From Rubritalea squalenifaciens DSM 18772 (GTDB taxonomy: Bacteria; Verrucomicrobiota; Verrucomicrobiia; Verrucomicrobiales; Akkermansiaceae): 64,000 nucleotides of DNA. The translations under genes were made by a program, and so were the position numbers. The stretch spans positions 287,091 through 351,090 of the forward strand of contig NZ_FQYR01000002.1 of assembly GCF_900141815.1 (NCBI RefSeq), read 5' to 3'. The notes under the pieces were generated by a model. That model made no database searches, was not told where the DNA came from, and was given only the letters and a program-made list of their open reading frames with translations. Positions 1 to 64,000 of this stretch are shown piece by piece (position 1 is the first letter of the stretch; each line of letters opens with the position of its first letter).

Positions 1-1
1 T

Positions 2-103
2 GATGGTAACTGATCACTGCTTGCGGTCAATCCGCAGCAGCGCGGCAGCGGACGGGGATCCGATCGAGATGGTAACCTATCACTGTCTCGTAGCTATGGC
101 TTG
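2..103 (-). CRISPR. End of a type II-C CRISPR array
   Basis: A 36-bp unit at 2-37 contains GGTAACTGATCACTG and CTTGCGGTCAATCCGCAG. It is followed by a 30-bp spacer (38-67) and, exactly 66 bp on, by a second unit at 68-103 that keeps GATGGTAAC..ATCACTG but diverges in its other half. A 36+30 period is the usual geometry of type II-C arrays, and a degenerate last repeat marks an array end. The rest of the array must lie left of the window. The tracrRNA at 3808 pairs with the minus-strand form of the repeat, so crRNAs are inferred to read leftward. The repeat boundary is uncertain by 1-2 bp. Confidence 0.8.
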
Positions 104-125
104 CTATTAGGTCTACTTGTGTAAT

Positions 126-186
126 GATAAAAGCCCCCGCAAGGATATGTTGTGAGCATTTTTTGCGGAGGCTTGAGTCTATTTTT
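126..186. terminator. Bidirectional intrinsic terminator beside the CRISPR array
   Basis: AAGCCCCCGC (131-140) pairs with GCGGAGGCTT (165-174) with one mismatch. A TTTTAT run follows on the minus strand and ATTTTT on the plus strand. It could stop transcription out of or into the array from either side. Confidence 0.6.
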
Positions 187-200
187 GGCTCTTTGATCCC

Positions 201-234
201 GTGAGCGGTTCTAGCTAGAATTAGAGCCGCTCAC
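201..234. repeat. Perfect-looking 12-bp stem hairpin
   Basis: GTGAGCGGTTCT (201-212) and AGAGCCGCTCAC (223-234) form a stem with one G-U pair around a 10-base loop. No U-run follows. It lies between the array and the orphan repeat; its function is unknown. Confidence 0.6.
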
Positions 235-284
235 TGGTGGTCCTGGGAGGGGTAGGGGAGAGCTTGAACCGATCCGTCCCTCCT

Positions 285-448
285 ATAGCATAATAATCGG
301 TACATAAATTGCTTATAGCAGGATGTTTATTTACGTCAAACAAAAGGTACGTGTATGGTTTAAATTGTTTCTTGAAAAGAAGGTATTTAATGTCAAATTA
401 CCTACACACTTACTGGTTATTGATCATCAGCAATAATAGGTACGTGTA
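285..448. other. AT-rich non-coding stretch with three GGTAC direct repeats
   Basis: This is the only strongly AT-rich stretch of the first 4 kb. The words CGGTACATAAA (297), AGGTACGTGTA (345) and AGGTACGTGTA (438) recur in the same direction, and TTATTG/CAATAA can form a small hairpin near 416-436. No credible coding frame is present. It may hold a promoter for the orphan repeat transcript at 449, but no convincing -35/-10 pair was found. Confidence 0.4.
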
Positions 449-482
449 GCTGCGGATTGACCGCAAGCAGTGATCAGTTACC
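449..482 (+). repeat. Orphan inverted CRISPR repeat copy
   Basis: These 34 bp are the exact reverse complement of positions 5-38 of the array repeat, so a plus-strand transcript would carry the repeat in crRNA sense. No second repeat lies 66 bp away on either side, so it is a solitary unit. It is followed two bases later by a strong terminator, as expected for the final repeat of an array or a single-guide unit. Alternatively it is a perfect anti-repeat of plus-strand array transcripts; the better-formed tracrRNA at 3808 makes that less likely. Confidence 0.75.
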
Positions 483-485
483 TGA

Positions 486-519
486 GGGGGCGTGGATTTC
501 ATGGCCACGTCCCCTTTTT
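486..519 (+). terminator. Intrinsic terminator after the orphan repeat
   Basis: A 10-bp stem with one G-U pair (486-495 with 505-514), a 9-base loop and TTTTT at 515-519. The U-run is on the plus strand only, so it ends a rightward transcript carrying the orphan repeat and does not serve cas9, which reads leftward and stops at 534. Confidence 0.75.
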
Positions 520-533
520 ACTGAATATTTCAA

Positions 534-3500
534 TCAAGCGTCTCGGATTTCCCCGGTGGGGAGAACGGTGACTTTACGGGCATTTGGGAATTTTTTAGCA
601 AAACTACCAGGCATGCAGGAACGGAGCAGAGATTGGCCTGTATCCGGGTCTTTGTGCCCTTGAGCGGCGTCGGTGTGATGGGCGAACCAGACTTGGCCTG
701 TGGAGGTGGCCATGGTGTTAAAGACAAACAACTGATCCGTGCCGTCTATCTCTGCCAAGATGGAGTCTCCGGAGCAGAGGTGGAAGAGGAATTCAGCTTC
801 GGGCGGCATGTCAGCGTAGCTTTTCTGGACCAGGGGCTCGCGGTGGCGCTGGCGGCGGGTGGCCTCATAGAGGGTGACTGGCTCGAAGTGGAATTTCCCC
901 TCTCCCAGGCTGAAGATGGCGAGGTGGTGGGTGGAGGCGGACTGCACGTGTGTCTCATGCGGGCTGCCGGGGCGAATCGTGATGTGGGCGTAGGGAATGG
1001 CGGTACGCACTTTTCTGATCGGGATGCCGGAGGGCATGGTGAGCGGGGCGTCTGCCGAGATGGCTTTGAGCGCGGCCAGGTCTCCGCCGGCTTCATGGAT
1101 ATAGCTTCTCACAATATCCCGGATAGTATCGTCACAGATGCCTTCCACTTCTTTTTTACTGAGGGACTGGACGGGTTTTCTGAGGACAAGTTTGCCCTCG
1201 GCGGTCTTACCGTAGTTGGTCTCCTTGTGTAGTGCGCCGGAGACTTTTCTGCTAGGGCGGTGAGATACCCAGATGGAATTGAGCCTTTCGGCGACATCCA
1301 GGCGGAAGTTATGCCAGGGGATTTCCAGCCTCTCTCCCTCGGCACGGAAGTGGAAGACGCGTTTGCCTTCTTCCCGTGCTTCCTTGACTTTCAGCTCGTG
1401 CTTGAGCTTGCGGGTGATTTCCTGGATGCGGTCCTGGGTACAGAGTGCGATGACGATGGCATCCAGCGCGTGGTGGCGGTGGTCGTCCCGGTTCTTGAGG
1501 TCCAGTTCGTCATGACGCAGCAGGGAGTGCAGCTCCCACTGGTTTCGCAGGGTGGAGGTGTGGTTCCCCTTGGTACAGAGGATGTGGTGGGGGCGCTCAA
1601 AGAGGTGGGAGAGATACTGGCGGGCGGCCTTGGCCATCCAGGCGGTGTCATTGAGGTCCCGGTTAACGAAGCCCTCGGGTATCTGCTGGGCGATGAAGCG
1701 CTTGTACTTGCCGCCGGGAAGTTTCTTGGCCCGCTGGAGGGCGGCTTCATACTTTTCAGGATCGCTATGGGCCAGCCAAGTATAGGGCAGGCGCTGCCCC
1801 TTGTCCCGGTTTTCCTGTGACAGGCAGACTACCTTGTTAGACAGCGAGTTGTCTGCCGACTGCGAGAAGGGGTAGATGTGGTCGATATCCACCTCGCCAT
1901 TGAAGAGCTGGGAAATGCTGATGGGTTTCCCTGAGTAGACACAGAGCTTGTCCTGTTCTTTCCAGAGGCGGTAGAGAATGATGGCATCGTTGTTAGGGAT
2001 GATGCCCAGCTTTTCGATGTCTTTGCGGGCGGCATCCCGTTCCTTCTCGTGTTGTCTGTTTCTCTTCTGGTGTTCGGAGCGCTGCTTGGGGCTCATTTTG
2101 AGCGAGCGGGCCATTTCCAGGTGGATCTTGTGCGGCTTGCCGTACTTGCGGATGAGGCCGTTGACAATCTTGCGCAGCTCGGTGAGGGAGCGCAGGACTA
2201 CCGGGTTGTTGATGATGACCTGGTGAGGATCGTAGAAGCTGCTTTTAGGGTCGGTCAGTTGTGCGAAGTTGGGCAACAGGTCGAAGGTGGAGGTCTGTTC
2301 TTCGTCACGCCGCTTATAGCCAGCGGCGTGGAGGGCGGAGTCCGACTGATCCTTGGCCATGTAGACCTTGCCTTGCCGCATATGGGGAAGGAGTTTTTCT
2401 AGGGCCACGACGGAGAGATTGCAATAGCCGGAAGGAAGGACGGTTCTCAGGAGTTTGTCGCGCTGATCATCTGTAAGTTCTGAGAGAGTCGACAGATTTT
2501 CTGCTATGTCATCATCCGTGGCCGCAGGAGCGGTCAGTATTTCTACAATGCGGTTCTTTGTGTCCTCCGGCAGGGCATTCCAATCCTTAGCCAGCGTTTT
2601 TCGGGCGCTCAGGGTATGGTCTGTGGGGGTGGCGGAAATTTTGGTTCTGCCTCCCGCCTCGAGGTTGAACTTTAGCTGGGCGGGGGAATCAGGTAGGGAT
2701 GCCTGGAGCGCGCGGTGCTTGCAGAGGTGTTTCTTCAGCGCATCGAAGGTGACTTCTTTCTTCCCAGTCAAGTAGGCGATGGTTGCATTGCGCTCTTCAG
2801 GAGTGAGTTTTCTTTCCTCAGGATGGCGCGGGTTAGAGTCATCCAGGACACGGAGGTTATTGACCTCCTGAAGCATGCGGAACTCCTGGAAACGTCTGTC
2901 TGCAACGGGGGCCCGCTTTTCCTCAGGCTCAAGTTCGCATTGACCGATGGAACCGGCTGGCCAGTAGACCTTGCGCTGGAAGAAGGTGAGGTTCTCGATA
3001 CCGAATTGGTCTAGTAGGTTCCTGCCGTCCTCTAGCGGAACAGGTTTGACTACCTTGGTCGGCTTTTCCTTCTTACCCAGGCTGCCGTAGCGTAGCTGCT
3101 CCGTCAGGGTATCCGGGTAGTAGGCCTGCTGGGTATTCCAGATGAGGTCGAACTCATGGTAGAGCATGGAGCGGTTCAGCCGTCTGTTGTTGTTCCTGTT
3201 TCTGAGGCTCGTGTGGATGCCTTCTTTCTGATAGATCTGGTAGAGATAATTGCCGACAGTCTGGGCGCCGCTACTATCGATCTCTTTCTGGAATTCTTTG
3301 ATCTCCCCAAGCATGCCCTGCGTCTCCTTGTCACTGCTGTCTTCCTCGGCCTTGCGCAGGGAGAGGAAGCCACGGCGCTGATTCAGGTGGAGGATGATAC
3401 GGCCTAGCTCATCGAGGCTAATCTGCTCATGAATGGCACGGGAACGGAGTTCATAGACATCCATGGCCATCCACTGGTCAAGGGCTACGGGGTCCTTGGG

Positions 3501-3755
3501 CATCCAGCCCAGCTGTTGAAGAATCCCTTTGATGAGCTTTTTCCTCTCGGCTTTGCGGCGGATACGGCGGCGCATCCCACGAGCGCTGCGCCTGTCCATA
3601 TTCGGGTGCTTTTCCTTGGCTGAGTTGAAGTTGTCTAGACCTGCAGGAAAGACACGTACACCGCAGTCGATAAATTTGTCTTCTTGAGAGACTACTGCCC
3701 AGCCGATAGATGCGACACCCATATCCAGCCCGAGAGTATATTTGGAAGGATTCAT
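534..3755 (-). CDS. cas9: CRISPR-associated endonuclease Cas9, type II-C
   Basis: RNA-guided DNA endonuclease of 1073 residues, a compact size typical of type II-C. RuvC-I is at the N terminus (YTLGLDMGVASIGWAV, Asp11), followed by an arginine-rich bridge helix at about 45-85. RuvC-II is IHLEMAR (Glu547). The HNH nuclease carries DIDHIYP with His626, then Asn640 and Asn649. RuvC-III is HHALDAIVIAL (His762, Asp765). About 270 residues of wedge and PAM-interacting region follow. All catalytic residues seem present, so the enzyme should be active. The ATG at 3755 was chosen because RuvC-I follows within 11 residues and CTAAC precedes it; the open frame runs on to 3899 across the tracrRNA. cas1 and cas2 are not adjacent. 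Confidence 0.97.
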   Translation of the reverse strand: MNPSKYTLGLDMGVASIGWAVVSQEDKFIDCGVRVFPAGLDNFNSAKEKHPNMDRRSARGMRRRIRRKAERKKLIKGILQQLGWMPKDPVALDQWMAMDVYELRSRAIHEQISLDELGRIILHLNQRRGFLSLRKAEEDSSDKETQGMLGEIKEFQKEIDSSGAQTVGNYLYQIYQKEGIHTSLRNRNNNRRLNRSMLYHEFDLIWNTQQAYYPDTLTEQLRYGSLGKKEKPTKVVKPVPLEDGRNLLDQFGIENLTFFQRKVYWPAGSIGQCELEPEEKRAPVADRRFQEFRMLQEVNNLRVLDDSNPRHPEERKLTPEERNATIAYLTGKKEVTFDALKKHLCKHRALQASLPDSPAQLKFNLEAGGRTKISATPTDHTLSARKTLAKDWNALPEDTKNRIVEILTAPAATDDDIAENLSTLSELTDDQRDKLLRTVLPSGYCNLSVVALEKLLPHMRQGKVYMAKDQSDSALHAAGYKRRDEEQTSTFDLLPNFAQLTDPKSSFYDPHQVIINNPVVLRSLTELRKIVNGLIRKYGKPHKIHLEMARSLKMSPKQRSEHQKRNRQHEKERDAARKDIEKLGIIPNNDAIILYRLWKEQDKLCVYSGKPISISQLFNGEVDIDHIYPFSQSADNSLSNKVVCLSQENRDKGQRLPYTWLAHSDPEKYEAALQRAKKLPGGKYKRFIAQQIPEGFVNRDLNDTAWMAKAARQYLSHLFERPHHILCTKGNHTSTLRNQWELHSLLRHDELDLKNRDDHRHHALDAIVIALCTQDRIQEITRKLKHELKVKEAREEGKRVFHFRAEGERLEIPWHNFRLDVAERLNSIWVSHRPSRKVSGALHKETNYGKTAEGKLVLRKPVQSLSKKEVEGICDDTIRDIVRSYIHEAGGDLAALKAISADAPLTMPSGIPIRKVRTAIPYAHITIRPGSPHETHVQSASTHHLAIFSLGEGKFHFEPVTLYEATRRQRHREPLVQKSYADMPPEAEFLFHLCSGDSILAEIDGTDQLFVFNTMATSTGQVWFAHHTDAAQGHKDPDTGQSLLRSCMPGSFAKKFPNARKVTVLPTGEIRDA

Positions 3756-3772
3756 GTTAGAACATTTATAGG

Positions 3773-3801
3773 TTGACCCCGCGGCTGTCCAAGCATATTC
3801 T
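3773..3801 (+). promoter_or_regulatory. Sigma70-type promoter of tracrRNA
   Basis: TTGACC (3773-3778), a 17-bp spacer and TATTCT (3796-3801). The expected start, about 7 bp downstream, falls on the first bases of the anti-repeat at 3808. It diverges from cas9, whose start codon is 18 bp to the left. Confidence 0.7.
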
Positions 3802-3807
3802 GCGTTT

Positions 3808-3893
3808 GGTAACTGATCACTGTTTGTTGTTCTTTTCGTAGCAATAATCAGATTTAGCGGGCGCTGTTCTACGGAGCATCCCGCCTTTTTTTT
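3808..3893 (+). ncRNA. tracrRNA of the type II-C system
   Basis: The first 15 bases (GGTAACTGATCACTG) match the array repeat exactly as an anti-repeat. The next 19 bases pair with the remaining repeat half through many G-U wobbles, a few mismatches and one bulge, ending CGTAG opposite the CTGCG repeat end. This imperfect complementarity is characteristic of tracrRNA. A short linker with CAATAATCAG follows, then a hairpin (GCGGG 3857-3861 with CCCGC 3880-3884, inner GCT/AGC) and eight T. The predicted RNA is about 86 nt and guides crRNA processing and Cas9 loading. Confidence 0.8.
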
Positions 3894-3992
3894 GCTCATT
3901 TTTAGGGAGTACTTGTTCCAAGCATGGGGAAGCGAACAGCCTGTTCGGATCTACGGTGTTGAAATCGGCTTTTTCTGGAGTTACCTTGGCGC

Positions 3993-4694
3993 ATGTTTCG
4001 TTTTGTAATTCCGCTGATAGGGCTGGGCTTGTTGCCGTTGCAGGCAGAGCCGCAGAAGTTTGATTTGTTGACTCTGAAGGATGGCAAAGGCTATCGCTCG
4101 GTGACGGTGACGAAGGTGAGTCCGGATGGCATCACGCTGATGCATGCGGAGGGCATGGCCAAGGTGGGCTACGAGAAGCTGCCGGAGGAGCTGCAGAAGC
4201 AGCTGGGCGGCTTTGATGCGGCCAAGGCAGAGGCCTACCGCAAGCAGCAGCAGGAAAAACAGAAACAGATCTCCGCCGCGCTGAATGCCTACAACGAGGC
4301 GGGCAAGGAGAGGAAGCAGCTGATTCTCGACCAGCGGCTGGAGAAACGCATCGCCAAGGAGCTGTCCGAGCAGGAGCAGCGTGAGAAGATGCCCTGCCAG
4401 CTGAAAGTGCTGCGTAGCTTTGATCAGGGCATCCTGTGCTGGATGAGTCCCGGCGTGGAGGTGCCCACTTATGAGACGAATGCCTTCGGCCGTGCCAAGC
4501 AGGTGGGAACCCGCTGGTCCTTCTCCACTGAGTACGAGCAGCCGGTGCTGATCCGTGGCGACTGGGGACCGATCGTCGATGGCGATGAGGTAGGCGCCTG
4601 GGTGCTGGAGGATGGTTCCTTCACCTACACCGATGAGCTGGAGGTGGAGCGCAAGGTGCGTGCCTACCGCGTGGTGTCCAGCCGCAGGAAATGA
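3993..4694 (+). CDS. Exported protein with N-terminal SH3-like motif
   Basis: 233 residues. Residues 1-18 are a signal peptide ending QA-EP. Residues about 22-75 hold a small beta-rich segment with TLKDGKGYRSVTVTKVSPDG and HAEGMAKVGYEKLPEELQ, a pattern I associate with short SH3/SLA1-like domains of exported Verrucomicrobia proteins. A charged coiled coil rich in K, E and Q covers about 82-135, then a beta-rich tail. It likely acts in the periplasm or cell envelope; no enzymatic motif is visible. It is the only plus-strand gene between cas9 and the Nudix gene. No Shine-Dalgarno sequence was seen. Confidence 0.75.
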   Translation: MFRFVIPLIGLGLLPLQAEPQKFDLLTLKDGKGYRSVTVTKVSPDGITLMHAEGMAKVGYEKLPEELQKQLGGFDAAKAEAYRKQQQEKQKQISAALNAYNEAGKERKQLILDQRLEKRIAKELSEQEQREKMPCQLKVLRSFDQGILCWMSPGVEVPTYETNAFGRAKQVGTRWSFSTEYEQPVLIRGDWGPIVDGDEVGAWVLEDGSFTYTDELEVERKVRAYRVVSSRRK

Positions 4695-4987
4695 GGAGCC
4701 CAAGGGCTCGTCATCGGTCAAGGGTCATGAGTCATTGGGCAGCATGATGAAACGGATTTTACCACAGAATATACGGAAGTGACAGAAAGGCTGGTTAGAT
4801 GGAACCCCTGCGGGGAGTGTGGAGGAAAAAGCGGGAAGGATAAAGTCCTGCTTGATGAAGCTTTCTTTACCACGAATGGCACGAATCTCACGAATACGGG
4901 CGGGATGGAACCTGGCTAGTTGGGACTTCACACGTAAACCCTAAGACTTTAGATGACTCAACCATATTTGTTAGAACGGAGAATAGG
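4695..4987. repeat. Intergenic repeat mosaic
   Basis: N1 fragment near 4710-4740, W9c at about 4757-4788, H1 hairpin at 4804, W9a at about 4865-4900, separated by GATGAAAC-like linkers. The last 60 bp carry the start region of the Nudix gene. Confidence 0.7.
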
Positions 4988-5599
4988 ATGCTACATGAAC
5001 TGATCAGGGAGATCCGTGCGATCGCACAGACGGGGCTCCACTACACACGGGATGCCTATGACCGTGAGCGCTACGAAAGATTGTTAGAAATCGCTACTCA
5101 GCTTTATGGCATGGAGAGCGATGCCTCCACGGAGCAGATCGAGAAGTTTTTCTTTCCGGAGGAAGGCTACGCCACCCCGAAGGTGGATCTGCGCGCCTGC
5201 GTGGTAAAGGATGGCAAGGTGTTGCTGGTGAGGGAGCGGGCATGCGGCCGCTGGACATTGCCAGGCGGGTGGGCGGACCAGAATGAATCGCCCATCGAGG
5301 GCATCACCCGGGAGGTACTGGAAGAGTCCGGCTACCAGGTGGAGGTAGGGCGTCTCTATGCCCTGAAGGATCGTGACAGGCATCCCTATCAGCCGAAATA
5401 TCCGGTGAGCATCTACAAGCTCTTCTTCACGGCCAAGGTCACGGGTGGTGAAGCGCTGGAGAATACGGAAATCTCCGAGATCGCCTTCTTTGACCCGGCA
5501 GACCTGCCAGAGCTCTCGCTAGACCGGGTGCTAGCCGAGGACATCCTGCAAGGCGTACAGGCCGCTCAGCAAACGGGCATGGCCACGCCCTGTGATTGA
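4988..5599 (+). CDS. Nudix hydrolase with N-terminal Nudix_N-like domain
   Basis: 203 residues. The Nudix box is complete: G94-x5-E100-x7-R108-E109-V-x-E112-E113-x-G115, preceded by the WTLPGG strand, so the Mg-binding helix is intact. Nudix enzymes hydrolyse nucleoside diphosphates linked to another group. Residues 1-60 are helical (IREIRAIAQTGLHYTRDAYD) and match the extra N-terminal domain of ADP-ribose pyrophosphatase-like proteins of the COG1051 type, so an ADP-sugar or ADP-ribose substrate is the best guess. Cytoplasmic, standing alone between repeats. GGAG lies 8-12 bp before the ATG. Confidence 0.92.
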   Translation: MLHELIREIRAIAQTGLHYTRDAYDRERYERLLEIATQLYGMESDASTEQIEKFFFPEEGYATPKVDLRACVVKDGKVLLVRERACGRWTLPGGWADQNESPIEGITREVLEESGYQVEVGRLYALKDRDRHPYQPKYPVSIYKLFFTAKVTGGEALENTEISEIAFFDPADLPELSLDRVLAEDILQGVQAAQQTGMATPCD

Positions 5600-6032
5600 T
5601 GGAGCCCCTGCGGGGTCATTACTAATTGGTGATTACTGATGACTGATTCCGGCTGGATGAAACGGATTCCACCACAGAATACACGGAAGTGACAGAAAGG
5701 CTGGTTAGATGGAGCCCCTGCGGGGAGTGTTCAGTGTGAAGTAGAAAGTATTCAGGCCTGCTTGATGGAACTTTTCTGGCCACAGATTACGCAGATTAGG
5801 AATGGATTTCCTGCTAGATGGAGCGGGCTGTCGATGGGTAGCTTTCTTTACCACGAATCGCACGAATCTCACGAATCGGGCTAGTTGGAGCCCAGCATGA
5901 TGGTCTTAAAAGCATCCCTGCGCGGGTCGCTCAGGTTTCATCTGGCAGGACCATTAACGAATAAGCATTAACTAATAACAAGCCCAACGGGCGCTTGTAC
6001 GGGTGGTCGTTTGGTGTTGTTTGTTAGATGGC
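5600..6032. repeat. Intergenic repeat mosaic with U105
   Basis: In order: H1 (5604), G1 (5620-5650), W9c (5665-5700), H1 with AGTGTTCAGTGTGAAG tail (5713-5745), W9b (5775-5800), W9a (5848-5880) and a U105 unit at about 5890-5998 ending in the CAAGCCCAACGGGCGCTTG hairpin just before the end of the next gene. A TGTTAGA word sits at 6025. Confidence 0.75.
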
Positions 6033-6452
6033 TTAGTACTGGAATTTTTCGGCGTGGATTTTTTCCATGAAGGCGTCGTGTGGTTGGAAGCATTCTTGGA
6101 TGAGTTCCCCGTAGGCGGGCAGGAGCTCGTAGACTTTGTCAGTGCGGTTAGAGCACCAGAGGACTTTCTCATAGTTGCCATTGCCGTGGGGAATGATGCG
6201 GGCCCGAAAGTCGGTAGCGGAGATTCCATGCTCACTGGCGAAAGCTATTGTTTTCTGATCAATGGCAGCGTTGATCTGGTAGGTGATGTCGAGCACTTCA
6301 TTCTGGTACTCCGGATTCTCCTCGATGCAGCTACAGAAATGCGTGACGCTACCGTGGCTGTAGGCCGGATAACGCTGGTACCAGGTGGACAGGTAGAGTC
6401 CTAGAGCGACCCCGATCGCTACCAGGGAGAGACGGAAGATGAGTGGTTTCAT
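6033..6452 (-). CDS. Small signal-anchored protein, unknown function
   Basis: 139 residues from the ATG at 6452; an upstream ATG would add six residues. Residues 1-22 (MKPLIFRLSLVAIGVALGLY) are a signal peptide or anchor, and the rest is soluble and presumably periplasmic. It has three cysteines (FCSCIEENPEY and LWCSNRT) and no recognisable enzyme motif. The stop codon is followed by CATCTAACAAAC, one of many boundary CTAACA words. No family was recognised. Confidence 0.7.
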   Translation of the reverse strand: MKPLIFRLSLVAIGVALGLYLSTWYQRYPAYSHGSVTHFCSCIEENPEYQNEVLDITYQINAAIDQKTIAFASEHGISATDFRARIIPHGNGNYEKVLWCSNRTDKVYELLPAYGELIQECFQPHDAFMEKIHAEKFQY

Positions 6453-6475
6453 GTTACCTAGCTGAGTCACGGTTC

Positions 6476-7116
6476 ATGAGGAGAAACGCGTGGCGCAGCC
6501 GGATTCTTAGAGAATGTCACCTGTGCGGGCTAGATGGAGCCCCTGCGGGGAGTGTTCAGTGGGAAGTTTGAAGTATGTAGTCTAATACGATGAAACTTTT
6601 CTGGCCACAGATTACGCAGATTAGGAATGATTGCTGGCACGATGGAACGGGCTGTTGGTGGGTATATTTCTCTTACCACGAATGGCGCTAATCTCACGAA
6701 TACGGGATAGATGAAACCCAGCTAGATGAAGCATGCGCGACCCCGTTGGGGTCGTGTTCTTTTTTGGACGGGTTCCAGGGGTAGCGACCCTGGGGCTCGC
6801 AACCCCTGGCTAAGTTGCGGAACCCCGTTGGGGTAGGCCCCTGCGGGGCATTACTGATTGGTGATTACTGATGACTGATTGTGGCTAGTCGATCTCCTAA
6901 CATCTTAAACGTAACACCTAAGACGCCTTGTTTACCACGAATCGCACGAATACGGGGTAGATGAAACCCAGTATGATGGTCTTAAAAGCATCCCTGCGCG
7001 GGTCGCGAAGGTATCATCTGGCAGGCCATTAACGAATAAGCATTAACTAATAACAAGCCCAACGGGCGCTTGGGTGGAGGAAGGATCGTGCTCCCTTTGG
7101 GATAGAACCCGGGCAT
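6476..7116. repeat. Intergenic repeat mosaic with REP, U105 and a gene-end stub
   Basis: Holds the stub 6497-6530 (listed separately), H1 (6538), W9b (6605-6630), W9a (6676-6705), a REP element at about 6727-6842 (CGCGACCCCGTTGGGGTCG stem, then a second stem around AGGGGTAGCGACCC), G1, a TAACATCTTAAACGTAACACC word (6893), W9a and U105 (6970-7071). Confidence 0.75.
6497..6530 (-). pseudogene. 3'-end stub copied from the gene at 7207
   Basis: These 34 bp are identical to 7197-7230, which spans the stop and last codons (TGDIL-stop) of the neighbouring complete gene. On the 5' side of the stub the sequence switches at once to a repeat linker (TAGATGGAGC). This is a remnant of a second copy of that gene. 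Confidence 0.75.
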
Positions 7117-7142
7117 AAAAAAACCACCCGGGTGGGTGGTTT
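7117..7142 (-). terminator. Intrinsic terminator of the gene at 7207
   Basis: CCACCC (7124-7129) and GGGTGG (7134-7139) form a stem; read leftward it is followed by seven T. The same terminator with its GTGCTCCCTTTGGGAT lead recurs at 16544 without a gene. Confidence 0.7.
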
Positions 7143-7206
7143 AGGGGAAAGGTGTGCTGGTCGTAGGCTTCTAGATTATTATTGTGGAGTTTGGTCAGCC
7201 GGATTC

Positions 7207-7860
7207 TTAGAGAATGTCACCTGTGCGGGCGCGCTCCGCATAGCTGCGTAGTTCGGGGCTGTCGATCTCGCCAGCGAGATAGTTGTCCATCGCTTTCATG
7301 CAGCGCTCTGGATAGTAGCAGCTGAGTTCACCGTAGCCATGGATGGCGGCTTCCTGGCACGCCGGGTGATCGAGCTGGAGTGTCTGTGCGAGCACGGAGA
7401 AAATACAGTCATCTGTCTCCCGGGATTCGGCTACATCGCCTGTGTAACCAAGTGCATTGATATCCCAGAACATGTAGCATATGGCATTGAGGGGACTCTG
7501 GGATTCTTGATCAAGATGGCTGAGCGTGCGCGAACAACGCCGCATAAAGCAGTCCTGATATAGCCTGATAATAGAGCGGATGGAGGCAAGTCGTGTCTCA
7601 AGGGGAACTTCTGCAGACTTCAGAGCAAAGAAATAGTCTGAACAGGCTGTAGATAACAGGAACCAGAGACCTTGGTTTACCTGTGCATCGCTATAGGGTA
7701 GTAGGTCTGTGCCGCTATGGGTAAAAGTATCGCCGATCAAAATGGCAAAGTCCTCATTGCTACCGTCAAATTCCGGGGCGTCCAGATCCCAGTGCCAGGC
7801 AGGATCGGTGACCGGGTGTTCAAAGAGATAGACTAACCATTCCTTGTAACGTGGATGCAT
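7207..7860 (-). CDS. Conserved hypothetical protein, MHPxYxxWL family
   Basis: 217 residues, soluble and cytoplasmic, mostly helical. The start MHPRYKEWLVYLFEHP and the ends NAICYMFWD and ELRSYAERARTG match a family of uncharacterised proteins I recall from diverse proteobacteria, so the gene is real and intact; its role is not known to me. Such proteins often occur singly in accessory regions, and an immunity-like role is only a guess. The internal ATG at 7860 was preferred over 7878 because family members begin at MHP. Followed by a terminator; a stub of a second copy lies at 6497. Confidence 0.8.
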   Translation of the reverse strand: MHPRYKEWLVYLFEHPVTDPAWHWDLDAPEFDGSNEDFAILIGDTFTHSGTDLLPYSDAQVNQGLWFLLSTACSDYFFALKSAEVPLETRLASIRSIIRLYQDCFMRRCSRTLSHLDQESQSPLNAICYMFWDINALGYTGDVAESRETDDCIFSVLAQTLQLDHPACQEAAIHGYGELSCYYPERCMKAMDNYLAGEIDSPELRSYAERARTGDIL

Positions 7861-7896
7861 GATGTTGGTGTGAAACATGTATGAGTCGGATGATCC

Positions 7897-8367
7897 TCAT
7901 TTTATCTTGGACTCGATGAACTGGATTGTCTCATTGTTGAGGATCGTGGTGGGAATCATCGTGTAGTGGTCCATGTCGTAGGTGAAAAGGAGCCAGACAT
8001 CGCGAAACTTCCAGACGCCGGTGATTAGCTCCCATTTGATTGTCGATTGGTGCTGAGAGGTATGGAAGGTGAGATGTTCCTCGGTGAGCTGGATGGTGAC
8101 TTGACGGTCAGTCATAACCGCGAAGTTTGTATCGGCCAGGTAGTAGTACCTGCTCCATCCGAAGATATAATAGGCAGGAACGATCAACCCCACAAAGAGG
8201 TACCAGTCACGTCCACCCATGATCAGAGCTGACAGGCATCCCAGCGCGACCAAGGCAAAGATAATTAACCAAGGCCCAGCCTTTCGCCAGACGAATCGAG
8301 AGGCGGATTTATTGACAAGAGTCTGCGTAGCTTCGTACTCAAGTGTGATAGTTTCTGGGGTATCCAT
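7897..8367 (-). CDS. YcxB-like membrane protein
   Basis: 156 residues from the ATG at 8367; a GTG at 8394 would add nine residues and overlap the upstream gene. Two membrane segments at about 30-50 and 58-75 surround a short loop. A beta-rich C-terminal domain follows, with TEEHLTFHT, the lysine-tryptophan pair in TIKWELITGVW and a LFTYDMDHYTMIPTTIL segment. That layout fits the YcxB-like family, whose function is unknown. The upstream gene ends 17 bp away and also encodes a membrane protein, so the two are probably cotranscribed. Confidence 0.75.
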   Translation of the reverse strand: MDTPETITLEYEATQTLVNKSASRFVWRKAGPWLIIFALVALGCLSALIMGGRDWYLFVGLIVPAYYIFGWSRYYYLADTNFAVMTDRQVTIQLTEEHLTFHTSQHQSTIKWELITGVWKFRDVWLLFTYDMDHYTMIPTTILNNETIQFIESKIK

Positions 8368-8384
8368 GTTTTGAGTAGCGGGGC

Positions 8385-8693
8385 TCACTTCCACTTGAAC
8401 TTGTCGGTATCGACCGATTTTTCCCGGATGTCCTGCATGGGGATGAAGAGGATCTCGTCACTCTTGCAGAGGTATTCGAAGATGCCCCAGATAAGCAGGA
8501 GAAGGCCGATACCTGCGGCGAGGAGGAGAATGCCACCAACAATGAGGGTGGAGTTGGAGTAGGTCTTCTTGCGGGTGAATTCCACGCCAGTGCTATCGAG
8601 CGCGGTCATGCGCCAGTCGGCCACGGCGGCGAAGGAACGCAGGTGGCTGATGTAGCTGTTTTCCTGCGGGGTGAGTTCGTAGTCTTGAGGCAT
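8385..8693 (-). CDS. Small membrane protein, unknown function
   Basis: 102 residues. A soluble N-terminal part (MPQDYELTPQENSYISHL) precedes one long hydrophobic segment at about 48-75 (ILLLAAGIGLLLLIWGIF), then a charged tail with DIREKSVDTDKFKWK. Upstream partner of the YcxB-like gene, with which it probably forms a two-gene unit. No family recognised. Confidence 0.65.
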   Translation of the reverse strand: MPQDYELTPQENSYISHLRSFAAVADWRMTALDSTGVEFTRKKTYSNSTLIVGGILLLAAGIGLLLLIWGIFEYLCKSDEILFIPMQDIREKSVDTDKFKWK

Positions 8694-8768
8694 AGATGGA
8701 TTGTTGAAGTGAGATGGATGAAGGAGAAAGGAAAAAGGCAGGCTAGAGTGATTTGCTCTTAGTCTGGC

Positions 8769-9476
8769 CTATGGTTTGGGGCTGGTTTCGAGGTAGGTCT
8801 TGTATCTGAGTTCCCAGTACTTGCAGAATGTTTTCTGTTTGGCTTGGCCGCAGCAGCTCCAGTGTTCGATCCCTTGGATGGCCTTGCCGCAATGCTGGGT
8901 ATTGCCGCCGGGGACCACGCTGCGGCATCCGGTGCAGGCCGCTCCGAAGCGCCCGTGATGCCGGATCTTCCCGCCGAGCCGCACGATGGCATAGGCGAGC
9001 ACGCTGGTGACATGTTCTTTCCCTGTGAGGATGATACCGTCCTGCCCGGTCTTGTTGATGGCTTGCTGGGCGACGAGGAGTTCGCTGATGATGGCATCTT
9101 CCGCGGCTGCCTGGGATCTCTTGCTGGCGTCGTCACCGGGCTGCTTCCGCGCTTCTTCTTGGTCGAAGAGGTAGAGCGGCCAGGATTGATTGGTCCGGGA
9201 GAGGCGGTCGTACCAGAGGATGGCATGGGCATAGCGCACGCCTTTCTCAAAATCCGGATGCGCGGTGAAGCCGATGGCTCCGGGTACCTTGTGAGCCAGC
9301 TTGGAAAGATCATCCAGCGTTTTGGCCTGCACGAATCCGTCCTGACGGCTGAGGTCGATCACGCGGTGGAGGCCGCCGTTGAAGCCGTGCTGGGCCTGGT
9401 GATAGGACTGCGCCTGCTGGCAGTGCGCGGCGCTGGTTAGGATGAGGCAGAGGAGGAGAATCAGATAGGGCTTCAT
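8769..9476 (-). CDS. Exported cysteine-rich protein, unknown function
   Basis: 235 residues from the ATG at 9476. Signal peptide MKPYLILLLCLILTSAAHC-QQ. The middle part is helical with two lysine- and glutamine-rich stretches. The C-terminal 60 residues contain a cysteine/histidine cluster (ACTGC, HCG, HWSCCG, FCKYW) that could bind zinc or form disulphides in the periplasm. No homologue recognised. Preceded by AAGATAACACC, a variant of the boundary word. Confidence 0.7.
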   Translation of the reverse strand: MKPYLILLLCLILTSAAHCQQAQSYHQAQHGFNGGLHRVIDLSRQDGFVQAKTLDDLSKLAHKVPGAIGFTAHPDFEKGVRYAHAILWYDRLSRTNQSWPLYLFDQEEARKQPGDDASKRSQAAAEDAIISELLVAQQAINKTGQDGIILTGKEHVTSVLAYAIVRLGGKIRHHGRFGAACTGCRSVVPGGNTQHCGKAIQGIEHWSCCGQAKQKTFCKYWELRYKTYLETSPKP

Positions 9477-9518
9477 GGTGTTATCTTTGAAGAGGAAAAA
9501 GGCTGCTAGATGAAGCAT

Positions 9519-10067
9519 TTTCTACCACGGAATATACGGAAGTACCAGAAGGTTGGCCCCTGCGGGGAGTGTTCAGTGTGAAGTATGCAGTCCAGTACGA
9601 TGAAGCGGCTGTTGGTGGGTATTTTTCTCTTACCACGAATCGCACGAATTTCACGAATCGGGCTGGATGAAGCCCTTGCTGATGGAGCCCGGCTAGATGA
9701 AGCATGCGCGACCCGCGTTGGGGTCGTATTGTATTTGGAATGAGTTCCAGGGGTAGCGATCCTATGGCTCGCAACCCCTGGCTAAGTTCCGGAACCCCGT
9801 TGGGGTAGGCCCCTGCGGGGCATTACTGATTGGTGATGACTGATTCTGGCTAGTCGATCTCCTAACATCTAAAACGTAACACCTAAGACGCCTTGTTTAC
9901 CACGAATCGCACGAATCTCACGAATACGGGCTGGATGAAACCTAGCATGATGGTCTTAAGGGCATCTCTACGCGGGTCGCGGAGGTTTCATCTGGCTGGA
10001 CCATTAACAAATAAGCATTAACCAATAACAAGCCCAACGGGCGCTTGGGTGGAGGAAGGCTTGAGTC
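9519..10067. repeat. Intergenic repeat mosaic with REP and U105
   Basis: W9c (9521-9552), H1 tail (9556-9590), W9a (9632-9662), REP (about 9703-9808, AT-rich middle), G1 (9820-9845), the CTAACATCTAAAACGTAACACC word (9857), W9a (9897-9930) and U105 (9946-10049), which ends 18 bp before the next gene's stop. Confidence 0.75.
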
Positions 10068-10565
10068 TTATTGTGTGTCTCTAGGCTGTTCTTCGAGAGG
10101 AAAGAGCTTCTCGATGGCTTCGGGGTATATGTTCCAGTATCCCTTGAATTCTCTTAGCCCGTCTTTGCGCTTTAGGATCAGTCGGTCTTTATCGTAGGCT
10201 AGAACCAAGGTAGGGATATCTATTTTAGGGATGTGAATGGTCAGTTCCTGATTTTGATCTAGCTGGTAAGTACCCGAATGGTCCACAATGCTATATGCAT
10301 AAGATTTCATTATGACTTTTGAGCCGGGATAGAACAAGAACTCGATACTATCGAAGTTTGAACCTCCAGCTCCAACCATTAATGTATCCGCAAATACGAT
10401 TTTATGATCATTTTCAATCCGGTCACGAAAGAGGTTCTCTGGAGAAATGTGTTTCTGGCTCACCTCGGTTTGAGAAGACGTTTTGTTCTGGTTACATCCT
10501 GTTAGAGTGAGCAAGGCCACGCAGCAAAGCATGCTTGCCATCGTGTATGGTAATGTCTTTTGCAT
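10068..10565 (-). CDS. Putative lipoprotein
   Basis: 165 residues from the ATG at 10565. The N terminus has a hydrophobic stretch and lipobox LTGC at about 21-24, so the protein is likely lipid-anchored. The mature part is beta-rich (DSIEFLFYPGSKVIMKSYAYS, GTYQLDQNQELTIHIPKI) and resembles short lipocalin-like or stress-response domains without a clear match. The upstream gene stops 20 bp before this start and its stop lies in CTAACA; both are probably in one transcript. Confidence 0.75.
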   Translation of the reverse strand: MQKTLPYTMASMLCCVALLTLTGCNQNKTSSQTEVSQKHISPENLFRDRIENDHKIVFADTLMVGAGGSNFDSIEFLFYPGSKVIMKSYAYSIVDHSGTYQLDQNQELTIHIPKIDIPTLVLAYDKDRLILKRKDGLREFKGYWNIYPEAIEKLFPLEEQPRDTQ

Positions 10566-10584
10566 GGGTGGAGTGGTAGAAATG

Positions 10585-11037
10585 TTAGAGAGCATCGTCC
10601 TGGGTGACTTGCTCGCTATCGGGCGGGTAGAGATCCAGGCCGAGTGAGAGGCCTAGGCCTGCCAGTTGGGCGAGGGTCTGGGTGCTGAGGGTATCGCCGC
10701 CCTGGCCACTGCCGCTGCTGTAGCTGCAGAAGATCTCAGCCTCCACCTGGTCAGACTGGGCAAGCTGGCGGATGGCATCCTGGCAATGGGAGAGATTCTG
10801 GAGCAGGGACTGGATTTGCTCCTCGAATCCCAGATGGCTGGGGGTGGGTGAGCGGTAGCTCCAGATATTGGTGCGGGCGGGGCCATAGCTGCGGCCTTGC
10901 TTCCCGCTCCATTTCTGCCCGGCTATTCTTACCGTGGTGGGCGCCATGCCAAGCAGGGCTTCCAGCTTGGTGGGGTCCAGGCCATCCCCTACGAAACGCA
11001 GGCTGACAGCGAACCATTTTTCATCCTCAGACAGCAT
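10585..11037 (-). CDS. DUF4279 domain protein
   Basis: 150 residues. The pattern FAVSLRFVGDGLDPTKLEALLG, a PTTVRIAGQKW stretch, NIWSYRSP and a distal acidic segment matches the DUF4279 family, whose members are cytoplasmic, of unknown function and common in toxin-immunity gene clusters. The immunity link is family-level knowledge only; no toxin is visible here. The stop TAA is embedded in CTAACA, 20 bp before the lipoprotein start. Confidence 0.8.
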   Translation of the reverse strand: MLSEDEKWFAVSLRFVGDGLDPTKLEALLGMAPTTVRIAGQKWSGKQGRSYGPARTNIWSYRSPTPSHLGFEEQIQSLLQNLSHCQDAIRQLAQSDQVEAEIFCSYSSGSGQGGDTLSTQTLAQLAGLGLSLGLDLYPPDSEQVTQDDAL

Positions 11038-11081
11038 GGTGTGGAATGTGCGTGGTGGCTGGGGATTTGGCTTCCAGGCAT

Positions 11082-11594
11082 CTATTCATGGCTTTCCTTG
11101 GTCTCCAGTACGATGACGAGATGGCCTGTGCTTGGTGCCATGTCTTCATCGTTGAAGCCATTGTCAGTGTCTTTTACAGCGAAGGTGATGCTACCGTCCT
11201 TGTTAATGGCGGGAGTGGGGAGAAACGTGTCTGGGCGATGCTTCTTAGGAATTTCTAAGAGGCCGCGACGGCTAGCGTTATTGTGCTGAATCCAGAATTT
11301 GATGCCTTCCTCGTTGTCTTCCAGCACGATCGAGTACTCCTGCTTGGCGCGTTTCCCCGCACCAGTCCCGTCTTGGCTGAGAGTGCTTGAGGCGATCTCT
11401 TTGCCATCCAGATAGACCACGATCCGTGATCCGAATGATTCTTGCTTACCGGATGCTGTCAGTTCAAAAGAGGCTGCGTAGAGATTGAGGTAGGAAGCTA
11501 GGTCAGAGCTAGGAAAGGGTTTTGCTTTCAGCTCCTTGGCGTGGAGAGAGCAGCTTAGGGACAACAAGGCGGCAATAGTCAGTAGGTTTTTCAT
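11082..11594 (-). CDS. Exported protein, unknown function
   Basis: 170 residues with signal peptide MKNLLTIAALLSLSCSLHA-KE. Mature part beta-rich with RIVVYLDGKEIASSTLSQDG and TGHLVIVLETKE near the end; a helical linker with NNASRRGLLEIPKKHRPDTF lies between. The ATG is preceded directly by CACCTAAC. Probably periplasmic. No family recognised. Confidence 0.7.
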   Translation of the reverse strand: MKNLLTIAALLSLSCSLHAKELKAKPFPSSDLASYLNLYAASFELTASGKQESFGSRIVVYLDGKEIASSTLSQDGTGAGKRAKQEYSIVLEDNEEGIKFWIQHNNASRRGLLEIPKKHRPDTFLPTPAINKDGSITFAVKDTDNGFNDEDMAPSTGHLVIVLETKESHE

Positions 11595-11639
11595 GTTAGG
11601 TGTTTTAAGGTGAATGATGATGCTATGATCTGCAAAGGA

Positions 11640-12064
11640 GTGTGCGTGGTGGGTGGGGATTTGACGAGGGAATTTCTAACCACGAATTGCGCGAGTAAGG
11701 GCTGGATGAAACGGATTCCACCACGGAATTCACAGAAGGAACGGAAGGCTGGTTAGATGGAGCCCCTGCGGGGAGTGTGGAGGAAAAAGCGGGTAGGATA
11801 AAGGCCCGCCTGATGAAACAAATTTAGCCACAGATTACGCAGATTGGGAATGATTGCTGGCACGATGGAGCCCCTGCGGGGCATTACTAATTGGTGATTA
11901 CTGATGACTGATTGTGGCTAGCCTGCGGGCTTACACCCCGGAGGGGTGATGGAGGGTAGCGCGGGGTCAGCGAGCGAAGAGAGCGCCACCCCGGGAACAG
12001 GTCACCCCCACCCATACCACCCTGGAGGGGTGGAGGAAGGCCAGAAGCACATGGAGGTCGGGAG
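11640..12064. repeat. Intergenic repeat mosaic with M module
   Basis: Partial W9a (11680), W9c (11716-11750), H1 (11765), W9b (11824-11850), H1/G1 (11870-11910) and a complete M module (about 11924-12037) ending in CCACCCTGGAGGGGTGG and GAGGAAGG. Confidence 0.7.
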
Positions 12065-12114
12065 CTAGTAATTCAGGTACACGTACCAGAGGGCGGTGCC
12101 GTCTTCTTTTACTT
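12065..12114 (-). pseudogene. 3'-end stub of an unidentified gene
   Basis: Reading leftward, a frame encodes IEVKEDGTALWYVYLNY then TAG (12065-12067), well formed as a protein C terminus, with no upstream part because the complete gene at 12115 begins immediately. It sits 27 bp from the M module, in the place normally held by a complete gene's end. Confidence 0.5.
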
Positions 12115-12564
12115 CTATTTCTCTGGAGATAATTTAGGGAAAGGTGGCTTGGGCAATTTATCGAACACGTCGTAGTCCGTTGGATAGTGTTTCTCGATGA
12201 TAGCCAAGTCTCGTTGGAGCTTCTCGAGGATCAGCGTAAAATCTTTCTGCTGTTCCACGGTCATATTTGCATTTTTCCACGCTTTTTTGGTGCTGAGGAA
12301 ATTCTGGTACATTCTGATTTCCTGATTGATGCAGTGCTTGGCGTAGTAAGCATTGAGCTTGGCGTCATTGAGTTCGAGCATTCTGTGCAGGTACATCTTT
12401 CCATGAACCACTCTGGAGTCCCGCTCTCCATAGCTCCCCATGTAGGCAAATTCCTTCTGGCAGTATTCACGTGCTAGATTGTTTGCCTTATTGATGTCGT
12501 CCGCCTTGCACAGGCTGATGGATAAGAGGGTAATGATGAGAAGCTTAAGTGGTGAAGGTGTCAT
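12115..12564 (-). CDS. Exported helical protein, unknown function
   Basis: 149 residues; signal peptide MTPSPLKLLIITLLSISLCKA-DD. The rest is predominantly helical, lysine- and tyrosine-rich, with an uncapped proline-rich end (DKLPKPPFPKLSPEK). Two cysteines (EYCQKE, KHCINQE) may form a disulphide in the periplasm. No match recognised. Confidence 0.7.
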   Translation of the reverse strand: MTPSPLKLLIITLLSISLCKADDINKANNLAREYCQKEFAYMGSYGERDSRVVHGKMYLHRMLELNDAKLNAYYAKHCINQEIRMYQNFLSTKKAWKNANMTVEQQKDFTLILEKLQRDLAIIEKHYPTDYDVFDKLPKPPFPKLSPEK

Positions 12565-12656
12565 GATGTGAAACTTGCTGATTGGTGTGTCCCTTTGAGC
12601 TAGAGGGGCTCCTAAGGGGAGGGTTCAGCGGGAAGTAGAAAGTATTCAGGCCTGCC

Positions 12657-13085
12657 TTATTGCCAGAGTGGGAATTCTTCGCTTAGCCCAATCATTTTGA
12701 CATCGGGGTCTGCTGTGAATATTGCCTTCAAGTCCTCTTGGAGCTTTCCTACACGAGCGTGGGTATCGATCATGCGGAACTTTAGAATGCTCCACTTCCG
12801 TTCAGGATCGCGGCTGATTTTCACGCAGAGTTCTGGATTTTCGTCTGCGTCAGAGGCACCGTACACACAACAGCCTAACGAGTAGGGCTGTCCTAGGATT
12901 TCGACCCACCATCCCCAGTCCTCGCCACAAGTGAAAGGTACTTGGTAGCCTCTGGTTCTCAACTGTTCGGCAAGATAGTCTGCGAGAGCTTTCCCGTAGA
13001 TACCCTCATTCACTGATTCATCTGCTTCCTCTGGTTGAATAGGGAACTTTCGTGAGTGAATGTGAATGAAGGGTGACGTGGCCAT
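12657..13085 (-). CDS. Conserved hypothetical protein with EDWGWWVE motif
   Basis: 142 residues, soluble. The GKALADYLAEQLRTRGYQVPF helix-strand followed by CGEDWGWWVEI and a LGCCVYG strand recalls a recurring uncharacterised bacterial family found in scattered accessory loci. It likely works in the cytoplasm; no catalytic motif is evident. It is the last of a three-gene minus-strand series starting at 13818, with 27 bp to the zinc-ribbon gene. Confidence 0.72.
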   Translation of the reverse strand: MATSPFIHIHSRKFPIQPEEADESVNEGIYGKALADYLAEQLRTRGYQVPFTCGEDWGWWVEILGQPYSLGCCVYGASDADENPELCVKISRDPERKWSILKFRMIDTHARVGKLQEDLKAIFTADPDVKMIGLSEEFPLWQ

Positions 13086-13112
13086 GGGGATACTATTCTC
13101 TGCGCAAGTTTT

Positions 13113-13340
13113 CTAGTGCGCCTGGGACTTGTTGAGGAGCTTGTTGGCTTTTCTCATGTCACCGATGAGCATCACGTAGCCGCAGTCCATGCAGAGGTTG
13201 GCAGAGAGTTCTACATCATTGGTGCCGAGTGTGAGGAACTTGGTGTTCTCCGGGCGGAAATAAACTTTGCCGCTGGACTGGACTTTTCCAGGCTCCAGCT
13301 TGGCTGATCCACAGCAGGGGCATTGACGTTCTTTGCTCAT
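13113..13340 (-). CDS. Small zinc-ribbon protein
   Basis: 75 residues. CPCCG (Cys7, Cys9, Cys10) and CMDCG (Cys50, Cys53) make a four-cysteine zinc ribbon; the linker is a short beta hairpin with KVYFRPE. The tail is basic (MRKANKLLNKSQAH). Similar short zinc-ribbon proteins bind nucleic acid or act as adaptors, but no partner is evident. TCTAACAAAG lies 15-25 bp before the start. A 60-bp copy of its 3' end, with one difference, sits as a stub at 20364. Confidence 0.75.
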   Translation of the reverse strand: MSKERQCPCCGSAKLEPGKVQSSGKVYFRPENTKFLTLGTNDVELSANLCMDCGYVMLIGDMRKANKLLNKSQAH

Positions 13341-13440
13341 GGGTTGGTTCTTTGTTAGATTGGGTTAATGGATATGGCCATTGAGCCTGTCTGCTAGATT
13401 ACGGCGATCTTCTTCTGGGACAAGCTCGTAATGAGAGCGG

Positions 13441-13818
13441 TCAAGACAAGCGAGTTTGAACCTTATCTGTATCAATGGCCGATAGGAGTTTCTGCAATGT
13501 GGGGATCCAGATTTTCTTGCTGCGTTGACTATGCATTCCTTTGGGGAGTCTCTCGTGCCAATACTGCCAATAGTGCTCGAGATCGATGCCTTCATGCATG
13601 GTCGAGGCATGGATCTTAAGTGAGAAGTAGTCCAGTGCCTCTTGGACTTGATCGCGAGAGATAAATTGGAGCTGATGGCCGTCGGCTTCTGCGAAGTAAA
13701 CCCATTTATCTAACAGGTTGTCTCGAGGTGGATATAGGGGCATTCCATCAATATGTACTGTACTCATGAAATCTCTGTGCTTGGTGGTATCGAGCTTTTC
13801 TTTCCAATAGCGGGCCAT
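13441..13818 (-). CDS. Hypothetical protein, possibly frameshifted at its end
   Basis: 125 residues, soluble, with IDGMPLYPPRDNLLDKW and a conserved-looking EHYWQYWHERLPKG. The frame ends TDKVQTRLS. The overlapping +1 frame continues past the stop as LACLDRSHYELVPEEDRRN and NGHIH until a stop at 13365. That tail looks like genuine protein, so a one-base frameshift around 13440-13460 may have cut a protein of about 150 residues. Without the shift the gap 13341-13440 is otherwise empty. Function unknown. Confidence 0.6.
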   Translation of the reverse strand: MARYWKEKLDTTKHRDFMSTVHIDGMPLYPPRDNLLDKWVYFAEADGHQLQFISRDQVQEALDYFSLKIHASTMHEGIDLEHYWQYWHERLPKGMHSQRSKKIWIPTLQKLLSAIDTDKVQTRLS

Positions 13819-13887
13819 ACGTCGTGTGTAAGTACGCTGTTTAACGTCTGTTGATTCCTGAAGCGTGATGCTGGGATCTCACTCCAG

Positions 13888-14322
13888 CTATTTCTCTGGC
13901 TTTTTGATGGCTTGGTCTGGGTTGTCTCTAATATATCTAGCTACCACTTGGCTGAGGGTCTTGTCTTCCTCATAGTAGACGGTTTCGAGAGAGTGTAACT
14001 TCTTAGACAGTTCGTCGGTCTCATCGGCATCTTCATCCGGAAGTATTGTGGCTGCTGTAAGTAAAACTTCGGCAGACTGATTCATACCGAGTTTCTTGTA
14101 GGATTCAGACCAGGTTTTCAGGTCGTCCCGCGAATAATTACCTAGCCATAATCCATCCCCTCCAATGATTCCTGAGGCACACCAAGCATCGATGACGACT
14201 GCTTGCACCGGGGTGACCTGATTTCTATCTGCGTAGTAAGCATCAAATGCCAGATCTTTGACTGCGCTAAACAATGTAAAATCATCACTGGTGGTAATTA
14301 CTTTCTCTAGGTTCCAGGACAT
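13888..14322 (-). CDS. DUF4375/DMP19-like protein
   Basis: 144 residues, soluble. The middle reads VVIDAWCASGIIGGDGLWLGNY followed by DLKTWSESYKKLGMNQSAEVL, resembling the DMP19/DUF4375 pattern in which a helix precedes a loop with a small-residue run and an aromatic-asparagine end. Members are cytoplasmic and often immunity-associated. The match is by eye and not certain. The last 30 residues are charged and helical. Confidence 0.6.
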   Translation of the reverse strand: MSWNLEKVITTSDDFTLFSAVKDLAFDAYYADRNQVTPVQAVVIDAWCASGIIGGDGLWLGNYSRDDLKTWSESYKKLGMNQSAEVLLTAATILPDEDADETDELSKKLHSLETVYYEEDKTLSQVVARYIRDNPDQAIKKPEK

Positions 14323-14349
14323 AGTGGATATTGAGTTGATGGTGGGATT

Positions 14350-14730
14350 TCACTCCTGCTCCGCCTTCTTGGGATTGAGTGGTTTGAAGTCCTCGAGGCA
14401 TTGTTTGGCTGAGAAGATGTGTGCCTTTACCTTGGGCTTGGTTTTGTAGAAATTGACCTCGTCCCACTTGCCGGATGCTTCCGGTTTGAAGGTGAAGTAC
14501 TGGTAGCCTCTCTGGTCGCAAAGTTTGGCGATTTCATAGATATAGCTCAGCCCCTGTTGGGCATCGATTACCTTGCCGGTGATGTGGAACAGGCTCTTCG
14601 CTTTGTCGTCTGTCTGGCGCTCCTGGATGGTGTAGCTGGCGTTATCGGCGATGACTTTTGCCTCGCCAGCATTGGCGAGCGGGAGCAAAAGGAAACACAG
14701 GAGGAACAGGGAGGTGACTTTGGTGATCAT
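14350..14730 (-). CDS. Exported small protein, unknown function
   Basis: 126 residues from MITKVTSLFLLCFLLLPLANAGEAK, a clear signal peptide. An ATG 18 bp upstream is possible. The mature part is a short alpha/beta domain with a free pair of cysteines (LCDQRGYQYFTF, QCLEDFK). It follows the DUF4375-like gene's start by 27 bp in transcription order and may be cotranscribed with it. No family recognised. Confidence 0.65.
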   Translation of the reverse strand: MITKVTSLFLLCFLLLPLANAGEAKVIADNASYTIQERQTDDKAKSLFHITGKVIDAQQGLSYIYEIAKLCDQRGYQYFTFKPEASGKWDEVNFYKTKPKVKAHIFSAKQCLEDFKPLNPKKAEQE

Positions 14731-14759
14731 AGGTTTTACGGAGAGCATACAGGAAGAGC

Positions 14760-15150
14760 TGAGGGTAGGAAGTTTGAAGTATGCAGGCCAGTACGATGAA
14801 ACTTTTCTAGCCACAGATTACGCAGATTAGGAATGATTGCTGGCACGATGGAACCCCTGCGGGGCATTACTGATTGGTGATTACTGATGACTGATTCTGG
14901 CTAGATGAAACAATTTTAGCCACAGATTAGACAGATTAGGAATGATTGCTGGCATGATGGAACGGCTGTTGGTGGGTATTTTTTTCTTACCACGAATCGC
15001 ACGAATCTCACGAAAACGGGGCAGATGGATCCCAGCATGATGGTCTTAAGGGCATCTCTACGCGGTTCGCTCAGGTTTCATCTGGCAGGGCTATTAACAA
15101 ATAAGTATTAACCAATAACAAGCCCAACGGGCGATTGGGTGGAGGAAGGT
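14760..15150. repeat. Intergenic repeat mosaic with U105
   Basis: H1 tail (14770), W9b twice (14808-14835 and 14922-14945), H1/G1 (14850-14895), W9a (14990-15020) and U105 (15035-15138), this copy with CGATTGGG in place of CGCTTGGG. Confidence 0.7.
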
Positions 15151-15199
15151 GGGTCTTGTTATTAAATTCCGGTTTTGCCTAACAAATATTTTCTATGTC

Positions 15200-15985
15200 T
15201 CAGGGATTGTTGGCCTGTTTGCGGTCGTAGCGGAAGGCGGCGATACCACTGATGAGGCCTACGAGCGGGATGAGGAAGAAGAAGGCCATTTCAGCCGTCT
15301 GCGCGGTACTGTTATTCTCCGCAGCGGGCAGGAAGGTGGAGATATCCCAGATGCCGTGGGCGATCATGCCGGTGAGGAGCCAGCCGCGTGAGCGGCGGAA
15401 GAGATAGAGAGTCATGCCTGAGATGGTGGCCAGCACGCACTGGCCAGCCACGAGCAAGGGCGGCGAGCCTACGAAGACATTGGTGGCGTGCATTAGGCCG
15501 AACCACACACTGCACCAGAGCATGGCCCAGGCTTCCGAGCGTCCCTTGTTGCGCAGGGCGCGCAGGATGATCCCGCGGAACAGCAGTTCCTCGGCGATGC
15601 CCACGCCTACCCCGGCCGCAATGATGGCCAGCAGCAGGCTCATTTCCACCCCGGCACTTAGCTTGAAGACGAGCCGGCTCAGCATGACGAGGACGAAGAC
15701 CACGGGGGCGATCCACATGACGCCCGTCATCCGGTGTGGCTTGTCGTCGCGCCAGATGCCGTCCCAGCGTGACCAGAAGGCGAAGGCCAGCAGCAGCACA
15801 CAGCCTGCGGCCAGCGAGGCATTGGCAGATTTCCAGGCATTGCCAGCGGTGGCAAAAAACTCGGTGTAGGGGATGCCGGATACGTACTGGATGCCATTGA
15901 CCAGCAGCACGTAGGCGATGAAGACGCCCATGGCGGCTCCAACGGAGGGGGCCACTCGCGGGCCAGGGGAGAGATGGTTTTTCAT
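15200..15985 (-). CDS. CPBP family intramembrane metalloprotease
   Basis: 261 residues, about seven membrane segments. The CPBP (Abi/CAAX-like) signature is complete: EELLFRG (Glu132, Glu133, Arg137), FGLMHATN (His166), and a third motif with His and Asp in MIAHGIWD at about 206-213. These residues form the intramembrane zinc or glutamate active site of enzymes that cleave prenylated or other membrane peptides; bacterial members include bacteriocin self-immunity proteins. Stands alone between two mosaic gaps. It is the highest-GC gene of this part. Confidence 0.92.
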   Translation of the reverse strand: MKNHLSPGPRVAPSVGAAMGVFIAYVLLVNGIQYVSGIPYTEFFATAGNAWKSANASLAAGCVLLLAFAFWSRWDGIWRDDKPHRMTGVMWIAPVVFVLVMLSRLVFKLSAGVEMSLLLAIIAAGVGVGIAEELLFRGIILRALRNKGRSEAWAMLWCSVWFGLMHATNVFVGSPPLLVAGQCVLATISGMTLYLFRRSRGWLLTGMIAHGIWDISTFLPAAENNSTAQTAEMAFFFLIPLVGLISGIAAFRYDRKQANNP

Positions 15986-16009
15986 GATACGGACACAGGG
16001 GGTTCACCT

Positions 16010-16908
16010 CTTACCACGGCGGCAAACACACAACGCCACGATAAATAAGCAACCTAACTGTATCACGCTAAGTGATTGGTGTCATTACCTAGTTTCCCAG
16101 TGTGGTGATGTGCGGGATCACGGATTCCACCACGGCAGACACGGAAGGCACGGAAAGATTGTGTACGATGGAACCCTGCGGATGGAACATTTTCAGCCAC
16201 AGATTACGCAGATTGGAACAGATTACCTGCTAGATGGAGCATCCGCGACCCGCGTTGGGGTCGTATTATTATTGGGGAAGGCTCCAGGGGTAGCGACCCT
16301 TTGGCTCGCAACCCCTGGCTAAGTTCCGGAACCCCGTTGGGGTAGGCCCCTGCGGGGCATTACTGATGACTGATTCTGGCTAGATGAAGCAAAGCCCTGC
16401 GGGCTTGCATCCCGGAGGGATGATGGAACAAGCGCGGGGTCAGCGAGCGAAGAGAGCGCCACCCCGGGAACAGGTCCCCCCACCTATACCACCCCGGAGG
16501 GGTGGAGGAAGGCTTGTGCTCCCTTTGGGATCAAACCCGGGCACAAAAAAACACCCAGGTGGGTGGTTGATTGGTGCTATATGTTAGACGGAGCGGCTGT
16601 CGATGGGTCGCTTTCTTTACCACGAATGGAAGCCCTGTGGGCTTGTCATCGGTCAAGGGTCACATGTCATTGGGGCCTGCTTGAAGAAGCCCGGCTTGAT
16701 GAATCATACGCGACCCGCGTTGGGGTCGTATTATTTTTGGGGAAGGCTCCAAGGGTAGCGACCGTGCGGCTCGCAACCCCTGGCTAAGTTCCGGAACCCC
16801 GTTGGGGTTCTCTGGCTACCTGCTACTAGCTACTCGCTACGCTCTGTTTTAAGCTGTGAGGCTGGTATGAAGATCCCCAATGACTCATGGCCATTGACGA
16901 ATGACCAC
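16010..16908. repeat. Long intergenic repeat mosaic with two REPs and one M module
   Basis: W9c (16128-16158), W9b (16194-16222), REP (16228-16346), M module (about 16390-16513), orphan terminator (16544-16570), W9a fragment, N1 (16640-16670), second REP (16703-16810), then CTACCTGCTACTAGCTACTCGC words at 16815-16850 and N1. No credible gene in 900 bp. The stretch 16060-16125 has no recognised word. Confidence 0.75.
16544..16570 (-). terminator. Orphan intrinsic terminator
   Basis: ACACCC/GGGTGG hairpin followed leftward by eight T. Almost the same terminator serves the gene at 7207, but here no complete gene ends upstream of it, so it marks a lost gene or a transposed terminator. Confidence 0.55.
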
Positions 16909-17277
16909 CTACAAACTGGTGATGATGAGGGAGCAGAGGAAGATGAAGCCTAGGGAGAAGGAGCCGATGGTGAAGCCCCAGCGGTTCAGGGTGGAGAGGT
17001 GGATCACCTTTTGCCCGTCCGGAGAAACTAACAGGGGCACAGTCGTGCCGACCGGGAGCACCTTGGCATACTCGGCGACGTGCTCGATGGTGTGGCTGCC
17101 GAAGGGATACTGGATCCTCATGTAGGTCTCCCCGCTGATGCGATCATGGTCGATCACGACGCCGGTGACTTGGCTGTGGGCCTTGAGGCGGCGTTTCCAA
17201 AGGACTTCGCTGGCAATACCCAGACCGATGACGAGGCAGGTTAGTAAACCGAGAATAATTTCACCAGAGCTAGGCAT
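16909..17277 (-). CDS. DUF3592-like membrane protein
   Basis: 122 residues: an N-terminal membrane segment (about 6-25), a beta-rich loop with ARSQVTG-like start, YMRIQYPFGSHTIEH and YAKVLPVGTTVPLLVSPDG, then a second membrane segment (100-121). This two-helix sandwich with a GTxVxLLVSPDG strand is the DUF3592 layout; function unknown, inner membrane with the domain probably outside. Monocistronic. Confidence 0.75.
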   Translation of the reverse strand: MPSSGEIILGLLTCLVIGLGIASEVLWKRRLKAHSQVTGVVIDHDRISGETYMRIQYPFGSHTIEHVAEYAKVLPVGTTVPLLVSPDGQKVIHLSTLNRWGFTIGSFSLGFIFLCSLIITSL

Positions 17278-17339
17278 AGAGAATCAGGGATAGAGTGGAA
17301 GAACGACGCCCCTGTGTTAGTGGCTGCGCGTTTATTCTT

Positions 17340-17665
17340 CAAGTCCTGATTTGGTCCTGCGGCGGCAAGCCCCGCAGGGAGTGTTCAGTAGGAAGTGTGA
17401 AGTAGACAGTCCTGCCTGATGAAACTTTACTGGCCACAGATTACGCAGATTAGGAATGATTGCCTGCTTGGCTCCTGCGGGGAGAATCCAGTATCTAGAA
17501 TAGAGAATACAGCCCGGCATGATGAAACTTTTTCTACCACGAATGAAAGCCTTGTAGGCTTGTCATCGGTCAAGGGTCATAAGTCATTGGGGCCTGCATG
17601 AAGAAACCTGGCTAGTTGGAACCCTAGTGGCTGATGGCAAGCCCGAAGGGGTGATGTTTTTGTTA
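17340..17665. repeat. Intergenic repeat mosaic
   Basis: H1 (17369-17410), W9b (17430-17455), H1 variant with GAGAATCCAGTATCTAGAATAG (17476-17510), and an 80-bp block at 17535-17616 that recurs identically at 19894-19975. A TGTTAGA word lies at 17659 just past the next gene's stop. Confidence 0.7.
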
Positions 17666-17671
17666 GATGTA

Positions 17672-18139
17672 TTATTGAGCGGCGTCGGCGGTCTGCTCGG
17701 GGAAGGTGATGTCGTGGGCGTCTTTTTCGATGCTGTTTTCGTATTTCAGGAATCCAGCATCGAAATTTCCCGGATCTTTGGGGAGATAGTGGATGCGGTT
17801 CCAGTTGTTGAGCTTCTGTGGGTGGAAGACGATGTCGAGCTCGCTGCCATCGGCTTTCTTCAGCCGGACCTTCACCTTGCTCCAGGCATAGCCGATCTTG
17901 GTGATGACCTGCTGGCCCTGAATGCCGGTGATCGCCTGTGGGTGTCTGCATTCGGCGTGCAGGATGGTCACGTCCTCCGGGAAGGAGATGCGTATTTCCC
18001 CGTCACGCTGCATGATGTTACGCACGGCCTGCCAGCTCGGGTAGCCCTCCGAGGGCATCACCACATAGCGCATCAGCAAGAGGCCCGCGACAATGAGGGT
18101 GAGGATGCTGAGGAAGAAAATTTTGAGGAAGCGGCGCAT
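17672..18139 (-). CDS. Signal-anchored protein, unknown function
   Basis: 155 residues. Residues 5-30 (LKIFFLSILTLIVAGLLLMR) are a membrane anchor with a positive N terminus, so the remainder faces the periplasm. It contains a beta-rich domain (GEIRISFPEDVTILHAECRH, VRLKKADGSELDIVFHP). The following 19-bp gap to the gene at 18158 and the shared topology suggest a two-gene unit. Confidence 0.7.
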   Translation of the reverse strand: MRRFLKIFFLSILTLIVAGLLLMRYVVMPSEGYPSWQAVRNIMQRDGEIRISFPEDVTILHAECRHPQAITGIQGQQVITKIGYAWSKVKVRLKKADGSELDIVFHPQKLNNWNRIHYLPKDPGNFDAGFLKYENSIEKDAHDITFPEQTADAAQ

Positions 18140-18157
18140 GGTTTGGGATCCGGCAGT

Positions 18158-18748
18158 TTAATGATCGAGCTTCTGCTCTCTGTCATCGAAGGTCAATGAC
18201 TTGGACTTTCCCCTCCAGACGATCTTCACGCCGTACAGCTCATCAAATGTGAATGGATCAGACTCCTCTTCAGAGAATTCAGAGAGATGGTCGACCGGGT
18301 ACCAATGCTTGAGTGATAGGTTTCCTGAGACCTTGACCACCGGCTTGTCTGCATCCTCATGGACTAGCGTGGCTCTCAGATTGATAGGGTCATCAGGATC
18401 AACAGCCAAGAGCTTCAGGATCTTGTGACCAGACCAGACTATCTGGTCCGGCTGAACGGGTGAGCCTGGCGGCAAGCCCTCTTTAAAGAGCAGGTAGAGG
18501 GTTCCTGCTTGATGGTTCCTATGAAAAAAGGATTCGTCATCGAAGTGATGCACCGGAATCTCCAGTACACAGCCTTCACCCGGGCGCAGCTGGAGATCGA
18601 TTTCCCTCAGGACGTTTTCTACCTCAATCTCCGACTGAGTGTGTAGCTTCCAGTGCCGATCCACACTCAGCCACATGAAGAGTATATAGATGAGATAGCC
18701 TCCAGTCAGAGAGAGAAAGAGGGCTAGTCTGAATTTACGCACTCGCAT
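18158..18748 (-). CDS. Signal-anchored protein, unknown function
   Basis: 196 residues with one N-terminal membrane segment (about 8-26). The rest is a beta-rich extracytoplasmic domain with acidic patches (SEFSEEESDPFTFDELYG). LREIDLQLRPGEGCVLEIPVHHF looks like one strand pair. First gene of the pair with 17672. No catalytic motif; possibly a carbohydrate- or lipid-binding fold, but that is a guess. Confidence 0.7.
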   Translation of the reverse strand: MRVRKFRLALFLSLTGGYLIYILFMWLSVDRHWKLHTQSEIEVENVLREIDLQLRPGEGCVLEIPVHHFDDESFFHRNHQAGTLYLLFKEGLPPGSPVQPDQIVWSGHKILKLLAVDPDDPINLRATLVHEDADKPVVKVSGNLSLKHWYPVDHLSEFSEEESDPFTFDELYGVKIVWRGKSKSLTFDDREQKLDH

Positions 18749-18802
18749 GGGTCGAAGACCTAGAATAGTTACCTTGGCTGAGGAGATGCTTGTTAGAAAA
18801 AA

Positions 18803-19342
18803 TTACTCCTTCTTCTTTTTCAGGATGTCCGCGTAGCGGCTGCTCCACTCGAGGTAGTGGGCTTGAAGGCATATATCGGCGAAGCGGTGGCGCTTGCTTT
18901 CGTCGCTGAACTGTGGGTGTTTGATAGCCATAAGGTCACCGAGGGCGAGGATGGCTATGAGTGTTTGGTTGGCTTTGCGGACGTCTTCGCCGAAGGAAGT
19001 GGGATCGTGGCGGAAGGCATCGACCAGTAGGTGGAGGGCGTCCTCATTGCCCGAGAGGTAGCGCTGCCAGAAGATCTTGCCATTCTTGGCGACGGCCATG
19101 TGGGCGTAGCGCTTGTACTGGAGCGATAAGCCGGCGTCGGTATGTTTACGGAATTTCCAGAGGGCCTTCCAGGTGTCTTCCTGCTCAGGGTGCTCGAGTA
19201 GGTAGTCAAAGATCTCCGGGAGAGCCTCCTCATTCTGGAGGATGCTTGCGTGGTCCTCGGTAGCAAGGATTTTGCCGATGGCGGCAGGGGCCTCGGCATG
19301 AGCGAGCTGGCAGCAAGCCAGCAGGATGAGTAGGGATTTCAT
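18803..19342 (-). CDS. Exported helical protein, unknown function
   Basis: 179 residues from the ATG at 19342; signal peptide MKSLLILLACCQLAHA-EA. The mature part is all helical, rich in His and Trp, with repeated short helices (LLEHPEQEDTWKALWKF, EALHLLVDAFRHDP) reminiscent of HEAT/TPR-like bundles. The gene at 33626 has the same architecture and related phrases (LPIIALLLCTPALHAEP, HSCGADGAAGDALS), so the two may be distant paralogues. It starts 5 bp after the gene at 19348 ends. Confidence 0.68.
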   Translation of the reverse strand: MKSLLILLACCQLAHAEAPAAIGKILATEDHASILQNEEALPEIFDYLLEHPEQEDTWKALWKFRKHTDAGLSLQYKRYAHMAVAKNGKIFWQRYLSGNEDALHLLVDAFRHDPTSFGEDVRKANQTLIAILALGDLMAIKHPQFSDESKRHRFADICLQAHYLEWSSRYADILKKKKE

Positions 19343-19347
19343 GGTAT

Positions 19348-19830
19348 CTAGTCTTTCTGGAGAGCGGTGCGTTCCATCTCTTTGATGGTCAGGCTCGTGG
19401 TGTGTAGGAAAAGTAGAATGATTGTGCCGACAATGAACCAGATGTGCAGCGGATGAGCACCCCATTGGAAATCCCATTGATAGTGGTACGGTTGGTTAGG
19501 GTCATCAGGAGAAAGGAGGCCGGATACACTGCGGTAGCCGATAGCGGGTAAGAAAACGACCAGAGGAAGAGCCATCCAGAAGCGGCTCTGGGGTATTTGG
19601 CTAATGAGACCGCGTACAAGCAGGACACGCTGCCCTTTTTTGATAATGCCGATCACGAGGCAGATCGCGACGATGGTTAGGACGAGAAGGAAGGTTATCA
19701 TGCCGTCGAACTGTAGCTGTGATCCGCTCTCTGTGTTGTACTCGAAACGGATGGAAGCAAGTGCGATAAGCGGAATGGTCCACCAGGGAAACCTTGCTTT
19801 CTTGTCTGGCCTGTCTGCTGCTTCAGTCAT
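19348..19830 (-). CDS. Membrane protein with three to four spans
   Basis: 160 residues. Hydrophobic segments at about 17-27, 43-65, 83-105 and 130-148. The loop contains LLSPDDPNQPYHYQWDF. Transcribed together with the exported helical protein at 18803, 5 bp downstream. Upstream, TTCCTAACACCCC is a boundary word. No family recognised. Confidence 0.68.
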   Translation of the reverse strand: MTEAADRPDKKARFPWWTIPLIALASIRFEYNTESGSQLQFDGMITFLLVLTIVAICLVIGIIKKGQRVLLVRGLISQIPQSRFWMALPLVVFLPAIGYRSVSGLLSPDDPNQPYHYQWDFQWGAHPLHIWFIVGTIILLFLHTTSLTIKEMERTALQKD

Positions 19831-19879
19831 GGTGAGGTGATTATTTCTATTATGGGGTGTTAGGAAAAGTTTTGTTTTT

Positions 19880-20708
19880 CAAGGGACTAGGTTCTACCAC
19901 GAATGAAAGCCTTGTAGGCTTGTCATCGGTCAAGGGTCATAAGTCATTGGGGCCTGCATGAAGAAACCTGGCTAGATGAAGCATCCGCGACCCGCGTTGG
20001 GGTCGTGTTTATTTTTGGGTGAGGTTCCAGAGGTAACGATCCGGTGGCTCGCAACCCCTGGCTAAGTTCCGGAACCCCCTTGGGGTAGGCCCCTGCGGGG
20101 CATGACTAATGGGTGATTACTGATGACTGATTCTTGCTTGATGAAACATTTCAGCCACAGATTACGCAGATTAAAATGGATTGCCTGCTAGATGGAGCAC
20201 CAATGACTTTTGACTAATGGCTGATGACAAGCCAGCAGGGCTTTCATCCCGGAGGGATGATGGAACAGAGCGCGGTGGTCAGCTTGCCCTTGGGCAAGTG
20301 CAACCCCGGGAACGCGTGCCCCCCACCTATACCACCCCGGAGGGGTGGAGGAAGTGCTGTACTCTAGTGCGACTGGGACTTGTTGAGGAGCTTGTTGGCT
20401 TTTCTCATGTCACCGATGAGCATCCGCGACCCGCGTTGGGGTCGTATCTACTATTTGGGGTGAGGTTCCAGGGGTAGCGATCCGTTGGCTCGCAACCCCT
20501 GGCTAAGTTCCGGAACCCCCTTGGGGTAGGCCCCTGCGGGGCATGACTAATTGGTGATTACTGATGACTGATTCCGGCTAGTCAGTCACCTAACACTTAA
20601 AACGTAACACCTAAAACACTTTGTTTACCACGAATCGCAATGGATGGGCTCCCTATTGACTCCTGACTATTGGCCGATGACTCACCCGCCATGGCGGGTG
20701 AACCTCCG
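19880..20708. repeat. Long intergenic repeat mosaic with two REPs, M module and stub
   Basis: 80-bp duplicate of 17535-17616 (19894-19975), REP (19979-20088), G1, W9b (20152-20178), N1, M module (20230-20355), gene-end stub (20364-20423), REP (20421-20530) fused straight to the stub, G1, the CACCTAACACTTAAAACGTAAC word (20589), W9a fragment, N1, and a CCCGCCATGGCGGG hairpin (20687-20700) 9 bp before the next stop. Confidence 0.75.
20364..20423 (-). pseudogene. 3'-end stub of a zinc-ribbon gene
   Basis: Sixty bases match 13113-13172, the last 19 codons and stop of the complete zinc-ribbon gene, with a single difference. The homology stops at CAT (Met) and continues as a REP element, so a second copy of that gene was cut and joined to a REP. 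Confidence 0.85.
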
Positions 20709-21164
20709 CTAGAATTCATTACGCGGGTCGACGATGGGGTTGCTGTGTTCTCTGGACTCCCGTATTTCATCGAAGCATTCATCTAGGCTGTAGGACTGAC
20801 AACAGTCGTGAGCGTAGTGGCTGTGGGGCAGGAGGGTGTAGCTCTCACTGCCGGAGATGACCTGCATGTCCTGCGGGGACTCGGGCAGAGGTGCCAGCGA
20901 GTGGATGCCGATGAATTGCCAGCGGCCCAGCATGCCGTCCAGCTGCTCAGGCTGGCCCTCGCACACCGCGTAGCTGACGTCCTTGTTGCGGAAGGAGTTG
21001 ATGCATTTGCTGTAGGCTTCCTTCCAATGGATGCAGCGTACCGTCATGCAGGATTTCCTGATAAAGGTGGGACTGGTCAGCAGTCCCGGTCCGCTCTGCT
21101 TGTAGAAGCCATCGAGGTAGGTGACGACCCACCACCCGCTTTCACTGTTTGCTGGGGTTTTCAT
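20709..21164 (-). CDS. DUF4288-like protein
   Basis: 151 residues, soluble. The N-terminal strand SESGWWVVTYLDGFY, the MTVRCIHWKEAYSKCINSF segment and the late WQFIGIHSLAPLPE are laid out as in DUF4288 proteins (a basic strand, an Axx-AY-K helix and F-G-xx-L). The identification is by eye. Cysteine- and histidine-rich C terminus (HYAHDCCQSYSLDECFDE). It starts 10 bp after the gene at 21174 ends. Confidence 0.55.
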   Translation of the reverse strand: MKTPANSESGWWVVTYLDGFYKQSGPGLLTSPTFIRKSCMTVRCIHWKEAYSKCINSFRNKDVSYAVCEGQPEQLDGMLGRWQFIGIHSLAPLPESPQDMQVISGSESYTLLPHSHYAHDCCQSYSLDECFDEIRESREHSNPIVDPRNEF

Positions 21165-21173
21165 GGGAAATTA

Positions 21174-21719
21174 TTAATTGATACGGCCTACCTTGAATTC
21201 GGCACTGTAGTTGAACTCGATGCCTTTCTCATCGATCTTCACGGCAATACCGTGCTCGTCTAGGTTATAATCGATGTCTGTGTGTCCCTCGATAATGAGG
21301 CGATTCCGGTATCGGTCAAAGATGATAGTCTGGACGAGGATGAATGGCGGGTAGCCTTTCTCTGTGAAGACTTTGAGTCTTTCGGTGTCTTCAAAGAATC
21401 CGCCTTCAGACAATTCCTCGATAATTTCCTCGCGCATATCTTCACCACACCATCCCTCACCGCAGTACTGGGCGAGGGCCGTGTTGAATACATCTATCAG
21501 TTCGTCCGCCGACTTGGGGAAGACTTTTGCCATCCAGGTAGGATCCGGCTTCTCATCGTCTTTCGGATAGTAAATGACGCGCACATCTTTATCCTCATAT
21601 TCTTCTTCAACATAGTAGCCTATTGGCCTGAATCGTGTATGCGTAATGACCGCTTCATAGCGCTCACTTTCATAGATGGTAGCTGGCTGGAGTTCAGAGA
21701 AGGTAATGTCTGAGATCAT
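21174..21719 (-). CDS. Acidic soluble protein, unknown function
   Basis: 181 residues, acidic, mixed alpha/beta, with a tail of two-residue strands (RLIIEGHTDIDYNL, IAVKIDEKGIEFNYSAEF) and a CGEGWCGEDM turn. Cytoplasmic. Lies between DUF4288-like and ExbB-like genes, with gaps of 10 and 18 bp, so all three are likely one transcript. No family recognised. Confidence 0.68.
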   Translation of the reverse strand: MISDITFSELQPATIYESERYEAVITHTRFRPIGYYVEEEYEDKDVRVIYYPKDDEKPDPTWMAKVFPKSADELIDVFNTALAQYCGEGWCGEDMREEIIEELSEGGFFEDTERLKVFTEKGYPPFILVQTIIFDRYRNRLIIEGHTDIDYNLDEHGIAVKIDEKGIEFNYSAEFKVGRIN

Positions 21720-21736
21720 GGGATTTATATTTGGTG

Positions 21737-22081
21737 TTAGGATGCAGTGTTCTTGGCTGCTTTCGGGAATGAACGGAGGCGGAACTGGGCGACTACAAGG
21801 AGCAGCAATGCCAGGGTGGATAGCGCACCGCCGATGATCATGCTATCCAGTGAGTTGGAGATGTCGCTGGCCAGGCTGGTGGGGTCGCTTGTGCCGGACT
21901 CGGAGAGTTTCTTGAAGGCGCTACGCATGCTCAGGATGGTGATGCCCAGGCCAAGCAAGGGCGGGATAAAAACCCCGGCGAGTGATGCCCAGACGACTTT
22001 CAGCCAGAACTTCCTCCGTGGGTCGCCTGTGAGGCTGGGAACCTCAGCAGAGGTCTGCGGCGTGGTGTAGGGTGTGCTCAT
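21737..22081 (-). CDS. Short MotA/TolQ/ExbB-like membrane protein
   Basis: 114 residues with two membrane segments (about 25-45 and 80-100). The phrase MRSAFKKLSESGTSDPTSLA followed by SDISNSLDSMIIGGALS matches the cytoplasmic loop and second helix of ExbB/MotA proton-channel proteins, but the protein has about half the family's length and lacks the usual third helix. It may be a remnant or a minimal version. Its stop TAA lies in CCTAACACC; the ATG is preceded by CCTAACAATTCTC. Confidence 0.65.
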   Translation of the reverse strand: MSTPYTTPQTSAEVPSLTGDPRRKFWLKVVWASLAGVFIPPLLGLGITILSMRSAFKKLSESGTSDPTSLASDISNSLDSMIIGGALSTLALLLLVVAQFRLRSFPKAAKNTAS

Positions 22082-22172
22082 GAGAATTGTTAGGTATCGT
22101 GGCAACTCGTCTTTGCTGGGCTGAGCCTAGCTACCCGTCATGATGGGGCAATGATTACCTGAGATGCGGTGT

Positions 22173-22604
22173 CTATTGGTAGATTTTGCCGTTCTTCTTG
22201 AGCCATCCGTTGATGTGTCTGCCCTTGGGGTCATCATGGGTCCAGTGCACGACACCTCCTTTGCTATTCCACTCATAGACACCGTAGAATTCTATCTCGT
22301 CACCGATCTTGAGAGAGTTGATGCGAGGAGCCAGGTCGATATTGTGGGAGATCAGCAAAGTGTGACCGCCCTCTAGTTTGAGAATGAAGCGCTGGTGTCT
22401 GCTGCCTTTGAGATCATCACTCAGGATACGGGTGACTTTTCCCACACCCGCTACCTGCTTGCCACTGGTGTGGTTCTCATAGGCTTCTACGATGTGGTGG
22501 CTGTCCCTGCTGGGACTGGATACCGAGGCGAGATCCAGCTCGGGATTCAAGTAGAAGAGGGCAGATGCTCCAACAATGGCTGCAGTGACAAGGAAGGCTT
22601 TCAT
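22173..22604 (-). CDS. DUF3465 domain protein, exported
   Basis: 143 residues. A signal peptide (1-20) is followed by the DUF3465 pattern: VAGVGKVTRILSDDLKGSRH, QRFILKLEGGHTLLISHNID, GDEIEFYGVYEWN, GGVVHWTHDDP and GWLKKNGKIYQ. The fold is OB-like; HWTHDDP with a nearby HNID suggest a nucleic-acid or small-ligand binding surface. Function unknown. Predicted periplasmic or membrane-anchored. Upstream member of a short series. Confidence 0.9.
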   Translation of the reverse strand: MKAFLVTAAIVGASALFYLNPELDLASVSSPSRDSHHIVEAYENHTSGKQVAGVGKVTRILSDDLKGSRHQRFILKLEGGHTLLISHNIDLAPRINSLKIGDEIEFYGVYEWNSKGGVVHWTHDDPKGRHINGWLKKNGKIYQ

Positions 22605-22640
22605 GATGAATAGATGCTGGGGCTGAACGGAGAGACGGGC

Positions 22641-22919
22641 TTACTCCGCTTCCTGGCTTAGCTCGGTGATGGGTTCGACCAGTTGCTCCAGGGTCTGGGG
22701 GTTCCAGTCCTTGCCGTACTTGGGGTCATTGGCTTCGAAGATGGACTGGAGGCGCGGCTTGACTTCCTGGATAAAGGCTTGCTCACGCTTCTGCAGGGCG
22801 GCATCGATCTGGGTATCGATCGCGTTGGGGTTGCTGAGCTGGTAGGCGCGCACCGCAATGGCGAAGGCGGCCAGACTCAGCAGCAAGGAAAGGGTGTGGA
22901 GTAGGATGCGGGGCTTCAT
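22641..22919 (-). CDS. Small signal-anchored helical protein
   Basis: 92 residues. The N-terminal hydrophobic segment (8-27) is followed by a charged helix (DAALQKREQAFIQEVKPRLQ). Possibly a small envelope accessory protein. It ends 37 bp before the DUF3465 gene and starts 7 bp after the 22926 gene ends, so it is probably cotranscribed. No family recognised. Confidence 0.62.
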   Translation of the reverse strand: MKPRILLHTLSLLLSLAAFAIAVRAYQLSNPNAIDTQIDAALQKREQAFIQEVKPRLQSIFEANDPKYGKDWNPQTLEQLVEPITELSQEAE

Positions 22920-22925
22920 GGGGTT

Positions 22926-23429
22926 TTAAGTAGGGCTGTCTCTGGTATTTGGACGGAAGGGGAAGCAGACCGTCTTCTGTACCGTGCACTCTGTATCGAC
23001 AAAGTGGAAGATCCAATCTTCCTCATTGCGCTCCATGTCCAGGATGGCTGTGACGCAGAAGGGAAGCTCCTTCAGCGAGGAGTCTATCAGTGACCTGGCC
23101 TTATGAATGGCCCAGTCCAGCTCATTACGTTCGTGAGGGGAGAGCAGACCGACTCCATCGTCCTCCAGTTGGTCGGGCGTGAGAACGACAGTGCCACCGC
23201 TGACCACAGAGCCGATGTGCTGCGGGTGTTTTTCAAAGTTTGCTTCAAAGGGATGCAGGTTGGTGAAAGCGATGCTGGGCTCGTCCAGCCCCCAGGCTTC
23301 GTAGGCGGCAGGTTCTTCCATGACCTCAAGTACAAAGCCTACGCAAACACCTTCATTCCACCAGACCAGGTCACCCTCCTGGATGGTCTTCACTTTGTCG
23401 CCAAGGGTATAACGCTCAGGATAGTTCAT
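22926..23429 (-). CDS. Soluble protein, unknown function
   Basis: 167 residues from the ATG at 23429 (MNYPERYTLGDKVKTIQEGD), chosen because an earlier start would overlap the next gene; the frame extends upstream to 23537. Beta-rich with WNEGVCVGFVLEV, a GTVVLTPDQLEDDG turn and LDWAIHKARSLID. It resembles small immunity-like proteins in layout only. Cytoplasmic. Confidence 0.68.
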   Translation of the reverse strand: MNYPERYTLGDKVKTIQEGDLVWWNEGVCVGFVLEVMEEPAAYEAWGLDEPSIAFTNLHPFEANFEKHPQHIGSVVSGGTVVLTPDQLEDDGVGLLSPHERNELDWAIHKARSLIDSSLKELPFCVTAILDMERNEEDWIFHFVDTECTVQKTVCFPFRPNTRDSPT

Positions 23430-23448
23430 GATGAAGTGTGGTGAGCGC

Positions 23449-23868
23449 TTAACATTCCACTTCCTCGTCATCGTCATCCTCATCTGTCCCTCTGCGTAGA
23501 TAGCCGATGATGGAGCAGAGGCTGGCGAGGGCGGCAAGGCTGCCGATGATGATCATCGGGATGGCGTGGCCACCGATGGCGGGGATTAGTCCGAGCAGAG
23601 GCAGCAGGGTGAGGAGCAGGTAAAGGATGATGAGGGCGCGGCGGCGGGGAGTCATTGGGCCGTCCGTGTAGTGGACTCCGCTGTAGTACTCCACGAAGGT
23701 CTCCATCAGGTAGTTGTAGAGGATGACCAGCGCAAAGCAGCTGGCCACCGCCGTGCTGGCGATCATGTGCTGATAGAGCGTGGCGCTGTCCGGGGCATGC
23801 ATCTTCCCGTAGATCGCCGAGGCGATCATACCGCAGCAGGCCAGCAGATGGAGGATGGAACAGATCAT
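23449..23868 (-). CDS. Membrane protein with three to four spans
   Basis: 139 residues from MICSILHLLACCGMIASAIY. Membrane segments about 4-24, 33-56, 75-95 and 100-122. The tail is acidic (DEDDDDEEVEC). GGAGCCCCTAAC precedes the ATG. It probably sits in the inner membrane. No family recognised. Confidence 0.65.
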   Translation of the reverse strand: MICSILHLLACCGMIASAIYGKMHAPDSATLYQHMIASTAVASCFALVILYNYLMETFVEYYSGVHYTDGPMTPRRRALIILYLLLTLLPLLGLIPAIGGHAIPMIIIGSLAALASLCSIIGYLRRGTDEDDDDEEVEC

Positions 23869-24450
23869 GTTAGGGAGCCCCTTCGGGGAGAATCTAGTAT
23901 CACGAATAGAGAATAGAGCCCAGCCCGATGAAACGCTTTCCACCACGAATCGCACGAATTTCACGGATCGGGCTAGATGGATCCCTGCTGGATGTAGCCT
24001 TTTCTACCACAGAATACACGGAAGGCACGGAAAGATTGTGTACGATGGAACCCTGCGGATGGAACATTTTCAGCCACAGATTACGCAGATTGGAACAGAT
24101 TCTGGCTAGATGAAGCATACGCGACCCGCGTTGGGGTCGTATCTATTTTTGGGCCAGGTTCCAGGGGTAGCGATCCTGTGGCTAGCAACCCCTGGCTAAG
24201 TTCCGGAACCCCGTTGGGGTTCTCTGGCTACTCGCTACCTGCTACTGGCTACGCTTTATGCTACCTGTAAGGAGGGGATAAAGTCCTGCCCCCCTGATCG
24301 ATGGCTAGTCTGCGGGCTTACATCCCGGAGGGATGATGGAACTTAGCGCGGTGGTCAGCTTGCCATTAGGCAAGCGCAACCCCGGGAACGCGTGCCCCCC
24401 ACCTATACCACCCCGGAGGGGTGGAGGAAGGAAGTTTCTGGCCTTGAGCG
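23869..24450. repeat. Intergenic repeat mosaic with REP and M module
   Basis: H1 variant CCCCTTCGGGG with GAGAATCTAGTATCACGAATAG (23879-23920), W9a (23942-23970), W9c (24005-24035), W9b (24072-24100), REP (24116-24224), CTACTCGCTACCTGCTACTGGC words (24228-24262), M module (24308-24432). Confidence 0.75.
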
Positions 24451-25071
24451 CTATTCCTGGTTCTGCTCGGATGGGTCGGGCAGGTAGGCTTCATAGGTCG
24501 TCTTCATGCGGGCGTACTTGAAGCTGTCCTTCAAGGAAGCGTACTTTTCCGGGTTTAAGGTGGCGCGCATCTTCAGGAAATACCGCATGCAGTGGGCGCC
24601 TGCTCCGTCGGTATGGTAGAAATGCTTTTGGAATGCCCGGATGCTGAGATCCCACTCATCGACCACGCCTAGGGCCACGATGGAATCCACATCGCCTCCC
24701 ATGGGATCGATGGCCATTCGGGCAAAGATGGTGTCCAGCGCCGCACGCGATTGGTTCAGGTTGTAGTCGTAGGCTGCGAGTGCCAGCTTGATTTGCTCAT
24801 TCTTCAGGAGCTCTTTGTCTTTGAGAAGATCCGCGCAGGAAGCATCCTTTTTGACCGCAGCCATGAGGATCAGGCGCGACAAAGTGGAGTTCTCCCTGCC
24901 AGTCCTGTTCTCCTTCGCCGCCAGAGTTTTCAGATCGGCTGGATTGTATTCGCTGGGTAAGCTGAGCAATTGCTCCGGGGTCTTGTAGGGCTCGTTAGGG
25001 TCCCGCGCGGAGAGGGGGAGGGCCATGAAGCCAAGCTGGGCGGCCAGAGTGAGGGTCAGTACTTTTTTCAT
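24451..25071 (-). CDS. Exported alpha-helical protein, unknown function
   Basis: 206 residues from the ATG at 25071; signal peptide MKKVLTLTLAAQLGFMALPLSA-RD. The rest is helical with YKTPEQLLSLPSEYNPADLK at the start of the mature part and DLSIRAFQKHFYHTDGAGAH later. No cofactor motif. Followed by an M module 20 bp past its stop. Likely periplasmic. Confidence 0.7.
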   Translation of the reverse strand: MKKVLTLTLAAQLGFMALPLSARDPNEPYKTPEQLLSLPSEYNPADLKTLAAKENRTGRENSTLSRLILMAAVKKDASCADLLKDKELLKNEQIKLALAAYDYNLNQSRAALDTIFARMAIDPMGGDVDSIVALGVVDEWDLSIRAFQKHFYHTDGAGAHCMRYFLKMRATLNPEKYASLKDSFKYARMKTTYEAYLPDPSEQNQE

Positions 25072-25233
25072 CGTATGGGGGGCTGTTATTGCAAAACGGA
25101 CTTGGTCGCCGGTCTCTAAGAGAGGTCTCCAGGACCAAGCAATCGAAGAGGGTAGCACGACCAAGCGCATTTGTCAGCGTTTGATCTTACCGATGAGTCC
25201 GGGTTTGATCTGCTCGACTGGCTCAAGCGCTAG

Positions 25234-25653
25234 CTAGTCATTGGCGAGGTGGTATTTCACTCCGCTATAGACCAGCCTTGGGCCGCGCTCTTTCTGGATG
25301 AGCTTTTCCTCGGCGAGCTGGATGGCATCCAGCGGGTGTTGCTGTAGAATGGTTTTCACGGCCTGCTGTGTCTGGGCAGAGCGTAGATCTGTCCGGTAGA
25401 GTACCAGGGTGATTTGCCGGGGGGTGTCGAGCACTTGCAGCTCGCGATATTCGAAATCGCCTTGCCCCGTGTGATCCTTCCTCAGGAGAGAGACCAGGGC
25501 ATCTGTGGCTTCTTGAGCGGCTTCGGGGTCTTCTCTCACGAGCAGACCTCTTCTCTCAGCTTCCCGGATGATTTCGGCCGCGCTGGGTTGCTCCTGCTTG
25601 CATGATACTAGCAGGGCGGTGAGGCTGCTGAGGACTGTGAAGATGGTTTTCAT
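25234..25653 (-). CDS. Putative lipoprotein
   Basis: 139 residues. Lipobox LLVSC at residues 14-18 after a hydrophobic N terminus. Contains IREAERRGLLVREDPEAAQE and a long amphipathic helix, then IQKERGPRLVYSGVKYH. Probably anchored in the outer membrane or inner membrane. The gap 25072-25233 carries a CTTGGTC/GACCAAG hairpin (25098-25136). Confidence 0.7.
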   Translation of the reverse strand: MKTIFTVLSSLTALLVSCKQEQPSAAEIIREAERRGLLVREDPEAAQEATDALVSLLRKDHTGQGDFEYRELQVLDTPRQITLVLYRTDLRSAQTQQAVKTILQQHPLDAIQLAEEKLIQKERGPRLVYSGVKYHLAND

Positions 25654-25675
25654 GGGGTTGGGTAAATAGGGAAAG

Positions 25676-26044
25676 CTATGGCTTGTTCATTCTATCCAGA
25701 TTTTTCTCCAGTAGTTCGGGGTACCATTCAGGTAAGGCGTCTTCTGGGGCGATGATGCAGGGAAATTTGTGGATGCCACTTTCATCGCTCATAATCCAGC
25801 CGTCATGGGTTTCTTCGATAGTCCGGATCCATCCCTCTTCGCCATATTTCAGACTGAAGCGAAGCAAGGTAGCGCTCTCATAGCGGTACCAGAGGCGCAT
25901 GGTTTGATTCAGGCGGGGCTTAGCAGTGGATGAAGGGAACTGAATTGCACGCCCGTCTGTCAGGAGAGCCAGAATGCCGACTTCATTCTCAGCTTCGCCA
26001 ATGCCGCTGATAAACCAGGTTCCTGTGAGCGTGTGAGTAGTCAT
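25676..26044 (-). CDS. Small soluble beta-rich protein, unknown function
   Basis: 122 residues. It resembles a lipocalin-like or stress-domain fold: GTWFISGIGEAENEVG at the start, then regularly spaced strands with WYRYESATLLRFSLKYG and GWIRTIEETHDGW. C terminus helical (LPEWYPELLEKNLDRMNKP). Its stop lies 22 bp upstream of the lipoprotein start and both read the same way, so they may form a pair. Confidence 0.65.
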   Translation of the reverse strand: MTTHTLTGTWFISGIGEAENEVGILALLTDGRAIQFPSSTAKPRLNQTMRLWYRYESATLLRFSLKYGEEGWIRTIEETHDGWIMSDESGIHKFPCIIAPEDALPEWYPELLEKNLDRMNKP

Positions 26045-26103
26045 AAGAAGTTAGCCATTTCTATCAGGAAATGCTTAATAGCTACAAGGTTCTGTTATCG
26101 ATG

Positions 26104-26180
26104 CTAGTCTAACTGCTGCAGAATTTCTTCCGGTACCGAGGCGCCGCGGACGGCGATCACGTCTTTCTCATCGGTGGTAC
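26104..26180 (-). pseudogene. 3'-end stub of an unidentified gene
   Basis: Leftward frame TDEKDVIAVRGASVPEEILQ continuing QLD and TAG (26104-26106). It reads like a complete C terminus, but upstream the coding character stops at CGGTGGTACC, where H1-type sequence begins. The upstream part of the gene is gone. Confidence 0.6.
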
Positions 26181-26490
26181 CCCTTCGGGGAGAATCTAGT
26201 ATCACGAATAGAGAATAGAGCCCTGCCTGATGGAACATTTTCAGCCACAGATTACGCAGATGGGAACAGATTCTGGCTAGATGGGGCCCCTGCGGGGAGT
26301 GGGAAGGATAGAGGAGAAAGGAAAAAGACCGGGACGATGAAGCTAAGCTCTGCTTGCCCTTGGGCAAGTGCAACCCCGGGGACGCGTGCCCCCACCCATA
26401 CCACCCCGGAGGGGTGGAGGAAGGGTGAGATTCATCGTGCTCTCTGAGTGTGACGGTTTTAATGACTCCCTTTTTGCTGGGGATAGCTCT
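26181..26490. repeat. Intergenic repeat mosaic
   Basis: H1 variant with CCCCTTCGGGG (26181-26220), W9b (26240-26265), H1 (26285-26325) and a partial M module beginning CTTGCCCTTGGGCAAGTGCA (26350-26426). The remaining 60 bp have no recognised word. Confidence 0.7.
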
Positions 26491-27024
26491 TTATGGACTA
26501 GAGATGTAGACTTCGTCTAACCGGCCTTTCTCAATGTACTGCAAGTACTCAAGGGGGGATTGGTCACCATAGAGAGAGGGTTTGTAGAGTTCTTTCTTTT
26601 TGGCAATGCCGTAGGCGAGGAAGAGAAAGCCGGTCTGGCGCTCTTCTGTTAAGGCCTGCTTACCATAGGTGATGATCGAGGGGAGATAGCTTTCTCCCTT
26701 GGCGTAGATGTTTCGACCAGCGCGAGAGTATCTGGATTGGGTTGCATAGAAGCCGAGGATGTTTTTGTATTCCTCTGAATCCATCGTTGCATGATTCAAC
26801 CGCTCAAACAGGAAGTCATCAAAGGTGGGAGGAATATGGCCTCCGTTGGTCAGGAACAGTTGTTTAGAGATACTCTCTAGATCTGGCTCGCTGGGATCAT
26901 ACTTGAACTTCAGGTATTTGAGGCCACTCGGGGATTGGGGTTCCATGTAGGCGTAGGATATCACACCTAGTCCCGTTATGGAGAGGATCAGGAGAGCAAG
27001 GATGATTATCCAGCGGTATTTCAT
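26491..27024 (-). CDS. Signal-anchored protein, unknown function
   Basis: 177 residues; membrane anchor at 5-25 followed by an extracytoplasmic domain. YKNILGFYATQSRYSRAGRN and TGFLFLAYGIAKKKELYKP are conspicuous tyrosine-rich segments. Its start is 19 bp downstream of the larger gene at 27043, whose stop TAG overlaps the word GTTAG. The two are likely cotranscribed. Confidence 0.68.
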   Translation of the reverse strand: MKYRWIIILALLILSITGLGVISYAYMEPQSPSGLKYLKFKYDPSEPDLESISKQLFLTNGGHIPPTFDDFLFERLNHATMDSEEYKNILGFYATQSRYSRAGRNIYAKGESYLPSIITYGKQALTEERQTGFLFLAYGIAKKKELYKPSLYGDQSPLEYLQYIEKGRLDEVYISSP

Positions 27025-27042
27025 GAGACAGTGTGTTAGCTT

Positions 27043-28371
27043 CTAACGTTGCCAGCCTTCGATCTTGTAGTTGCGCTCGGCGAGTTTGCGTTCGGGCTGG
27101 CCGGAGTCGGGGATGAACCAGACCTCGAAGCGGGCGGCGTAGGGCTTGCCCCAGTAGCCTTCGTAGATGGTGAAGCCAGTCTTGGCGCCGAAGCGTTCGT
27201 CGGGGTCGCTGGACCAGGCCATGCGGGTTTTGGTGGCGTCTGTGAGTCTGGACTCGGACAAGCGGGTGCCCTGGGTGATCTCGTAGGCCTTCAGGTAGAC
27301 GTAGCCGGGTTCGCCTGGATTCACTGCGTAGACGGCCTTATAGATGCCGGGTTGCATGCCTTCTAGTAGGAGGATGGGATGGTTATCTGCTGAGGCGAGC
27401 TTGCGCGCCAGCTCGCGGGATCTGGACCGGGCTTGCTCCAGCGCGGCGGCGGGGTCCTGCTGGAACTCGGCGAATTCCTTTTCCAGCGCGGCGATCGTGG
27501 CCTGGGTGATGCGGCGCTCCGGGGCGGAGGATTGCTCAAAGATCTCTACCCAGACGCCCCCGCACTCGATCATGACCCGGCTCTCCTGCAGGCTATTTCC
27601 CTCGGTCATGTCTGGCTGCACCAGGTGTGTGCCCTCCTGCACATGCTGTACGGAGTAGCGGCTCCAGGGCTTGCGGTCTAGGCAGATCAGGCAGCGGGTC
27701 TGGAAGTCAGAGCCGCCGCCGAAATCCGAGATGTAGCCGTGCAGGGTGTCTCCGGGGTCTCCGGCGTAGCTCCATCTGCGGGAGGCAAAGTGATTGCCGC
27801 TCTCGCCAAAGACATGCCAGTCCGGAGAAGCCTCCACATAGGCGCGGAAGAGATCCGGGTGGTCTGTGGCGGCGCTGCGCAGCGAGGGCATGCTGGGGAC
27901 AAACTGGCTGCTCTGTCCGCCGGGTTTCTCCAGCGCGGCCCGCACCATTTTCTGAAGTTCATCTTGCTGCTCGCTGGTGACGCCGAGGGGGGAGGCATGG
28001 GTCTCTGGCTCGGAGAGCTCGATATCTGTCGGGATGCTTAGATTATCTGCAAAGCCGTCCTCGCTGGGGCCAGACAAAATGACGCCGAACAGGATGGCAG
28101 ACGTAGTCAAGGCGGTGATCACGGGACAGATAATCACGGCCAGGCCATTGAAAATGCCTGCTCCCCATCTTCTCTGGTTCAGGTTCCAGAAGCAGGTAAT
28201 CATGATGCCAATAAAGGAAATGAACGCCAGGGGGGAGAAGAGATACAAGGAAAGGATTTCGAGCGGTTTTCCTAACAGCAATGTGAAGATGCTGAGTGCA
28301 CACAGGAGGAGGTAGGCTAGAGATGGCATCCACCAGCTCTGCATGTATTTGTCCAGGTAGGTTCTGATCAT
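27043..28371 (-). CDS. Membrane protein with large extracytoplasmic domain
   Basis: 442 residues. Three membrane segments at about 15-35, 42-63 and 76-100 are followed by a large domain. The domain includes an acidic linker (PTDIELSEPETHASP), FGESGNHFASRRWSYAGDPG with nearby HGYISDFGG, and CLICLDRKPWSRYSV. The C-terminal third contains a strand-rich unit (VYAVNPGEPGYVYLKAYEIT, FGAKTGFTIYEGYWGKPYAA). No enzyme motif recognised. Preceded immediately by CCTAACATG. A paralogue-like organisation with a small anchored partner (26491) suggests an envelope pair. Confidence 0.72.
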   Translation of the reverse strand: MIRTYLDKYMQSWWMPSLAYLLLCALSIFTLLLGKPLEILSLYLFSPLAFISFIGIMITCFWNLNQRRWGAGIFNGLAVIICPVITALTTSAILFGVILSGPSEDGFADNLSIPTDIELSEPETHASPLGVTSEQQDELQKMVRAALEKPGGQSSQFVPSMPSLRSAATDHPDLFRAYVEASPDWHVFGESGNHFASRRWSYAGDPGDTLHGYISDFGGGSDFQTRCLICLDRKPWSRYSVQHVQEGTHLVQPDMTEGNSLQESRVMIECGGVWVEIFEQSSAPERRITQATIAALEKEFAEFQQDPAAALEQARSRSRELARKLASADNHPILLLEGMQPGIYKAVYAVNPGEPGYVYLKAYEITQGTRLSESRLTDATKTRMAWSSDPDERFGAKTGFTIYEGYWGKPYAARFEVWFIPDSGQPERKLAERNYKIEGWQR

Positions 28372-28698
28372 GTTAGGGTGCCCCTGCGGGGAGTAGTTAG
28401 TTTAAAGGATAGAGGAGAAAGTCCTGCGGGGAGTGTGGAGGAAAAAGTGGGAAGGATAAAGGCCCGCCTGATGAAACATTTCAGCCACAGATTACGGCCC
28501 CTGCGGGGAGTATTTAGTATCTAGTATAAAGAATAAAGCCCAGCTTGATGGAACAGGCTGTTGGTGGGTATTTTTCTCTTACCACGAATCACACGAATTT
28601 CACGAATTTCACGAATCGGGCTAGATGGAACCCCGAGGGGGATGACTGATTGGTGATTACTGATGACTGATTGTGGCAGGATGAAGCCTACTTGAAAA
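28372..28698. repeat. Intergenic repeat mosaic
   Basis: H1 twice (28380 and 28422), W9b cut after CAGATTACG by another H1 (28484-28520), W9a with one extra 9-mer (28580-28615), G1 (28645-28672). The interruption of W9b by H1 at 28497 recurs at 30754, 33327 and 34940. Confidence 0.75.
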
Positions 28699-29139
28699 TC
28701 ACGGCTGGGTGCCGTCCACGCTTTGGAGGAAAGTGCTGAGCTCCTGGGCGGAGGCGAATGAATCCTGCGGGAAGCTGACCTCGCAGCAGAAGTAGCCGCT
28801 GAGGTAGAAGTCCTCCCCGCCGGGGAAGCGGAACAAGGTGGTGCCCATGTCTGAGCAGAGATGGTGGGAGCGGAACCAGTAGCAGACGACTTCGCCATCC
28901 CTCAGAGTGATGGTGCCGGTCTCTGTCTGGTCGGCCAGGATTTTGCGGCGAATGTAGTCATTGCCGGCGGCGGAGAGTTCCAGCTGGAGGGGATTGTGCT
29001 GCCCGGCTGAGCGAATGACGATCTCCCGGCTCTCCGGCTCCCCGAAGTGCTCATGCAGCGCATAGCCCGCCCAGACGATGGCGAACAGGACAGCCAGCAC
29101 CAGGGGCAGAGCGATCAGGCATTTGATGGCTTTTTGCAT
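28699..29139 (-). CDS. Signal-anchored protein, unknown function
   Basis: 146 residues from the ATG at 29139 (MQKAIKCLIALPLVLAVLFA). One membrane segment (about 5-25), then a beta-rich domain with TGTITLRDGEVVCYWFRSH and FRFPGGEDFYLSGYFCCEVS. Four cysteines suggest disulphides outside the cytoplasm. Standalone between mosaics. No family recognised. Confidence 0.68.
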   Translation of the reverse strand: MQKAIKCLIALPLVLAVLFAIVWAGYALHEHFGEPESREIVIRSAGQHNPLQLELSAAGNDYIRRKILADQTETGTITLRDGEVVCYWFRSHHLCSDMGTTLFRFPGGEDFYLSGYFCCEVSFPQDSFASAQELSTFLQSVDGTQP

Positions 29140-29770
29140 GAAGGAGAATTTAGAATCAAGAATATAGAATAAAGCCCTACTAGATGAAGCGGATTCTACC
29201 ACAGATTACACAGAAGGTACGGAAAGCTGGCTAGATGAAACGGGCTGTTGGTGGGTATTTTTTCTCTTACCACGAATCGCGCGAATTGAGCCCCTGCGGT
29301 GAGTGTGGAGTAAAAAGTGGGAAGGATAAAGGCCCGCCTGATGAAACATTTCAGCCACAGATTACGCAGATTGGGATGGATTTCGGGCTAGAGGGAACCC
29401 CTGCGGGGAATGACTGATTGGTGATGACTGATGACTGATTCTGGCTAGATGGAACATACGCGACCCGCGTTGGGGTCGTGTTCTTTTTAATGCAGGTTCC
29501 CGGGGTAGCGATCCTGCGGCTCGCAACCCGCGGGCTAACGTACGGAACCCCTTTGGGGTTCTCTGGCTACTCGCTACCTGCTACTGGCTACGCTTTATGC
29601 TACCTGTAAGGAGGAGATAAAGTCCTGCCCCCTGACCGATGGTTAATCTGCGGGTTTACATCCCGGAGGGATGATGGAACTTAGCGCGGTGGTCAGCTTG
29701 TCCTTGGGCAAGTGCAACCCCGGGAACGCGTAGCCCCCCACCCATACCACCCCGGAGGGGTGGAGGAAGG
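29140..29770. repeat. Intergenic repeat mosaic with REP and M module
   Basis: W9c (29195-29225), W9a (29270-29285, shortened), H1 (29289-29335), W9b (29350-29375), G1, REP (29456-29562), CTACTCGCTACCTGCTACTGG words (29567-29600), M module (29648-29769). The order REP, CTACTCGC, M equals that at 24116-24432. Confidence 0.75.
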
Positions 29771-29773
29771 ATG

Positions 29774-29825
29774 TTAGTTCTCCGGCTCTGTATAGAAGGC
29801 GATTTTGTAGTGGTGGGGCAAGTCG
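29774..29825 (-). pseudogene. 3'-end stub similar to the gene at 31102
   Basis: Leftward frame HHYKIAFYTEPEN then TAA (29774-29776). The complete gene at 31102 ends IIAIYTEPEKS, and about 23 of 25 bases around TTCTCCGGCTCTGTRTAGAW match. Both ends lie next to an M module. The upstream part of this copy has been lost or replaced by the plus-strand gene at 29840. Confidence 0.7.
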
Positions 29826-29839
29826 GGATGTGGTGGAGT

Positions 29840-30085
29840 ATGGCTGTGGAGTTTCTGCAAAAGTATCTACTATTCTTCATTCATCTCGGGGTGGTGCTGG
29901 CTGCCGGGATTTTCCTATGGCGCTGGGCGTGGCGGGATGCGGAGCAGAGGGGGAAGTCCCCACTGATGGTGAGTCTGGCGGTAGTGTTTCTGTTTCCCTA
30001 CGGGTGGGCTTTCTGGCTGGCGTTCCGGCCGGGTCGAGTGCATGCGGATATTCTGCGGCAGCAGGGGAAGAAGAGATTGAGATAG
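29840..30085 (+). CDS. Small membrane protein, PLDc_N-like layout
   Basis: 81 residues from MAVEFLQKYLLFF; an upstream ATG in frame would lengthen it to about 104. Two membrane segments (8-28, 45-62) enclose WRWAWRDAEQRGKSPLMVSL, and the second is followed by WLAFRPGR. That aromatic-basic pattern recalls the PLDc_N-type small membrane domain. One of few plus-strand genes here; it faces the minus-strand gene ending at 30098. Reality moderately certain. Confidence 0.6.
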   Translation: MAVEFLQKYLLFFIHLGVVLAAGIFLWRWAWRDAEQRGKSPLMVSLAVVFLFPYGWAFWLAFRPGRVHADILRQQGKKRLR

Positions 30086-30097
30086 GATGAGGGCTTC

Positions 30098-30616
30098 CTA
30101 ATGGTAGAGCTGGTGTAGATTGTGCTCATAGATCCCACCTGCCTGGACCCGGGTCACATCACCCCAGCTGAGCAGGAGGAAGCTGCGCTCATGTCGTGCT
30201 CTGGTGCCGTATTCGTGCATGATGAGTGACTCCTCTTCATCTTCGTGAATCTGGCCGATGTACATCTTGTCCGTACCATAGGATCCTAGTGTGAGGCAAA
30301 GATAGCCATAGTGCTGGCTGATAGATCTGGCGGTCTGACAGAGGGACTGGAGATCGATGCTCGGTGAATCCACTCTTTGGCCGATCAGTTGTTCGGTAAG
30401 GGTGGCTTCGGTATGCCCCCAGCGGATGCGCGACACGTCTTCCTTGTCCAGGATCATGGTGCCTTCAGAGCGCCCCTCACTGTCATAGACCTCCAGTTGG
30501 ATCAGTTCTTCTGACTGCTGGATGATGTAGCCATAGAAGGATTCTTCGGCATTGTCGTCAAAGAGGTCAACGAACTGTGCGTCGTCGATCAGTTTCTGGA
30601 TGTGGGATGTTTGCAT
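30098..30616 (-). CDS. Soluble protein, unknown function
   Basis: 172 residues, acidic. Two repeated beta units can be seen: FYGYIIQQSEELIQLEVYDS ... GTMILDKEDVSRIRWG and KMYIGQIHEDEEESLIMHEY ... SFLLLSWGDVTRVQAGG. Each strand pair ends with a D-V-x-R-I/V turn, an internal duplication that suggests two Sm- or Tudor-like barrels. Cytoplasmic; layout like that of some small immunity proteins, but no direct match. Confidence 0.7.
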   Translation of the reverse strand: MQTSHIQKLIDDAQFVDLFDDNAEESFYGYIIQQSEELIQLEVYDSEGRSEGTMILDKEDVSRIRWGHTEATLTEQLIGQRVDSPSIDLQSLCQTARSISQHYGYLCLTLGSYGTDKMYIGQIHEDEEESLIMHEYGTRARHERSFLLLSWGDVTRVQAGGIYEHNLHQLYH

Positions 30617-30639
30617 GGGTACTCTGGTTAATCTTTCGG

Positions 30640-31101
30640 AAGGGCGTGGCTGTACCGCGTGGCTGTACCAGTAGGAGGGCTGAGGCCTCGTAATCGGTCA
30701 AGGGTCACTAGTCATTAGGCTCTGCTTGATGGAACCTACTTAGCCACAGATTACGGCCCCTGCGGAGAGTGTGGAGGAAAAAGTGGGAAGGATAAAGGCC
30801 CGCTTGATGAAACATTTCAGCCACAGATTACGCAGATTTGGATGGATTTCGGGCTAGATGAAACGGGCTGTTGGTGGGGATTTTTTTAACCACGAATCGC
30901 ACGAATTTCACGAATCGGGCTAGATGGAACCCCCTCTGGGGCATTACTGATTACTGATTGTGGCTAGCCTGCGGGCTTGCATCCCGGAGGGATGATGGAA
31001 CAGAGCGCGGTGGTCAGCTTGCCCTTGGGCAAGTGCAACCCCGGGAACGCGTGCCCCCACCCATACCACCCCGGAGGGGTGGAGGAAGGAGGATGCTCTT
31101 G
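30640..31101. repeat. Intergenic repeat mosaic with M module
   Basis: A two-copy tandem GCGTGGCTGTACC (30646-30671), N1 (30690-30715), W9b cut by H1 (30742-30790), intact W9b (30820-30842), W9a (30892-30920), G1 fragment, M module (30968-31089). Confidence 0.72.
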
Positions 31102-31536
31102 TTAGGACTTCTCCGGCTCTGTGTAGATGGCGATGATGGAGGTGTCCTCGAGGGTGGTGGCTTTGCGGTAGGAGGAGCGCAGCCAGAGGGCGTGCCAGAT
31201 GGCCGCGGCGGTGATGACGCGCCAGTCCCAGAGGCTGGCCCAGGCATCATCAAGCAGGAGCTGGAAGCTAGGGCGCTGCACTAGCCAGATGCTTACCAGC
31301 ATGGCAGGGATGAGCTGGAGGACATGGGATAGCTTCCATTGCGATTCCTTGTTAGGATCCTTCATTGGCTTTTCATGGGGAAAAGCATTTGCCACCAAAA
31401 AGGCGGTGAGGCCCATCAGCAGCCCGACGGCCTCCTGGCCCGCGGCGAAGACGAGAAAGGCGATGAAGGAAAGCACAGGCGTGGACACTGCGGATAGCAG
31501 AATCAGGCGTCTTAGTTTGGTGAAGTGGGTTTGCAT
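31102..31536 (-). CDS. Membrane protein with four spans
   Basis: 144 residues. Hydrophobic segments at about 10-30, 36-52, 72-88 and 100-118. A proline-rich cytoplasmic loop (FPHEKPMKDPNKESQWK). C terminus IYTEPEKS; its stop TAA lies in CCTAACAAG. A partial copy of the end is the stub at 29774. It starts 12 bp downstream of the SUKH-like gene at 31548 in transcription order. No family recognised. Confidence 0.68.
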   Translation of the reverse strand: MQTHFTKLRRLILLSAVSTPVLSFIAFLVFAAGQEAVGLLMGLTAFLVANAFPHEKPMKDPNKESQWKLSHVLQLIPAMLVSIWLVQRPSFQLLLDDAWASLWDWRVITAAAIWHALWLRSSYRKATTLEDTSIIAIYTEPEKS

Positions 31537-31547
31537 GGCTTTATAGC

Positions 31548-32096
31548 TCAGTTGAGTTTTCTCACGGATTTCTTGAGACGATGTCCTTGGTTTGTAGCGG
31601 AGATAGCGTAGCGAGTGCCGCAGGGCAGTTCAACCTCGATGGCTGGGATGCCGAGTGTTTCCACCTTGTGGTCGAGAGGTGAAAGACCGGTGATGTAGCT
31701 CACCTTGCCTCGTTTTTTACGAAAGAATGAAAAGAACTCCACTTCGTCCCCCAAGCAAACCATGGAGCCATCCGCAAAGCTTGGTGCCTGGGTGGATGAG
31801 GGCGGATAGGGACACAGGCCCAGATAGCACTCGAGCTCTGTCTGGACTGGCTGCACCTCTTGGCCCTCATGCCAGAAGATGTAGAGGGGGAGTTGAGGTG
31901 ACTGGGATGCAGGATCTATCTCCAGAAAGAGGTAATCGCCAAAGCCGTTGTTGCCGATCACGGACACTTCTTTCCCGAGAGTTTCTTCTATGTAGGAATC
32001 ATTGCCTTCGAGTTCGAGCTTCCACTCACCGTGCTCATCAGTGAGGAACTTGATCTCTCGATCGAATGCTTCTTGGATAGGGTGCGGGAGTTTCAT
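31548..32096 (-). CDS. SMI1/KNR4-like (SUKH) protein
   Basis: 182 residues, soluble. The core KEVSVIGNNGFGDYLFLEID followed by PLYIFWHEGQEVQPVQTELE resembles SUKH domains (glycine turn, aromatic acidic strand, then a W-H-E or W-D strand). SUKH proteins include many toxin-immunity proteins. The C-terminal third is a separate beta unit (EVEFFSFFRKKRGKVSYITG). The match is by eye. Possible operon with the membrane protein 31102. Confidence 0.6.
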   Translation of the reverse strand: MKLPHPIQEAFDREIKFLTDEHGEWKLELEGNDSYIEETLGKEVSVIGNNGFGDYLFLEIDPASQSPQLPLYIFWHEGQEVQPVQTELECYLGLCPYPPSSTQAPSFADGSMVCLGDEVEFFSFFRKKRGKVSYITGLSPLDHKVETLGIPAIEVELPCGTRYAISATNQGHRLKKSVRKLN

Positions 32097-32122
32097 GGGT
32101 GTTAGAAAGATTTCAGCAGCAG

Positions 32123-32470
32123 CTATTCGTTCTCCTCGGGAATGGGTAAGATACCCTTAACTGGATTTGGATTTTTGGGCGGCTGAAAGACAGGTTTTTC
32201 GATCCCGGATTCCCTGATGGTTGGCTGGAAGGAGACTGGACCGAGAAGATCGCGGCTGACTTGTACTGTCTCGAACTCGCTACTTAATGGCGAGTCGTCA
32301 GACTCAATGTTTCTCTTGATCTCACGCTGCTTATCGGCCTTTGGCGTCGTATTCTGTGGCTGCGTCTCAGGTGGGGAACTATCGACTTCTGCTGCTGGTT
32401 TATCCTGCTGGCAGGATACACCGAGACAGCAGGCCAAGGTGAGGCTAAGGAAAGGATATAGAGGTTTCAT
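32123..32470 (-). CDS. Putative lipoprotein, proline-rich
   Basis: 115 residues. Lipobox GVSC at 17-20 with a hydrophobic N terminus. The mature part is disordered-looking, rich in Pro, Thr, Glu and Ser (SSPPETQPQNTTPKAD) with a final KNPNPVKGILPIPEENE. Similar in composition to the lipoprotein at 43422. Probably a small envelope lipoprotein; no family. Confidence 0.68.
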   Translation of the reverse strand: MKPLYPFLSLTLACCLGVSCQQDKPAAEVDSSPPETQPQNTTPKADKQREIKRNIESDDSPLSSEFETVQVSRDLLGPVSFQPTIRESGIEKPVFQPPKNPNPVKGILPIPEENE

Positions 32471-32489
32471 GAATGAGAGTAATTAGGAG

Positions 32490-32858
32490 AAAGGTGCCCC
32501 TGCGGGGAGTGTTAAGTAGGAAGTATAAAGTATGAAGCCTAGCTTGATGAATCAATTCTCACCACAGATTACGCAGATTTGGATGGATTTCGGGCTAGAG
32601 GGAACATTGCCCCTCTGGGGCATTACTGATTGGTGATTACTGATGACTGATTCTGGCTAGATGGAACATACGCGACCCGCGTTGGGGTCGTGTTCTTTTT
32701 TGGGTGAGTTTCCCGGGGTGGCGCTCCCGATGGTCGCTGACCCCGGGCTGGAATACGGAACCCCTTTGGGGTAGGTCCCTTCGGGGTATGACTGATTTCG
32801 GTTAGATGAAACCCCAATGACTCCTGACTATTGACCGATGACAAGCTGGCTTGCCAGC
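32490..32858. repeat. Intergenic repeat mosaic with REP
   Basis: H1 (32494-32540), W9b (32563-32590), G1 (32627-32655), REP (32667-32776), N1 (32813-32840) and a CAAGCTGGCTTGCCAGCTTA hairpin (32842-32861) that overlaps the end of the next gene. The last 70 bp recur before the gene at 33626. Confidence 0.75.
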
Positions 32859-33227
32859 TTAATGGCTGGAGGAGCTGTAGCGGATGGTGCGGAGTTGGTC
32901 GTCTTCTACGAAGACGGCGGAGCGTTCCCAGTCACTGCCGGCCTCTTTGTATTCGGTGTCGGAGAGCTTGTGGTGCTCCAGGTCCATGGCGCGGACGAAC
33001 TTGAGGAATTTCTCCCGGTCGCCGGGGAATTTGAGGCTATACTCGTGGTCGCCGTTGAAGGTGTAGGTGCTGTCGTATTCCTCGTAATAGCCGGGGAAGA
33101 GGCCCATGGCGTCTTTGGGGCTGGGCCAGCAGAGGGTCCAGATCAGCGAGAGGATGGGGAAGGTCAGGAGTCCGAGGAAATACCAGACAGGGCGGCTGGA
33201 CAGGAAGCGTTTCAGGCGTTCTTTCAT
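32859..33227 (-). CDS. Signal-anchored protein, unknown function
   Basis: 122 residues. Basic N terminus MKERLKRFLSSRP, one membrane helix (15-34) and a soluble part. GYYEEYDSTYTFNGDHEYSL and KFLKFVRAMDLEHHKLSDTE suggest a small alpha/beta domain facing out. A TAACATG-type word does not precede it; instead H1 begins 20 bp upstream. No family recognised. Confidence 0.66.
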   Translation of the reverse strand: MKERLKRFLSSRPVWYFLGLLTFPILSLIWTLCWPSPKDAMGLFPGYYEEYDSTYTFNGDHEYSLKFPGDREKFLKFVRAMDLEHHKLSDTEYKEAGSDWERSAVFVEDDQLRTIRYSSSSH

Positions 33228-33625
33228 GAAATGAAGTAATTAGGAAAAAGGAGCCCCTGCGGGGAGTGTGGAGGAAAAAGTGGGAAGGATAAAGGCCCGC
33301 CTGATGAAACATTTCAGCCACAGATTACGGCCCCTGCGGGGAGTGTTCAGTATGAAGTAGAAAGTATTCAGGCCTGCCTGATGAAACTTTTCTACCACGG
33401 AATACACAGAAGGCACGGAAAGACTGTGCTGGATGAAACCCTTCTAGATGGAACGGGCTGCCGGTGGGGATTTTTCTTTAATCACGAATCGCACGAATTT
33501 CACGAATCGGGCTAGATGGAAGGCCCGAGGGGCATTACTGATTGGTGATTACTGATGACTGATTTCGGTTAGATGAAACCCCAATGACTCCTGACTATTG
33601 ACCGATGACAAGCTGGCAAGCCAGC
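33228..33625. repeat. Intergenic repeat mosaic
   Basis: H1 (33252-33300), W9b cut by H1 (33315-33370), W9c (33390-33420), W9a (33482-33510), G1 (33535-33562), N1 (33580-33608), CAAGCTGGCAAGCCAGCTTA hairpin (33609-33628). The last 70 bp repeat those before 32859. Confidence 0.75.
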
Positions 33626-34174
33626 TTAATGACTGGTTAGGGCCTTGATCTGGGCTTGGCGTTTGTCGTTGGCGGCTTTCCAGGCGGCGTAGTCGTTGCG
33701 GCGCAGCAGGGTGTCTGCGATCAGGGCGTGCAGGAGGGGTTGTTCTTTTTTGAGCTGTTCTTTCTCCTGCTCGGAGAGCTTGTCGTAGCCGAAGCGGTGG
33801 GCTGGATCGAAGGGGATGTTCTGCCAATGATCGCGCGGGATCTGGGAGAGGATGTGGACCAGCCTGTCGTCCTCCACCTGGGCGGCGGCACCCGGACCTA
33901 CCAGGCTGAGGGCATCGCCGGCCGCGCCGTCGGCTCCGCAGGAGTGGAGGAAGTGCACGAGGATCTTCCAGGCATTGGTCTGGTCGCGCTGGTTGCGGTG
34001 GTTGAGGCAGTTTTCCATCAGCTTGGGGAAGTTGATGCCGTTGTAGTTGCCCCAGTAGGCGAGGTCGCTATCGGCGCTGCTGTGGCGCAGGACTTCGGCT
34101 TTGGTGAGCGGCTCGGCGTGGAGCGCGGGGGTGCAGAGTAGGAGCGCGATGATGGGCAGGGATTTCATAATCAT
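33626..34174 (-). CDS. Exported helical protein, unknown function
   Basis: 182 residues; signal peptide MIMKSLPIIALLLCTPALHA-EP preceded immediately by TTCTAAC. All-helical mature part (QTNAWKILVHFLHSCGADGA, LSEQEKEQLKKEQPLLHALI). General architecture and the W-K-I/A-L helix resemble the exported protein at 18803, suggesting distant paralogues. Followed by the CAAGCTGGCAAGCC hairpin. Likely periplasmic. Confidence 0.7.
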   Translation of the reverse strand: MIMKSLPIIALLLCTPALHAEPLTKAEVLRHSSADSDLAYWGNYNGINFPKLMENCLNHRNQRDQTNAWKILVHFLHSCGADGAAGDALSLVGPGAAAQVEDDRLVHILSQIPRDHWQNIPFDPAHRFGYDKLSEQEKEQLKKEQPLLHALIADTLLRRNDYAAWKAANDKRQAQIKALTSH

Positions 34175-35030
34175 GTTAGAAGCTGGGTTCGTCCAGAGGA
34201 CTTGCCGACACACACAGCGAGGCAAGACAGACATCCTTATCCATAGCACAGCAAGCCCGGCTTGTCAGCGCGCGAATGGGCTAGGTGAAGATTCCGGCAC
34301 GCTGCCGCCCTTGGTCGTGCTACGCGGGTACGCAGCGACCAATCCGGGAAATGCAGCTATGGCAAGGCCTGGATGCATCAGCAAAACGGCAGTGATGATG
34401 GAAGCAGATCGGGCACACTCTGGCTAGGAGAGAATGTGCGCCCGCAGGGCGCGTCATCGGTCAATGGTCACGAGTCATTGGGAGACCTCCGAGGACGTTG
34501 CCGATTAGATCATTCGAGACCGTAGCCAGTAGCGAGTAGGAAGTAGCCTCTCCGGGTAAACCGGAGAGCTGTCACGCAAACAGGCAGGAGGGATCAGGTA
34601 TGGAAGAAATTTCCCCAGGAAATTTCCGCTACCCGCTACTCCCTACCCGCTACAGCCCGTACCCTCTCTTGACCCATGCCGCAGGAAAGAACACCCAAGG
34701 GGGGCGCGCAGGCTTCATCAAGCAGTACTATATACTGCCTGCTTCCTACTGAACACTCCCCGCAGGGGCCTGCTTGATGAAGCCCTGCTGGGTGGAACCT
34801 TTCCCACCACGGAATACACAGAAGGAGCGGCTGTGGGTGGGTAGCTTCTTTGACCACGAATGGAGCCCCTGCGGGGAGTGTGGAGGAAAAAGTGGGAAGG
34901 ATAAAGGCCCGCCTGATGAAACTTTTCTAGCCACAGATTACGGCCCCTGCGGGGAGTATTTAGTATCTAGTATAAAGAATAAAGCCCAGCTTGATGGAAC
35001 GGGTACGTGAAACCTGAAGGAGGTGGGGTC
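34175..35030. repeat. Intergenic region with unique stretch and repeat mosaic
   Basis: The stretch 34190-34440 has no recurring word but holds a TTGGTCG/CGACCAA hairpin (34310-34345) with no coding frame. N1 follows (34460-34482), the long inverted element at 34515-34660 (listed separately), H1 reversed (34735-34765), W9c (34805-34830), H1 (34866), W9b cut by H1 (34930-34950). Confidence 0.65.
34515..34660. repeat. Long-inverted-repeat element, copy 1
   Basis: The outer arm CCGTAGCCAGTAGCGAGTAG pairs with CTACTCCCTACCCGCTACAG-like sequence on the right. Inside are CTCTCCGGGTAAACCGGAGA and GAAATTTCCCCAGGAAATTT hairpins. Related copies lie at 46055 and 51711. No coding capacity; MITE-like. Confidence 0.7.
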
Positions 35031-35033
35031 TGG

Positions 35034-35152
35034 CATGGATGGGAGAACCCCAAAGGGGTTCCGCATGTTAGCCTAGGGTTGCTTCGTGCAGCGAAGCTAC
35101 CCTAGGAACCTGGCCCCCCACAACCCACGACCCCAACGGGGTCGCGCAAGAT
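35034..35152 (-). repeat. Left REP end of transposase unit 1
   Basis: Inverted REP: AACCCCAAAGGGGTTCCGCA, a long CTAGGGTTGCTTCG hairpin, and CGACCCCAACGGGGTCGCGC directly before the transposase gene's end. It mirrors the right end at 35670. Confidence 0.8.
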
Positions 35153-35161
35153 CACGCTGGC

Positions 35162-35620
35162 TTAGTCCCACACATAGGTTTCATCGAACTTTGCCCCGTA
35201 TTTGGTGAGCAAACTGCGGTACTCATCCTGAAAGCTCATCTGCTGATGATGCTCTTCTTGGTGGAGAATGTATTGTTTTACCTCGTCCACCGCGGATGCC
35301 GAAACTGAGAATGCTCCGTAGCCCGACTGCCAGGAAAATTTTTCCAATCCAGCTCCGCCTGTTTCCCGGATCCATCTGGTGGAAGCCCGTTTCAGCTCCT
35401 TCACGAGCGCGGTCAATGCTACCTGCTTACCAAGAATACATAGGAGGTGGACATGATCTTCTACCCCGCCAGCTTGGACAGGTGTGCAGCCGAGACGCTT
35501 CGCCACCTCGGCCAGATAAGCATGGGTTTTAGTCCGGAAGGTTTGGTCTGATAAAAAGGGATAACGTTCCTTGGTAGAGAAGACCACATGAAGATAGCAT
35601 TGGCAAAAGGACTGGGGCAT
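35162..35620 (-). CDS. REP-associated tyrosine transposase (RAYT), copy 1
   Basis: 152 residues. Y1 single-strand transposase of the IS200/TnpA-REP class: CYLHVVFSTKERYPFL start, HUH metal motif at His56-Val-His58 in VEDHVHLLCIL, KRASTRWIRE helix, WQSGYGAFSVS and the probable catalytic Tyr117 in EVKQYILHQEEHH. These enzymes nick and join DNA at REP hairpins. The gene lies inside inverted REP ends (35034 and 35670), so the unit looks mobile. It is about 96% identical to copy 2 at 40139, so the duplication is recent. Promoter presumably within the right REP or TGCCTAATAC-type region; not identified. Confidence 0.92.
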   Translation of the reverse strand: MPQSFCQCYLHVVFSTKERYPFLSDQTFRTKTHAYLAEVAKRLGCTPVQAGGVEDHVHLLCILGKQVALTALVKELKRASTRWIRETGGAGLEKFSWQSGYGAFSVSASAVDEVKQYILHQEEHHQQMSFQDEYRSLLTKYGAKFDETYVWD

Positions 35621-35667
35621 AGAGCCTGATATACCAAATCTCTTTGGAACTCCAGAAGCTTCCTAAC

Positions 35668-35780
35668 AGTCGAGTTGCGCGACCCCGTTGGGGTCGTATT
35701 ATCTTTTTATGACGGTACCCAGGGTAGCGACCCTTCGGCCCGCAACCCTGGGCTAACATGCGGAACCCCTTTGGGGTTCT
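35668..35780 (+). repeat. Right REP end of transposase unit 1
   Basis: Direct REP: GCGCGACCCCGTTGGGGTCG, AT-rich middle, CCAGGGTAGCGACCC hairpin, GGGCTAACATGCGG, then GGAACCCCTTTGGGGTTC. After it come short CCCAAAAGAYTA repeats (35787 and 35870). Confidence 0.8.
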
Positions 35781-35914
35781 ATTGGGGATAACCCAAAAGA
35801 CACGGAAGGTACGGAAAGCTGGGCTAGATGGAGCTTTGGCCGAGATCGGATCTGGAAGGATGGGATAACCCAAAAGATTAGGCTGGCAGGATATGGTGCT
35901 GATGGCGCTTTGGC

Positions 35915-36355
35915 TTAGTCTTCTTGGTAGGGGTGCATGTCGGTGTGGAAGACGCGGATGAGCAGGCGCTCGTTGGTGAAATCCATGGTGCCGGTGATGG
36001 TGAGGTCAGCGTATTTGTCGCGCCCCAGCTGGGTGGCGAAGTAGGCGAGCTTGTCGTCCTTCCCCGTAGTGGAGCTTCTCTGTGACCGATAGTCGAACTT
36101 GTCACTGCCGACCTGGCTTAGCTTGTTTTGAAATGCGAAGACAAAGGCATCGTACTCGGCCTTGTCCATCTCCAGCAGGAAACGGGAGTCGGTGCCGGCA
36201 TACACAAAGCTATGAAAGTTTTCGATGATGTGTGCTACATCCTTCGTGCTCATAGAGGGTGGAGCGGAAGGTGCGGGTGGAGCCGGTGCTTTTTTGGGTG
36301 CGCAGGCGGCTAGCAGCAGGATGGCGCTGAGTGGGATCAGGGGCTTGAATGTCAT
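35915..36355 (-). CDS. Putative lipoprotein
   Basis: 146 residues. Lipobox LAAC at 16-19, then a Pro/Ala-rich spacer (APKKAPAPPAPSAPPS) and an alpha/beta domain with HIIENFHSFVYAGTDSRFL and ITGTMDFTNERLLIRVFHTD. It stands 5 bp after the SHOCT gene at 36360 in the same direction, so the two are probably cotranscribed. No family recognised. Confidence 0.7.
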   Translation of the reverse strand: MTFKPLIPLSAILLLAACAPKKAPAPPAPSAPPSMSTKDVAHIIENFHSFVYAGTDSRFLLEMDKAEYDAFVFAFQNKLSQVGSDKFDYRSQRSSTTGKDDKLAYFATQLGRDKYADLTITGTMDFTNERLLIRVFHTDMHPYQED

Positions 36356-36359
36356 GCTG

Positions 36360-36782
36360 TTAGCGGGAAAGAGGTGAGCTTGAATTGCCTGGGAAGCTGT
36401 CCCAGCGGCGGTCGAAGTCGCGCTCGAATTTGCTCTGCGTGGAGCAGAATGAGAGTGCGAAGATGCAGAATAAGATCACGCCAATGACAGACATGACGGT
36501 CTGCAGGGAGACCCAGCGGTTGGCGGCGCGGCCCAGGTCATTGTCACGGTAGACTTGGTTGAATGGGCGCGGGAGCGGGTCGCGGTCGGGATCCGGGTAG
36601 GGCATGTTGAGCTTCGGCCTGGACTCAGCATTCTCAGCTTGGGGTGCAGGCTGGTCCGCATCCGGGGCTTCATCCTCGTCGAGGATTCTGGCCTTGGCCC
36701 GGGCGAACTCCTCTTCGCTGAGCATGCCGGAGGAATGCAGCTTGGCGAGTTTCTCGAGTTGCTCCGCAATGTTGTCTTCCAT
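36360..36782 (-). CDS. SHOCT-domain membrane protein
   Basis: 140 residues from the ATG at 36782. Residues 1-35 match the SHOCT motif: AEQLEKLAKLHSSGMLSEEE followed by FARAKARIL, a short helix pair thought to mediate oligomerisation. An acidic, proline-rich linker follows, then one membrane segment (about 100-122) and a basic tail (SKFERDFDRRWDSFPG). It likely sits in the inner membrane facing the cytoplasm. Confidence 0.8.
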   Translation of the reverse strand: MEDNIAEQLEKLAKLHSSGMLSEEEFARAKARILDEDEAPDADQPAPQAENAESRPKLNMPYPDPDRDPLPRPFNQVYRDNDLGRAANRWVSLQTVMSVIGVILFCIFALSFCSTQSKFERDFDRRWDSFPGNSSSPLSR

Positions 36783-37260
36783 GCCTCCTTGTCTAGCACA
36801 GGCAGGGCCGGAGCTAACAGTACAAAGGCGCGGGGAGTTTATAATCTCAGCAGTGGAAACTCCTGCGGGGCATGACTGATTGGTGATTACTAATTCCGGA
36901 TAGATGAAACGGATTCTACCACAGAATAAACAGAAGTTTCGGAAAGCTGAGATGATGAAGCCCAGCTGGATGAAGCGCGCGGAGCGCACGTAACACCTAA
37001 AACGCTTTGTTTACCACGAATCGCACGAATCTCACGAATGCGGGTTGGATGAAACCCGGCTAGATGAAACTTTTCTAGCCACAGATTACTCAGATTAGGA
37101 TGGATTACCTGCTAGATGAAGCCCGGCTTGATGGAACGGGTCATGGAAGCCTTGAGGGCTTGTCATGGGTCAATAGTCAGGAGTCATTGGGGCCTACTTG
37201 ATAATGCGAGCGGTAGAACGTAACACGGTTAACATAAGGCCTAAAGCATTCAGCCTTGAA
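36783..37260. repeat. Intergenic repeat mosaic
   Basis: G1 fragment (36870), W9c (36915-36940), a CGTAACACCTAAAACGCTTTG word (36988), W9a (37015-37040), W9b (37077-37105), N1 (37152-37185), CGTAACACGGTTAACATAAG (37210). No gene. Confidence 0.7.
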
Positions 37261-37268
37261 TCCGGGCA

Positions 37269-37320
37269 ATAAGAAACCCCCTTGAAACTATAGTGGGGGT
37301 TTCAAGGGGGCGTCCTTATT
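37269..37320. repeat. Strong 12-bp stem hairpin
   Basis: CCCCCTTGAAAC (37277-37288) and GTTTCAAGGGGG (37299-37310) pair perfectly around a 10-base loop; AATAAG and CTTATT outside also pair. It marks the edge of a non-repetitive stretch. No T-run follows closely, so it is not a typical terminator. Confidence 0.7.
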
Positions 37321-37630
37321 CGGGGGGATGGTTCTTTTATAACTCATTGCTGGAGAAATGGCAAGACACTTCGATTTGTTCAGCTATAAGCAAATGGTGC
37401 GGAATGGGGGGTCTATAGGGCTTAGTATGAAAGGGCTTTCATGGTGGTTGGCGGGGAGGGTCCCGATTGTCCATTTCATGGGATATGGAAAAACTGTCCT
37501 AAAGCTTTTAAAATGAATGCGATGTCATAAGTGGTCTGAACTTTTGTCAAATCTTGTGAAAAAAAAATGTGAAGAATTGTGGAAAACTTTGCCTTCTGGC
37601 AGGGTAAGTTCCTCTTTTACGAGTGAGTTA
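37321..37630. other. Non-repetitive, AT-leaning stretch without a gene
   Basis: About 300 bp with none of the intergenic words, lower GC than its surroundings and runs such as GTGAAAAAAAAATGTGAAG. The longest frames begin or end in repeats and lack protein-like composition. A non-coding RNA is possible, but no promoter or terminator was identified beyond the hairpin at 37269. Confidence 0.4.
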
Positions 37631-37639
37631 TCGTGGTTT

Positions 37640-38030
37640 TGGAGCCCCTGCGGGGAGTGTGAAGGGAGAAGGATAAAGTCCTGCTTGATGAAGCGGATTC
37701 TACCACGGAATACACGGAAGATACGGAAAGTGGGACTGATGTAACCCGGCTAGATGGAGCGGCTGTGGGTGGGTAGTTTTCTTTGACCACGAATGGGAGC
37801 CCTGCGGGCTGGTCATTGGTCAAGGGTCAGGAGTCATTGGGAAATGCTTGAGGAAACTTTTCTAGCCACAGATTGCTCAGATTAGGATGGATTACCTGCT
37901 AGATGGAGCCCTGAGGAGAGAATCGAGTATTACGAATAGAGAATCCAGTCCGGCATGATGGAGCCTAGCTGGGTGAAGCAGCTGATGCTCTCCTTTTTAG
38001 GATTCATATTCATCGGTAAGGTTTAACTTG
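37640..38030. repeat. Intergenic repeat mosaic
   Basis: H1 (37644-37680), W9c (37698-37728), W9a fragment, N1 (37815-37840), W9b (37864-37890), GAGAATCGAGTATTACGAATAG (37918-37945). No gene. Confidence 0.68.
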
Positions 38031-38037
38031 CGGCGGG

Positions 38038-38556
38038 TCAGGGCTTGGGGTTTGCGCCTTGGTCGCTCTTGATTGGGCTGCGTTGCATGGAAAGGATGTA
38101 GACCAAGTTGAGCATCTGCTCGCGCTGCTCGTCATTCAAGGCTTTCTGATTCTTAAGTGTTAGGTATCCGACGCTAGTTTCCGCTTCGATCGAAAACTCA
38201 CTGGTCTTCTTGAATTCGACGTCCTTTCCAGCGATCACGTTCTCGAGTGACTCTCGCGCCGCTCGCATGGTGACTACACGCATACTACCTTGGAGAAAGT
38301 AATCGACGACCACTATATCGCCCTCACGTTTGAGCGCGTAAATCGCTCTGACGCGTTGAACGCTCATCAAAGTTCCGTCGCCGTAGTCAGGTTTGAAGGT
38401 CTGGTAGAAAAAGTAATTGGCATTGATCCCGCCATCTTCCCCTTCGACGACTTTATGCGACCAATTCACTTCGCCGAATGCGGGAACGGCCAACATCGCA
38501 AGTAGTATCAGCAGGGCCTTGCGGACAGTAAGGCTAGGACAGCAAAAACGATTCAT
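38038..38556 (-). CDS. Exported protein, unknown function
   Basis: 172 residues. Signal peptide in residues 12-28 (KALLILLAMLAVPAFG-EV), preceded by a basic MNRFCCPSLTVR. Mature part is beta-rich: NYFFYQTFKPDYGDG, VRAIYALKREGDIVVVDYFL and ESLENVIAGKDVEFKKTSEF. Standalone, likely periplasmic. No family recognised. Confidence 0.7.
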   Translation of the reverse strand: MNRFCCPSLTVRKALLILLAMLAVPAFGEVNWSHKVVEGEDGGINANYFFYQTFKPDYGDGTLMSVQRVRAIYALKREGDIVVVDYFLQGSMRVVTMRAARESLENVIAGKDVEFKKTSEFSIEAETSVGYLTLKNQKALNDEQREQMLNLVYILSMQRSPIKSDQGANPKP

Positions 38557-38700
38557 GTCTCATGGAATAAGGGATGAGATGTTCTGTGTCGATGCCTATT
38601 TGGTGGGTCAGATGGAGGCCCGTGGGGAGAATCTAGCCCCCTGCGGGGAGTGATAAGAGGAGGTGAGAAGAATACATATAGCCGTTATTTTTGTTAGATT

Positions 38701-39171
38701 TTATCTATTCTCGTCTTGGATGAGCTTGCGTATGCGGTCGAGGGTGAGGTTTTTACCGATGGGTAAACGTTCATCATAAAAGGCCCATGATTGCTCGAAG
38801 GAAGCGGGTGATCCGGTGTAGAAGGCTATCGATCCGTCGGGTACTGAATGATTCGGCCGGACTTCCTTTGTGATGTGTTTGAAATCGTCACCCACTTTGA
38901 TATTGAGGAGTACACTTTCGTCATGCTTTAGAATCTCGGTGATCGTGCCAGTCACCTTGTTCCCATGAATTTCGTTTCTGGTGAGAATGATAACGGGCGC
39001 TGAATTGATTCTCTGGCGTATACTGTCATTACTGATGTAGTGAGTATCTTCCCAGTCTGCGATTAAATCGTTAAGTGTAGGGCGATTCATCTGCCGGATC
39101 ACGAGCCAAGTAATCAGGCAGAGATTGGCGATGAGAATGATGGTGAGGTATCTTCTTTGTTTAGGGTTCAT
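38701..39171 (-). CDS. Signal-anchored protein, unknown function
   Basis: 156 residues from MNPKQRRYLTIILIANLCLI; a membrane anchor (about 8-26) and an extracytoplasmic beta-rich domain (APVIILTRNEIHGNKVTGTI, LNIKVGDDFKHITKEV). The upstream frame reaches 39357 but has no signal-like start. The stop is followed by AATCTAACAAAA. No family recognised. Confidence 0.66.
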   Translation of the reverse strand: MNPKQRRYLTIILIANLCLITWLVIRQMNRPTLNDLIADWEDTHYISNDSIRQRINSAPVIILTRNEIHGNKVTGTITEILKHDESVLLNIKVGDDFKHITKEVRPNHSVPDGSIAFYTGSPASFEQSWAFYDERLPIGKNLTLDRIRKLIQDENR

Positions 39172-39337
39172 GGCCAATGCTTTCGTGGAATACAAGACTA
39201 TGCATGAATGCCTGGCCTGTGGAAGCGAATAGACTGAGGGTATTAGCCTAACCAGAAGTCCTGGGTTGTATTCGGGGTGGAGTGTGGGAGGATGGGAAAA
39301 AATCTGACGAAGAGGAATTAATCGTAGAAGAAAGGCA

Positions 39338-39781
39338 GTGCATTCATTTTCTAACATAACAATCAGGCCGGCGAGGGCGTCGGATCTGGAATGGCTGGAT
39401 CCCTTCTATGAGTCACAGATGCGGCCCTATGTGGAGCTGACGCATGAGTGGGATACTGCAAAGTTCCGCGAGTATTTTGCGCCGGAGGCTTCTTCGATCA
39501 TTCAGGAGGGAGGTGAAGACATCGGCCTGCTGGTGGTGGTGGAGCGGGAGGACGGCTTCTACATCCGGGATATTCTGCTCAAGCCGGAGTGGCAGGGCCG
39601 CGGGATCGGCAGTCACTTGCTGCGTCAGGTCCTGGACAGGGCGGACCGGAAAGGCCGGCAGGTCAGGCTGCGGGTGCTGAAGGGCAACCCGGCGATCCGC
39701 CTCTATCATCGGCTGGGGTTTACCGAGGAAGAGGAGCTGGAGAATTGCTATCAGCTGGCGAGGCTCCTGCGGGGAGTGTGA
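39338..39781 (+). CDS. GNAT family N-acetyltransferase
   Basis: 147 residues, start GTG with AGAAAGG 6 bp before it. Acetyl-CoA binding loop is QGRGIGSHLL within ILLKPEWQGRGIGSHLLRQV; the beta-bulge and the final GNPAIRLYHRLGFTEEEELE are typical. GNATs acetylate small molecules, antibiotics or protein N termini; the substrate cannot be told. The last codons (LARLLRGV) and stop TGA lie inside an H1 word (CTCCTGCGGGGAGTGTGA), so the native end was replaced by repeat sequence. Plus-strand, standalone. Confidence 0.93.
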   Translation: MHSFSNITIRPARASDLEWLDPFYESQMRPYVELTHEWDTAKFREYFAPEASSIIQEGGEDIGLLVVVEREDGFYIRDILLKPEWQGRGIGSHLLRQVLDRADRKGRQVRLRVLKGNPAIRLYHRLGFTEEEELENCYQLARLLRGV

Positions 39782-40018
39782 AGGGAGAAGGATAAAGTCC
39801 GGCTTGATGAAGCGGATTCCACCACGGAATACACGGAAGATACGGAAAGCGGATTAGATGAAACCCGGCCCCTGCGGGGCATGACTGATTGGTGATTACT
39901 GATGACTGATTCCGGATAGATGAAACGGATTCCACCACAGATTACACAGATTAGGATGGATTACCTGCTGGATGAAACCCGGCTAGATGCATGCCGATAC
40001 GATGGAGCGGCTGTGGAT
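39782..40018. repeat. Intergenic repeat mosaic
   Basis: H1 tail, W9c (39820-39850), G1 (39880-39910), W9b variant CCACAGATTACACAGATTAG (39931-39950), linkers. Ends at the left REP of transposase unit 2. Confidence 0.7.
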
Positions 40019-40130
40019 GGGAGAACCCCAAGGGGGTTCCGCATGTTAGCCTAGGGTTGCTTCGTGTAGCGAAGCTACCCTAGGAACCTAGCCCCCACAA
40101 CACACGACCCCAACGGGGTCGCGCAAGATC
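40019..40130 (-). repeat. Left REP end of transposase unit 2
   Basis: Same inverted REP as at 35034, with CCCCAAGGGGGTTCC and a GCTTCGTGTAGCGAAGC loop variant. It ends 9 bp before the transposase stop. Confidence 0.8.
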
Positions 40131-40138
40131 ACGCTGGC

Positions 40139-40597
40139 TTAGTCCCAAACATAGGCTTCATCGAACTTGGCCCCGTATTTGGCGAGCAAACTACGGTACT
40201 CATCCTGAAAGCTCATCCGCTGATGATGCTCCTCTTGATGGAGGATGTATTGTTTTACCTCGTCTACTGCGGATGCCGAAACTGAGAATGCTCCGTAGCC
40301 CGACTGCCAGGAAAATTTTTCCAATCCAGCTTCGCCTGTTTCCCGGATCCATCTGGTGGAAGCCCGTTTCAGCTCCTTCACGAGCTCGGTCAATGCCACC
40401 TGCTTACCAAGAATACATAGGAGGTGGACATGATCTTCTACCCCTCCTGCTTGGACAGGTGTGCAGCCGAGACGCTTCGCCACCTCGGCCAGATAAGCAT
40501 GGGTTTTAGTCCGGAAGGTTGGGTCTGATAAAAAGGGATAACGTTCCTTGGTAGAGAAGACCACATGAAGATAGCATTGGCAAAAGGACTGGGACAT
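40139..40597 (-). CDS. REP-associated tyrosine transposase (RAYT), copy 2
   Basis: 152 residues; differs from copy 1 at only about six positions (MSQ for MPQ, P for Q in SDPTF, E for A in LTELV, E for G in ETGEAG, R for Q in HHQRMS, A for T twice near the C terminus). The HUH motif (His56, His58) and Tyr117 are intact. Flanked by inverted REPs at 40019 and 40649. The two units share their flanks, including GATATACCAAATCTCTTTG just upstream of the start, so the whole unit was duplicated. Confidence 0.92.
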   Translation of the reverse strand: MSQSFCQCYLHVVFSTKERYPFLSDPTFRTKTHAYLAEVAKRLGCTPVQAGGVEDHVHLLCILGKQVALTELVKELKRASTRWIRETGEAGLEKFSWQSGYGAFSVSASAVDEVKQYILHQEEHHQRMSFQDEYRSLLAKYGAKFDEAYVWD

Positions 40598-40648
40598 AGA
40601 GCCTGATATACCAAATCTCTTTGTAACTCCAGAACCTTTCTAACAGTC

Positions 40649-40757
40649 GAGTTGCGCGACCCCGTTGGGGTCGTATTTTATTTTATGAAGATACCCAGGG
40701 TAGCGACCCTTCGGCCCGCAACCCTGGGCTAACATGCGGAACCCCTGTGGGGTTCTT
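40649..40757 (+). repeat. Right REP end of transposase unit 2
   Basis: Direct REP beginning TTGCGCGACCCCGTTGGGG with the same AT-rich centre and CCAGGGTAGCGACCC hairpin as at 35668, ending GGAACCCCTGTGGGGTTC. Confidence 0.8.
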
Positions 40758-40789
40758 GTTGGTGTACCTGTGAGGAGAATTGAACCACG

Positions 40790-41013
40790 AAAGAAACAGG
40801 CCCCTGCGGGGAGTGTTCAGTAGGCAGTGTGAAGTGAGCAGACCAGTACAATGAAGCGCGCGGTGTGAACGTAACACGTAAAACCTAAAGCGCTTTCTTT
40901 GACCACGAATCGCACGAATCTCACGAATCGGGCTAGATGGAGTCCTGCTTGATAAGCGCTTTTGACTTTTGTGAAATGAGAAGGTCGGGTCCTTGACTTT
41001 GCATGCGTGATTG
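40790..41013. repeat. Intergenic repeat mosaic
   Basis: H1 (40801-40840), a GTAACACGTAAAACCTAAAG word (40870), W9a (40903-40930). The final 60 bp (TTTTGACTTTTGTGAAATG) contain no word and probably hold the promoter of the acetyltransferase gene. Confidence 0.65.
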
Positions 41014-41499
41014 ATGAGTACTGTGATTGTGAGAAGAATCCGTGACGATGAGGGGGCGCTCTACCGCGAGATGCGGCTGGCAGCGCTGAAAGATTCCCCG
41101 CAGGCCTTTGCCTCGACTTATGAGGATGCCTTGCAGCGGAGCGATGCCTGGTGGCAGGAGCAGACGCGTGCAGCGGCCGCAGGTCCGGACAGAGCCATCT
41201 TTCTGGCGCTGGATGCCGACCCGGTTGGCATGGCGGCTCTCTACCGGGATCTCGACCAGCCACGGCAGGGGGAGCTCTTTCAGATGTGGGTGGCGCCCGA
41301 GCGTCGTGGTTCCGGATGCGCTCGTGAATTGTTAGAGTGTGCGCTGCGCTGGGCAGAGGAAAACGGGATGACCCAGGTCCGAGCCGAGGTGAAGCAGGGC
41401 AATGAGCGTGTGCTCGCCTTTTATCTGGCGAATGGATTCGTGCACGCAGGACACGCCGGCGCGGACACGGTGTTGATGTGTGGCCCCTGCGGGGCATGA
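41014..41499 (+). CDS. GNAT family N-acetyltransferase
   Basis: 161 residues from ATG at 41014. Acetyl-CoA motif VAPERRGSGCARELLECALR (RRGxGxA), N-terminal RRIRDDEGALYREMRLAAL and the end EVKQGNERVLAFYLANGFVH are characteristic. It belongs to the RimI-like side of GNATs; substrate unknown. The frame ends MCGPCGA then TGA inside an H1/G1 word (GGCCCCTGCGGGGCATGA), again a repeat-derived C terminus. Plus-strand, standalone. Confidence 0.93.
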   Translation: MSTVIVRRIRDDEGALYREMRLAALKDSPQAFASTYEDALQRSDAWWQEQTRAAAAGPDRAIFLALDADPVGMAALYRDLDQPRQGELFQMWVAPERRGSGCARELLECALRWAEENGMTQVRAEVKQGNERVLAFYLANGFVHAGHAGADTVLMCGPCGA

Positions 41500-41700
41500 C
41501 TGATTAAGCCCTGCGGGCTGGTCATTGGTCAAGGGTCAGAAGTCATTGGGAAATACTTGAAGATGCTTTTCTAGCCACAGATTGCTCAGATTAGGGTGGA
41601 TTGCTTGCTAGATGGATCCCGGCTTGATGATGTGTGCGGAGCGTAGGTAACACTTTAAACGTAATCCCTAAGACGCTTGTCCAGGCATCTCATGGGTCGG
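41500..41700. repeat. Intergenic repeat mosaic
   Basis: N1 (41520-41548), W9b (41572-41600), a GTAACACTTTAAACGTAATC word (41647). TGTTAG lies at 41709, 51 bp before the chosen start of the next gene. Confidence 0.65.
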
Positions 41701-41759
41701 GGTGAAAACTGTTAGTGATCGCTTCTTGTGTTGGGTGGGGATGCTTGTTACGGCTCTGT

Positions 41760-42314
41760 ATGCTCTTATGTGTTGCTTATCCACGCCTGTCTGAAGCCGA
41801 TGCGGAAATGATCCGTGCATTCCGCCGTGAACACGACCAGGCCTACGTGGATGTGATCGGGGCTCACTGGACGCTGATTTTTCCGGGGTCGACAGAGGGC
41901 ATTGGCCGCGATCAGCTTCGGGACCAGGTCTCCAGCGTTGCCGGGCGCCATGCGCCGGTGGAGTTTAGCTGTCGCCATGCGCTGGTGTATAACAACGATC
42001 TGACGGATGAGTACCACCTTTTCCTAGTGCCAGACCAGGGCTTTTCTGGGATCAGCCGCTTGCATGATGATCTCTACTCGGGCCTGATGCGTGAGCGCCT
42101 GAGGCTGGACATCCCTTACGTGCCGCACATCGGTATCGCCACCAGCAAGGATCCGGACCATCTCTACGATCTGGCGACGGCCTGGAACGAGGAGGGCAAA
42201 ACGATCACTGGCATGGTGGACTCCATGACCATCTGTTCCTACGTGGACGGCGAGATCGAGGATCTGGAAACGCTGGACCTGGCGGGGATTCCTTTGGAAA
42301 TTACTGATTGGTGA
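41760..42314 (+). CDS. 2'-5' RNA ligase family / 2H phosphoesterase
   Basis: 184 residues from ATG at 41760 (MLLCVAYPRLSEADAEMIRA). Two H-x-T/S-like motifs of the 2H phosphoesterase fold are present: His36-Trp-Thr38 in GAHWTLIFP and His123-Ile-Gly in VPHIGIATS. The second lacks the canonical Thr two residues after His, so activity may be altered. The family acts on 2',3'-cyclic phosphates or 2'-5' RNA bonds. The C terminus (LEITDW) and stop fall inside a G1 word (TTACTGATTGGTGA), the third repeat-derived end in a row. Earlier GTG starts are possible. Confidence 0.85.
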   Translation: MLLCVAYPRLSEADAEMIRAFRREHDQAYVDVIGAHWTLIFPGSTEGIGRDQLRDQVSSVAGRHAPVEFSCRHALVYNNDLTDEYHLFLVPDQGFSGISRLHDDLYSGLMRERLRLDIPYVPHIGIATSKDPDHLYDLATAWNEEGKTITGMVDSMTICSYVDGEIEDLETLDLAGIPLEITDW

Positions 42315-42847
42315 TTACTGATGACTGATTAAGCCCTGCGGGCTTGTCATGGGTCAATGGTCATGGGTCATTGGGGCCTGCTTGATGGAGCCCGGCCCCT
42401 GCGGGGAGTGTGGAGGAAAAAGTGGGAAGGATAAAGGCCCGCCTGATGAAACGGATTCAACCACAGATTACTCAGATTAGGATGGATTACCTGCTAGATG
42501 AAGCCAAGCCGGATAAAGCGGCTGTTGGTGGGTATGTTTCTTTGACCACGAATGGGAGCCCTAGGGGCTGGTCATTGGTCAATAGTCAGGAGTCATTGGG
42601 GCCGGCATTATGGAACTTTTTCTTACCACGAATTGCACGAATCTCACGAATGCGGGCTAGATGGAGCCTGGCCTCTACGAGGCATGACTGATTAAGCCCT
42701 GCGGGCTTGTCATGGGTCAATGGTCAGGAGTCATTGGTCCTGCTTGATGGAGCGGATTTTACCACGGAATACACAGAAGAAGCAGAAAGGGGACTAGATG
42801 AAACTCGGTTTGATGGAACGGGTACTTGAAATCTGGAGGAGGTGGAA
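42315..42847. repeat. Intergenic repeat mosaic
   Basis: G1, N1 (42340-42372), H1 (42393-42430), W9b (42460-42485), N1 (42570-42598), W9a (42625-42655), N1 (42700-42735), W9c (42755-42785). No gene. Confidence 0.72.
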
Positions 42848-42978
42848 TCTGGAATGGATGAGAGAACCCCAAGGGGGTTCCGCATGTTAGCCTGGGGTTG
42901 CTTCGTGTAGCGAAGCTACCCTAGGAACCTGGCCCCCCACAACATACGACCCCAACGGGGTCGCGCAAGATCACGCCG
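42848..42978 (-). repeat. Solo left end of a RAYT unit
   Basis: Same left REP as 35034/40019 (AACCCCAAGGGGGTTCCGCA, CTTCGTGTAGCGAAG hairpin, CCCCAACGGGGTCGCGCAAG ATCACGC). The transposase gene that should follow is missing; an unrelated terminator starts within 12 bp. A broken or one-sided insertion. Confidence 0.8.
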
Positions 42979-42991
42979 GGAATAGGGACAC

Positions 42992-43015
42992 AAAAAAACC
43001 ACCCTTAAGGGGTGG
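42992..43015 (-). terminator. Intrinsic terminator of the gene pair at 43059-43823
   Basis: CCACCC (42999-43004) and GGGTGG (43010-43015) with seven T in the leftward direction. It lies 44 bp past the stop at 43059. Confidence 0.7.
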
Positions 43016-43058
43016 CAGAGGTGGGGGGATGGAAGAAAGTGAGGGGGGAGGCCAGCTA

Positions 43059-43394
43059 TCAAGGGTAGATGATGTTAGAGTCTAGATAACTCTGGGTTTT
43101 GGGATCGATTTTGACGGCCAAATAAATCTGGGGCATATCCTGCACGTTATAGATCGAAATGGTGATGCCTTGGCGGATTTCTTCTTCGGTGATGAAATCA
43201 ATGTATAACTGACCAAAGGAGGAACTATCGAGCCCATTCGGTGCACCATAGTTTGCCTCTATCTGATCTAAGCTTTTGATGGACAGTGCGCGTTCGGCGG
43301 CGGCCTCACTGCGTAGGTCTGATAGAAAAAAGAAAGCGACTATGCATATAAGCAACCCAAGTATGGAGCCGAGTATGATTCTGAGGAGTCTCAT
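43059..43394 (-). CDS. Signal-anchored protein, unknown function
   Basis: 111 residues. Membrane segment at 4-25 (LRIILGSILGLLICIVAFFF), then a small domain with IKSLDQIEANYGAPNGLDSS and DMPQIYLAVKIDPKTQSYLD. The ANYGAPNG stretch resembles the start of small outer-membrane assembly-like lipoproteins but is too short to assign. Preceded 27 bp upstream by the stop of the lipoprotein at 43422; probably one operon. Confidence 0.68.
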   Translation of the reverse strand: MRLLRIILGSILGLLICIVAFFFLSDLRSEAAAERALSIKSLDQIEANYGAPNGLDSSSFGQLYIDFITEEEIRQGITISIYNVQDMPQIYLAVKIDPKTQSYLDSNIIYP

Positions 43395-43421
43395 GATAGT
43401 CGCCTATAATTGTATGTTAGA

Positions 43422-43823
43422 TTACTTTGTAAGTTTGCTTTCGGCCGGTTGAGGGGTGAGCTGGAGGCGGGCTTGGTTGATCTCTGGTTTCCAGTCGGGG
43501 TGCTGGGACTGGCTTTGTTCGAGCTTTTCTTTGATCTTGAACAGGTTGTGAGGTTCGGCTTCTTGAGCTTCCTGATAGGCGGATTGGTAGAGTGCTTCAG
43601 CATCGCTGGAGGTCTCTGCTGAGTCCTCAGCGCTCGCAGGGGCGGGGGTCGAGTCCTTCTGGATTGGGGATGCGGCTTCTTTGAGCTTTTGCTGCAGCGC
43701 TAATTCCAGAGGGGATAGTTCTCTGCGTTCAGGTTTACTTTCAGTGACGGTTTCTTCTTCTGTGCTGCACTGGCTAAGGAGCAGCGCAAGACCAAGTGAG
43801 TAGAGTGGGAATGGGATCTTCAT
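43422..43823 (-). CDS. Putative lipoprotein, disordered acidic mature part
   Basis: 133 residues. Lipobox LSQC at 15-18. Mature part rich in Glu, Gln, Ser and Ala (QKLKEAASPIQKDSTPAPAS) with a predicted coil (LFKIKEKLEQSQSQHPDWKP). Stop TAA lies next to TCTAACA. Upstream of the start, TCTAACA and TGTTAGA face each other as a 7-bp inverted repeat. Confidence 0.7.
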   Translation of the reverse strand: MKIPFPLYSLGLALLLSQCSTEEETVTESKPERRELSPLELALQQKLKEAASPIQKDSTPAPASAEDSAETSSDAEALYQSAYQEAQEAEPHNLFKIKEKLEQSQSQHPDWKPEINQARLQLTPQPAESKLTK

Positions 43824-43841
43824 AAGGTATGCGGCGCACGA

Positions 43842-43859
43842 TCTAACAAGGCTGTTAGA
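43842..43859. promoter_or_regulatory. TCTAACA/TGTTAGA inverted repeat upstream of the lipoprotein gene
   Basis: Seven-base arms 43842-43848 and 43853-43859 with a 4-base spacer. A dyad of the boundary word itself; it could be an operator, but no promoter was identified. Confidence 0.4.
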
Positions 43860-44010
43860 AGATGTCTACCTTATATCGGGTGTCATTAATGTTATACTAA
43901 CATAAATGCCGGTAAGCAGAGCAGCAGACTACTGAGCTAGAGACCGCATTACACCGATTCCCGCCCCTCCAGTAATGTGAGGAGGTGACGCTGGTTTGCC
44001 TACGCAGAGT
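43860..44010. other. Gap without recognised gene or repeat
   Basis: Includes AT-rich TCATTAATGTTATACTAACAT (43887) and short GTAGGCTACGCTGGCTTGCC near 44013. No word of the mosaic and no coding frame. Confidence 0.4.
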
Positions 44011-44448
44011 CTAGTAGGCTACGCTGGCTTGCCTCATTCTCTTGTGGAGGTACTGCTTGCCGAGGTCGAAGATGTGCAGCACGTTTTCCGGGATCCTGGA
44101 TTGCGGCAGGCGGGTCCAGACGACTTCTCTGCCGTTGATCCAGAGATGGAGGTATTGACCATTCAGCTGGTACGTCTGGGTGATGGTCTTCGGCGGGCAA
44201 AACACTTCAGTCACAATCTGGTCTTTGTCGACAAGCTGAAGCGCTGCCGGGAAGATCCCATGGTCCTCGCCTCCCTTGGACATGGCGGTGACCGCGTATT
44301 TGTCCTTGAAATTGAGGATCATGTAGTCGTTACACAGAGGATACTCTCGTGATTGCTTGAATAGGTACATATTGGGTGGGGTTATGGTTGCTGGGGGGAA
44401 AGAGAGAGGGGAGAATGAGGTGCCGTCAGATTGGGCACCGTAGGACAT
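44011..44448 (-). CDS. Soluble protein, unknown function
   Basis: 145 residues. No signal peptide. NMYLFKQSREYPLCNDYMIL followed by NFKDKYAVTAMSKGGEDHG and a C-terminal basic helix (FDLGKQYLHKRMRQASVAY). The start is uncertain; internal ATG at residue 27 is possible. No family recognised. The sequence has protein-like composition and no alternative frame of comparable quality. Confidence 0.55.
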   Translation of the reverse strand: MSYGAQSDGTSFSPLSFPPATITPPNMYLFKQSREYPLCNDYMILNFKDKYAVTAMSKGGEDHGIFPAALQLVDKDQIVTEVFCPPKTITQTYQLNGQYLHLWINGREVVWTRLPQSRIPENVLHIFDLGKQYLHKRMRQASVAY

Positions 44449-45151
44449 GTCTGGTTTTTTCTTCGCGCCGCGGCCAGAGGGCTAGGTAGGGATGGCCTGG
44501 CAGCCAGCTCGTGCGTTCATCTCTAGGGCAATGCTCCGCAAGGATCCGGTCAGAGCGAAGCTGGCCAGAGCAGGGGATAAACTGGAGCAAATGAACGATC
44601 ACAACCTGCATAGTAGACGAGAGATTTCTTTTTGAAAAGAAAGATCTTGTCACAGAGGGGTCTCTAAGTGGCTGAAAACGACGATTTTATAAGGATTTCC
44701 AAGGGTTTCTGAGCTTTGGTGAAATTTCAGTCAGAAATGACATTTTAGCCCTGTGGAATGTAGGCCCTGCGGGGCAGAATGACGAATCAAGAATCGAGAA
44801 TCGAGCTCCAGCATGGTGGAACGGATGTCACCACGGAAAACACAGAAGGGACGGAAAGCGGGGTAGATGGAAGCCTGCTTGATGGAACTTTTTTCTACCA
44901 CAAATGGGAGCCCTAGGGGCTGGTCATTGGTCAATAGTCAGAAGTCACTGGGGCCGGCTTGATGAAACGGATTCCGCTACAAATTGCTCAGAAGGCGGGC
45001 ATGATGGAGCCTGGCCTCTACGAGGCATGACTGATTGGTGATTACTGATGACTGATTCTGGCTTGATCAAACCCGTCCTCTTATCGAGTCATTGTGGCCT
45101 CCGGATGGAATAGGATGGACTTGGACGGGTGGGGTGGTTTTAGTGGTGGCT
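44449..45151. other. Intergenic region: unique stretch then repeat mosaic
   Basis: 44449-44750 holds no word; it contains a TTTCTTTTTGAAAAGAAA hairpin (44622-44640) and a GAAATTTCAGTCAGAAATG near-palindrome (44720-44738). A 75-residue frame at 44426-44653 lacks protein-like character. From 44760: H1, W9c (44830-44860), N1 (44922-44950), G1 (45030-45058). Confidence 0.6.
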
Positions 45152-45352
45152 ATGCCTTACAAGGATCCAGCCAAGCAGCGTGAAGCGGTGCGAGCCGCGG
45201 CGAAGCGCTATCGCGAGCGTATGCGGGAGGACGCGGATTTTCTGCGTGCCGAAGCCGAGCGCAAGGCACGCTGGTATGCGGCTAACAAGGAGAAGAAGAA
45301 CGAGGCGCAGCGCCGCTACCGCCAGCGCTTGAGAGAGGCTTCCTTGGCTTAG
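45152..45352 (+). CDS. Small basic helical protein, phage-like
   Basis: 66 residues from MPYKDPAKQREAVRAAAKRY; strongly basic and helical throughout (RYRERMREDADFLRAEAERK). Very similar in start and composition to short proteins common in phages and mobile regions, where they accompany HNH or DNA-modifying genes. Probably nucleic-acid binding. No phage genes are nearby. Upstream ATGs exist but lack this conserved start. TGTTAGA lies 12 bp past the stop. Confidence 0.7.
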   Translation: MPYKDPAKQREAVRAAAKRYRERMREDADFLRAEAERKARWYAANKEKKNEAQRRYRQRLREASLA

Positions 45353-45465
45353 GTAGAGTTGTTTGTTAGATGATTTGAAATGATGATGAGAGTCTACCTT
45401 AGCCATAGCGTGAAGAGCGCGACCACGAGCTTCCCTGACGAAGGTTGGAATCTGAAGAAACGGGA

Positions 45466-45702
45466 ATGAAACTTAAACGTGCCCATTTGAAACGCTATGG
45501 ACAACTCCTCTCGATTTTCTTGAGCCGGGAAAACCATGAGCTGGTGGAGGGCAGTTATGAACGCCGTTTGCTTGGTGAGTCCGTTTGCATCGAGATCCGT
45601 ATCTTAAGTGATGAATCACCGGGGCCCAAGGTCGTAGCCTATCTCTCGAATGAGAGTGTGATGAATAGTATTGTGCCTGTTGTTGTTGAATTACGGAGGT
45701 AG
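45466..45702 (+). CDS. Small protein, unknown function
   Basis: 78 residues from MKLKRAHLKRYGQLLSIFL, with a short amphipathic helix and two strands (GESVCIEIRILSDESPGP, VVAYLSNESVMNSIVPVVVE). Basic N terminus, no signal peptide. Followed 40 bp later by a W9b word. Could be a spurious frame, but composition and start context support a gene. Confidence 0.5.
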   Translation: MKLKRAHLKRYGQLLSIFLSRENHELVEGSYERRLLGESVCIEIRILSDESPGPKVVAYLSNESVMNSIVPVVVELRR

Positions 45703-46054
45703 GTGGAGTCCCTGCCTGATGGAACATTTTTAGCCACAGATTAAATAGATTGGAACAGATTACTCATTACTGATCCCGGCTAGATGGAACGGCTGTTGGT
45801 GGGTAGCTTTCTTTACCACGAATCGCACGAATCTCACGAATCGGGCTAGGTGGAGTCCCTGCCTGATGGGAAATGTTCCTCCACCCCTCCGGGGTGGTAA
45901 TAAAAGAGAGGCCTATTCCCGGGGTTGCGCTTGCCGGGGCAAGCTTACCACCGCGCTTCGTTCCCTCATCCCTCCGGGATGGAGCGCCCAACGGGCGCTT
46001 GTCATCGGTCAAGAGTCGAAAGTCATTGGGATTAAGCTTCCGCTTAGATCATTC

Positions 46055-46197
46055 GGTACCGTAGCTAGTAGGAAGTAGCGAGTAGCCTCTCCGGATTAAC
46101 CGGAGATCAGCCACACATGCAGACTGGGTAGATAAAGCTCGGATGAAATTTCCCAAGGAAATTTCCCCTACTCGCTACTCCCTACCTGCTACGGACC
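46055..46197. repeat. Long-inverted-repeat element, copy 2
   Basis: Arms CCGTAGCTAGTAGGAAGTAG (46059) and CTACTCGCTACTCCCTACCT (46168-46187) extend over 27 bases with three mismatches. Internal CTCTCCGGATTAACCGGAGA and GAAATTTCCCAAGGAAATTT hairpins. Nearly identical to copy 3, including 70 bp of flank. Confidence 0.8.
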
Positions 46198-46518
46198 CTA
46201 CCCTCCATTGCCTCCTGATAAACCCGCATAGGCGAACCCCAACGGGGTTCCGTACCATAGCCCGGCGGTTGCGAGCCGCAGGGGCGCTACCCCGGGAACC
46301 TGCATCAGTCATCAGTAATCACCAATCAGTAATGCCCCGCAGGGGCCTACCCCAACGTGGGTCGCGCAGGTTTCATCTCGCACGGTTTCATTTGGTCGCC
46401 CAATGACTCTTGACCGCTGACAAGTGCCCAGCGGGCGCTACATCCCGGAGGGATACTATCAGTAATCACGAATCAGTCATTCCCCGCAGGGGCTCACCCC
46501 GGGGACCAGGCCCCCAAC

Positions 46519-46541
46519 AAAAAACCACCCCGGAGGGGTGG
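46519..46541 (-). terminator. M-module terminator hairpin
   Basis: CCACCCC (46525-46531) and GGGGTGG (46535-46541), followed leftward by six T (46519-46524). It stands 12 bp past the stub's stop at 46553. Confidence 0.6.
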
Positions 46542-46552
46542 AGGAAGGGTGC

Positions 46553-46590
46553 TTAGTTCGCTGGCTCGGCCCGTCCCAGCAATGTTCTTG
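46553..46590 (-). pseudogene. Possible 3'-end stub of an unidentified gene
   Basis: Leftward frame RTLLGRAEPAN then TAA (46553-46555), located exactly where a complete gene would end relative to the M module. Short, so it could be chance. Confidence 0.4.
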
Positions 46591-46624
46591 TGAGGCTGGG
46601 TTAATTTATGTTAGAGAATGAAGG

Positions 46625-47146
46625 ATGGAAGGAGATGTACTGATAGCAGTCGTTTATGCAGCGTCGGAGTTTCTTCCTGTAGTGCGTCTATTGCACGATG
46701 AGGGGGCTCCCTCTGCCTACGCTGAGGGGTCGGTGGCTTATGGTGTCATGGTGAAGGAGGAGGAAGCCGAGAGGGCGGTGGAGATCCTGCATAAGCATTG
46801 GGACGAGTTTGATTATCTGGACATCCTGGGGAAGGATGACTCGGAAGCACCCGTGTATATGGCGGAAGTCCAGTGTGCCCAGGGGCTGACTGATGGAGAG
46901 GGCGGCGAAGGTAAGGGTGGTACGGTCTTTTGTTTTGTCACAGCTCGGGATGGGCGCGAGGTGATCCAGAGGCTGGAGAAGACGTCGTGCCTGAAGCGGT
47001 GGAAGATGCATACCGTGACTGGAGTGCATCTCTACACGATGGGTACCGAGGAGTGGGGCGAAGCTGGCTTTGACAGCTTGGCAGATGCCGCCAGGAAGGG
47101 GAGATCGGTTGAGACCACGGGAGTCATGCCGATGGGGGACGAATGA
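46625..47146 (+). CDS. DUF2007-like protein
   Basis: 173 residues, soluble. Start LIAVVYAASEFLPVVRLLHD followed by EGSVAYGVMVKEEEAERAVE, the layout of DUF2007-type putative signal-transducing domains (a strand, a helix, a variable loop, then V-x-V-xx-E-xx-ERA). A second copy-like half covers FCFVTARDGREVIQRLEK. The last nine bases and the following 55 bp recur after the paralogue at 47196, so it abuts the duplicated unit. Likely cotranscribed with 47196. Confidence 0.6.
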   Translation: MEGDVLIAVVYAASEFLPVVRLLHDEGAPSAYAEGSVAYGVMVKEEEAERAVEILHKHWDEFDYLDILGKDDSEAPVYMAEVQCAQGLTDGEGGEGKGGTVFCFVTARDGREVIQRLEKTSCLKRWKMHTVTGVHLYTMGTEEWGEAGFDSLADAARKGRSVETTGVMPMGDE

Positions 47147-47195
47147 CGGCTCCCTTTTTGTGTCCTTGCGGTGGGGGAGGATTTCTGGGATAGAG

Positions 47196-49130
47196 ATGGG
47201 TATGTTCTGTCGTGTGTTGCTCTTACTATTTCTATTGCCGTTTAGTGTTTTGTTAGGTGGTGAGAGACTTATCCCGGGGGGCTATGATTTTGAAGTTCAG
47301 TGGCAGGTGAATAAGCGCGTGTATGGGCTGAGCGAGGCATTGGAGATCACGGCGGAATTTTCCTGCACGGAGGGGCGTGAGGGTTGTGCTCTGGAGTGGA
47401 ACATGGGAACCCGCAAGTTGGGAGAGAAGAGAGAGTGGTATGAGCTGGACGGGGAGATAGTGGTGAAGGCTTTCCAGAGCGCGGCAAGGGGAGAGAACTT
47501 TGAGAGTAAAGGGGTGAAGGGGGATGACTGGATCCGCTACGTGACTTATCCCGGCGAAGGTGGCTTGGGGGTACGCCTCACACGCCGCGAGAAGATGGTG
47601 GAATTTTCCCCGGAGAGAGTGCGCGCTTTTCTACGGATGGTAGAAGATGTCCAGTGTGCACGGGCCTGGTATGAAAAGCTGATGGTGGCGGAGGAGGTGC
47701 CAGAGTGGACAAAGCAGGCCCGGCCGCCGGCGACTGATCAAATCGTGGTGACTTCGAGGCTCGGGATGGTGGAGGCTGGTGAGCTGCGGCTGTTCCCGAC
47801 AGCTTACTATTACGTCAACAGTCAGCGTGCGGGTTCTGGGATTGGTGGAGATGTAAGCTATGGCGAGAAGCGGTACAAGGAGCCCAGGCCAGCGGGGATA
47901 CTGGTGAATTACTTAGCGAGGCTGAAGAGCAGGATTGAGGCTGGCAGTGTCTCCAATTTTCCACTGGTTATCCCTCAAGGCAGAGGGGTTAAGTTTCTGG
48001 TAGCGACTAACCAGCAGGAGAACTATGCGGATATAGAGATGGTAGAAGGAGACAGGAGGGTGAACCCGTTCAAGTACCTTGGAGTGGGTGACTGGAGTGC
48101 GAGGCTGAAGGAGGAGCAGCTGATTGAGATGGATAAGATAGCTCAGAAGTCCAAGCTTCATCATCAATGGATGGAGGAGCACATGCATTTATTCTATGAG
48201 CCCAAGAAGCGCATGCTTGCAGATGATCTCCAGTTTGAGGTGAAGATGAAGGTTCAGGATGGTGAGGAGGTTGGCGCCCATGTACATCTCGCCGTAGGAG
48301 CTATTAGACCTTACTCGAAGCAGAAAGTGGAAATGAGCGTAACCTTTCCTGCGTTTACCCTGCCTGATCTTCCGCTGGGAGATGATGAGGTGACAGAGTT
48401 TGTGAATGCCTGTATCGCCGCGAACAAACAGCAAAATTATCATGCGGTCGTTAGGGGGGAGGTGCCTATGGAGATAGAGGCGGAGGAGCTGTATGGGGTA
48501 TGGACGGTCAAGGTGAAGCGCGGGAACGCGCGCGTGGTCTACTCCCCTCAAATGGGGGCGAGACTGATAAAGCTGATGGACCAGGCCAAGGTGGCACGTA
48601 AGTGGTACTCCAAACTGCATGGCCTGTACGATCTGCCAGACGAGAGTGAGGAAGCATGTCCATCCGGAGCCACTGGCACTGAATTGGTGTTGAAGGTGGG
48701 GAGCGCACAACTGGCCGCCGGTAGGCAAGGGAGAATTAATCTGGAAGGCCGGGTGGAGCAGACTCTAGGCGGAGAGGTGCAGGTGGTGAAGGAGTTTGTC
48801 TATCATCAGGGCAGCAAGAAAGTGGTGCTCGGTACGGCGCTGTCAGCTGAGCTGCAGCCTCTCCTGCGTGAGGCCCTACAAGCCACCAAACAAAGTGAGG
48901 TCTATATGAACGGATGGGGTGATCCGGATGGCGAGCACTTCAGTCTGGAGGTAGACGAGAGAGAGAAAATCATTGATTTTACCTATGTGCCGGAGGCGGG
49001 TGCCGAAACTTTGCATCTTACCATTGATTATGGTTCTCCACAGAGGGTGCTGGATTTGTTAGAGAATGTGGAAAAAACTGGCGAGTGGCTGGGCCAGAAC
49101 CAGAAGCTCTTCTTCCGGCAGGACGAATGA
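47196..49130 (+). CDS. Secreted four-repeat protein, paralogue 1
   Basis: 644 residues. Signal peptide about 1-21 (CRVLLLLFLLPFSVLLG-GE). Four modules of about 155 residues follow. Each has a beta-rich part and ends with a helix containing WY or W plus an aromatic: AWYEKLM (158), HQWMEEHMHLFY (325), KWYSKLHGLY (469), EWLGQNQKLFF (631). Conserved link EVPEWTKQARPP between modules 1 and 2, and ELYGVWTVKVKRGNARVVYS in module 3. No enzyme motif; probably an exported binding or structural protein. The ATG at 47196 was chosen for the signal peptide; the frame opens at 47070. Confidence 0.85.
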   Translation: MGMFCRVLLLLFLLPFSVLLGGERLIPGGYDFEVQWQVNKRVYGLSEALEITAEFSCTEGREGCALEWNMGTRKLGEKREWYELDGEIVVKAFQSAARGENFESKGVKGDDWIRYVTYPGEGGLGVRLTRREKMVEFSPERVRAFLRMVEDVQCARAWYEKLMVAEEVPEWTKQARPPATDQIVVTSRLGMVEAGELRLFPTAYYYVNSQRAGSGIGGDVSYGEKRYKEPRPAGILVNYLARLKSRIEAGSVSNFPLVIPQGRGVKFLVATNQQENYADIEMVEGDRRVNPFKYLGVGDWSARLKEEQLIEMDKIAQKSKLHHQWMEEHMHLFYEPKKRMLADDLQFEVKMKVQDGEEVGAHVHLAVGAIRPYSKQKVEMSVTFPAFTLPDLPLGDDEVTEFVNACIAANKQQNYHAVVRGEVPMEIEAEELYGVWTVKVKRGNARVVYSPQMGARLIKLMDQAKVARKWYSKLHGLYDLPDESEEACPSGATGTELVLKVGSAQLAAGRQGRINLEGRVEQTLGGEVQVVKEFVYHQGSKKVVLGTALSAELQPLLREALQATKQSEVYMNGWGDPDGEHFSLEVDEREKIIDFTYVPEAGAETLHLTIDYGSPQRVLDLLENVEKTGEWLGQNQKLFFRQDE

Positions 49131-49184
49131 CGGCTCCCTTTTTGTGAGCTTGCGGTGGGGGAGGATTTCTGGGATAAGGTGCTG

Positions 49185-51119
49185 ATGTGTATGCGCCTGT
49201 TGCTGATTGTGTTGTTGTCGCTGACCCCCTTGTTAGGTGGTGAGAAGGTTCTGCCTGAGGGCGGGAAGTTTAAGGTGAAGGTAGTCCCCCAGTGGAAGAT
49301 CTATGGGTTATTTGATAAGATGCAGATTGCGGCGGTCTACCGCTTCGAGAGGGGCAAGGAGGAATGTGAGGAGAGTCTCCAGGCGTACTGTAGTGAGTTG
49401 CGTGACGAGAAGAGCTGGTATCCTCTGGATGAGGATGGACTGACGATGGTGTTTGCGGAAGCTGCCGCAGGGAAGCCCTGCTCGATGGTGAAAGAGGTTA
49501 AGGACAGGGAGGGAGTCGAGCTCACGTATGTATCCTATCAGGGCGTAGGCGGCTACGAGGTAAAGCTGAGTAGCGGGGAGCAGAGCGTGACATTCAGCCC
49601 GCAGGATATTAGGGACTTCATGGAGATCCGTGCGGTGTTTGATTCTTCCAAGGCCTGGTACGGCAAGCTGATGGTGGCGGAGGAAGTGCCGGAGTGGACG
49701 GAGAAGGCGCGCCCGCCTAAAGTCTACTGGGTCCGTGTGGATTCCGAGCTGGGAGCGGTGCAGGCCGGTGAGCTTACACTGCATTTCGGTGCTCAGATGA
49801 GGAGGGCCTTGCCGTATACTTTTCATGTTAGACAATACAGTGTGGACTATGGAGGAGAGAAAAAGGATGAGGGGCTGAATGGCAGATATCTCTATAGGGT
49901 TCTGACCTCGGTGGCGGATGATGTGAAGCGTGGCAGGGACAGGAGTATTCCCCTCAACCGGGGAAGGGCACCATCTCAGGTCACTTATCAGGTGAATGGC
50001 AGCGTAGCGGATGAGCGGGTACACGTGGTGTGTAGGGTAGATAACAAGGAGGTGGCGAAGGGGAGCTTCACGCTGGAGCAGATAGAGAAGATCCGTAGTC
50101 TGGATCAGCAGGTGCAGGAACGGCATGACTGGATGGTGGAAAACAGGAAGCTGCTCTACGAGGGCCAGCGAAGCGCGATCAGTGATGATGTAGGGCTGGA
50201 TATTTTGCTGAAGATCCGCTGCGAGCAGGCTCCTGAGATGGAGCCGATGGAGCTGCGTGTCGTGCGGAACAGAGGCTGGATGGACAGGGAGATGTCTCCC
50301 CTGTGGGTGGAGATGCGCTGGGAGGGATTTGGCCCGGACATAGGGGCCGTGCGCCGGGATGTGCTGGCTGAATACTGCAAGGCCTGCGAGGCGGCTGCGA
50401 AGAAAGAGAACTACCGCGTCGTGCTGAAAGGAGAGGTGGAAACGCTTATCGAGACGCAGGAAGTCTATGGCAGGTGGATGGTCAAGGTGAAGCGCGGAGG
50501 CAAGGTGGCGATGATCGCTCCAGGCCACCTGGATGTCATAAAGTGGGCGCTACACCAGGCGGACAATGCGCAGGCGTGGTATCAGAAGGTCATGGATACT
50601 CGTTTGGCTCCAGAGCCTACCAAGGAAGCACATCCTCCGGTCGTGGAGGATGCGGAAGTGGTGGTGAATGCGGCCCTGCAGATGGAAGGTGCCGGCCGCG
50701 GGAAGATGGGCTTCCTCCACCGGATGAGCTATACGCCAGAGGGAGGGGTGAAGAAGCAGCTGGCATTGCGCTGGAGTGAGTATGTCAAAGGTGGAGTGGG
50801 AGAGGTTGAGCACTTTGTGGATCAGGATCTCACTGAAGATCTGGACAGCCATTTTAAGGAGGCGATCAAGGCCCGCAATGCTGGTGAGAACTATCTCTAT
50901 GAGTGTGGGCAGAAAGGTGGCGAGCGCTTCCGTATGGAGGTGACGGAAGACAGCCGAGATATTGTCCTGCTGTATTTCCTGAAAGGAGAAGAGGAAGGGC
51001 AGAGGATGTATCTGGAGGAAAGCTGGATGATCCACCACAAGCAGAATGCCCAGCGGCTGGAGGAGGAGGCCGAGTGGCTGGAAAAGCATCCCGAGGTTTT
51101 CTTCACCCTGAAGAAGTAG
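49185..51119 (+). CDS. Secreted four-repeat protein, paralogue 2
   Basis: 644 residues, same architecture as 47196: signal peptide (MCMRLLLIVLLSLTPLLG-GE), then module helices AWYGKLM (158), HDWMVENRKLLYE (315), AWYQKVMDT (464), EWLEKHPEVFF (630). Shared phrases are LMVAEEVPEWTEKARPP, VYGRWMVKVKRGGKVAMI and a LPEGGKFKVK start. Separated from paralogue 1 by 54 bp whose sequence repeats the leader of paralogue 1. The two probably form one transcript. Function unknown. Confidence 0.85.
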   Translation: MCMRLLLIVLLSLTPLLGGEKVLPEGGKFKVKVVPQWKIYGLFDKMQIAAVYRFERGKEECEESLQAYCSELRDEKSWYPLDEDGLTMVFAEAAAGKPCSMVKEVKDREGVELTYVSYQGVGGYEVKLSSGEQSVTFSPQDIRDFMEIRAVFDSSKAWYGKLMVAEEVPEWTEKARPPKVYWVRVDSELGAVQAGELTLHFGAQMRRALPYTFHVRQYSVDYGGEKKDEGLNGRYLYRVLTSVADDVKRGRDRSIPLNRGRAPSQVTYQVNGSVADERVHVVCRVDNKEVAKGSFTLEQIEKIRSLDQQVQERHDWMVENRKLLYEGQRSAISDDVGLDILLKIRCEQAPEMEPMELRVVRNRGWMDREMSPLWVEMRWEGFGPDIGAVRRDVLAEYCKACEAAAKKENYRVVLKGEVETLIETQEVYGRWMVKVKRGGKVAMIAPGHLDVIKWALHQADNAQAWYQKVMDTRLAPEPTKEAHPPVVEDAEVVVNAALQMEGAGRGKMGFLHRMSYTPEGGVKKQLALRWSEYVKGGVGEVEHFVDQDLTEDLDSHFKEAIKARNAGENYLYECGQKGGERFRMEVTEDSRDIVLLYFLKGEEEGQRMYLEESWMIHHKQNAQRLEEEAEWLEKHPEVFFTLKK

Positions 51120-52085
51120 GCTGGATGAAACGCCCGCTGGGCGCTTGTCATTGCCCCTGCGGGGAGAATCGAGAATCTAGAATCAAGCCCGGCATGATGG
51201 AACCCAGCACGATGAAGCTTTTCTAACCACGGAATACACGGAAGGTACGGAAAGCGGGACTAGATGGAGCCCGGGACGATGAAGCGTTTCTAGCCACAGA
51301 TTACTCAGATTGGAATGGATTTCCTGCTAGATGAAGCCCCGCCCCTGCGGGGCGATTACTGATTACAAATTACAGATTACTGATCCCGGCTAGATGGAAC
51401 TTTTCTACCACGGAATACACTGAAGAGACAGAAGTCCTGAAGGGCTCACATCCCGTAGGGATGATGGAACGAAGCGCGGTGGTAAGCTTGCCCCGGCAAG
51501 CGCAACCCCGGGAACGGGGCCCACAAACAAAAACCACCCCGGAGGGGTGGAGGAAGGATGTTATCTCCTGTTGCTAAGTAGGCCGATGACCAGCCCGCAG
51601 GGCTTCGTTCCATCGTCCCAGGCTTGATTCTGTATTCATGATTCTCAATTCTCCCCGCAGGGGCCCCATCCAGCCTCGCGATCCTGTACAAGCTTCCGAT
51701 TAGATGATTCGGTACCGTAGCTAGTAGGAAGTAGCGAGTAGCCTCTCCGGATAAACCGGAGATCAATCACACATACAGGCCAGAGGGAAAAAGCATGGAT
51801 GAAATTTCCCGAGGAAATTTCCGCTACTCGCTACTCCCTACCTGCTACGGATCCTACCCTCCATTGCCTCCTGATAAACCCGCATGGGCGAACCCCAACG
51901 TGGGTTCCGGACCATAGCCCGGCGGTTGCGAGCCGCAGGGTCGCTACCCCGGGAACCTGCATCAGTCATCAGTAATCACCAATCAGTAATGCCCCGCAGG
52001 GGCCTACCCCAACGCGGGTCGCGTAGGTTTCATCTAGCAGGGCTTGTCATGGTCGGCTTGTCACTCTAGTTAGAGAGAAGAACTC
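51120..52085. repeat. Intergenic repeat mosaic with inverted modules
   Basis: H1 (51152-51185), W9c (51225-51255), W9b (51292-51318), G1 (51350-51390), M module with A-run terminator (51430-51560), inverted H1 (51640-51665), long-inverted-repeat element (51711-51853), inverted REP (51890-52030). No gene. Confidence 0.72.
51711..51853. repeat. Long-inverted-repeat element, copy 3
   Basis: Arms 51715-51741 and 51824-51850 (27 bases, three mismatches), inner CTCTCCGGATAAACCGGAGA and GAAATTTCCCGAGGAAATTT hairpins. The flank GATTCGGTACCGTAGCTAG and the following inverted REP are shared with copy 2. Confidence 0.8.
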
Positions 52086-52100
52086 TGAGGGAGGGGAATC

Positions 52101-52466
52101 ATGCTGAAGAGAATTTTACTATTGTTGGTTTTGGCTGCGCTGGCTGTGGGCGGGTACATCAAGGGGAAGGAATACCTGGAGCACCGGGCTGCCCAGCAGC
52201 AAAAGCGTAGCGAGATCGCTGAAGTTGTGAGCGATTTCGAGTGGGATGACTACAGTTACCGGTCGGTGTCTTATTTAACCAGCTACGGCTCTTTCGCGAT
52301 CACCAATGCTCCCTCCATGAGCGGTCTCCCGGCGGATCAGTTTGTCCTGATCCCCGGCAAGATCCCGGTCAATCGGGACAATGTGCTGGATGTGGTCACG
52401 CAGGCCGAGCTGATGCCCGTGGTGATCCCAGGCGGCGCAGAGTTTCCTGCGCAGGATGCACGGTAG
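52101..52466 (+). CDS. Signal-anchored protein, unknown function
   Basis: 121 residues. Membrane segment about 4-22 (ILLLLVLAALAVGGYIKG), charged linker, then a domain with DFEWDDYSYRSVSYLTSYGS and FVLIPGKIPVNRDNVLDVVT. Has a good Shine-Dalgarno (GGGAGGGG, 5 bp before ATG), unusual here, and an upstream GTTAGAG. Faces the minus-strand gene 52482. No family recognised. Confidence 0.68.
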   Translation: MLKRILLLLVLAALAVGGYIKGKEYLEHRAAQQQKRSEIAEVVSDFEWDDYSYRSVSYLTSYGSFAITNAPSMSGLPADQFVLIPGKIPVNRDNVLDVVTQAELMPVVIPGGAEFPAQDAR

Positions 52467-52481
52467 TGAGTGATGAATCTT

Positions 52482-53000
52482 TTATTTCTTCGGCTCCGTG
52501 ATGGTGAGGGATATGAGGGTGCTTTGAGAGCGGTTGTAGCCGAAGTCTAGCAGGGTGTCGCCGGGCTTGTAGATTTTTCTGGGGCTGACGCTGTGGTAGG
52601 TACTTGGCGTTTGGAAGAGGGTGTACTTGCCCGCCACGCTGGAGCCGTCCGCGAGTATGATTCTGGCCATCAGATGGGTTTCACCTCCACGTGGCTCCAT
52701 GGGAATGAGGATGAGAGTCACGACTTTGCCAGCATTTTCACCCACTTCCACGGAGAGAAAAGAGGTGGTGGCCATCGCCTTTCCACTGGCACGGCGGCTG
52801 GTGAGCCTGATGAGGGAAGCCGCGGAGGCATCTGCCGGGATCCTTACCCGGTGCACCGTGCCACCCTTGGCCATGACCAGGCTTTCATCCACGAGCGGCT
52901 TGACGTCGTCTGCGGCTAGGACGGTGGCTGGCAGAGCAAGGCATAGGGAGAGGGCGGCAGAGGCTTTGATGAGTTTTTTCAGAGATGCAGATGGTTTCAT
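52482..53000 (-). CDS. Exported protein, unknown function
   Basis: 172 residues. Signal peptide about 1-29 (KKLIKASAALSLCLALPATVLA-AD). Beta-rich mature part with MAKGGTVHRVRIPADASAAS, KVVTLILIPMEPRGGETHLM and a KPGDTLLDFGYNRSQSTLIS end, suggesting an immunoglobulin-like or jelly-roll domain. CTAACATTC lies about 25 bp before the start. Likely periplasmic. Confidence 0.7.
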   Translation of the reverse strand: MKPSASLKKLIKASAALSLCLALPATVLAADDVKPLVDESLVMAKGGTVHRVRIPADASAASLIRLTSRRASGKAMATTSFLSVEVGENAGKVVTLILIPMEPRGGETHLMARIILADGSSVAGKYTLFQTPSTYHSVSPRKIYKPGDTLLDFGYNRSQSTLISLTITEPKK

Positions 53001-53126
53001 ACAGGAGGTAGGACTCCTGAATGTTAGAATCTATTCAAGAAAGAACGTAAAAAGATGGACTGGAGTTAGAGAAGGAACGGTGGAATGTGCTGGTAGCTTC
53101 GTGGTTCTTGGTCATAGCCTCAGCCC

Positions 53127-53669
53127 ATGCGATGGCTGAAAGTGATTTGTTGTGTGGCGTTTTTATCTGGCTTGGTGTCCTGCAAGGAGAAGAAGGACCC
53201 CGATCAGGAAGATGCCATGGAAGATCTAGTCAGTGCCATGGCGGAGGCGGTGAAGGCTGATGGTGACATGGTATCCCATTCCTATACTCGCCGTTACTCT
53301 GAGTACCACCAGACTAGCCCGATTGACTTCACCTTCAGTACCGTTGAGGAGGCCACCGCAATCTCCAGCCAGATCAAGCAGAAGCTGGAGGGCAATGGTG
53401 CTGAGATCCTGATGTACCGTTCGCATGCTGCTTCAAAACACCATAACGGGGGCTGGGATGGTGGTATAGAGTCCTTCAGGAAGCCTGGATTTCTGGGTAG
53501 TCATTACGGATCAGGTTACAACGGAGCCTCAGGCAAGCTGGCGAAGCAGAGCTGGATTTGCGTCTCCTGCGCGGTGCGCTATCAGGAGACAGACTTCCTG
53601 CTGCACTGCCGCCTCTATCCGCAGGCCCAGCTAGCTCAGTTCTCCGCCCATCTGATTCCGGAGGAATAG
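53127..53669 (+). CDS. Putative lipoprotein
   Basis: 180 residues. Lipobox LVSC at 16-19. The mature part has an acidic helix (DQEDAMEDLVSAMAEAVKAD), THR/TYR-rich RRYSEYHQTSPIDFTFST and a glycine-histidine stretch (ASKHHNGGWDGGIESF). C-terminal strand pair with SWICVSCAVRYQETDFLLHC. Probably outer membrane. Sits inside the interval between paralogues 2 and 3. Confidence 0.7.
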   Translation: MRWLKVICCVAFLSGLVSCKEKKDPDQEDAMEDLVSAMAEAVKADGDMVSHSYTRRYSEYHQTSPIDFTFSTVEEATAISSQIKQKLEGNGAEILMYRSHAASKHHNGGWDGGIESFRKPGFLGSHYGSGYNGASGKLAKQSWICVSCAVRYQETDFLLHCRLYPQAQLAQFSAHLIPEE

Positions 53670-54026
53670 GGGCACGACCAGCAGGGATTCGTTCTAACCA
53701 TGGTTCCTTCAGAATGTGAGAACCTTCCTCCACCCCTCCGGGGTGGTAGTTAGAGAGAGGCGGGTTCCCGGGGGGGCGCTCCCGATGGTCGCTTACCCCG
53801 CGCTACTCTCCATCACCCCTCCGGGGTGTTTCCTGCTAGTTGTTTACCCAATGACTAATGATCAATGACCAGCCCGCAGGGCTTCGTTCCATCATGTCGG
53901 GCTTGATACTGTATTCTCAATTCTCCCCGCATGGGCTCCATCTCGTCAGGCTTTATCCTTTCTCCTCTATACTTCCTGCTTCCCTAGCTCTTGTCATGGC
54001 GGGGCTTTTCTGGGATAAGGCAGGTG
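53670..54026. repeat. Intergenic repeat mosaic, inverted M module
   Basis: Inverted M module with CCACCCCTCCGGGGTGG (53728-53745) and GGGGTGTTTCC, N1 reversed (53846-53870), inverted H1 (53905-53945). The last 50 bp match the leader of the four-repeat paralogue 2 (TTCTGGGATAAGG). Confidence 0.68.
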
Positions 54027-55955
54027 ATGTGTATGCGCCTGTTGATTTTGTTTCTGCTGTTTCCCTTGTCGTCTTTGTTAGGATCTGAGGCTCTGATTCC
54101 TGAGGGGCAGAAGATGAAGGTGAGCTGGGGGATCCGTGAGGGTGCCTACGGGGTACACAGGCAGATGGTCCTGAGTGCGAGCTACTATTTCGAAGGGGGT
54201 AAGGACGCGTGTAAGATCGAATGGTATGCCTCGCTGCGTGGGTTCAAGGAGGGCTATGAGCGTAGCGAAGTGGATGCGGAGGAGCTGTCCAAGGTATTTC
54301 TCAGTGCGATCTATGATGAGCCCTACGAGGGGTCGTCTGTGACGGATGGGACTCAGGTATACTATGAGTGCGTGCGGCAGCAGGTGGGGTACACGGTGCG
54401 CGTGAGCATAGGGGAAAAGTTTCTAGATTTTACGCCGGATGAGGTGAGCAGCTATGCCCGGATGTTTGAGGATGCTCTGGCGGCGCGTGAGTGGTACCGC
54501 AAGCTGGCCACGGCGACATCCGTGCCGGAGCAGACGGAGGAAGCCAGGCCGCCATTCACGGAGAGAATAGGGATCTATTGCTTGTTAGGGACGGTGGATG
54601 TGGAGCCACTGAGGATAGAGGCCTACGCGTCCTATTATGACAATGGGGAGAAGCAGGGCGTCAGCCGCGGCCTGGCAGTGGGCTACGGGGAGGGCAAGTT
54701 CCGGAGAGCCCTGCCTGCCCCTAGCCTGAGCAGGAGACTGGAGAAGGTGCCAGAGAAGCTGGAGAAGGGAGAGAAAGTACCGGTCATCACCTCGCTCCGG
54801 AGTTCTAGCGAGTATTACCGGCTGACCTTTGACCAGAAAGAGCGCAGTGCGGAAATGGAGCTGTTGACGCAGGGAGAGAAAATCGGGCTGGTGGATGCCA
54901 CGACTGAATGGACGGTCACGATTCCCCGGCAGAAGCTGCAGCAGCTGGCGAAGTACCAGCAGCAGGCGCTCGCCATGAATGAGCAGCAGCATGCATGGCT
55001 GGAGAAGCTGGCCGAATTGCTCTACACGAAGGCGAAGCCTATCCTGACCCATAACGCCAGGCTGTATCTCACTAGGGACTTGGGCGATAAAAAGCTAGGC
55101 AGGGTGGCGCTGCACGTGGAGACGGATGGTCTCCTCCACGTGGACAAGGACAAGGGGAGGCGCTTATCCAAGATATTCCTGCAGTGGCCGGGATCTAACC
55201 AGAAGAGGTGGAAGCTCAATCCAAAGGAAATCATGGAGCTGGCCCGTGTCTGCGAGGCTGCCGCGGAGGGCAAGATCTATAAAGGCGAAGTAGGCACTGA
55301 GAATAAGATGTATGTGCAGGCTGTGGAGGGCTACGGGCACTACCTCGTCAAAGTACGCCGCGGTGAAGAGAGGGCGGTGGTCATGCCGGAGGTCCGGGGA
55401 AAATTGTTAGAACTACTGCAGCAGGCCGAGCCCGCCGCCAGCTGGTACCTCAGCTTATACGGCGTGTACAAGTCACCTCCACAGGTGCCCACAGCCCGTC
55501 CCCTGCCTCAGGAGGATACGGGTCTCTTGGTCGATGCTTACCATCTGTCCGCTGGATTGGGGAAAACCTATCATGCCCAGGTGGAGATGCTTCCCAATGG
55601 TGAGGTGCAGGAGATGGTGATCCTGCTCTGGAAGGAAGGGAAGCGAAGGTGCCGCATCAGCCGCGGGCTGGGAGCGGAGCTGTACAAGGCGCTGCCAGAT
55701 GCCATCGCGGCTGCGGAGCTGGAGGCCGACTATACCAGGACACTGTTCAGTGAGGAGGGCGAGCAAATCACTCTCACTGTGGCCAAGGAGAAAATCATGC
55801 TCACCCACACGCTTCCAGGAGGCAAGCTATCCTGCACAGACGACCTGGAGGTGACTGGTTCTGCGCTTCCCAAGAAGCTGGTCAAGATGGCCCGCGAGAT
55901 GGGCGAGACCCTGCGCAATAACCCACAGGACTTTATGAGGCCAGAGCAGGAGTGA
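54027..55955 (+). CDS. Secreted four-repeat protein, paralogue 3
   Basis: 642 residues. Signal peptide MCMRLLILFLLFPLSSLLG-SE, then four modules whose helices are EWYRKLAT (155), HAWLEKLAELLY (323), SWYLSLYGVY (472) and a shorter final ETLRNNPQDFM (628), where the Trp is lost. Shared EGYGHYLVKVRRGEERAVVM strand. More diverged than paralogues 1 and 2 from each other, and 2.9 kb away, so an older copy. Function unknown. Confidence 0.85.
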   Translation: MCMRLLILFLLFPLSSLLGSEALIPEGQKMKVSWGIREGAYGVHRQMVLSASYYFEGGKDACKIEWYASLRGFKEGYERSEVDAEELSKVFLSAIYDEPYEGSSVTDGTQVYYECVRQQVGYTVRVSIGEKFLDFTPDEVSSYARMFEDALAAREWYRKLATATSVPEQTEEARPPFTERIGIYCLLGTVDVEPLRIEAYASYYDNGEKQGVSRGLAVGYGEGKFRRALPAPSLSRRLEKVPEKLEKGEKVPVITSLRSSSEYYRLTFDQKERSAEMELLTQGEKIGLVDATTEWTVTIPRQKLQQLAKYQQQALAMNEQQHAWLEKLAELLYTKAKPILTHNARLYLTRDLGDKKLGRVALHVETDGLLHVDKDKGRRLSKIFLQWPGSNQKRWKLNPKEIMELARVCEAAAEGKIYKGEVGTENKMYVQAVEGYGHYLVKVRRGEERAVVMPEVRGKLLELLQQAEPAASWYLSLYGVYKSPPQVPTARPLPQEDTGLLVDAYHLSAGLGKTYHAQVEMLPNGEVQEMVILLWKEGKRRCRISRGLGAELYKALPDAIAAAELEADYTRTLFSEEGEQITLTVAKEKIMLTHTLPGGKLSCTDDLEVTGSALPKKLVKMAREMGETLRNNPQDFMRPEQE

Positions 55956-55991
55956 GCCCCTGTGAGGAGTGTTCAGTAGGAAGTGTGGGGT

Positions 55992-56543
55992 CTAGCCAGG
56001 GTTCTGTGATGGTGCGGCAGAGAACTCTTCAGCATTTGATTGGTGGATCTTTACCAGATGCGGATTACCGCGCAGGTTCTGGATGAAGACCTGTACGTCA
56101 TCAGGATGGGTTACCCTGATGTTGAGATACTGAAACTCATAGGCGCGCTTTCTAGAGACTTCCTCAAAGAACGGTTCTTCGAATGTCGGGAAAAGGTGAA
56201 ACTGATAGAAGCAGGCATCGGCATTCACAAACTCGAGCTTCAGGTATTCTTCATGGAGGCCTGACTCAGGGGAGAGATCCTCGTCATCACCTTCCCGCCC
56301 TTGCCATCTGCCGTCATCAAATCCGATGAGTACACTGGGGTCCCCCTCGGAGATTTCCATTAAGTCATTAGCCAATTCCTTTGCCCAGTCTGGTGAGTTG
56401 GTATCGTATTCCCGCACCATTTCGTACAAGGCACGGGCTGTTACTTCATTGGAGGCTTGGAGTATCTTACTGTCGGTGTCCCGGTCAAAGACGGATTCCC
56501 CGGCGAGTATCCGAAGTACATCGTGTAAGGCTGGTGTGGGCAT
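55992..56543 (-). CDS. Acidic soluble protein, unknown function
   Basis: 183 residues, acidic, cytoplasmic. A helical N-terminal half (DWAKELANDLMEISEGDPSV) and a beta-rich C-terminal half (LEFVNADACFYQFHLFPTFE, YLNIRVTHPDDVQVFIQNLR). Start MPTPALHD 23 bp after the stop of the gene at 56567, whose TAA lies in CTAACA. No match recognised. Confidence 0.68.
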   Translation of the reverse strand: MPTPALHDVLRILAGESVFDRDTDSKILQASNEVTARALYEMVREYDTNSPDWAKELANDLMEISEGDPSVLIGFDDGRWQGREGDDEDLSPESGLHEEYLKLEFVNADACFYQFHLFPTFEEPFFEEVSRKRAYEFQYLNIRVTHPDDVQVFIQNLRGNPHLVKIHQSNAEEFSAAPSQNPG

Positions 56544-56566
56544 GATGAGACTGGGTTTATTTTATG

Positions 56567-57034
56567 TTAGAGATCTTTGGGTGGGGGTGGTAGGTCGAGA
56601 TCTGGTGCTTCCATGTCTAGGCTTCTGCCAAGTATAGAGTTAATCTTCTTGAGTCCTTCTTCGCGGGCGGCGGCACGCTGGCTGGGGGTGAGTTTATCAA
56701 ACTTGGCTTTGTTGGAATCGTGCTCAGCTTGGCATCGGGGACACCAGGGGAATTGGACTGGGTGGGTGTAGACCCCTTTCTGGGTGCGTGAGGTGATGAG
56801 ATTGTAGCATTGAGAGCTGCCGGTTGGCGGAAAGATGATCATGAAATCTCTCTCGTCCTTGTTCATTGAAGTGGATTTAAAAAGGTCATTTCTTAGGAAG
56901 CCTTTCTTTTGCTGCGTGGGAACTTTGTGGATGCGGCAGCTTTCCGTATTCGGTGCGGTGTCCGCACAGCTGGTGAAGGCGAGAGCTGCAATCAGCATGC
57001 CGAGGGAGCGGGCGTGTTTGAGGATGGTTTTCAT
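56567..57034 (-). CDS. Putative lipoprotein with CxxC motif
   Basis: 155 residues. Lipobox FTSC at 20-23. The mature part contains FPPTGSSQCYNLITSRTQKG and FPWCPRCQAEHD, a Cys-x-x-Cys that might bind metal or be a redox site; a proline-rich tail ends PDLDLPPPPKDL. Flanked by genes in the same direction (11 and 23 bp gaps), so probably one transcript. Confidence 0.7.
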   Translation of the reverse strand: MKTILKHARSLGMLIAALAFTSCADTAPNTESCRIHKVPTQQKKGFLRNDLFKSTSMNKDERDFMIIFPPTGSSQCYNLITSRTQKGVYTHPVQFPWCPRCQAEHDSNKAKFDKLTPSQRAAAREEGLKKINSILGRSLDMEAPDLDLPPPPKDL

Positions 57035-57044
57035 CGGATGGAAT

Positions 57045-57482
57045 CTATTCTATGGTGTAAGGCTTCTTTGCTTTTGGCAGTGCGGGGTTTCTTAGGCGGA
57101 TGAAGTGGCTGATGCCGTAGTTGAATTGGCGGATTTTGCCGTCCCACTCGCGGTTTACGCCGCTGCTCTGCAGGTCTTCGTAGGCGGTGAGGGTGTGCTG
57201 GCTGCCCAGCTTGAAGTCGACGTCCGCGCAGCGGTATTCCAGCACCACGGGTTGCTCCAGTTTCTTGCCGTTGACCTCCAGGATCTTCACGTAGCAGCTG
57301 GCTTTGACCATGTTCTGCGCGTAGTAGGTGTTCGGCTTTTCCACGAAGACGACTTTGACCTCGATCACTTGGCCGAATTGCTGGCTGACGGCAGGGGAAA
57401 TGCCTTTCTTCTCCGGTGTGGGCTCGTCGGCGTAAGCTGTCAGTATGCTGAGCGCGAGCAGGGGGGTGATAAGGATTTTCAT
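57045..57482 (-). CDS. Exported protein, unknown function
   Basis: 145 residues. Signal peptide MKILITPLLALSILTAYA-DE. Beta-rich mature part with QVIEVKVVFVEKPNTYYAQN, SCYVKILEVNGKKLEQPVVL and a HFIRLRNPALPKAKKPYTIE tail. First gene of a likely three-gene unit with 56567 and 55992. Periplasmic by prediction. Confidence 0.7.
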   Translation of the reverse strand: MKILITPLLALSILTAYADEPTPEKKGISPAVSQQFGQVIEVKVVFVEKPNTYYAQNMVKASCYVKILEVNGKKLEQPVVLEYRCADVDFKLGSQHTLTAYEDLQSSGVNREWDGKIRQFNYGISHFIRLRNPALPKAKKPYTIE

Positions 57483-57489
57483 AGGCGGG

Positions 57490-58080
57490 AACGTAACTGG
57501 AGTGACACGAATGCGGCCAGTCTAACCAGATGAACGATCCGGGCAATCACCTTCTTGTCGGAACTTCCGCGACCCGCGTTGGGGTAGGCCCCTGCGGGCA
57601 TTACTGATGACTAATTACAGATTACTGATCCGGCCTAGACGGAGCGTTTTCCACCACGAATCCGCACGAATTTCACGAATCGGGCTAGATGGATCCTGGC
57701 TAGATGGAGCCTACGCGACCCGCGTTGGGGTCGTTTCTTTATTTTAATCCTCTTCCCGGGGTAGCGATCCTGCGGCTCGCAACCGCCGGGCTAAGGTCCG
57801 GAACCCCGTTGGGGTTCGCCCCTGCGGGGCATTACTGATTACAAATTACAGATTACTGATCCCTGCTAGATGGAACCCCAATGACCCATGACCTATGAAA
57901 AGCGCCCAGCGGGCGCTGCATCCCGTAGGGATGGGGGAATAAAGCGCGGTGGTAAGCTTGCCCCGGCAAGCGCAACCCCGGGAACTCGGACCCCCAACAA
58001 AAAACCACCCCGGAGGGGTGGGGGAAGGGAGGTGTTTTATGGGCTGGAGTACAGCTACAGGGGAGCCAGCGGTGTGTTTG
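57490..58080. repeat. Intergenic repeat mosaic with REP and M module
   Basis: REP fragment (57566-57590), G1 (57600-57630), W9a variant CACGAATCCGCACGAATTTC (57653), REP (57714-57822), G1 (57830-57865), N1 fragment, M module (57905-58028). Confidence 0.72.
57999..58021 (-). terminator. M-module terminator of the gene at 58084
   Basis: CCACCCC (58005-58011) and GGGGTGG (58015-58021) followed leftward by six T. The same hairpin ends the M modules at 46519 and 51529. Confidence 0.6.
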
Positions 58081-58083
58081 AAT

Positions 58084-58989
58084 CTATGGTTTGGGATTCT
58101 CCGCTCGGAAGGGCTGAGTTTCTATCACAACCCATCTGTTGTAAGCTGAATTGTAGAGAGTGAATTTTTCGCTCTTGAGGATCCAGTTTTCATTGTGATC
58201 GGTGACATGCATGGATAGCTCAAAAAGTACTTTTTCTCCCTGAACTAGACGGTATGTGAGTACTTGGTTCGCCAGTCCTCCTGCGGATTCTGCTAAGTAA
58301 GATTCGGGGTAATACTGCTTGATGCGGGTGGTCAGCTCGTCCTGAGTCATTCCCTTTTTCAGCGTAGCCAGTAGGAGGTTGATCTTAGGGGGGATGATGG
58401 TTTCCGCAGCCTGCGGGGTGCCGGTTTGGCCGTCGATGTTTTTCTGGAGGTCTTTGGGGAGATCGGCGGGGGTGGCGGTGCCGTGGGTGAGGGTGGAGCG
58501 GACGGCGGTTTCCAGCACCTGGCTCTGGCCGGGTGTGGGGAGGATATGGATGTAGCCGGTGCTGCCCTGCCGGGTCTTGAAATAGATCCGGATGACCTGC
58601 AGGCCGGGATCCGTCTTGCCAGTCAGCTCCGCGCGCAGGGCGGCGATGCCGGACTTCAGTTGGATGGGCTGGACTTCAGCCTGGAGCTTGAAGGGGCTCT
58701 TGGGGTGGGCCAGGTGCTTGGCCACGGCTTGCTCCAGCTGCGGGTCATCGAGCGATTTCGGCACTGTGGCCAGATTGATGTGGCCGTCCTTGCCCTGGAA
58801 CCAGGGAAAGGCGTAGTTCACCGGCTCGGTCTCGCCTGCCAGGATGGTTTTCATGCCGGCCGGCGGCGTGAGTCGCACTCCCAGACTTGCGATGCTTTGT
58901 GCTTTGCCGTCGCTAAGTTCGCCCTGGGGCCGTGCCTGCAGGGTACCCAGCAGGCCCGCCATGCCGAGGATGATGGAGATAAGTTTCAT
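58084..58989 (-). CDS. Exported protein, unknown function
   Basis: 301 residues from ATG at 58989. Signal peptide MKLISIILGMAGLLGTLQA-RP. Two domains: the first about 22-175 with VRLTPPAGMKTILAGETEPV, FPWFQGKDGHINLATVPKSL and GLQVIRIYFKTRQGSTGYIH; the second about 185-301, helical then beta, with QDELTTRIKQYYPESYLAES and VVIETQPFR at the end. No enzyme motif recognised; the second half resembles small outer-membrane assembly domains. The ATG is the first in frame with a signal peptide. Confidence 0.75.
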   Translation of the reverse strand: MKLISIILGMAGLLGTLQARPQGELSDGKAQSIASLGVRLTPPAGMKTILAGETEPVNYAFPWFQGKDGHINLATVPKSLDDPQLEQAVAKHLAHPKSPFKLQAEVQPIQLKSGIAALRAELTGKTDPGLQVIRIYFKTRQGSTGYIHILPTPGQSQVLETAVRSTLTHGTATPADLPKDLQKNIDGQTGTPQAAETIIPPKINLLLATLKKGMTQDELTTRIKQYYPESYLAESAGGLANQVLTYRLVQGEKVLFELSMHVTDHNENWILKSEKFTLYNSAYNRWVVIETQPFRAENPKP

Positions 58990-59039
58990 GATTTTAAAAC
59001 GTCCACTGGGACTAACAGTTTTCAGGGGATTGGAAATGA

Positions 59040-59498
59040 TCAATCGCCATCGCTTGCTTTCTCGGTGGCTTTGAGGAATCTGGCATAGAAGTCGGCATGG
59101 TCTTCGAGAGACTGGATGGGGTCTTTGGGGTGGATGGGGGCGATCCATGAGCAATGCGTGTCTGCCACCCGGGCAAGCCTGAGGATCTCAGCCAAAGCTT
59201 CATTCCAGAACTCAAGGATTTGCTCGGCGGAATACTCGCATTCGATTCTGGATGAAATATCACTGAGGATGGCACTGCGGTAGTTTGGTATCTTCTCTAG
59301 CAGTTCCTTGGCAGCAGCCTCGCACACGGAGGAAGGGCTGGTGCACAGCTTGCCGCAACAGGTACGAAAGTCGAAAATCCAATCCGCTGTCTGCTTGCTC
59401 AAGCTGGGAATCAGTGAATCCAGCAGGAGCATCGCCATCGCCGAGGGGTGGAGCTCTACGTCTTCAAAGGTGATGGGTCTGTAATGGTAGTCATCCAT
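59040..59498 (-). CDS. Soluble helical protein, unknown function
   Basis: 152 residues, all helical, with DWIFDFRTCCGKLCTSPSSV (four cysteines) and a final HPKDPIQSLEDHADFYARFL. Cytoplasmic, acidic. Starts 11 bp after the gene at 59509 ends and runs the same way. Could be an immunity-type protein; no match recognised. Confidence 0.66.
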   Translation of the reverse strand: MDDYHYRPITFEDVELHPSAMAMLLLDSLIPSLSKQTADWIFDFRTCCGKLCTSPSSVCEAAAKELLEKIPNYRSAILSDISSRIECEYSAEQILEFWNEALAEILRLARVADTHCSWIAPIHPKDPIQSLEDHADFYARFLKATEKASDGD

Positions 59499-59508
59499 AG
59501 GTGGTCTT

Positions 59509-60135
59509 CTACGAAGGGTCTATCTCCATGAGTTCCTTCTTTGTTGCCTCTAGACTAAGGAAGGCTTCGATGAGTTTTGGGTGAATTCCTTCCGGAGGGC
59601 TGCCGGGGTCGAGCATGACGAATTGGCTGATTTGGAAATCTTTATCCAGATAGACAGTGTAGACTTTGTCTGAAGTCAGGGGGTGCTGCTGTCCTGTATT
59701 CAGTAGAGTGGCCGTGCCGTGCTGTAGGTCGTACTCGATCTTGATTTCTATCTTTGGAGTCACGGATTTACCGTCCTCACTGATGACCCCGGCGCTGGAT
59801 CTAGAGATCACGGTAGAGCTGCCAGTAGAGTCGCTGCTGGAAATGTCTAACCCGACAACGGAGCCTCCTATGACTACCTTGGTGCCAGCTTGGTCAGCGG
59901 CTACACAGCCTTGCATCGTAAAGAGGTCATGCTTTTCAAACCACTGGCGGTATGACCATTTAGAGACCGTGAACCCTCCGAGCTCACGGTAGGTTTCTGC
60001 TAATCCATCATGTTCAAGTGAGAAACTGTTGGTGTTAGATGCTTGGAAAACTGGCTGGGAGGCATTCCAGAGAGTGATGCCCGAGGCTGCTAGAATGAGA
60101 GCTGCCAGTGTAGAGATGATGATGGGTTTGCGCAT
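59509..60135 (-). CDS. Signal-anchored protein, unknown function
   Basis: 208 residues. Membrane anchor 5-24 (IIISTLAALILAASGITLW), then a beta-rich domain with GLAETYRELGGFTVSKWSYR, GCVAADQAGTKVVIGGSVVG and a Ser/Thr-rich insert (SSSDSTGSSTVISRSS). No family recognised. Between the genes at 59040 and 60157, all in the same direction with short gaps, so probably one operon. Confidence 0.68.
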   Translation of the reverse strand: MRKPIIISTLAALILAASGITLWNASQPVFQASNTNSFSLEHDGLAETYRELGGFTVSKWSYRQWFEKHDLFTMQGCVAADQAGTKVVIGGSVVGLDISSSDSTGSSTVISRSSAGVISEDGKSVTPKIEIKIEYDLQHGTATLLNTGQQHPLTSDKVYTVYLDKDFQISQFVMLDPGSPPEGIHPKLIEAFLSLEATKKELMEIDPS

Positions 60136-60156
60136 GGGTGAGAATACTTGTGTCTG

Positions 60157-60468
60157 TTAGTCCGTGGCTTTGCCGCAGTCCCGTGCTTCCTCGATCTTGA
60201 GCTGCACGAGGCGGTTGAAGTAGGAGGTGTAGCTGAGGAGGGAGCAGAGCGTGACGAAGCCGATGAAGAACATCAGTTTGAGGCTATGCGGATCTTCCCT
60301 GTCCATCATGTAAATGAGGGTGAGCGCTACGAAGGCGAGCAGAGAGCTGAGCAGGGAGATGCGGTTGAGCTCCAGCTTCTTCTCCAGCTGGGCGATGGAT
60401 CTGGCGCGCAGCTCCGGATCGGTAGCGATCTGCACGGCGCGTTCCACGTTTTGTTTGATCTTGAACAT
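60157..60468 (-). CDS. Small membrane protein with two spans
   Basis: 103 residues from ATG at 60468, preceded by CCTAACATC. A helical N terminus (NVERAVQIATDPELRARSIA) is followed by membrane segments at about 42-60 and 67-85; the tail ends KATD with TAA inside CTAACAG. Same gene series as 59509 and 60507. No family recognised. Confidence 0.68.
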   Translation of the reverse strand: MFKIKQNVERAVQIATDPELRARSIAQLEKKLELNRISLLSSLLAFVALTLIYMMDREDPHSLKLMFFIGFVTLCSLLSYTSYFNRLVQLKIEEARDCGKATD

Positions 60469-60506
60469 GATGTTAGGATCTTGGTTAGTTGGTATCACCT
60501 GTTTGG

Positions 60507-61076
60507 CTATGCATCTTGAATCATGCCGGAGGTTCTGAGGGTATCGATGTAGGGACCAGCATCTGAGCTGTTGGTCTGTGGTGACTCGATAAGTTCATGG
60601 GCGCGCTCCAAGTCATTGTCCCAGATGCTGTGGACGAGCTGGTTGTAGTGGCTTCCGGTGTCGGTAAACTCCTGATCATAACAATCCGGTATGGGGCTGC
60701 CAGCGAGCCCGGCGGATACGATGACCTTGAAGGCGGCGATGCTGCGGTGGATAGGTTCCGCGGGAGCCATCGACAAGGCTCTTTTAAATTCCTCCTGAGC
60801 GAGTGCATAGTCGCCTCGGACAAAGGCGCACTCGGCCAGATTGAACTGACTGCCGAAGCTGGGTTCGATGTCATGTATCTGCAGAAACACTTGCTCGGCC
60901 TCCATCACTTGCCCATTTGCCTGGTAGGCACCTCCTAACAGTTGAAGGTAGTTTAGCGAGTCTGAGGCTAAGTCCAGACCTTCCTCGAGTAGGCTGACAG
61001 CATTCCGGTAGTTTTGGGCTTCGAACTCACGCTTGGCCTCTTGGTAGAGTGTCTCCCAGGTTATGTTATTTCGCAT
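60507..61076 (-). CDS. TPR-repeat protein
   Basis: 189 residues, no signal peptide. Residues about 5-110 form two and a half TPR units (WETLYQEAKREFEAQNYRNA, YLQLLGGAYQANGQVMEAEQ, FNLAECAFVRGDYALAQEEF) with the expected small-large residue pattern. TPRs mediate protein-protein contacts; the C-terminal part is helical. Probably cytoplasmic. Precedes 60157 in transcription. Confidence 0.85.
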   Translation of the reverse strand: MRNNITWETLYQEAKREFEAQNYRNAVSLLEEGLDLASDSLNYLQLLGGAYQANGQVMEAEQVFLQIHDIEPSFGSQFNLAECAFVRGDYALAQEEFKRALSMAPAEPIHRSIAAFKVIVSAGLAGSPIPDCYDQEFTDTGSHYNQLVHSIWDNDLERAHELIESPQTNSSDAGPYIDTLRTSGMIQDA

Positions 61077-61109
61077 CGGTTCTAGTCTGTGGTTAAGGTG
61101 TGTTGGCGG

Positions 61110-62642
61110 CTATCTATCTGGAGCGATCACGCGTGCTTTGCCGTCGGTCTGCTGGAGGAGGATCTTGCCTTGGCTGTGCTCAGTGCCGTCGAGCAGGGCG
61201 TAGGGGATCTTCAGTTCGCTGAGTACGTGCTCGATGCTGAAGAATAGCTTGGCCGGGGCCTGGGGGTCGATGCTGATCTGCACGGCTTTGATCTGCTCGG
61301 TGGAGATCCAGTCGCGCACCTGCTTCTCCAGGGCTTCTAACTGGAGATTTCCGAGCGGGATTTCCAGGCTCTTCTGGGCATCGGCAGGCAGATCCAGTTG
61401 GGAGAGGTCGTGCCACTGCCACTTGCCGCTGGGGAAATTGACGGTGGTGGCGCCATCCGCCACATAGGAATGGATCAGCTTGCTGATCTTGGCCATGTCG
61501 CCCTGGTCCGCATCCTTGTAGCCTAAGGTCGCGCTGGTGAGTTTGGAAACTTTGACGGGCTCTTCCATGGGTGTTGTGTAGACGAGGATGCGGCGCGGCG
61601 TGGGACCATCGTTGTGGGCGGTGTAGCCGCTCTTGACGGGAGGCTCTGCCGGGGTGATTTGCGAGCCTTCAAGCGATCTGTACCAGCCACCGTCTGTGCA
61701 GCTAAAGGTCAATGAGAGCTTGTGTGGTGTCTCGCTCATGGTTTGGTCGACATAGTAACCGATCGATTGGACTTCGCCGAAATTCTCGAAGCGCTTGGAC
61801 TCGCCGGGCTGGAGGATGCCGTCGAAGATCACCCGCGCCTGGAGCTTCTTCAGGGATTCCCGGGCGTAAGGCGGCAGCGGGTATTGCTCGTCCAGCGAGA
61901 GGGCGGCGTTTTTCTCCGGGGTCTCAGCCTCCTGCTGGGTAGTCTGTTCTTTCTTGCTCTCCTGCAGTGCGAAGCCGACAGGGAAAGCGAGCGCGAAGAG
62001 GTAGACCACTAGCCAGGAGACGAGAGAGGAGTAGAAACGGAAAGGAGAGTAGGCGCGCGTGATGGTTTCCCCTTTATCCGTCATCTTGCCTGTGAAGAGG
62101 CTTTCCAGGATGAAGCCTGATAGAAAATAGCAGAAGAAGCCCGGGATGAGTAGATAGAACCAGGAGAATTGGTGGATCACCGCTGCGGCGATGACCACAC
62201 CCACGACTGGGAAATAGAGTAGGCCGAAAGCGACTGGGTGGCAGAAAGGCACGTGGAGGGTGGAGCGGTAGCGCGGCCTGTCATCGGCTAGGTAGTCCTC
62301 ATCCGTGATTTCCACTTTTGGTTCGTTGCTGAGCAAGCCACTCAGCAGGCCGATCCTGAGATCCATCTCGCCGCACTTTGGGCACTGGATGGTGATTCTG
62401 GACTGGTGGATGCCCAGCACCTCACTGTGGGCGCGGCATGTCGGGCAGCCCAGCCCCATCTTCCCGAAGGTCATCAGGAGGCACACGATCCCCCCGGCGA
62501 CAAATACCAGCCCCCCCCAGAGCAGGGCCAGGTAGGCCAGCCAGATCAGCGGATGATCCGGAAAAACCCAATAGGCTACGAGAGCGGGAAACATCAGGTA
62601 TCCGCTGAGACAAAGCTTATGCCAGGTGCGTGCGTTGAGCAT
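61110..62642 (-). CDS. Multi-span membrane protein with zinc ribbon
   Basis: 510 residues. Two N-terminal membrane segments (about 14-28, 31-58), a cytoplasmic zinc ribbon (Cys66-x-x-Cys69 and Cys87-x-x-Cys90 in CPTC and CPKC), then further segments at about 130-155, 157-178 and 207-228. A large C-terminal domain follows with PPYARESLKKLQARVIFDGI, DQTMSETPHKLSLTFSCTDG and LSELKIPYALLDGTEHSQGK. It stands 33 bp after the TPR gene ends. Function unknown; a zinc-ribbon sensor or assembly factor is possible. Confidence 0.75.
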   Translation of the reverse strand: MLNARTWHKLCLSGYLMFPALVAYWVFPDHPLIWLAYLALLWGGLVFVAGGIVCLLMTFGKMGLGCPTCRAHSEVLGIHQSRITIQCPKCGEMDLRIGLLSGLLSNEPKVEITDEDYLADDRPRYRSTLHVPFCHPVAFGLLYFPVVGVVIAAAVIHQFSWFYLLIPGFFCYFLSGFILESLFTGKMTDKGETITRAYSPFRFYSSLVSWLVVYLFALAFPVGFALQESKKEQTTQQEAETPEKNAALSLDEQYPLPPYARESLKKLQARVIFDGILQPGESKRFENFGEVQSIGYYVDQTMSETPHKLSLTFSCTDGGWYRSLEGSQITPAEPPVKSGYTAHNDGPTPRRILVYTTPMEEPVKVSKLTSATLGYKDADQGDMAKISKLIHSYVADGATTVNFPSGKWQWHDLSQLDLPADAQKSLEIPLGNLQLEALEKQVRDWISTEQIKAVQISIDPQAPAKLFFSIEHVLSELKIPYALLDGTEHSQGKILLQQTDGKARVIAPDR

Positions 62643-62725
62643 GGGTGGAGATCTAATGTTAGGTGGTTTGGGTTGCGGCCATAGAAATGCGTGAGGGGCT
62701 GAAAGCGGAAGGAATAGAGCTTTTC

Positions 62726-63235
62726 TTACTCACTTCTGACCTCCTCTAAGCGATGGTAAACATTGACATAGCAGTCGTGATCGACAGTTAGAGTGTCATC
62801 GTCTAGGTCATGGATGAACAGCATTCCTCCCAGTTCATAAGCCACTGCATTGGCCCTACGCACGTTCTTGAGGTTGGGTGGCTCCTTAGCGACTTGACGG
62901 ACCTCGGACCTCAAGGGGATCTCCGCAATGCCGTCATAGACAAAGGCATCAACCTTCTTCCACTTGTCCTTGGAGAGACTATAATCTTTGCCCTCGCTAA
63001 CGGTAATCAGCTCTACGGTGGAATCTTCCTTGAAGGTGTATATGACGACGTTGTCCGAGGGCTTTTCTAGAAGTGGCCTCCAGATGCCGATGATACTTTT
63101 ATTTCTGGGTTTTGCGGGGGATTCCGCGATTGCCGTATCCGGATCTTCTGCTGGCGGCTCTACATCCCCCAAGGTCTGGCGCTGCTTGCAGGCGAGCAGA
63201 AGGGGCAGGGACAAAAGAAGTAGAATCGCTTTCAT
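62726..63235 (-). CDS. Putative lipoprotein
   Basis: 169 residues. Lipobox LLAC at 13-16. After a Pro/Glu-rich spacer (EPPAEDPDTAIAESPAKP) comes IGIWRPLLEKPSDNVVIYTF and KEDSTVELITV, the start of a lipocalin-like domain. The end HDLDDDTLTVDHDCYVNVYH is a strand pair. Standalone. Likely an envelope lipoprotein. Confidence 0.7.
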   Translation of the reverse strand: MKAILLLLSLPLLLACKQRQTLGDVEPPAEDPDTAIAESPAKPRNKSIIGIWRPLLEKPSDNVVIYTFKEDSTVELITVSEGKDYSLSKDKWKKVDAFVYDGIAEIPLRSEVRQVAKEPPNLKNVRRANAVAYELGGMLFIHDLDDDTLTVDHDCYVNVYHRLEEVRSE

Positions 63236-63483
63236 GGCTTTGGCAAAACGGTGACGCCGTCAGGCTAGCCCGCCGCGCCTATGGGTCAATCATGGAGTTG
63301 GAGGCCGAGCACGATGGAGCGTTTCTAACCACGAATTGGACGAATCTCACGAATGGGGGCATGATGGAGCCGGGCTAGATGGAACTTTTCTAACCGCGGA
63401 ATACACGGAAGGGGCAGAAAGTGGATTCATCAGAGAGCTGTGCTTTGAGCTAAGATCATTTGGGCAAGGAACGTTGTTAAGTC
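63236..63483. repeat. Intergenic repeat mosaic
   Basis: A CAAAACGGTGACGCCGTCAGG segment, W9a (63332-63355), W9c variant CGCGGAATACACGGAAGG (63395-63412). CGTTGTTAAGTC lies directly before the next gene's ATG. Confidence 0.65.
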
Positions 63484-63951
63484 ATGAAGCTGCGTTGGTT
63501 TGCCCTGGTTTTTTTGTGCTGTCTTTTCTTGGGTGGAGGGGCGTTCAGTTTTTGGGAGAATGAAGTGCTGTATGAGCGCACTCGGGGAGGGACTTATATG
63601 TCTGCAAATTGGGAAGCTTTTCCAAAAGGCGAGGCGGAGAGAAGAGCGATGATAGAGCTGGGGAGCGATGCGTATCACAAAAAGATGCGCAAGGTGCTCA
63701 GGGAGGAGCTGAGCCGCTATATCACGGAGCTGAGTGGCGAGGTGGCCAAAGAAGTGATCGTGAGTTACGAGGGGGATGCCTCTGGGTTTCTTTTCACCTA
63801 TTCCTACAAGGCGGCTCTGAGCCAGCGTGAGGAGCGTGGTCTGGATGGCCTGCAGCAGGCCTTGTATCTGGCTGTGGTAAAGGATCAAAGTGCCCATGTT
63901 GAACGTGGGCGGGTACAAGACCTCCAAAACCCGATGGAAGACACAGATTGA
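63484..63951 (+). CDS. Signal-anchored protein, unknown function
   Basis: 155 residues. Membrane segment at 5-23 (WFALVFLCCLFLGGGAFSF), then a soluble domain with helical KKMRKVLREELSRYITELSG and beta VIVSYEGDASGFLFTYSYKA. Similar overall plan to several other small anchored proteins in the window. Complete within the window; 33 bp later a REP begins. Confidence 0.66.
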   Translation: MKLRWFALVFLCCLFLGGGAFSFWENEVLYERTRGGTYMSANWEAFPKGEAERRAMIELGSDAYHKKMRKVLREELSRYITELSGEVAKEVIVSYEGDASGFLFTYSYKAALSQREERGLDGLQQALYLAVVKDQSAHVERGRVQDLQNPMEDTD

Positions 63952-63983
63952 GGGGCTGATGGAACCTCTGCTAGATGGAACTT

Positions 63984-64000
63984 CCGCGACCCGCGTTGGG
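63984..64000 (+). repeat. Start of a REP element, cut by the window end
   Basis: TCCGCGACCCGCGTTGGG is the first 18 bases of the REP, so the mosaic continues beyond the window. Confidence 0.7.

Follow-up and report, generated by a model that had tools for sequence, protein, structure and literature searches.

Exported-looking proteins of Rubritalea squalenifaciens built from tandem modules with a predicted PUR/Whirly-like fold

PUR- and Whirly-type DNA- and RNA-binding domains are normally intracellular, and their fold is known mainly from the cytoplasm, the nucleus and organelles. In the PUR proteins (Pur-alpha, Borrelia Bpur, DUF3276/PF11680), two beta4-alpha repeats make up one globular domain. 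The Whirly proteins (WHY1-3, PBF-2) and the guide-RNA-binding proteins MRP1/MRP2 are close in fold, and a related bacterial fold occurs in SsgA-like proteins such as SsgB, an actinomycete cell-division factor with one domain per chain. The Whirly, Pur-alpha and MRP1/2 folds are known for nucleic acid binding, as described in PMC4764581. SsgB recruits FtsZ (PMC3814722, PMC8061694) and provides a precedent for a related fold with a protein partner (PMC3814722).

Here we describe three genes, W1 to W3, in a window of 64,000 nucleotides from R. squalenifaciens DSM 18772 (NZ_FQYR01000002.1, positions 287,091 to 351,090). Their products have the following layout, and modules were delimited by an alignment split at the RPP boundary:

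47196–49130, plus strand: W1, 644 aa, signal peptide and A1-B1-A2-B2 (ORF with ATG start; two AB profile matches; model pLDDT 77.2)
47256–47729, plus strand: W1 module A1 (alignment split at the RPP boundary)
47730–48206, plus strand: W1 module B1 (alignment split)
48207–48665, plus strand: W1 module A2 (alignment split)
48666–49127, plus strand: W1 module B2 (alignment split; Whirly 4kop_C at Z 9.8 in the W1 model)
49185–51119, plus strand: W2, 644 aa, signal peptide and A1-B1-A2-B2 (ORF with ATG start; two AB profile matches)
49236–49718, plus strand: W2 module A1 (alignment split)
49719–50168, plus strand: W2 module B1 (alignment split)
50169–50639, plus strand: W2 module A2 (alignment split)
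50640–51116, plus strand: W2 module B2 (alignment split)
54027–55955, plus strand: W3, 642 aa, signal peptide and A1-B1-A2-B2 (ORF with ATG start; partial AB profile matches at 92-249 and 394-520)
54081–54554, plus strand: W3 module A1 (alignment split)
54555–55034, plus strand: W3 module B1 (alignment split)
55035–55505, plus strand: W3 module A2 (alignment split)
55506–55952, plus strand: W3 module B2 (alignment split)

A sequence-only reading of this DNA had proposed a family of three secreted proteins of nearly equal length and widely different sequence, and this description holds: pairwise identities are 186/630, 179/632 and 156/625 (25-30%). The N-termini are signal-peptide-like by hydropathy, with a best 10-residue value of 3.0-3.1 against 1.6-2.1 in the rest of each protein, and contain no Cys at residues 12-26. 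W1-W3 appear to carry export signals that lack a lipobox. Signal-like N-termini were found by hydropathy in 17 of 17 free-standing genes (weakest in C3), with start codons chosen by hand ahead of the hydrophobic stretch and those of G387 and G140 placed one codon late.

The same reading had divided each protein into four modules of about 155 residues, each ending in a W-Y-containing helix near 158, 320, 468 and 630. The fourfold build stands, but what repeats in sequence is a longer AB unit, some 310 residues in length, that occurs twice per protein (A1B1A2B2). The module-end W-Y is confined to the A modules (158/158/156 and 470/465/473 in W1/W2/W3), with an additional WY inside A1 at 81/78/66. 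Of the B modules, the first has W at 325/316/324; in W1 and W2 the last has W at 631, and in W3 it has none. A profile built from 11 AB units of other genomes matched twice in each of W1, W2 and W3 (whole-protein E 1.6e-46, 2.2e-46 and 8.8e-28, W3 being matched in parts). As window sequences had served as queries in finding these 11 units, the controls rather than the E-values carry this test, and 0 of 147 (7 reversed, 140 shuffled) matched at E<=10.

How are A and B related? In hhalign the two profiles match without a shift between their elements (score 29.1, E 3.2e-4, probability 38.8%); 0 of 200 column shuffles and 1 of 200 block shuffles reached this score. Sequence homology between A and B is weakly indicated, and the two are alike only at this profile level and in predicted structure. 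A77 and W143 are invariant across 21 AB units. Judged by its occurrences, AB is passed on as a unit: it stands alone in ten genes of other genomes, is present twice in each window protein and is fused once to a peptidase.

Searches against known families returned weak and scattered matches, and assignment to a described family was rejected on those from Pfam, NCBIfam, PHROGs, PADLOC and PDB sequences. The six window ORFs gave nothing above the cut-off in Pfam (best E 0.019) and a best E of 0.057 in NCBIfam; neither database revealed an enzyme domain in W1-W3. In a Pfam hmmscan of the 21 units at E<=0.1, six families appeared at 0.02-0.097 with one unit each, and the PurA, DUF3276, Whirly and SsgA-like profiles were listed for none. 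One of 21 units matched in PHROGs (E 0.0052), one in PADLOC (RmrA, weak, E 0.0086), and the PDB sequence search gave nothing below E 0.16. The searches made turned up no signature of toxin, immunity or adhesion function. Cytosolic PUR proteins (DUF3276) were found in 0 of 20 genomes, the host included, and in 1 of 14 control genomes, so the AB family could not be linked by sequence to known PUR proteins. By these sequence comparisons, no described family matches the AB proteins convincingly.

An AlphaFold model of the AB unit in a 338-aa protein of a Persicirhabdus relative reached pLDDT 91.1 and pTM 0.85; the W1 model is moderate (77.2), with stretches of A2 below 50. The relative's B half is beta4-alpha-beta4-alpha by DSSP, and the repeat pair of PUR domains is present in module B of both models. 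In the VIA-align comparison of this B half, 15 of 16 rows with Z>=5.8 were Whirly, Pur-alpha or MRP1/2, the next row falling to Z 4.5; the best was Whirly 4kop_D (Z 8.2, 124/145 residues, 3.4 A), with PURA at Z 8.0 and MRP1/2 (2gia_A) at Z 7.4. For B2 of the W1 model, WHY2 (4kop_C) scored Z 9.8 over 129/152 residues at 3.4 A, with further rows for StWhy2 (Z 9.2), PURA (8.4) and SsgA-like 3cm1_C (7.3). For the relative's B half, rmsd values of the structural rows lie between 3.2 and 6.8 A, with the tool's caution that a Z around 8 can reflect a common arrangement. These matches to solved structures concern two different B modules, both in predicted models; the folding alignments had 15 and 12 rows and covered units from the window and its related loci, six of 21 units from other loci (C1-C4, G077, G387) being left out. 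Foldseek, used alone, returned nothing from the PDB at E<=0.001. Other rows were 2it9 (Z 6.9, relative's model) and 2nvn (Z 6.9) and Rtt106 (Z 5.2, 4.5) in the W1 model. A match in a viral structure library had E 7.9e-4 but TM 0.23-0.26 and rmsd 12.2, and was set aside.

The models indicate that B has the PUR/Whirly fold or one very near it, in which a pair of beta-beta-beta-beta-alpha repeats forms one domain. Module A is probably PUR/Whirly-like too: in the relative its element order is that of B, although strand four of its first repeat is 2 residues long, and in W1 A2 this strand is not seen (DSSP). The structure prediction put forward earlier as a check on whether the modules fold alike gives nearly the same strand and helix order for A and B, and it places B with known folds. 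The apparently undescribed domain does lack a convincing match among described sequence families, but its fold is not unknown, B resembling the PUR/Whirly fold.

The proteins nevertheless differ from each described system. Like B, PUR proteins fold two repeats into one domain, whereas W1-W3 have putative export signals and serial modules (two or four in AB proteins) and lack KxNxRxxF. Whirly proteins give the best structural rows and cover most of the B domain, but AB proteins have no match to the Whirly profile of Pfam and no KGKAAL, and add export signals and tandem modules. MRP1/MRP2 share the fold group, but gave no sequence match in the PDB search and differ in organism and location. SsgB showed no sequence similarity to AB.

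Is the ligand a nucleic acid? AB proteins might be exported binders of extracellular or periplasmic single-stranded DNA or RNA, for instance in biofilm matrix or nucleotide scavenging, as the nearest folds would suggest. KGKAAL, the Whirly motif, occurs in 0 of 21 AB units. The PUR contacts K138/N140/R142/F145, given in PMC4764581, were written by us as the pattern KxNxRxxF, which also occurs in 0 of 21 (relaxed form, 1 match against 0.61 expected). Net charge is negative in 17 of 21 units. In favour of nucleic acid, basic residues slightly outnumber acidic ones in the strands as assigned from a single model (KR 0.131, DE 0.116). The missing motifs and the acidic units argue against nucleic acid, and a look through the neighbours by eye showed neither a nuclease nor a DNA-uptake gene. 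We consider this ligand improbable.

The sequence-only reading had spoken of a family of three proteins. The family is wider: the host genome has seven AB-type genes, and other genomes have at least 10 single-AB secreted-looking proteins and one AB unit at the C-terminal end of an M28 peptidase-PDZ protein. Relatives are rare, in at least 9 of 386 genomes sampled from the host's order; these counts are lower bounds because the genome searches score only first-look candidates. No AB match was found in viral contigs (one query), plasmids (query W2) or phages (query L039 unit).

In the fusion, AB follows the PDZ domain of a secreted-looking M28 aminopeptidase, which counts for a binding-module role. 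A diverged AB C-terminus in M28-PDZ peptidases generally was ruled out, since 8 of 8 retrieved homologues stop right after the PDZ. The fusion, together with exported paralogues that are tandem and diverged, could also mean that AB regulates a secreted peptidase as inhibitor or chaperone, acting in cis here and in trans elsewhere, its fast divergence reflecting an arms race with proteases. We find this distinctly unlikely: a single fusion was seen, the host genome and that of the Persicirhabdus relative G024 have no match to the M28-PDZ part at E<=1e-10, and G082, G086 and G201 carry the peptidase with no AB found there.

Before W1 and W2 lie an ORF and two similar leaders:

46625–47146, plus strand: 173-aa ORF, ending 49 nt before W1
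47137–47192, plus strand: leader before W1, 54/56 nt (96%) identical to the W2 leader
49121–49176, plus strand: leader before W2, overlapping the last W1 codons, 1984 nt after the W1 copy

The W1 and W2 leaders contrast with a coding identity of 46.9%. The leader is confined to these two genes, and one common to all copies was rejected; W3 shares with W2 14 nt of leader and the start of the signal-peptide region, and one match in L012 (3 mismatches, far from the cluster) is no more than chance. In the tandem array of G189, identity is 85-93% in the downstream flanks and 69-72% in coding sequence, with dN/dS of 0.63-0.85 from few, diverged pairs whose synonymous sites are partly saturated. The ratio is also raised for the pair G189_3/G140 from two genomes (NG86 0.23/0.36, YN00 0.21/0.67), so that arrays are not cleanly set apart from single copies. 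The leader/coding contrast perhaps reflects fast diversification, or perhaps gene conversion of flanks, and such homogenisation accounts for the divergence data no less well than selection. The 173-aa ORF, with no family above the cut-off in Pfam or NCBIfam, is possibly co-transcribed with W1. The promoter/terminator scan did no better than shuffles, Rfam had no match in the window, and no common neighbour gene was seen among 119 ORFs (10 plus the six window ORFs profile-scanned, the rest by eye). The idea of intergenic mosaic repeats as gene-oriented cassettes found no support, plus/minus ratios being alike in all gap types.

Patchy distribution, diverged tandem copies and raised dN/dS between them would also fit contact-dependent competition or immunity factors, in line with the competition suggested by the sequence-only reading. 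We rate this as very unlikely, with no toxin domain or linked effector noticed, only the weak RmrA match in PADLOC, and no match in the mobile-element searches with one query each. Alternatively, the domains could be envelope structural or assembly proteins that oligomerise through their helices into a periplasmic or surface lattice, by analogy with PUR repeats, which intertwine into one domain and also do so across two chains (PMC2954813), and with SsgB, which forms trimers in crystals (PMC8061694). The invariant A77 and W143 fit such packing, but so rare a family in the order is not a general envelope part, and we give this possibility little credence.

Thus, with a probability of about one half, we infer that W1-W3 are exported PUR/Whirly-like binding modules whose ligand is probably a protein or glycan and not nucleic acid. 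As far as sequence comparison goes, an exported binding role is compatible with the scattered distribution of the family, its divergent tandem copies and the single peptidase fusion. After export, each domain would present a curved beta-sheet as binding face, and helices, including the helix that carries the invariant Trp in A, would pack the domains together. Such a protein would bind its protein or glycan ligand multivalently outside the cytoplasm, in a role like that of the accessory binding domains found in secreted enzymes. By tandem duplication, with leaders or signal peptides conserved while the mature parts diverge, copies could be tuned to different partners. The predicted models suggest that an intracellular nucleic-acid-binding fold was reused for binding outside the cytoplasm. 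A broader and rather doubtful version is that a few Verrucomicrobiales turned an intracellular ssDNA/RNA-binding fold into an exported, tandem, fast-diversifying recognition module, with leaders and signal peptides kept or homogenised while the mature binding parts diverge, and arrays serving as a limited set of binders for changing partners: prey polymers, proteins of hosts or competitors, or phage. If exported binding is correct, the AB proteins would constitute a defined, testable family with an exported modular PUR/Whirly-like domain, the enzyme fusion would point to a binding role for that domain, and the arrays would offer a small bacterial system for asking how tandem copies diverge between flanks that remain similar.

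Three neighbouring genes of the window, here W1, W2 and W3, encode proteins of 642–644 residues, at the same coordinates as a sequence-only reading had placed them:

47196–49130, + strand: W1, ATG start, 644 residues
49185–51119, + strand: W2, ATG start, 644 residues
54027–55955, + strand: W3, ATG start, 642 residues

Pairwise identity among the three proteins is 25–30% (186/630, 179/632, 156/625). Consistent with the proposal of a secreted family, each N-terminus has, by hydropathy, the look of an export signal: a short positive n-region and then a hydrophobic stretch, with no cysteine in residues 12–26. No Pfam or NCBIfam profile matched W1–W3 at or above its family cut-off. The fourfold repeat proposed for these proteins proved real as a repetition, the unit at sequence level being AB, an A half and a B half of ~310 residues together, which occurs twice per protein.

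When W2 was used as a query against its own genome, a second cluster was found on another contig:

L012 (a locus on contig C6) 7605–11633: C1–C4, four adjacent genes of 331, 349, 321 and 327 aa

These genes lie 20 nt or less apart and carry one AB copy each, compared to two in each of W1–W3, bringing the genome to ten AB units in seven genes. We ran a profile search with 11 AB units of other genomes, leaving out own-genome units, and recovered two units in each window protein (W1, 23–336 and 346–642; W2, 50–325 and 337–640; W3, 92–249 and 394–520) and a single one in each of C1–C4 (weak in C3, E 6.3e-6). Because the 11 units were originally found via the window sequences, the test is carried by the controls: 147 shuffled or reversed sequences gave 0 matches. 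In a tree of AB units, the first halves of W1–W3 form one cluster (100/99) and the second halves another (97/89), suggesting that AB was probably doubled before the split into three genes; this tree has weak deep branches and several long rows.

What is the fold of AB? An AlphaFold model of the unit from Persicirhabdus (15 rows; mean pLDDT 91.1, pTM 0.85) shows beta-beta-beta-beta-alpha twice in the B half, and a B-like order of elements plus a short extra helix in the A half, where the fourth strand of the first repeat is just two residues. In the excerpt of PMC2954813, a PUR repeat consists of a sheet of four strands and then a helix, and two repeats form a domain. Foldseek alone found no match to this model in the PDB at E≤0.001. 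When a structural aligner was applied to Foldseek's best 1000, 16 rows reached a Z of at least 5.8: 15 were Whirly, Pur-alpha or MRP1/2 (118–138 residues aligned, 3.4–6.8 Å) and the remaining one was 2it9; the next row had a Z of 4.5. In a model of W1 (pLDDT 77.2), the last module matched WHY2 (Z 9.8, 129/152 residues, 3.4 Å), StWhy2 (9.2), PURA (8.4) and an SsgA-like protein (7.3), and lower down 2nvn (6.9) and then Rtt106 (5.2). These matches to solved structures cover B modules. The A modules of W1 have nearly the strand/helix order of B, the first repeat of A2 being poorly modelled, and A and B profiles aligned in register (score 29.1, E 3.2e-4), a score reached by 0/200 column shuffles and 1/200 block shuffles; a single reversed profile scored 10.7. 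Thus, structure prediction, as suggested beforehand, points to a likely PUR/Whirly-like fold for B and a probable one for A. Of the apparently undescribed domain noted earlier, the rare new family stands; the novelty of the B module's fold does not, its predicted fold being known or close to known, as is probably that of A.

AB is rare. Profile searches found it in 9/386 genomes of an order-level sample; further counts were 3/260 of the family and 2/387 of a phylum sample, both from the window's own family (own genome counted in each); in 3/48 of the genus of G189 and 2/74 of the family of G077, two other carriers (each counted); and in none of 11 other genomes of the window's genus. Named hosts at seven loci were Persicirhabdus sediminis and MAGs labelled Verrucomicrobiales, Verrucomicrobiaceae, Akkermansiaceae or Verrucomicrobia. 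One query per collection gave no AB match in viral contigs, plasmids or phages. Other genomes hold ten single-AB genes and one fusion, G189 having a tandem of three copies plus a fourth on a separate contig; among genomes seen, the doubled form occurs only in the window genome. The family is new as well as rare, and its proteins carry export signals. Near the Persicirhabdus gene, close to a contig end, lies a short ORF that looks transposase-like by eye (L039 11812–12147). In two relatives, proteins with similar starts (MSF-FASSH..., an acidic run, then QPMQRSGMVRAFSHLP) lie within about 3–4 kb of the AB gene (L043 3985–5793, L044 5415–6416) and had no Pfam match at E≤0.001.

The 56 nt preceding W1 match those preceding W2 at 54 positions, and this leader is found nowhere else in the genome at full length. 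The coding sequences share 46.9% nucleotide identity over 630 codons, with a patch of 83% across 20 codons near codon 157; identical residues use the same codon in 35/71 cases, against 21.2 predicted from codon use. In the G189 tandem genes (dN/dS 0.63–0.85), downstream flanks are 85–93% identical and coding sequences 69–72%, a pattern that selection on the copies could explain. However, synonymous coding sites, too, have diverged further than the downstream flanks, and upstream flanks are alike in one pair (198/244) and unlike in two (117/229, 109/241), so gene conversion of the flanks is as good an account; positive selection is not shown by these data. Between genomes, the pair G024 (Persicirhabdus)/G067 gave dN 0.26 versus dS 1.9, but G189_3/G140, likewise a pair from two genomes, an NG86 dN/dS of 0.23/0.36.

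The window (1–64000) holds mainly small genes of about 100–250 aa, mostly on the minus strand, several of which look secreted- or lipoprotein-like by eye at 44–60 kb. Intergenic mosaics of short repeat modules, e.g. around CCACAGATTACGCAGATT, ACCACGAATCGCACGAATCTCACGAAT and GGTGATTACTGATGACTGATT, occupy window 4700–63400 and contig C2 at ~287–440 kb and 480–500 kb. Allowing up to 2 substitutions, each module matches the window 15–28 times, and together they form an island (139 matches, versus 2 in nine 20-kb control regions), 246/251 matches in the stretches examined falling outside called genes. Exact matches to one module pattern number 32 in this genome and 3 in one congener; 37 other relatives have none. 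At L012 5792–5892, 1.7–1.8 kb upstream of the second AB cluster, lie three matches to two modules; the same end of C6 has 4 more at 114–134 kb and 3 at 152–163 kb, and controls on C3, C4, C5 and C6:20 kb gave 1 altogether.

What could AB bind? The folds nearest to AB are known for nucleic-acid binding. Neither KGKAAL, the Whirly motif, nor KxNxRxxF, a pattern we derived from residues named in the excerpt of PMC4764581, occurs in any of 21 AB units, 17 of which are net negative. Excerpts of PMC3814722 and PMC8061694 offer SsgB as a protein-recruiting precedent for a related fold, and COMM domains reportedly resemble PUR repeats (PMC6089597, excerpt). Among the papers listed in searches of the open-licence PMC literature, no title or abstract opening dealt with periplasmic, secreted, extracellular or verrucomicrobial PUR/Whirly proteins. 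In G077, an ORF of 972 residues finishes in an AB unit at its C-terminus; it also carries domains for M28 peptidase (E 2.9e-35) and PDZ (E 4.4e-16), plus a match to PA slightly below its cut-off. Since 8/8 retrieved homologues of this enzyme terminate directly after PDZ, AB was probably joined to it as an added module. The sequence-only reading is confirmed in its main observations, with corrections, and its interpretation is partly supported. Taken together, the missing motifs, charge, export signals, SsgB precedent and peptidase fusion favour, by inference, AB as a candidate module that would bind protein or glycan outside the cytoplasm.
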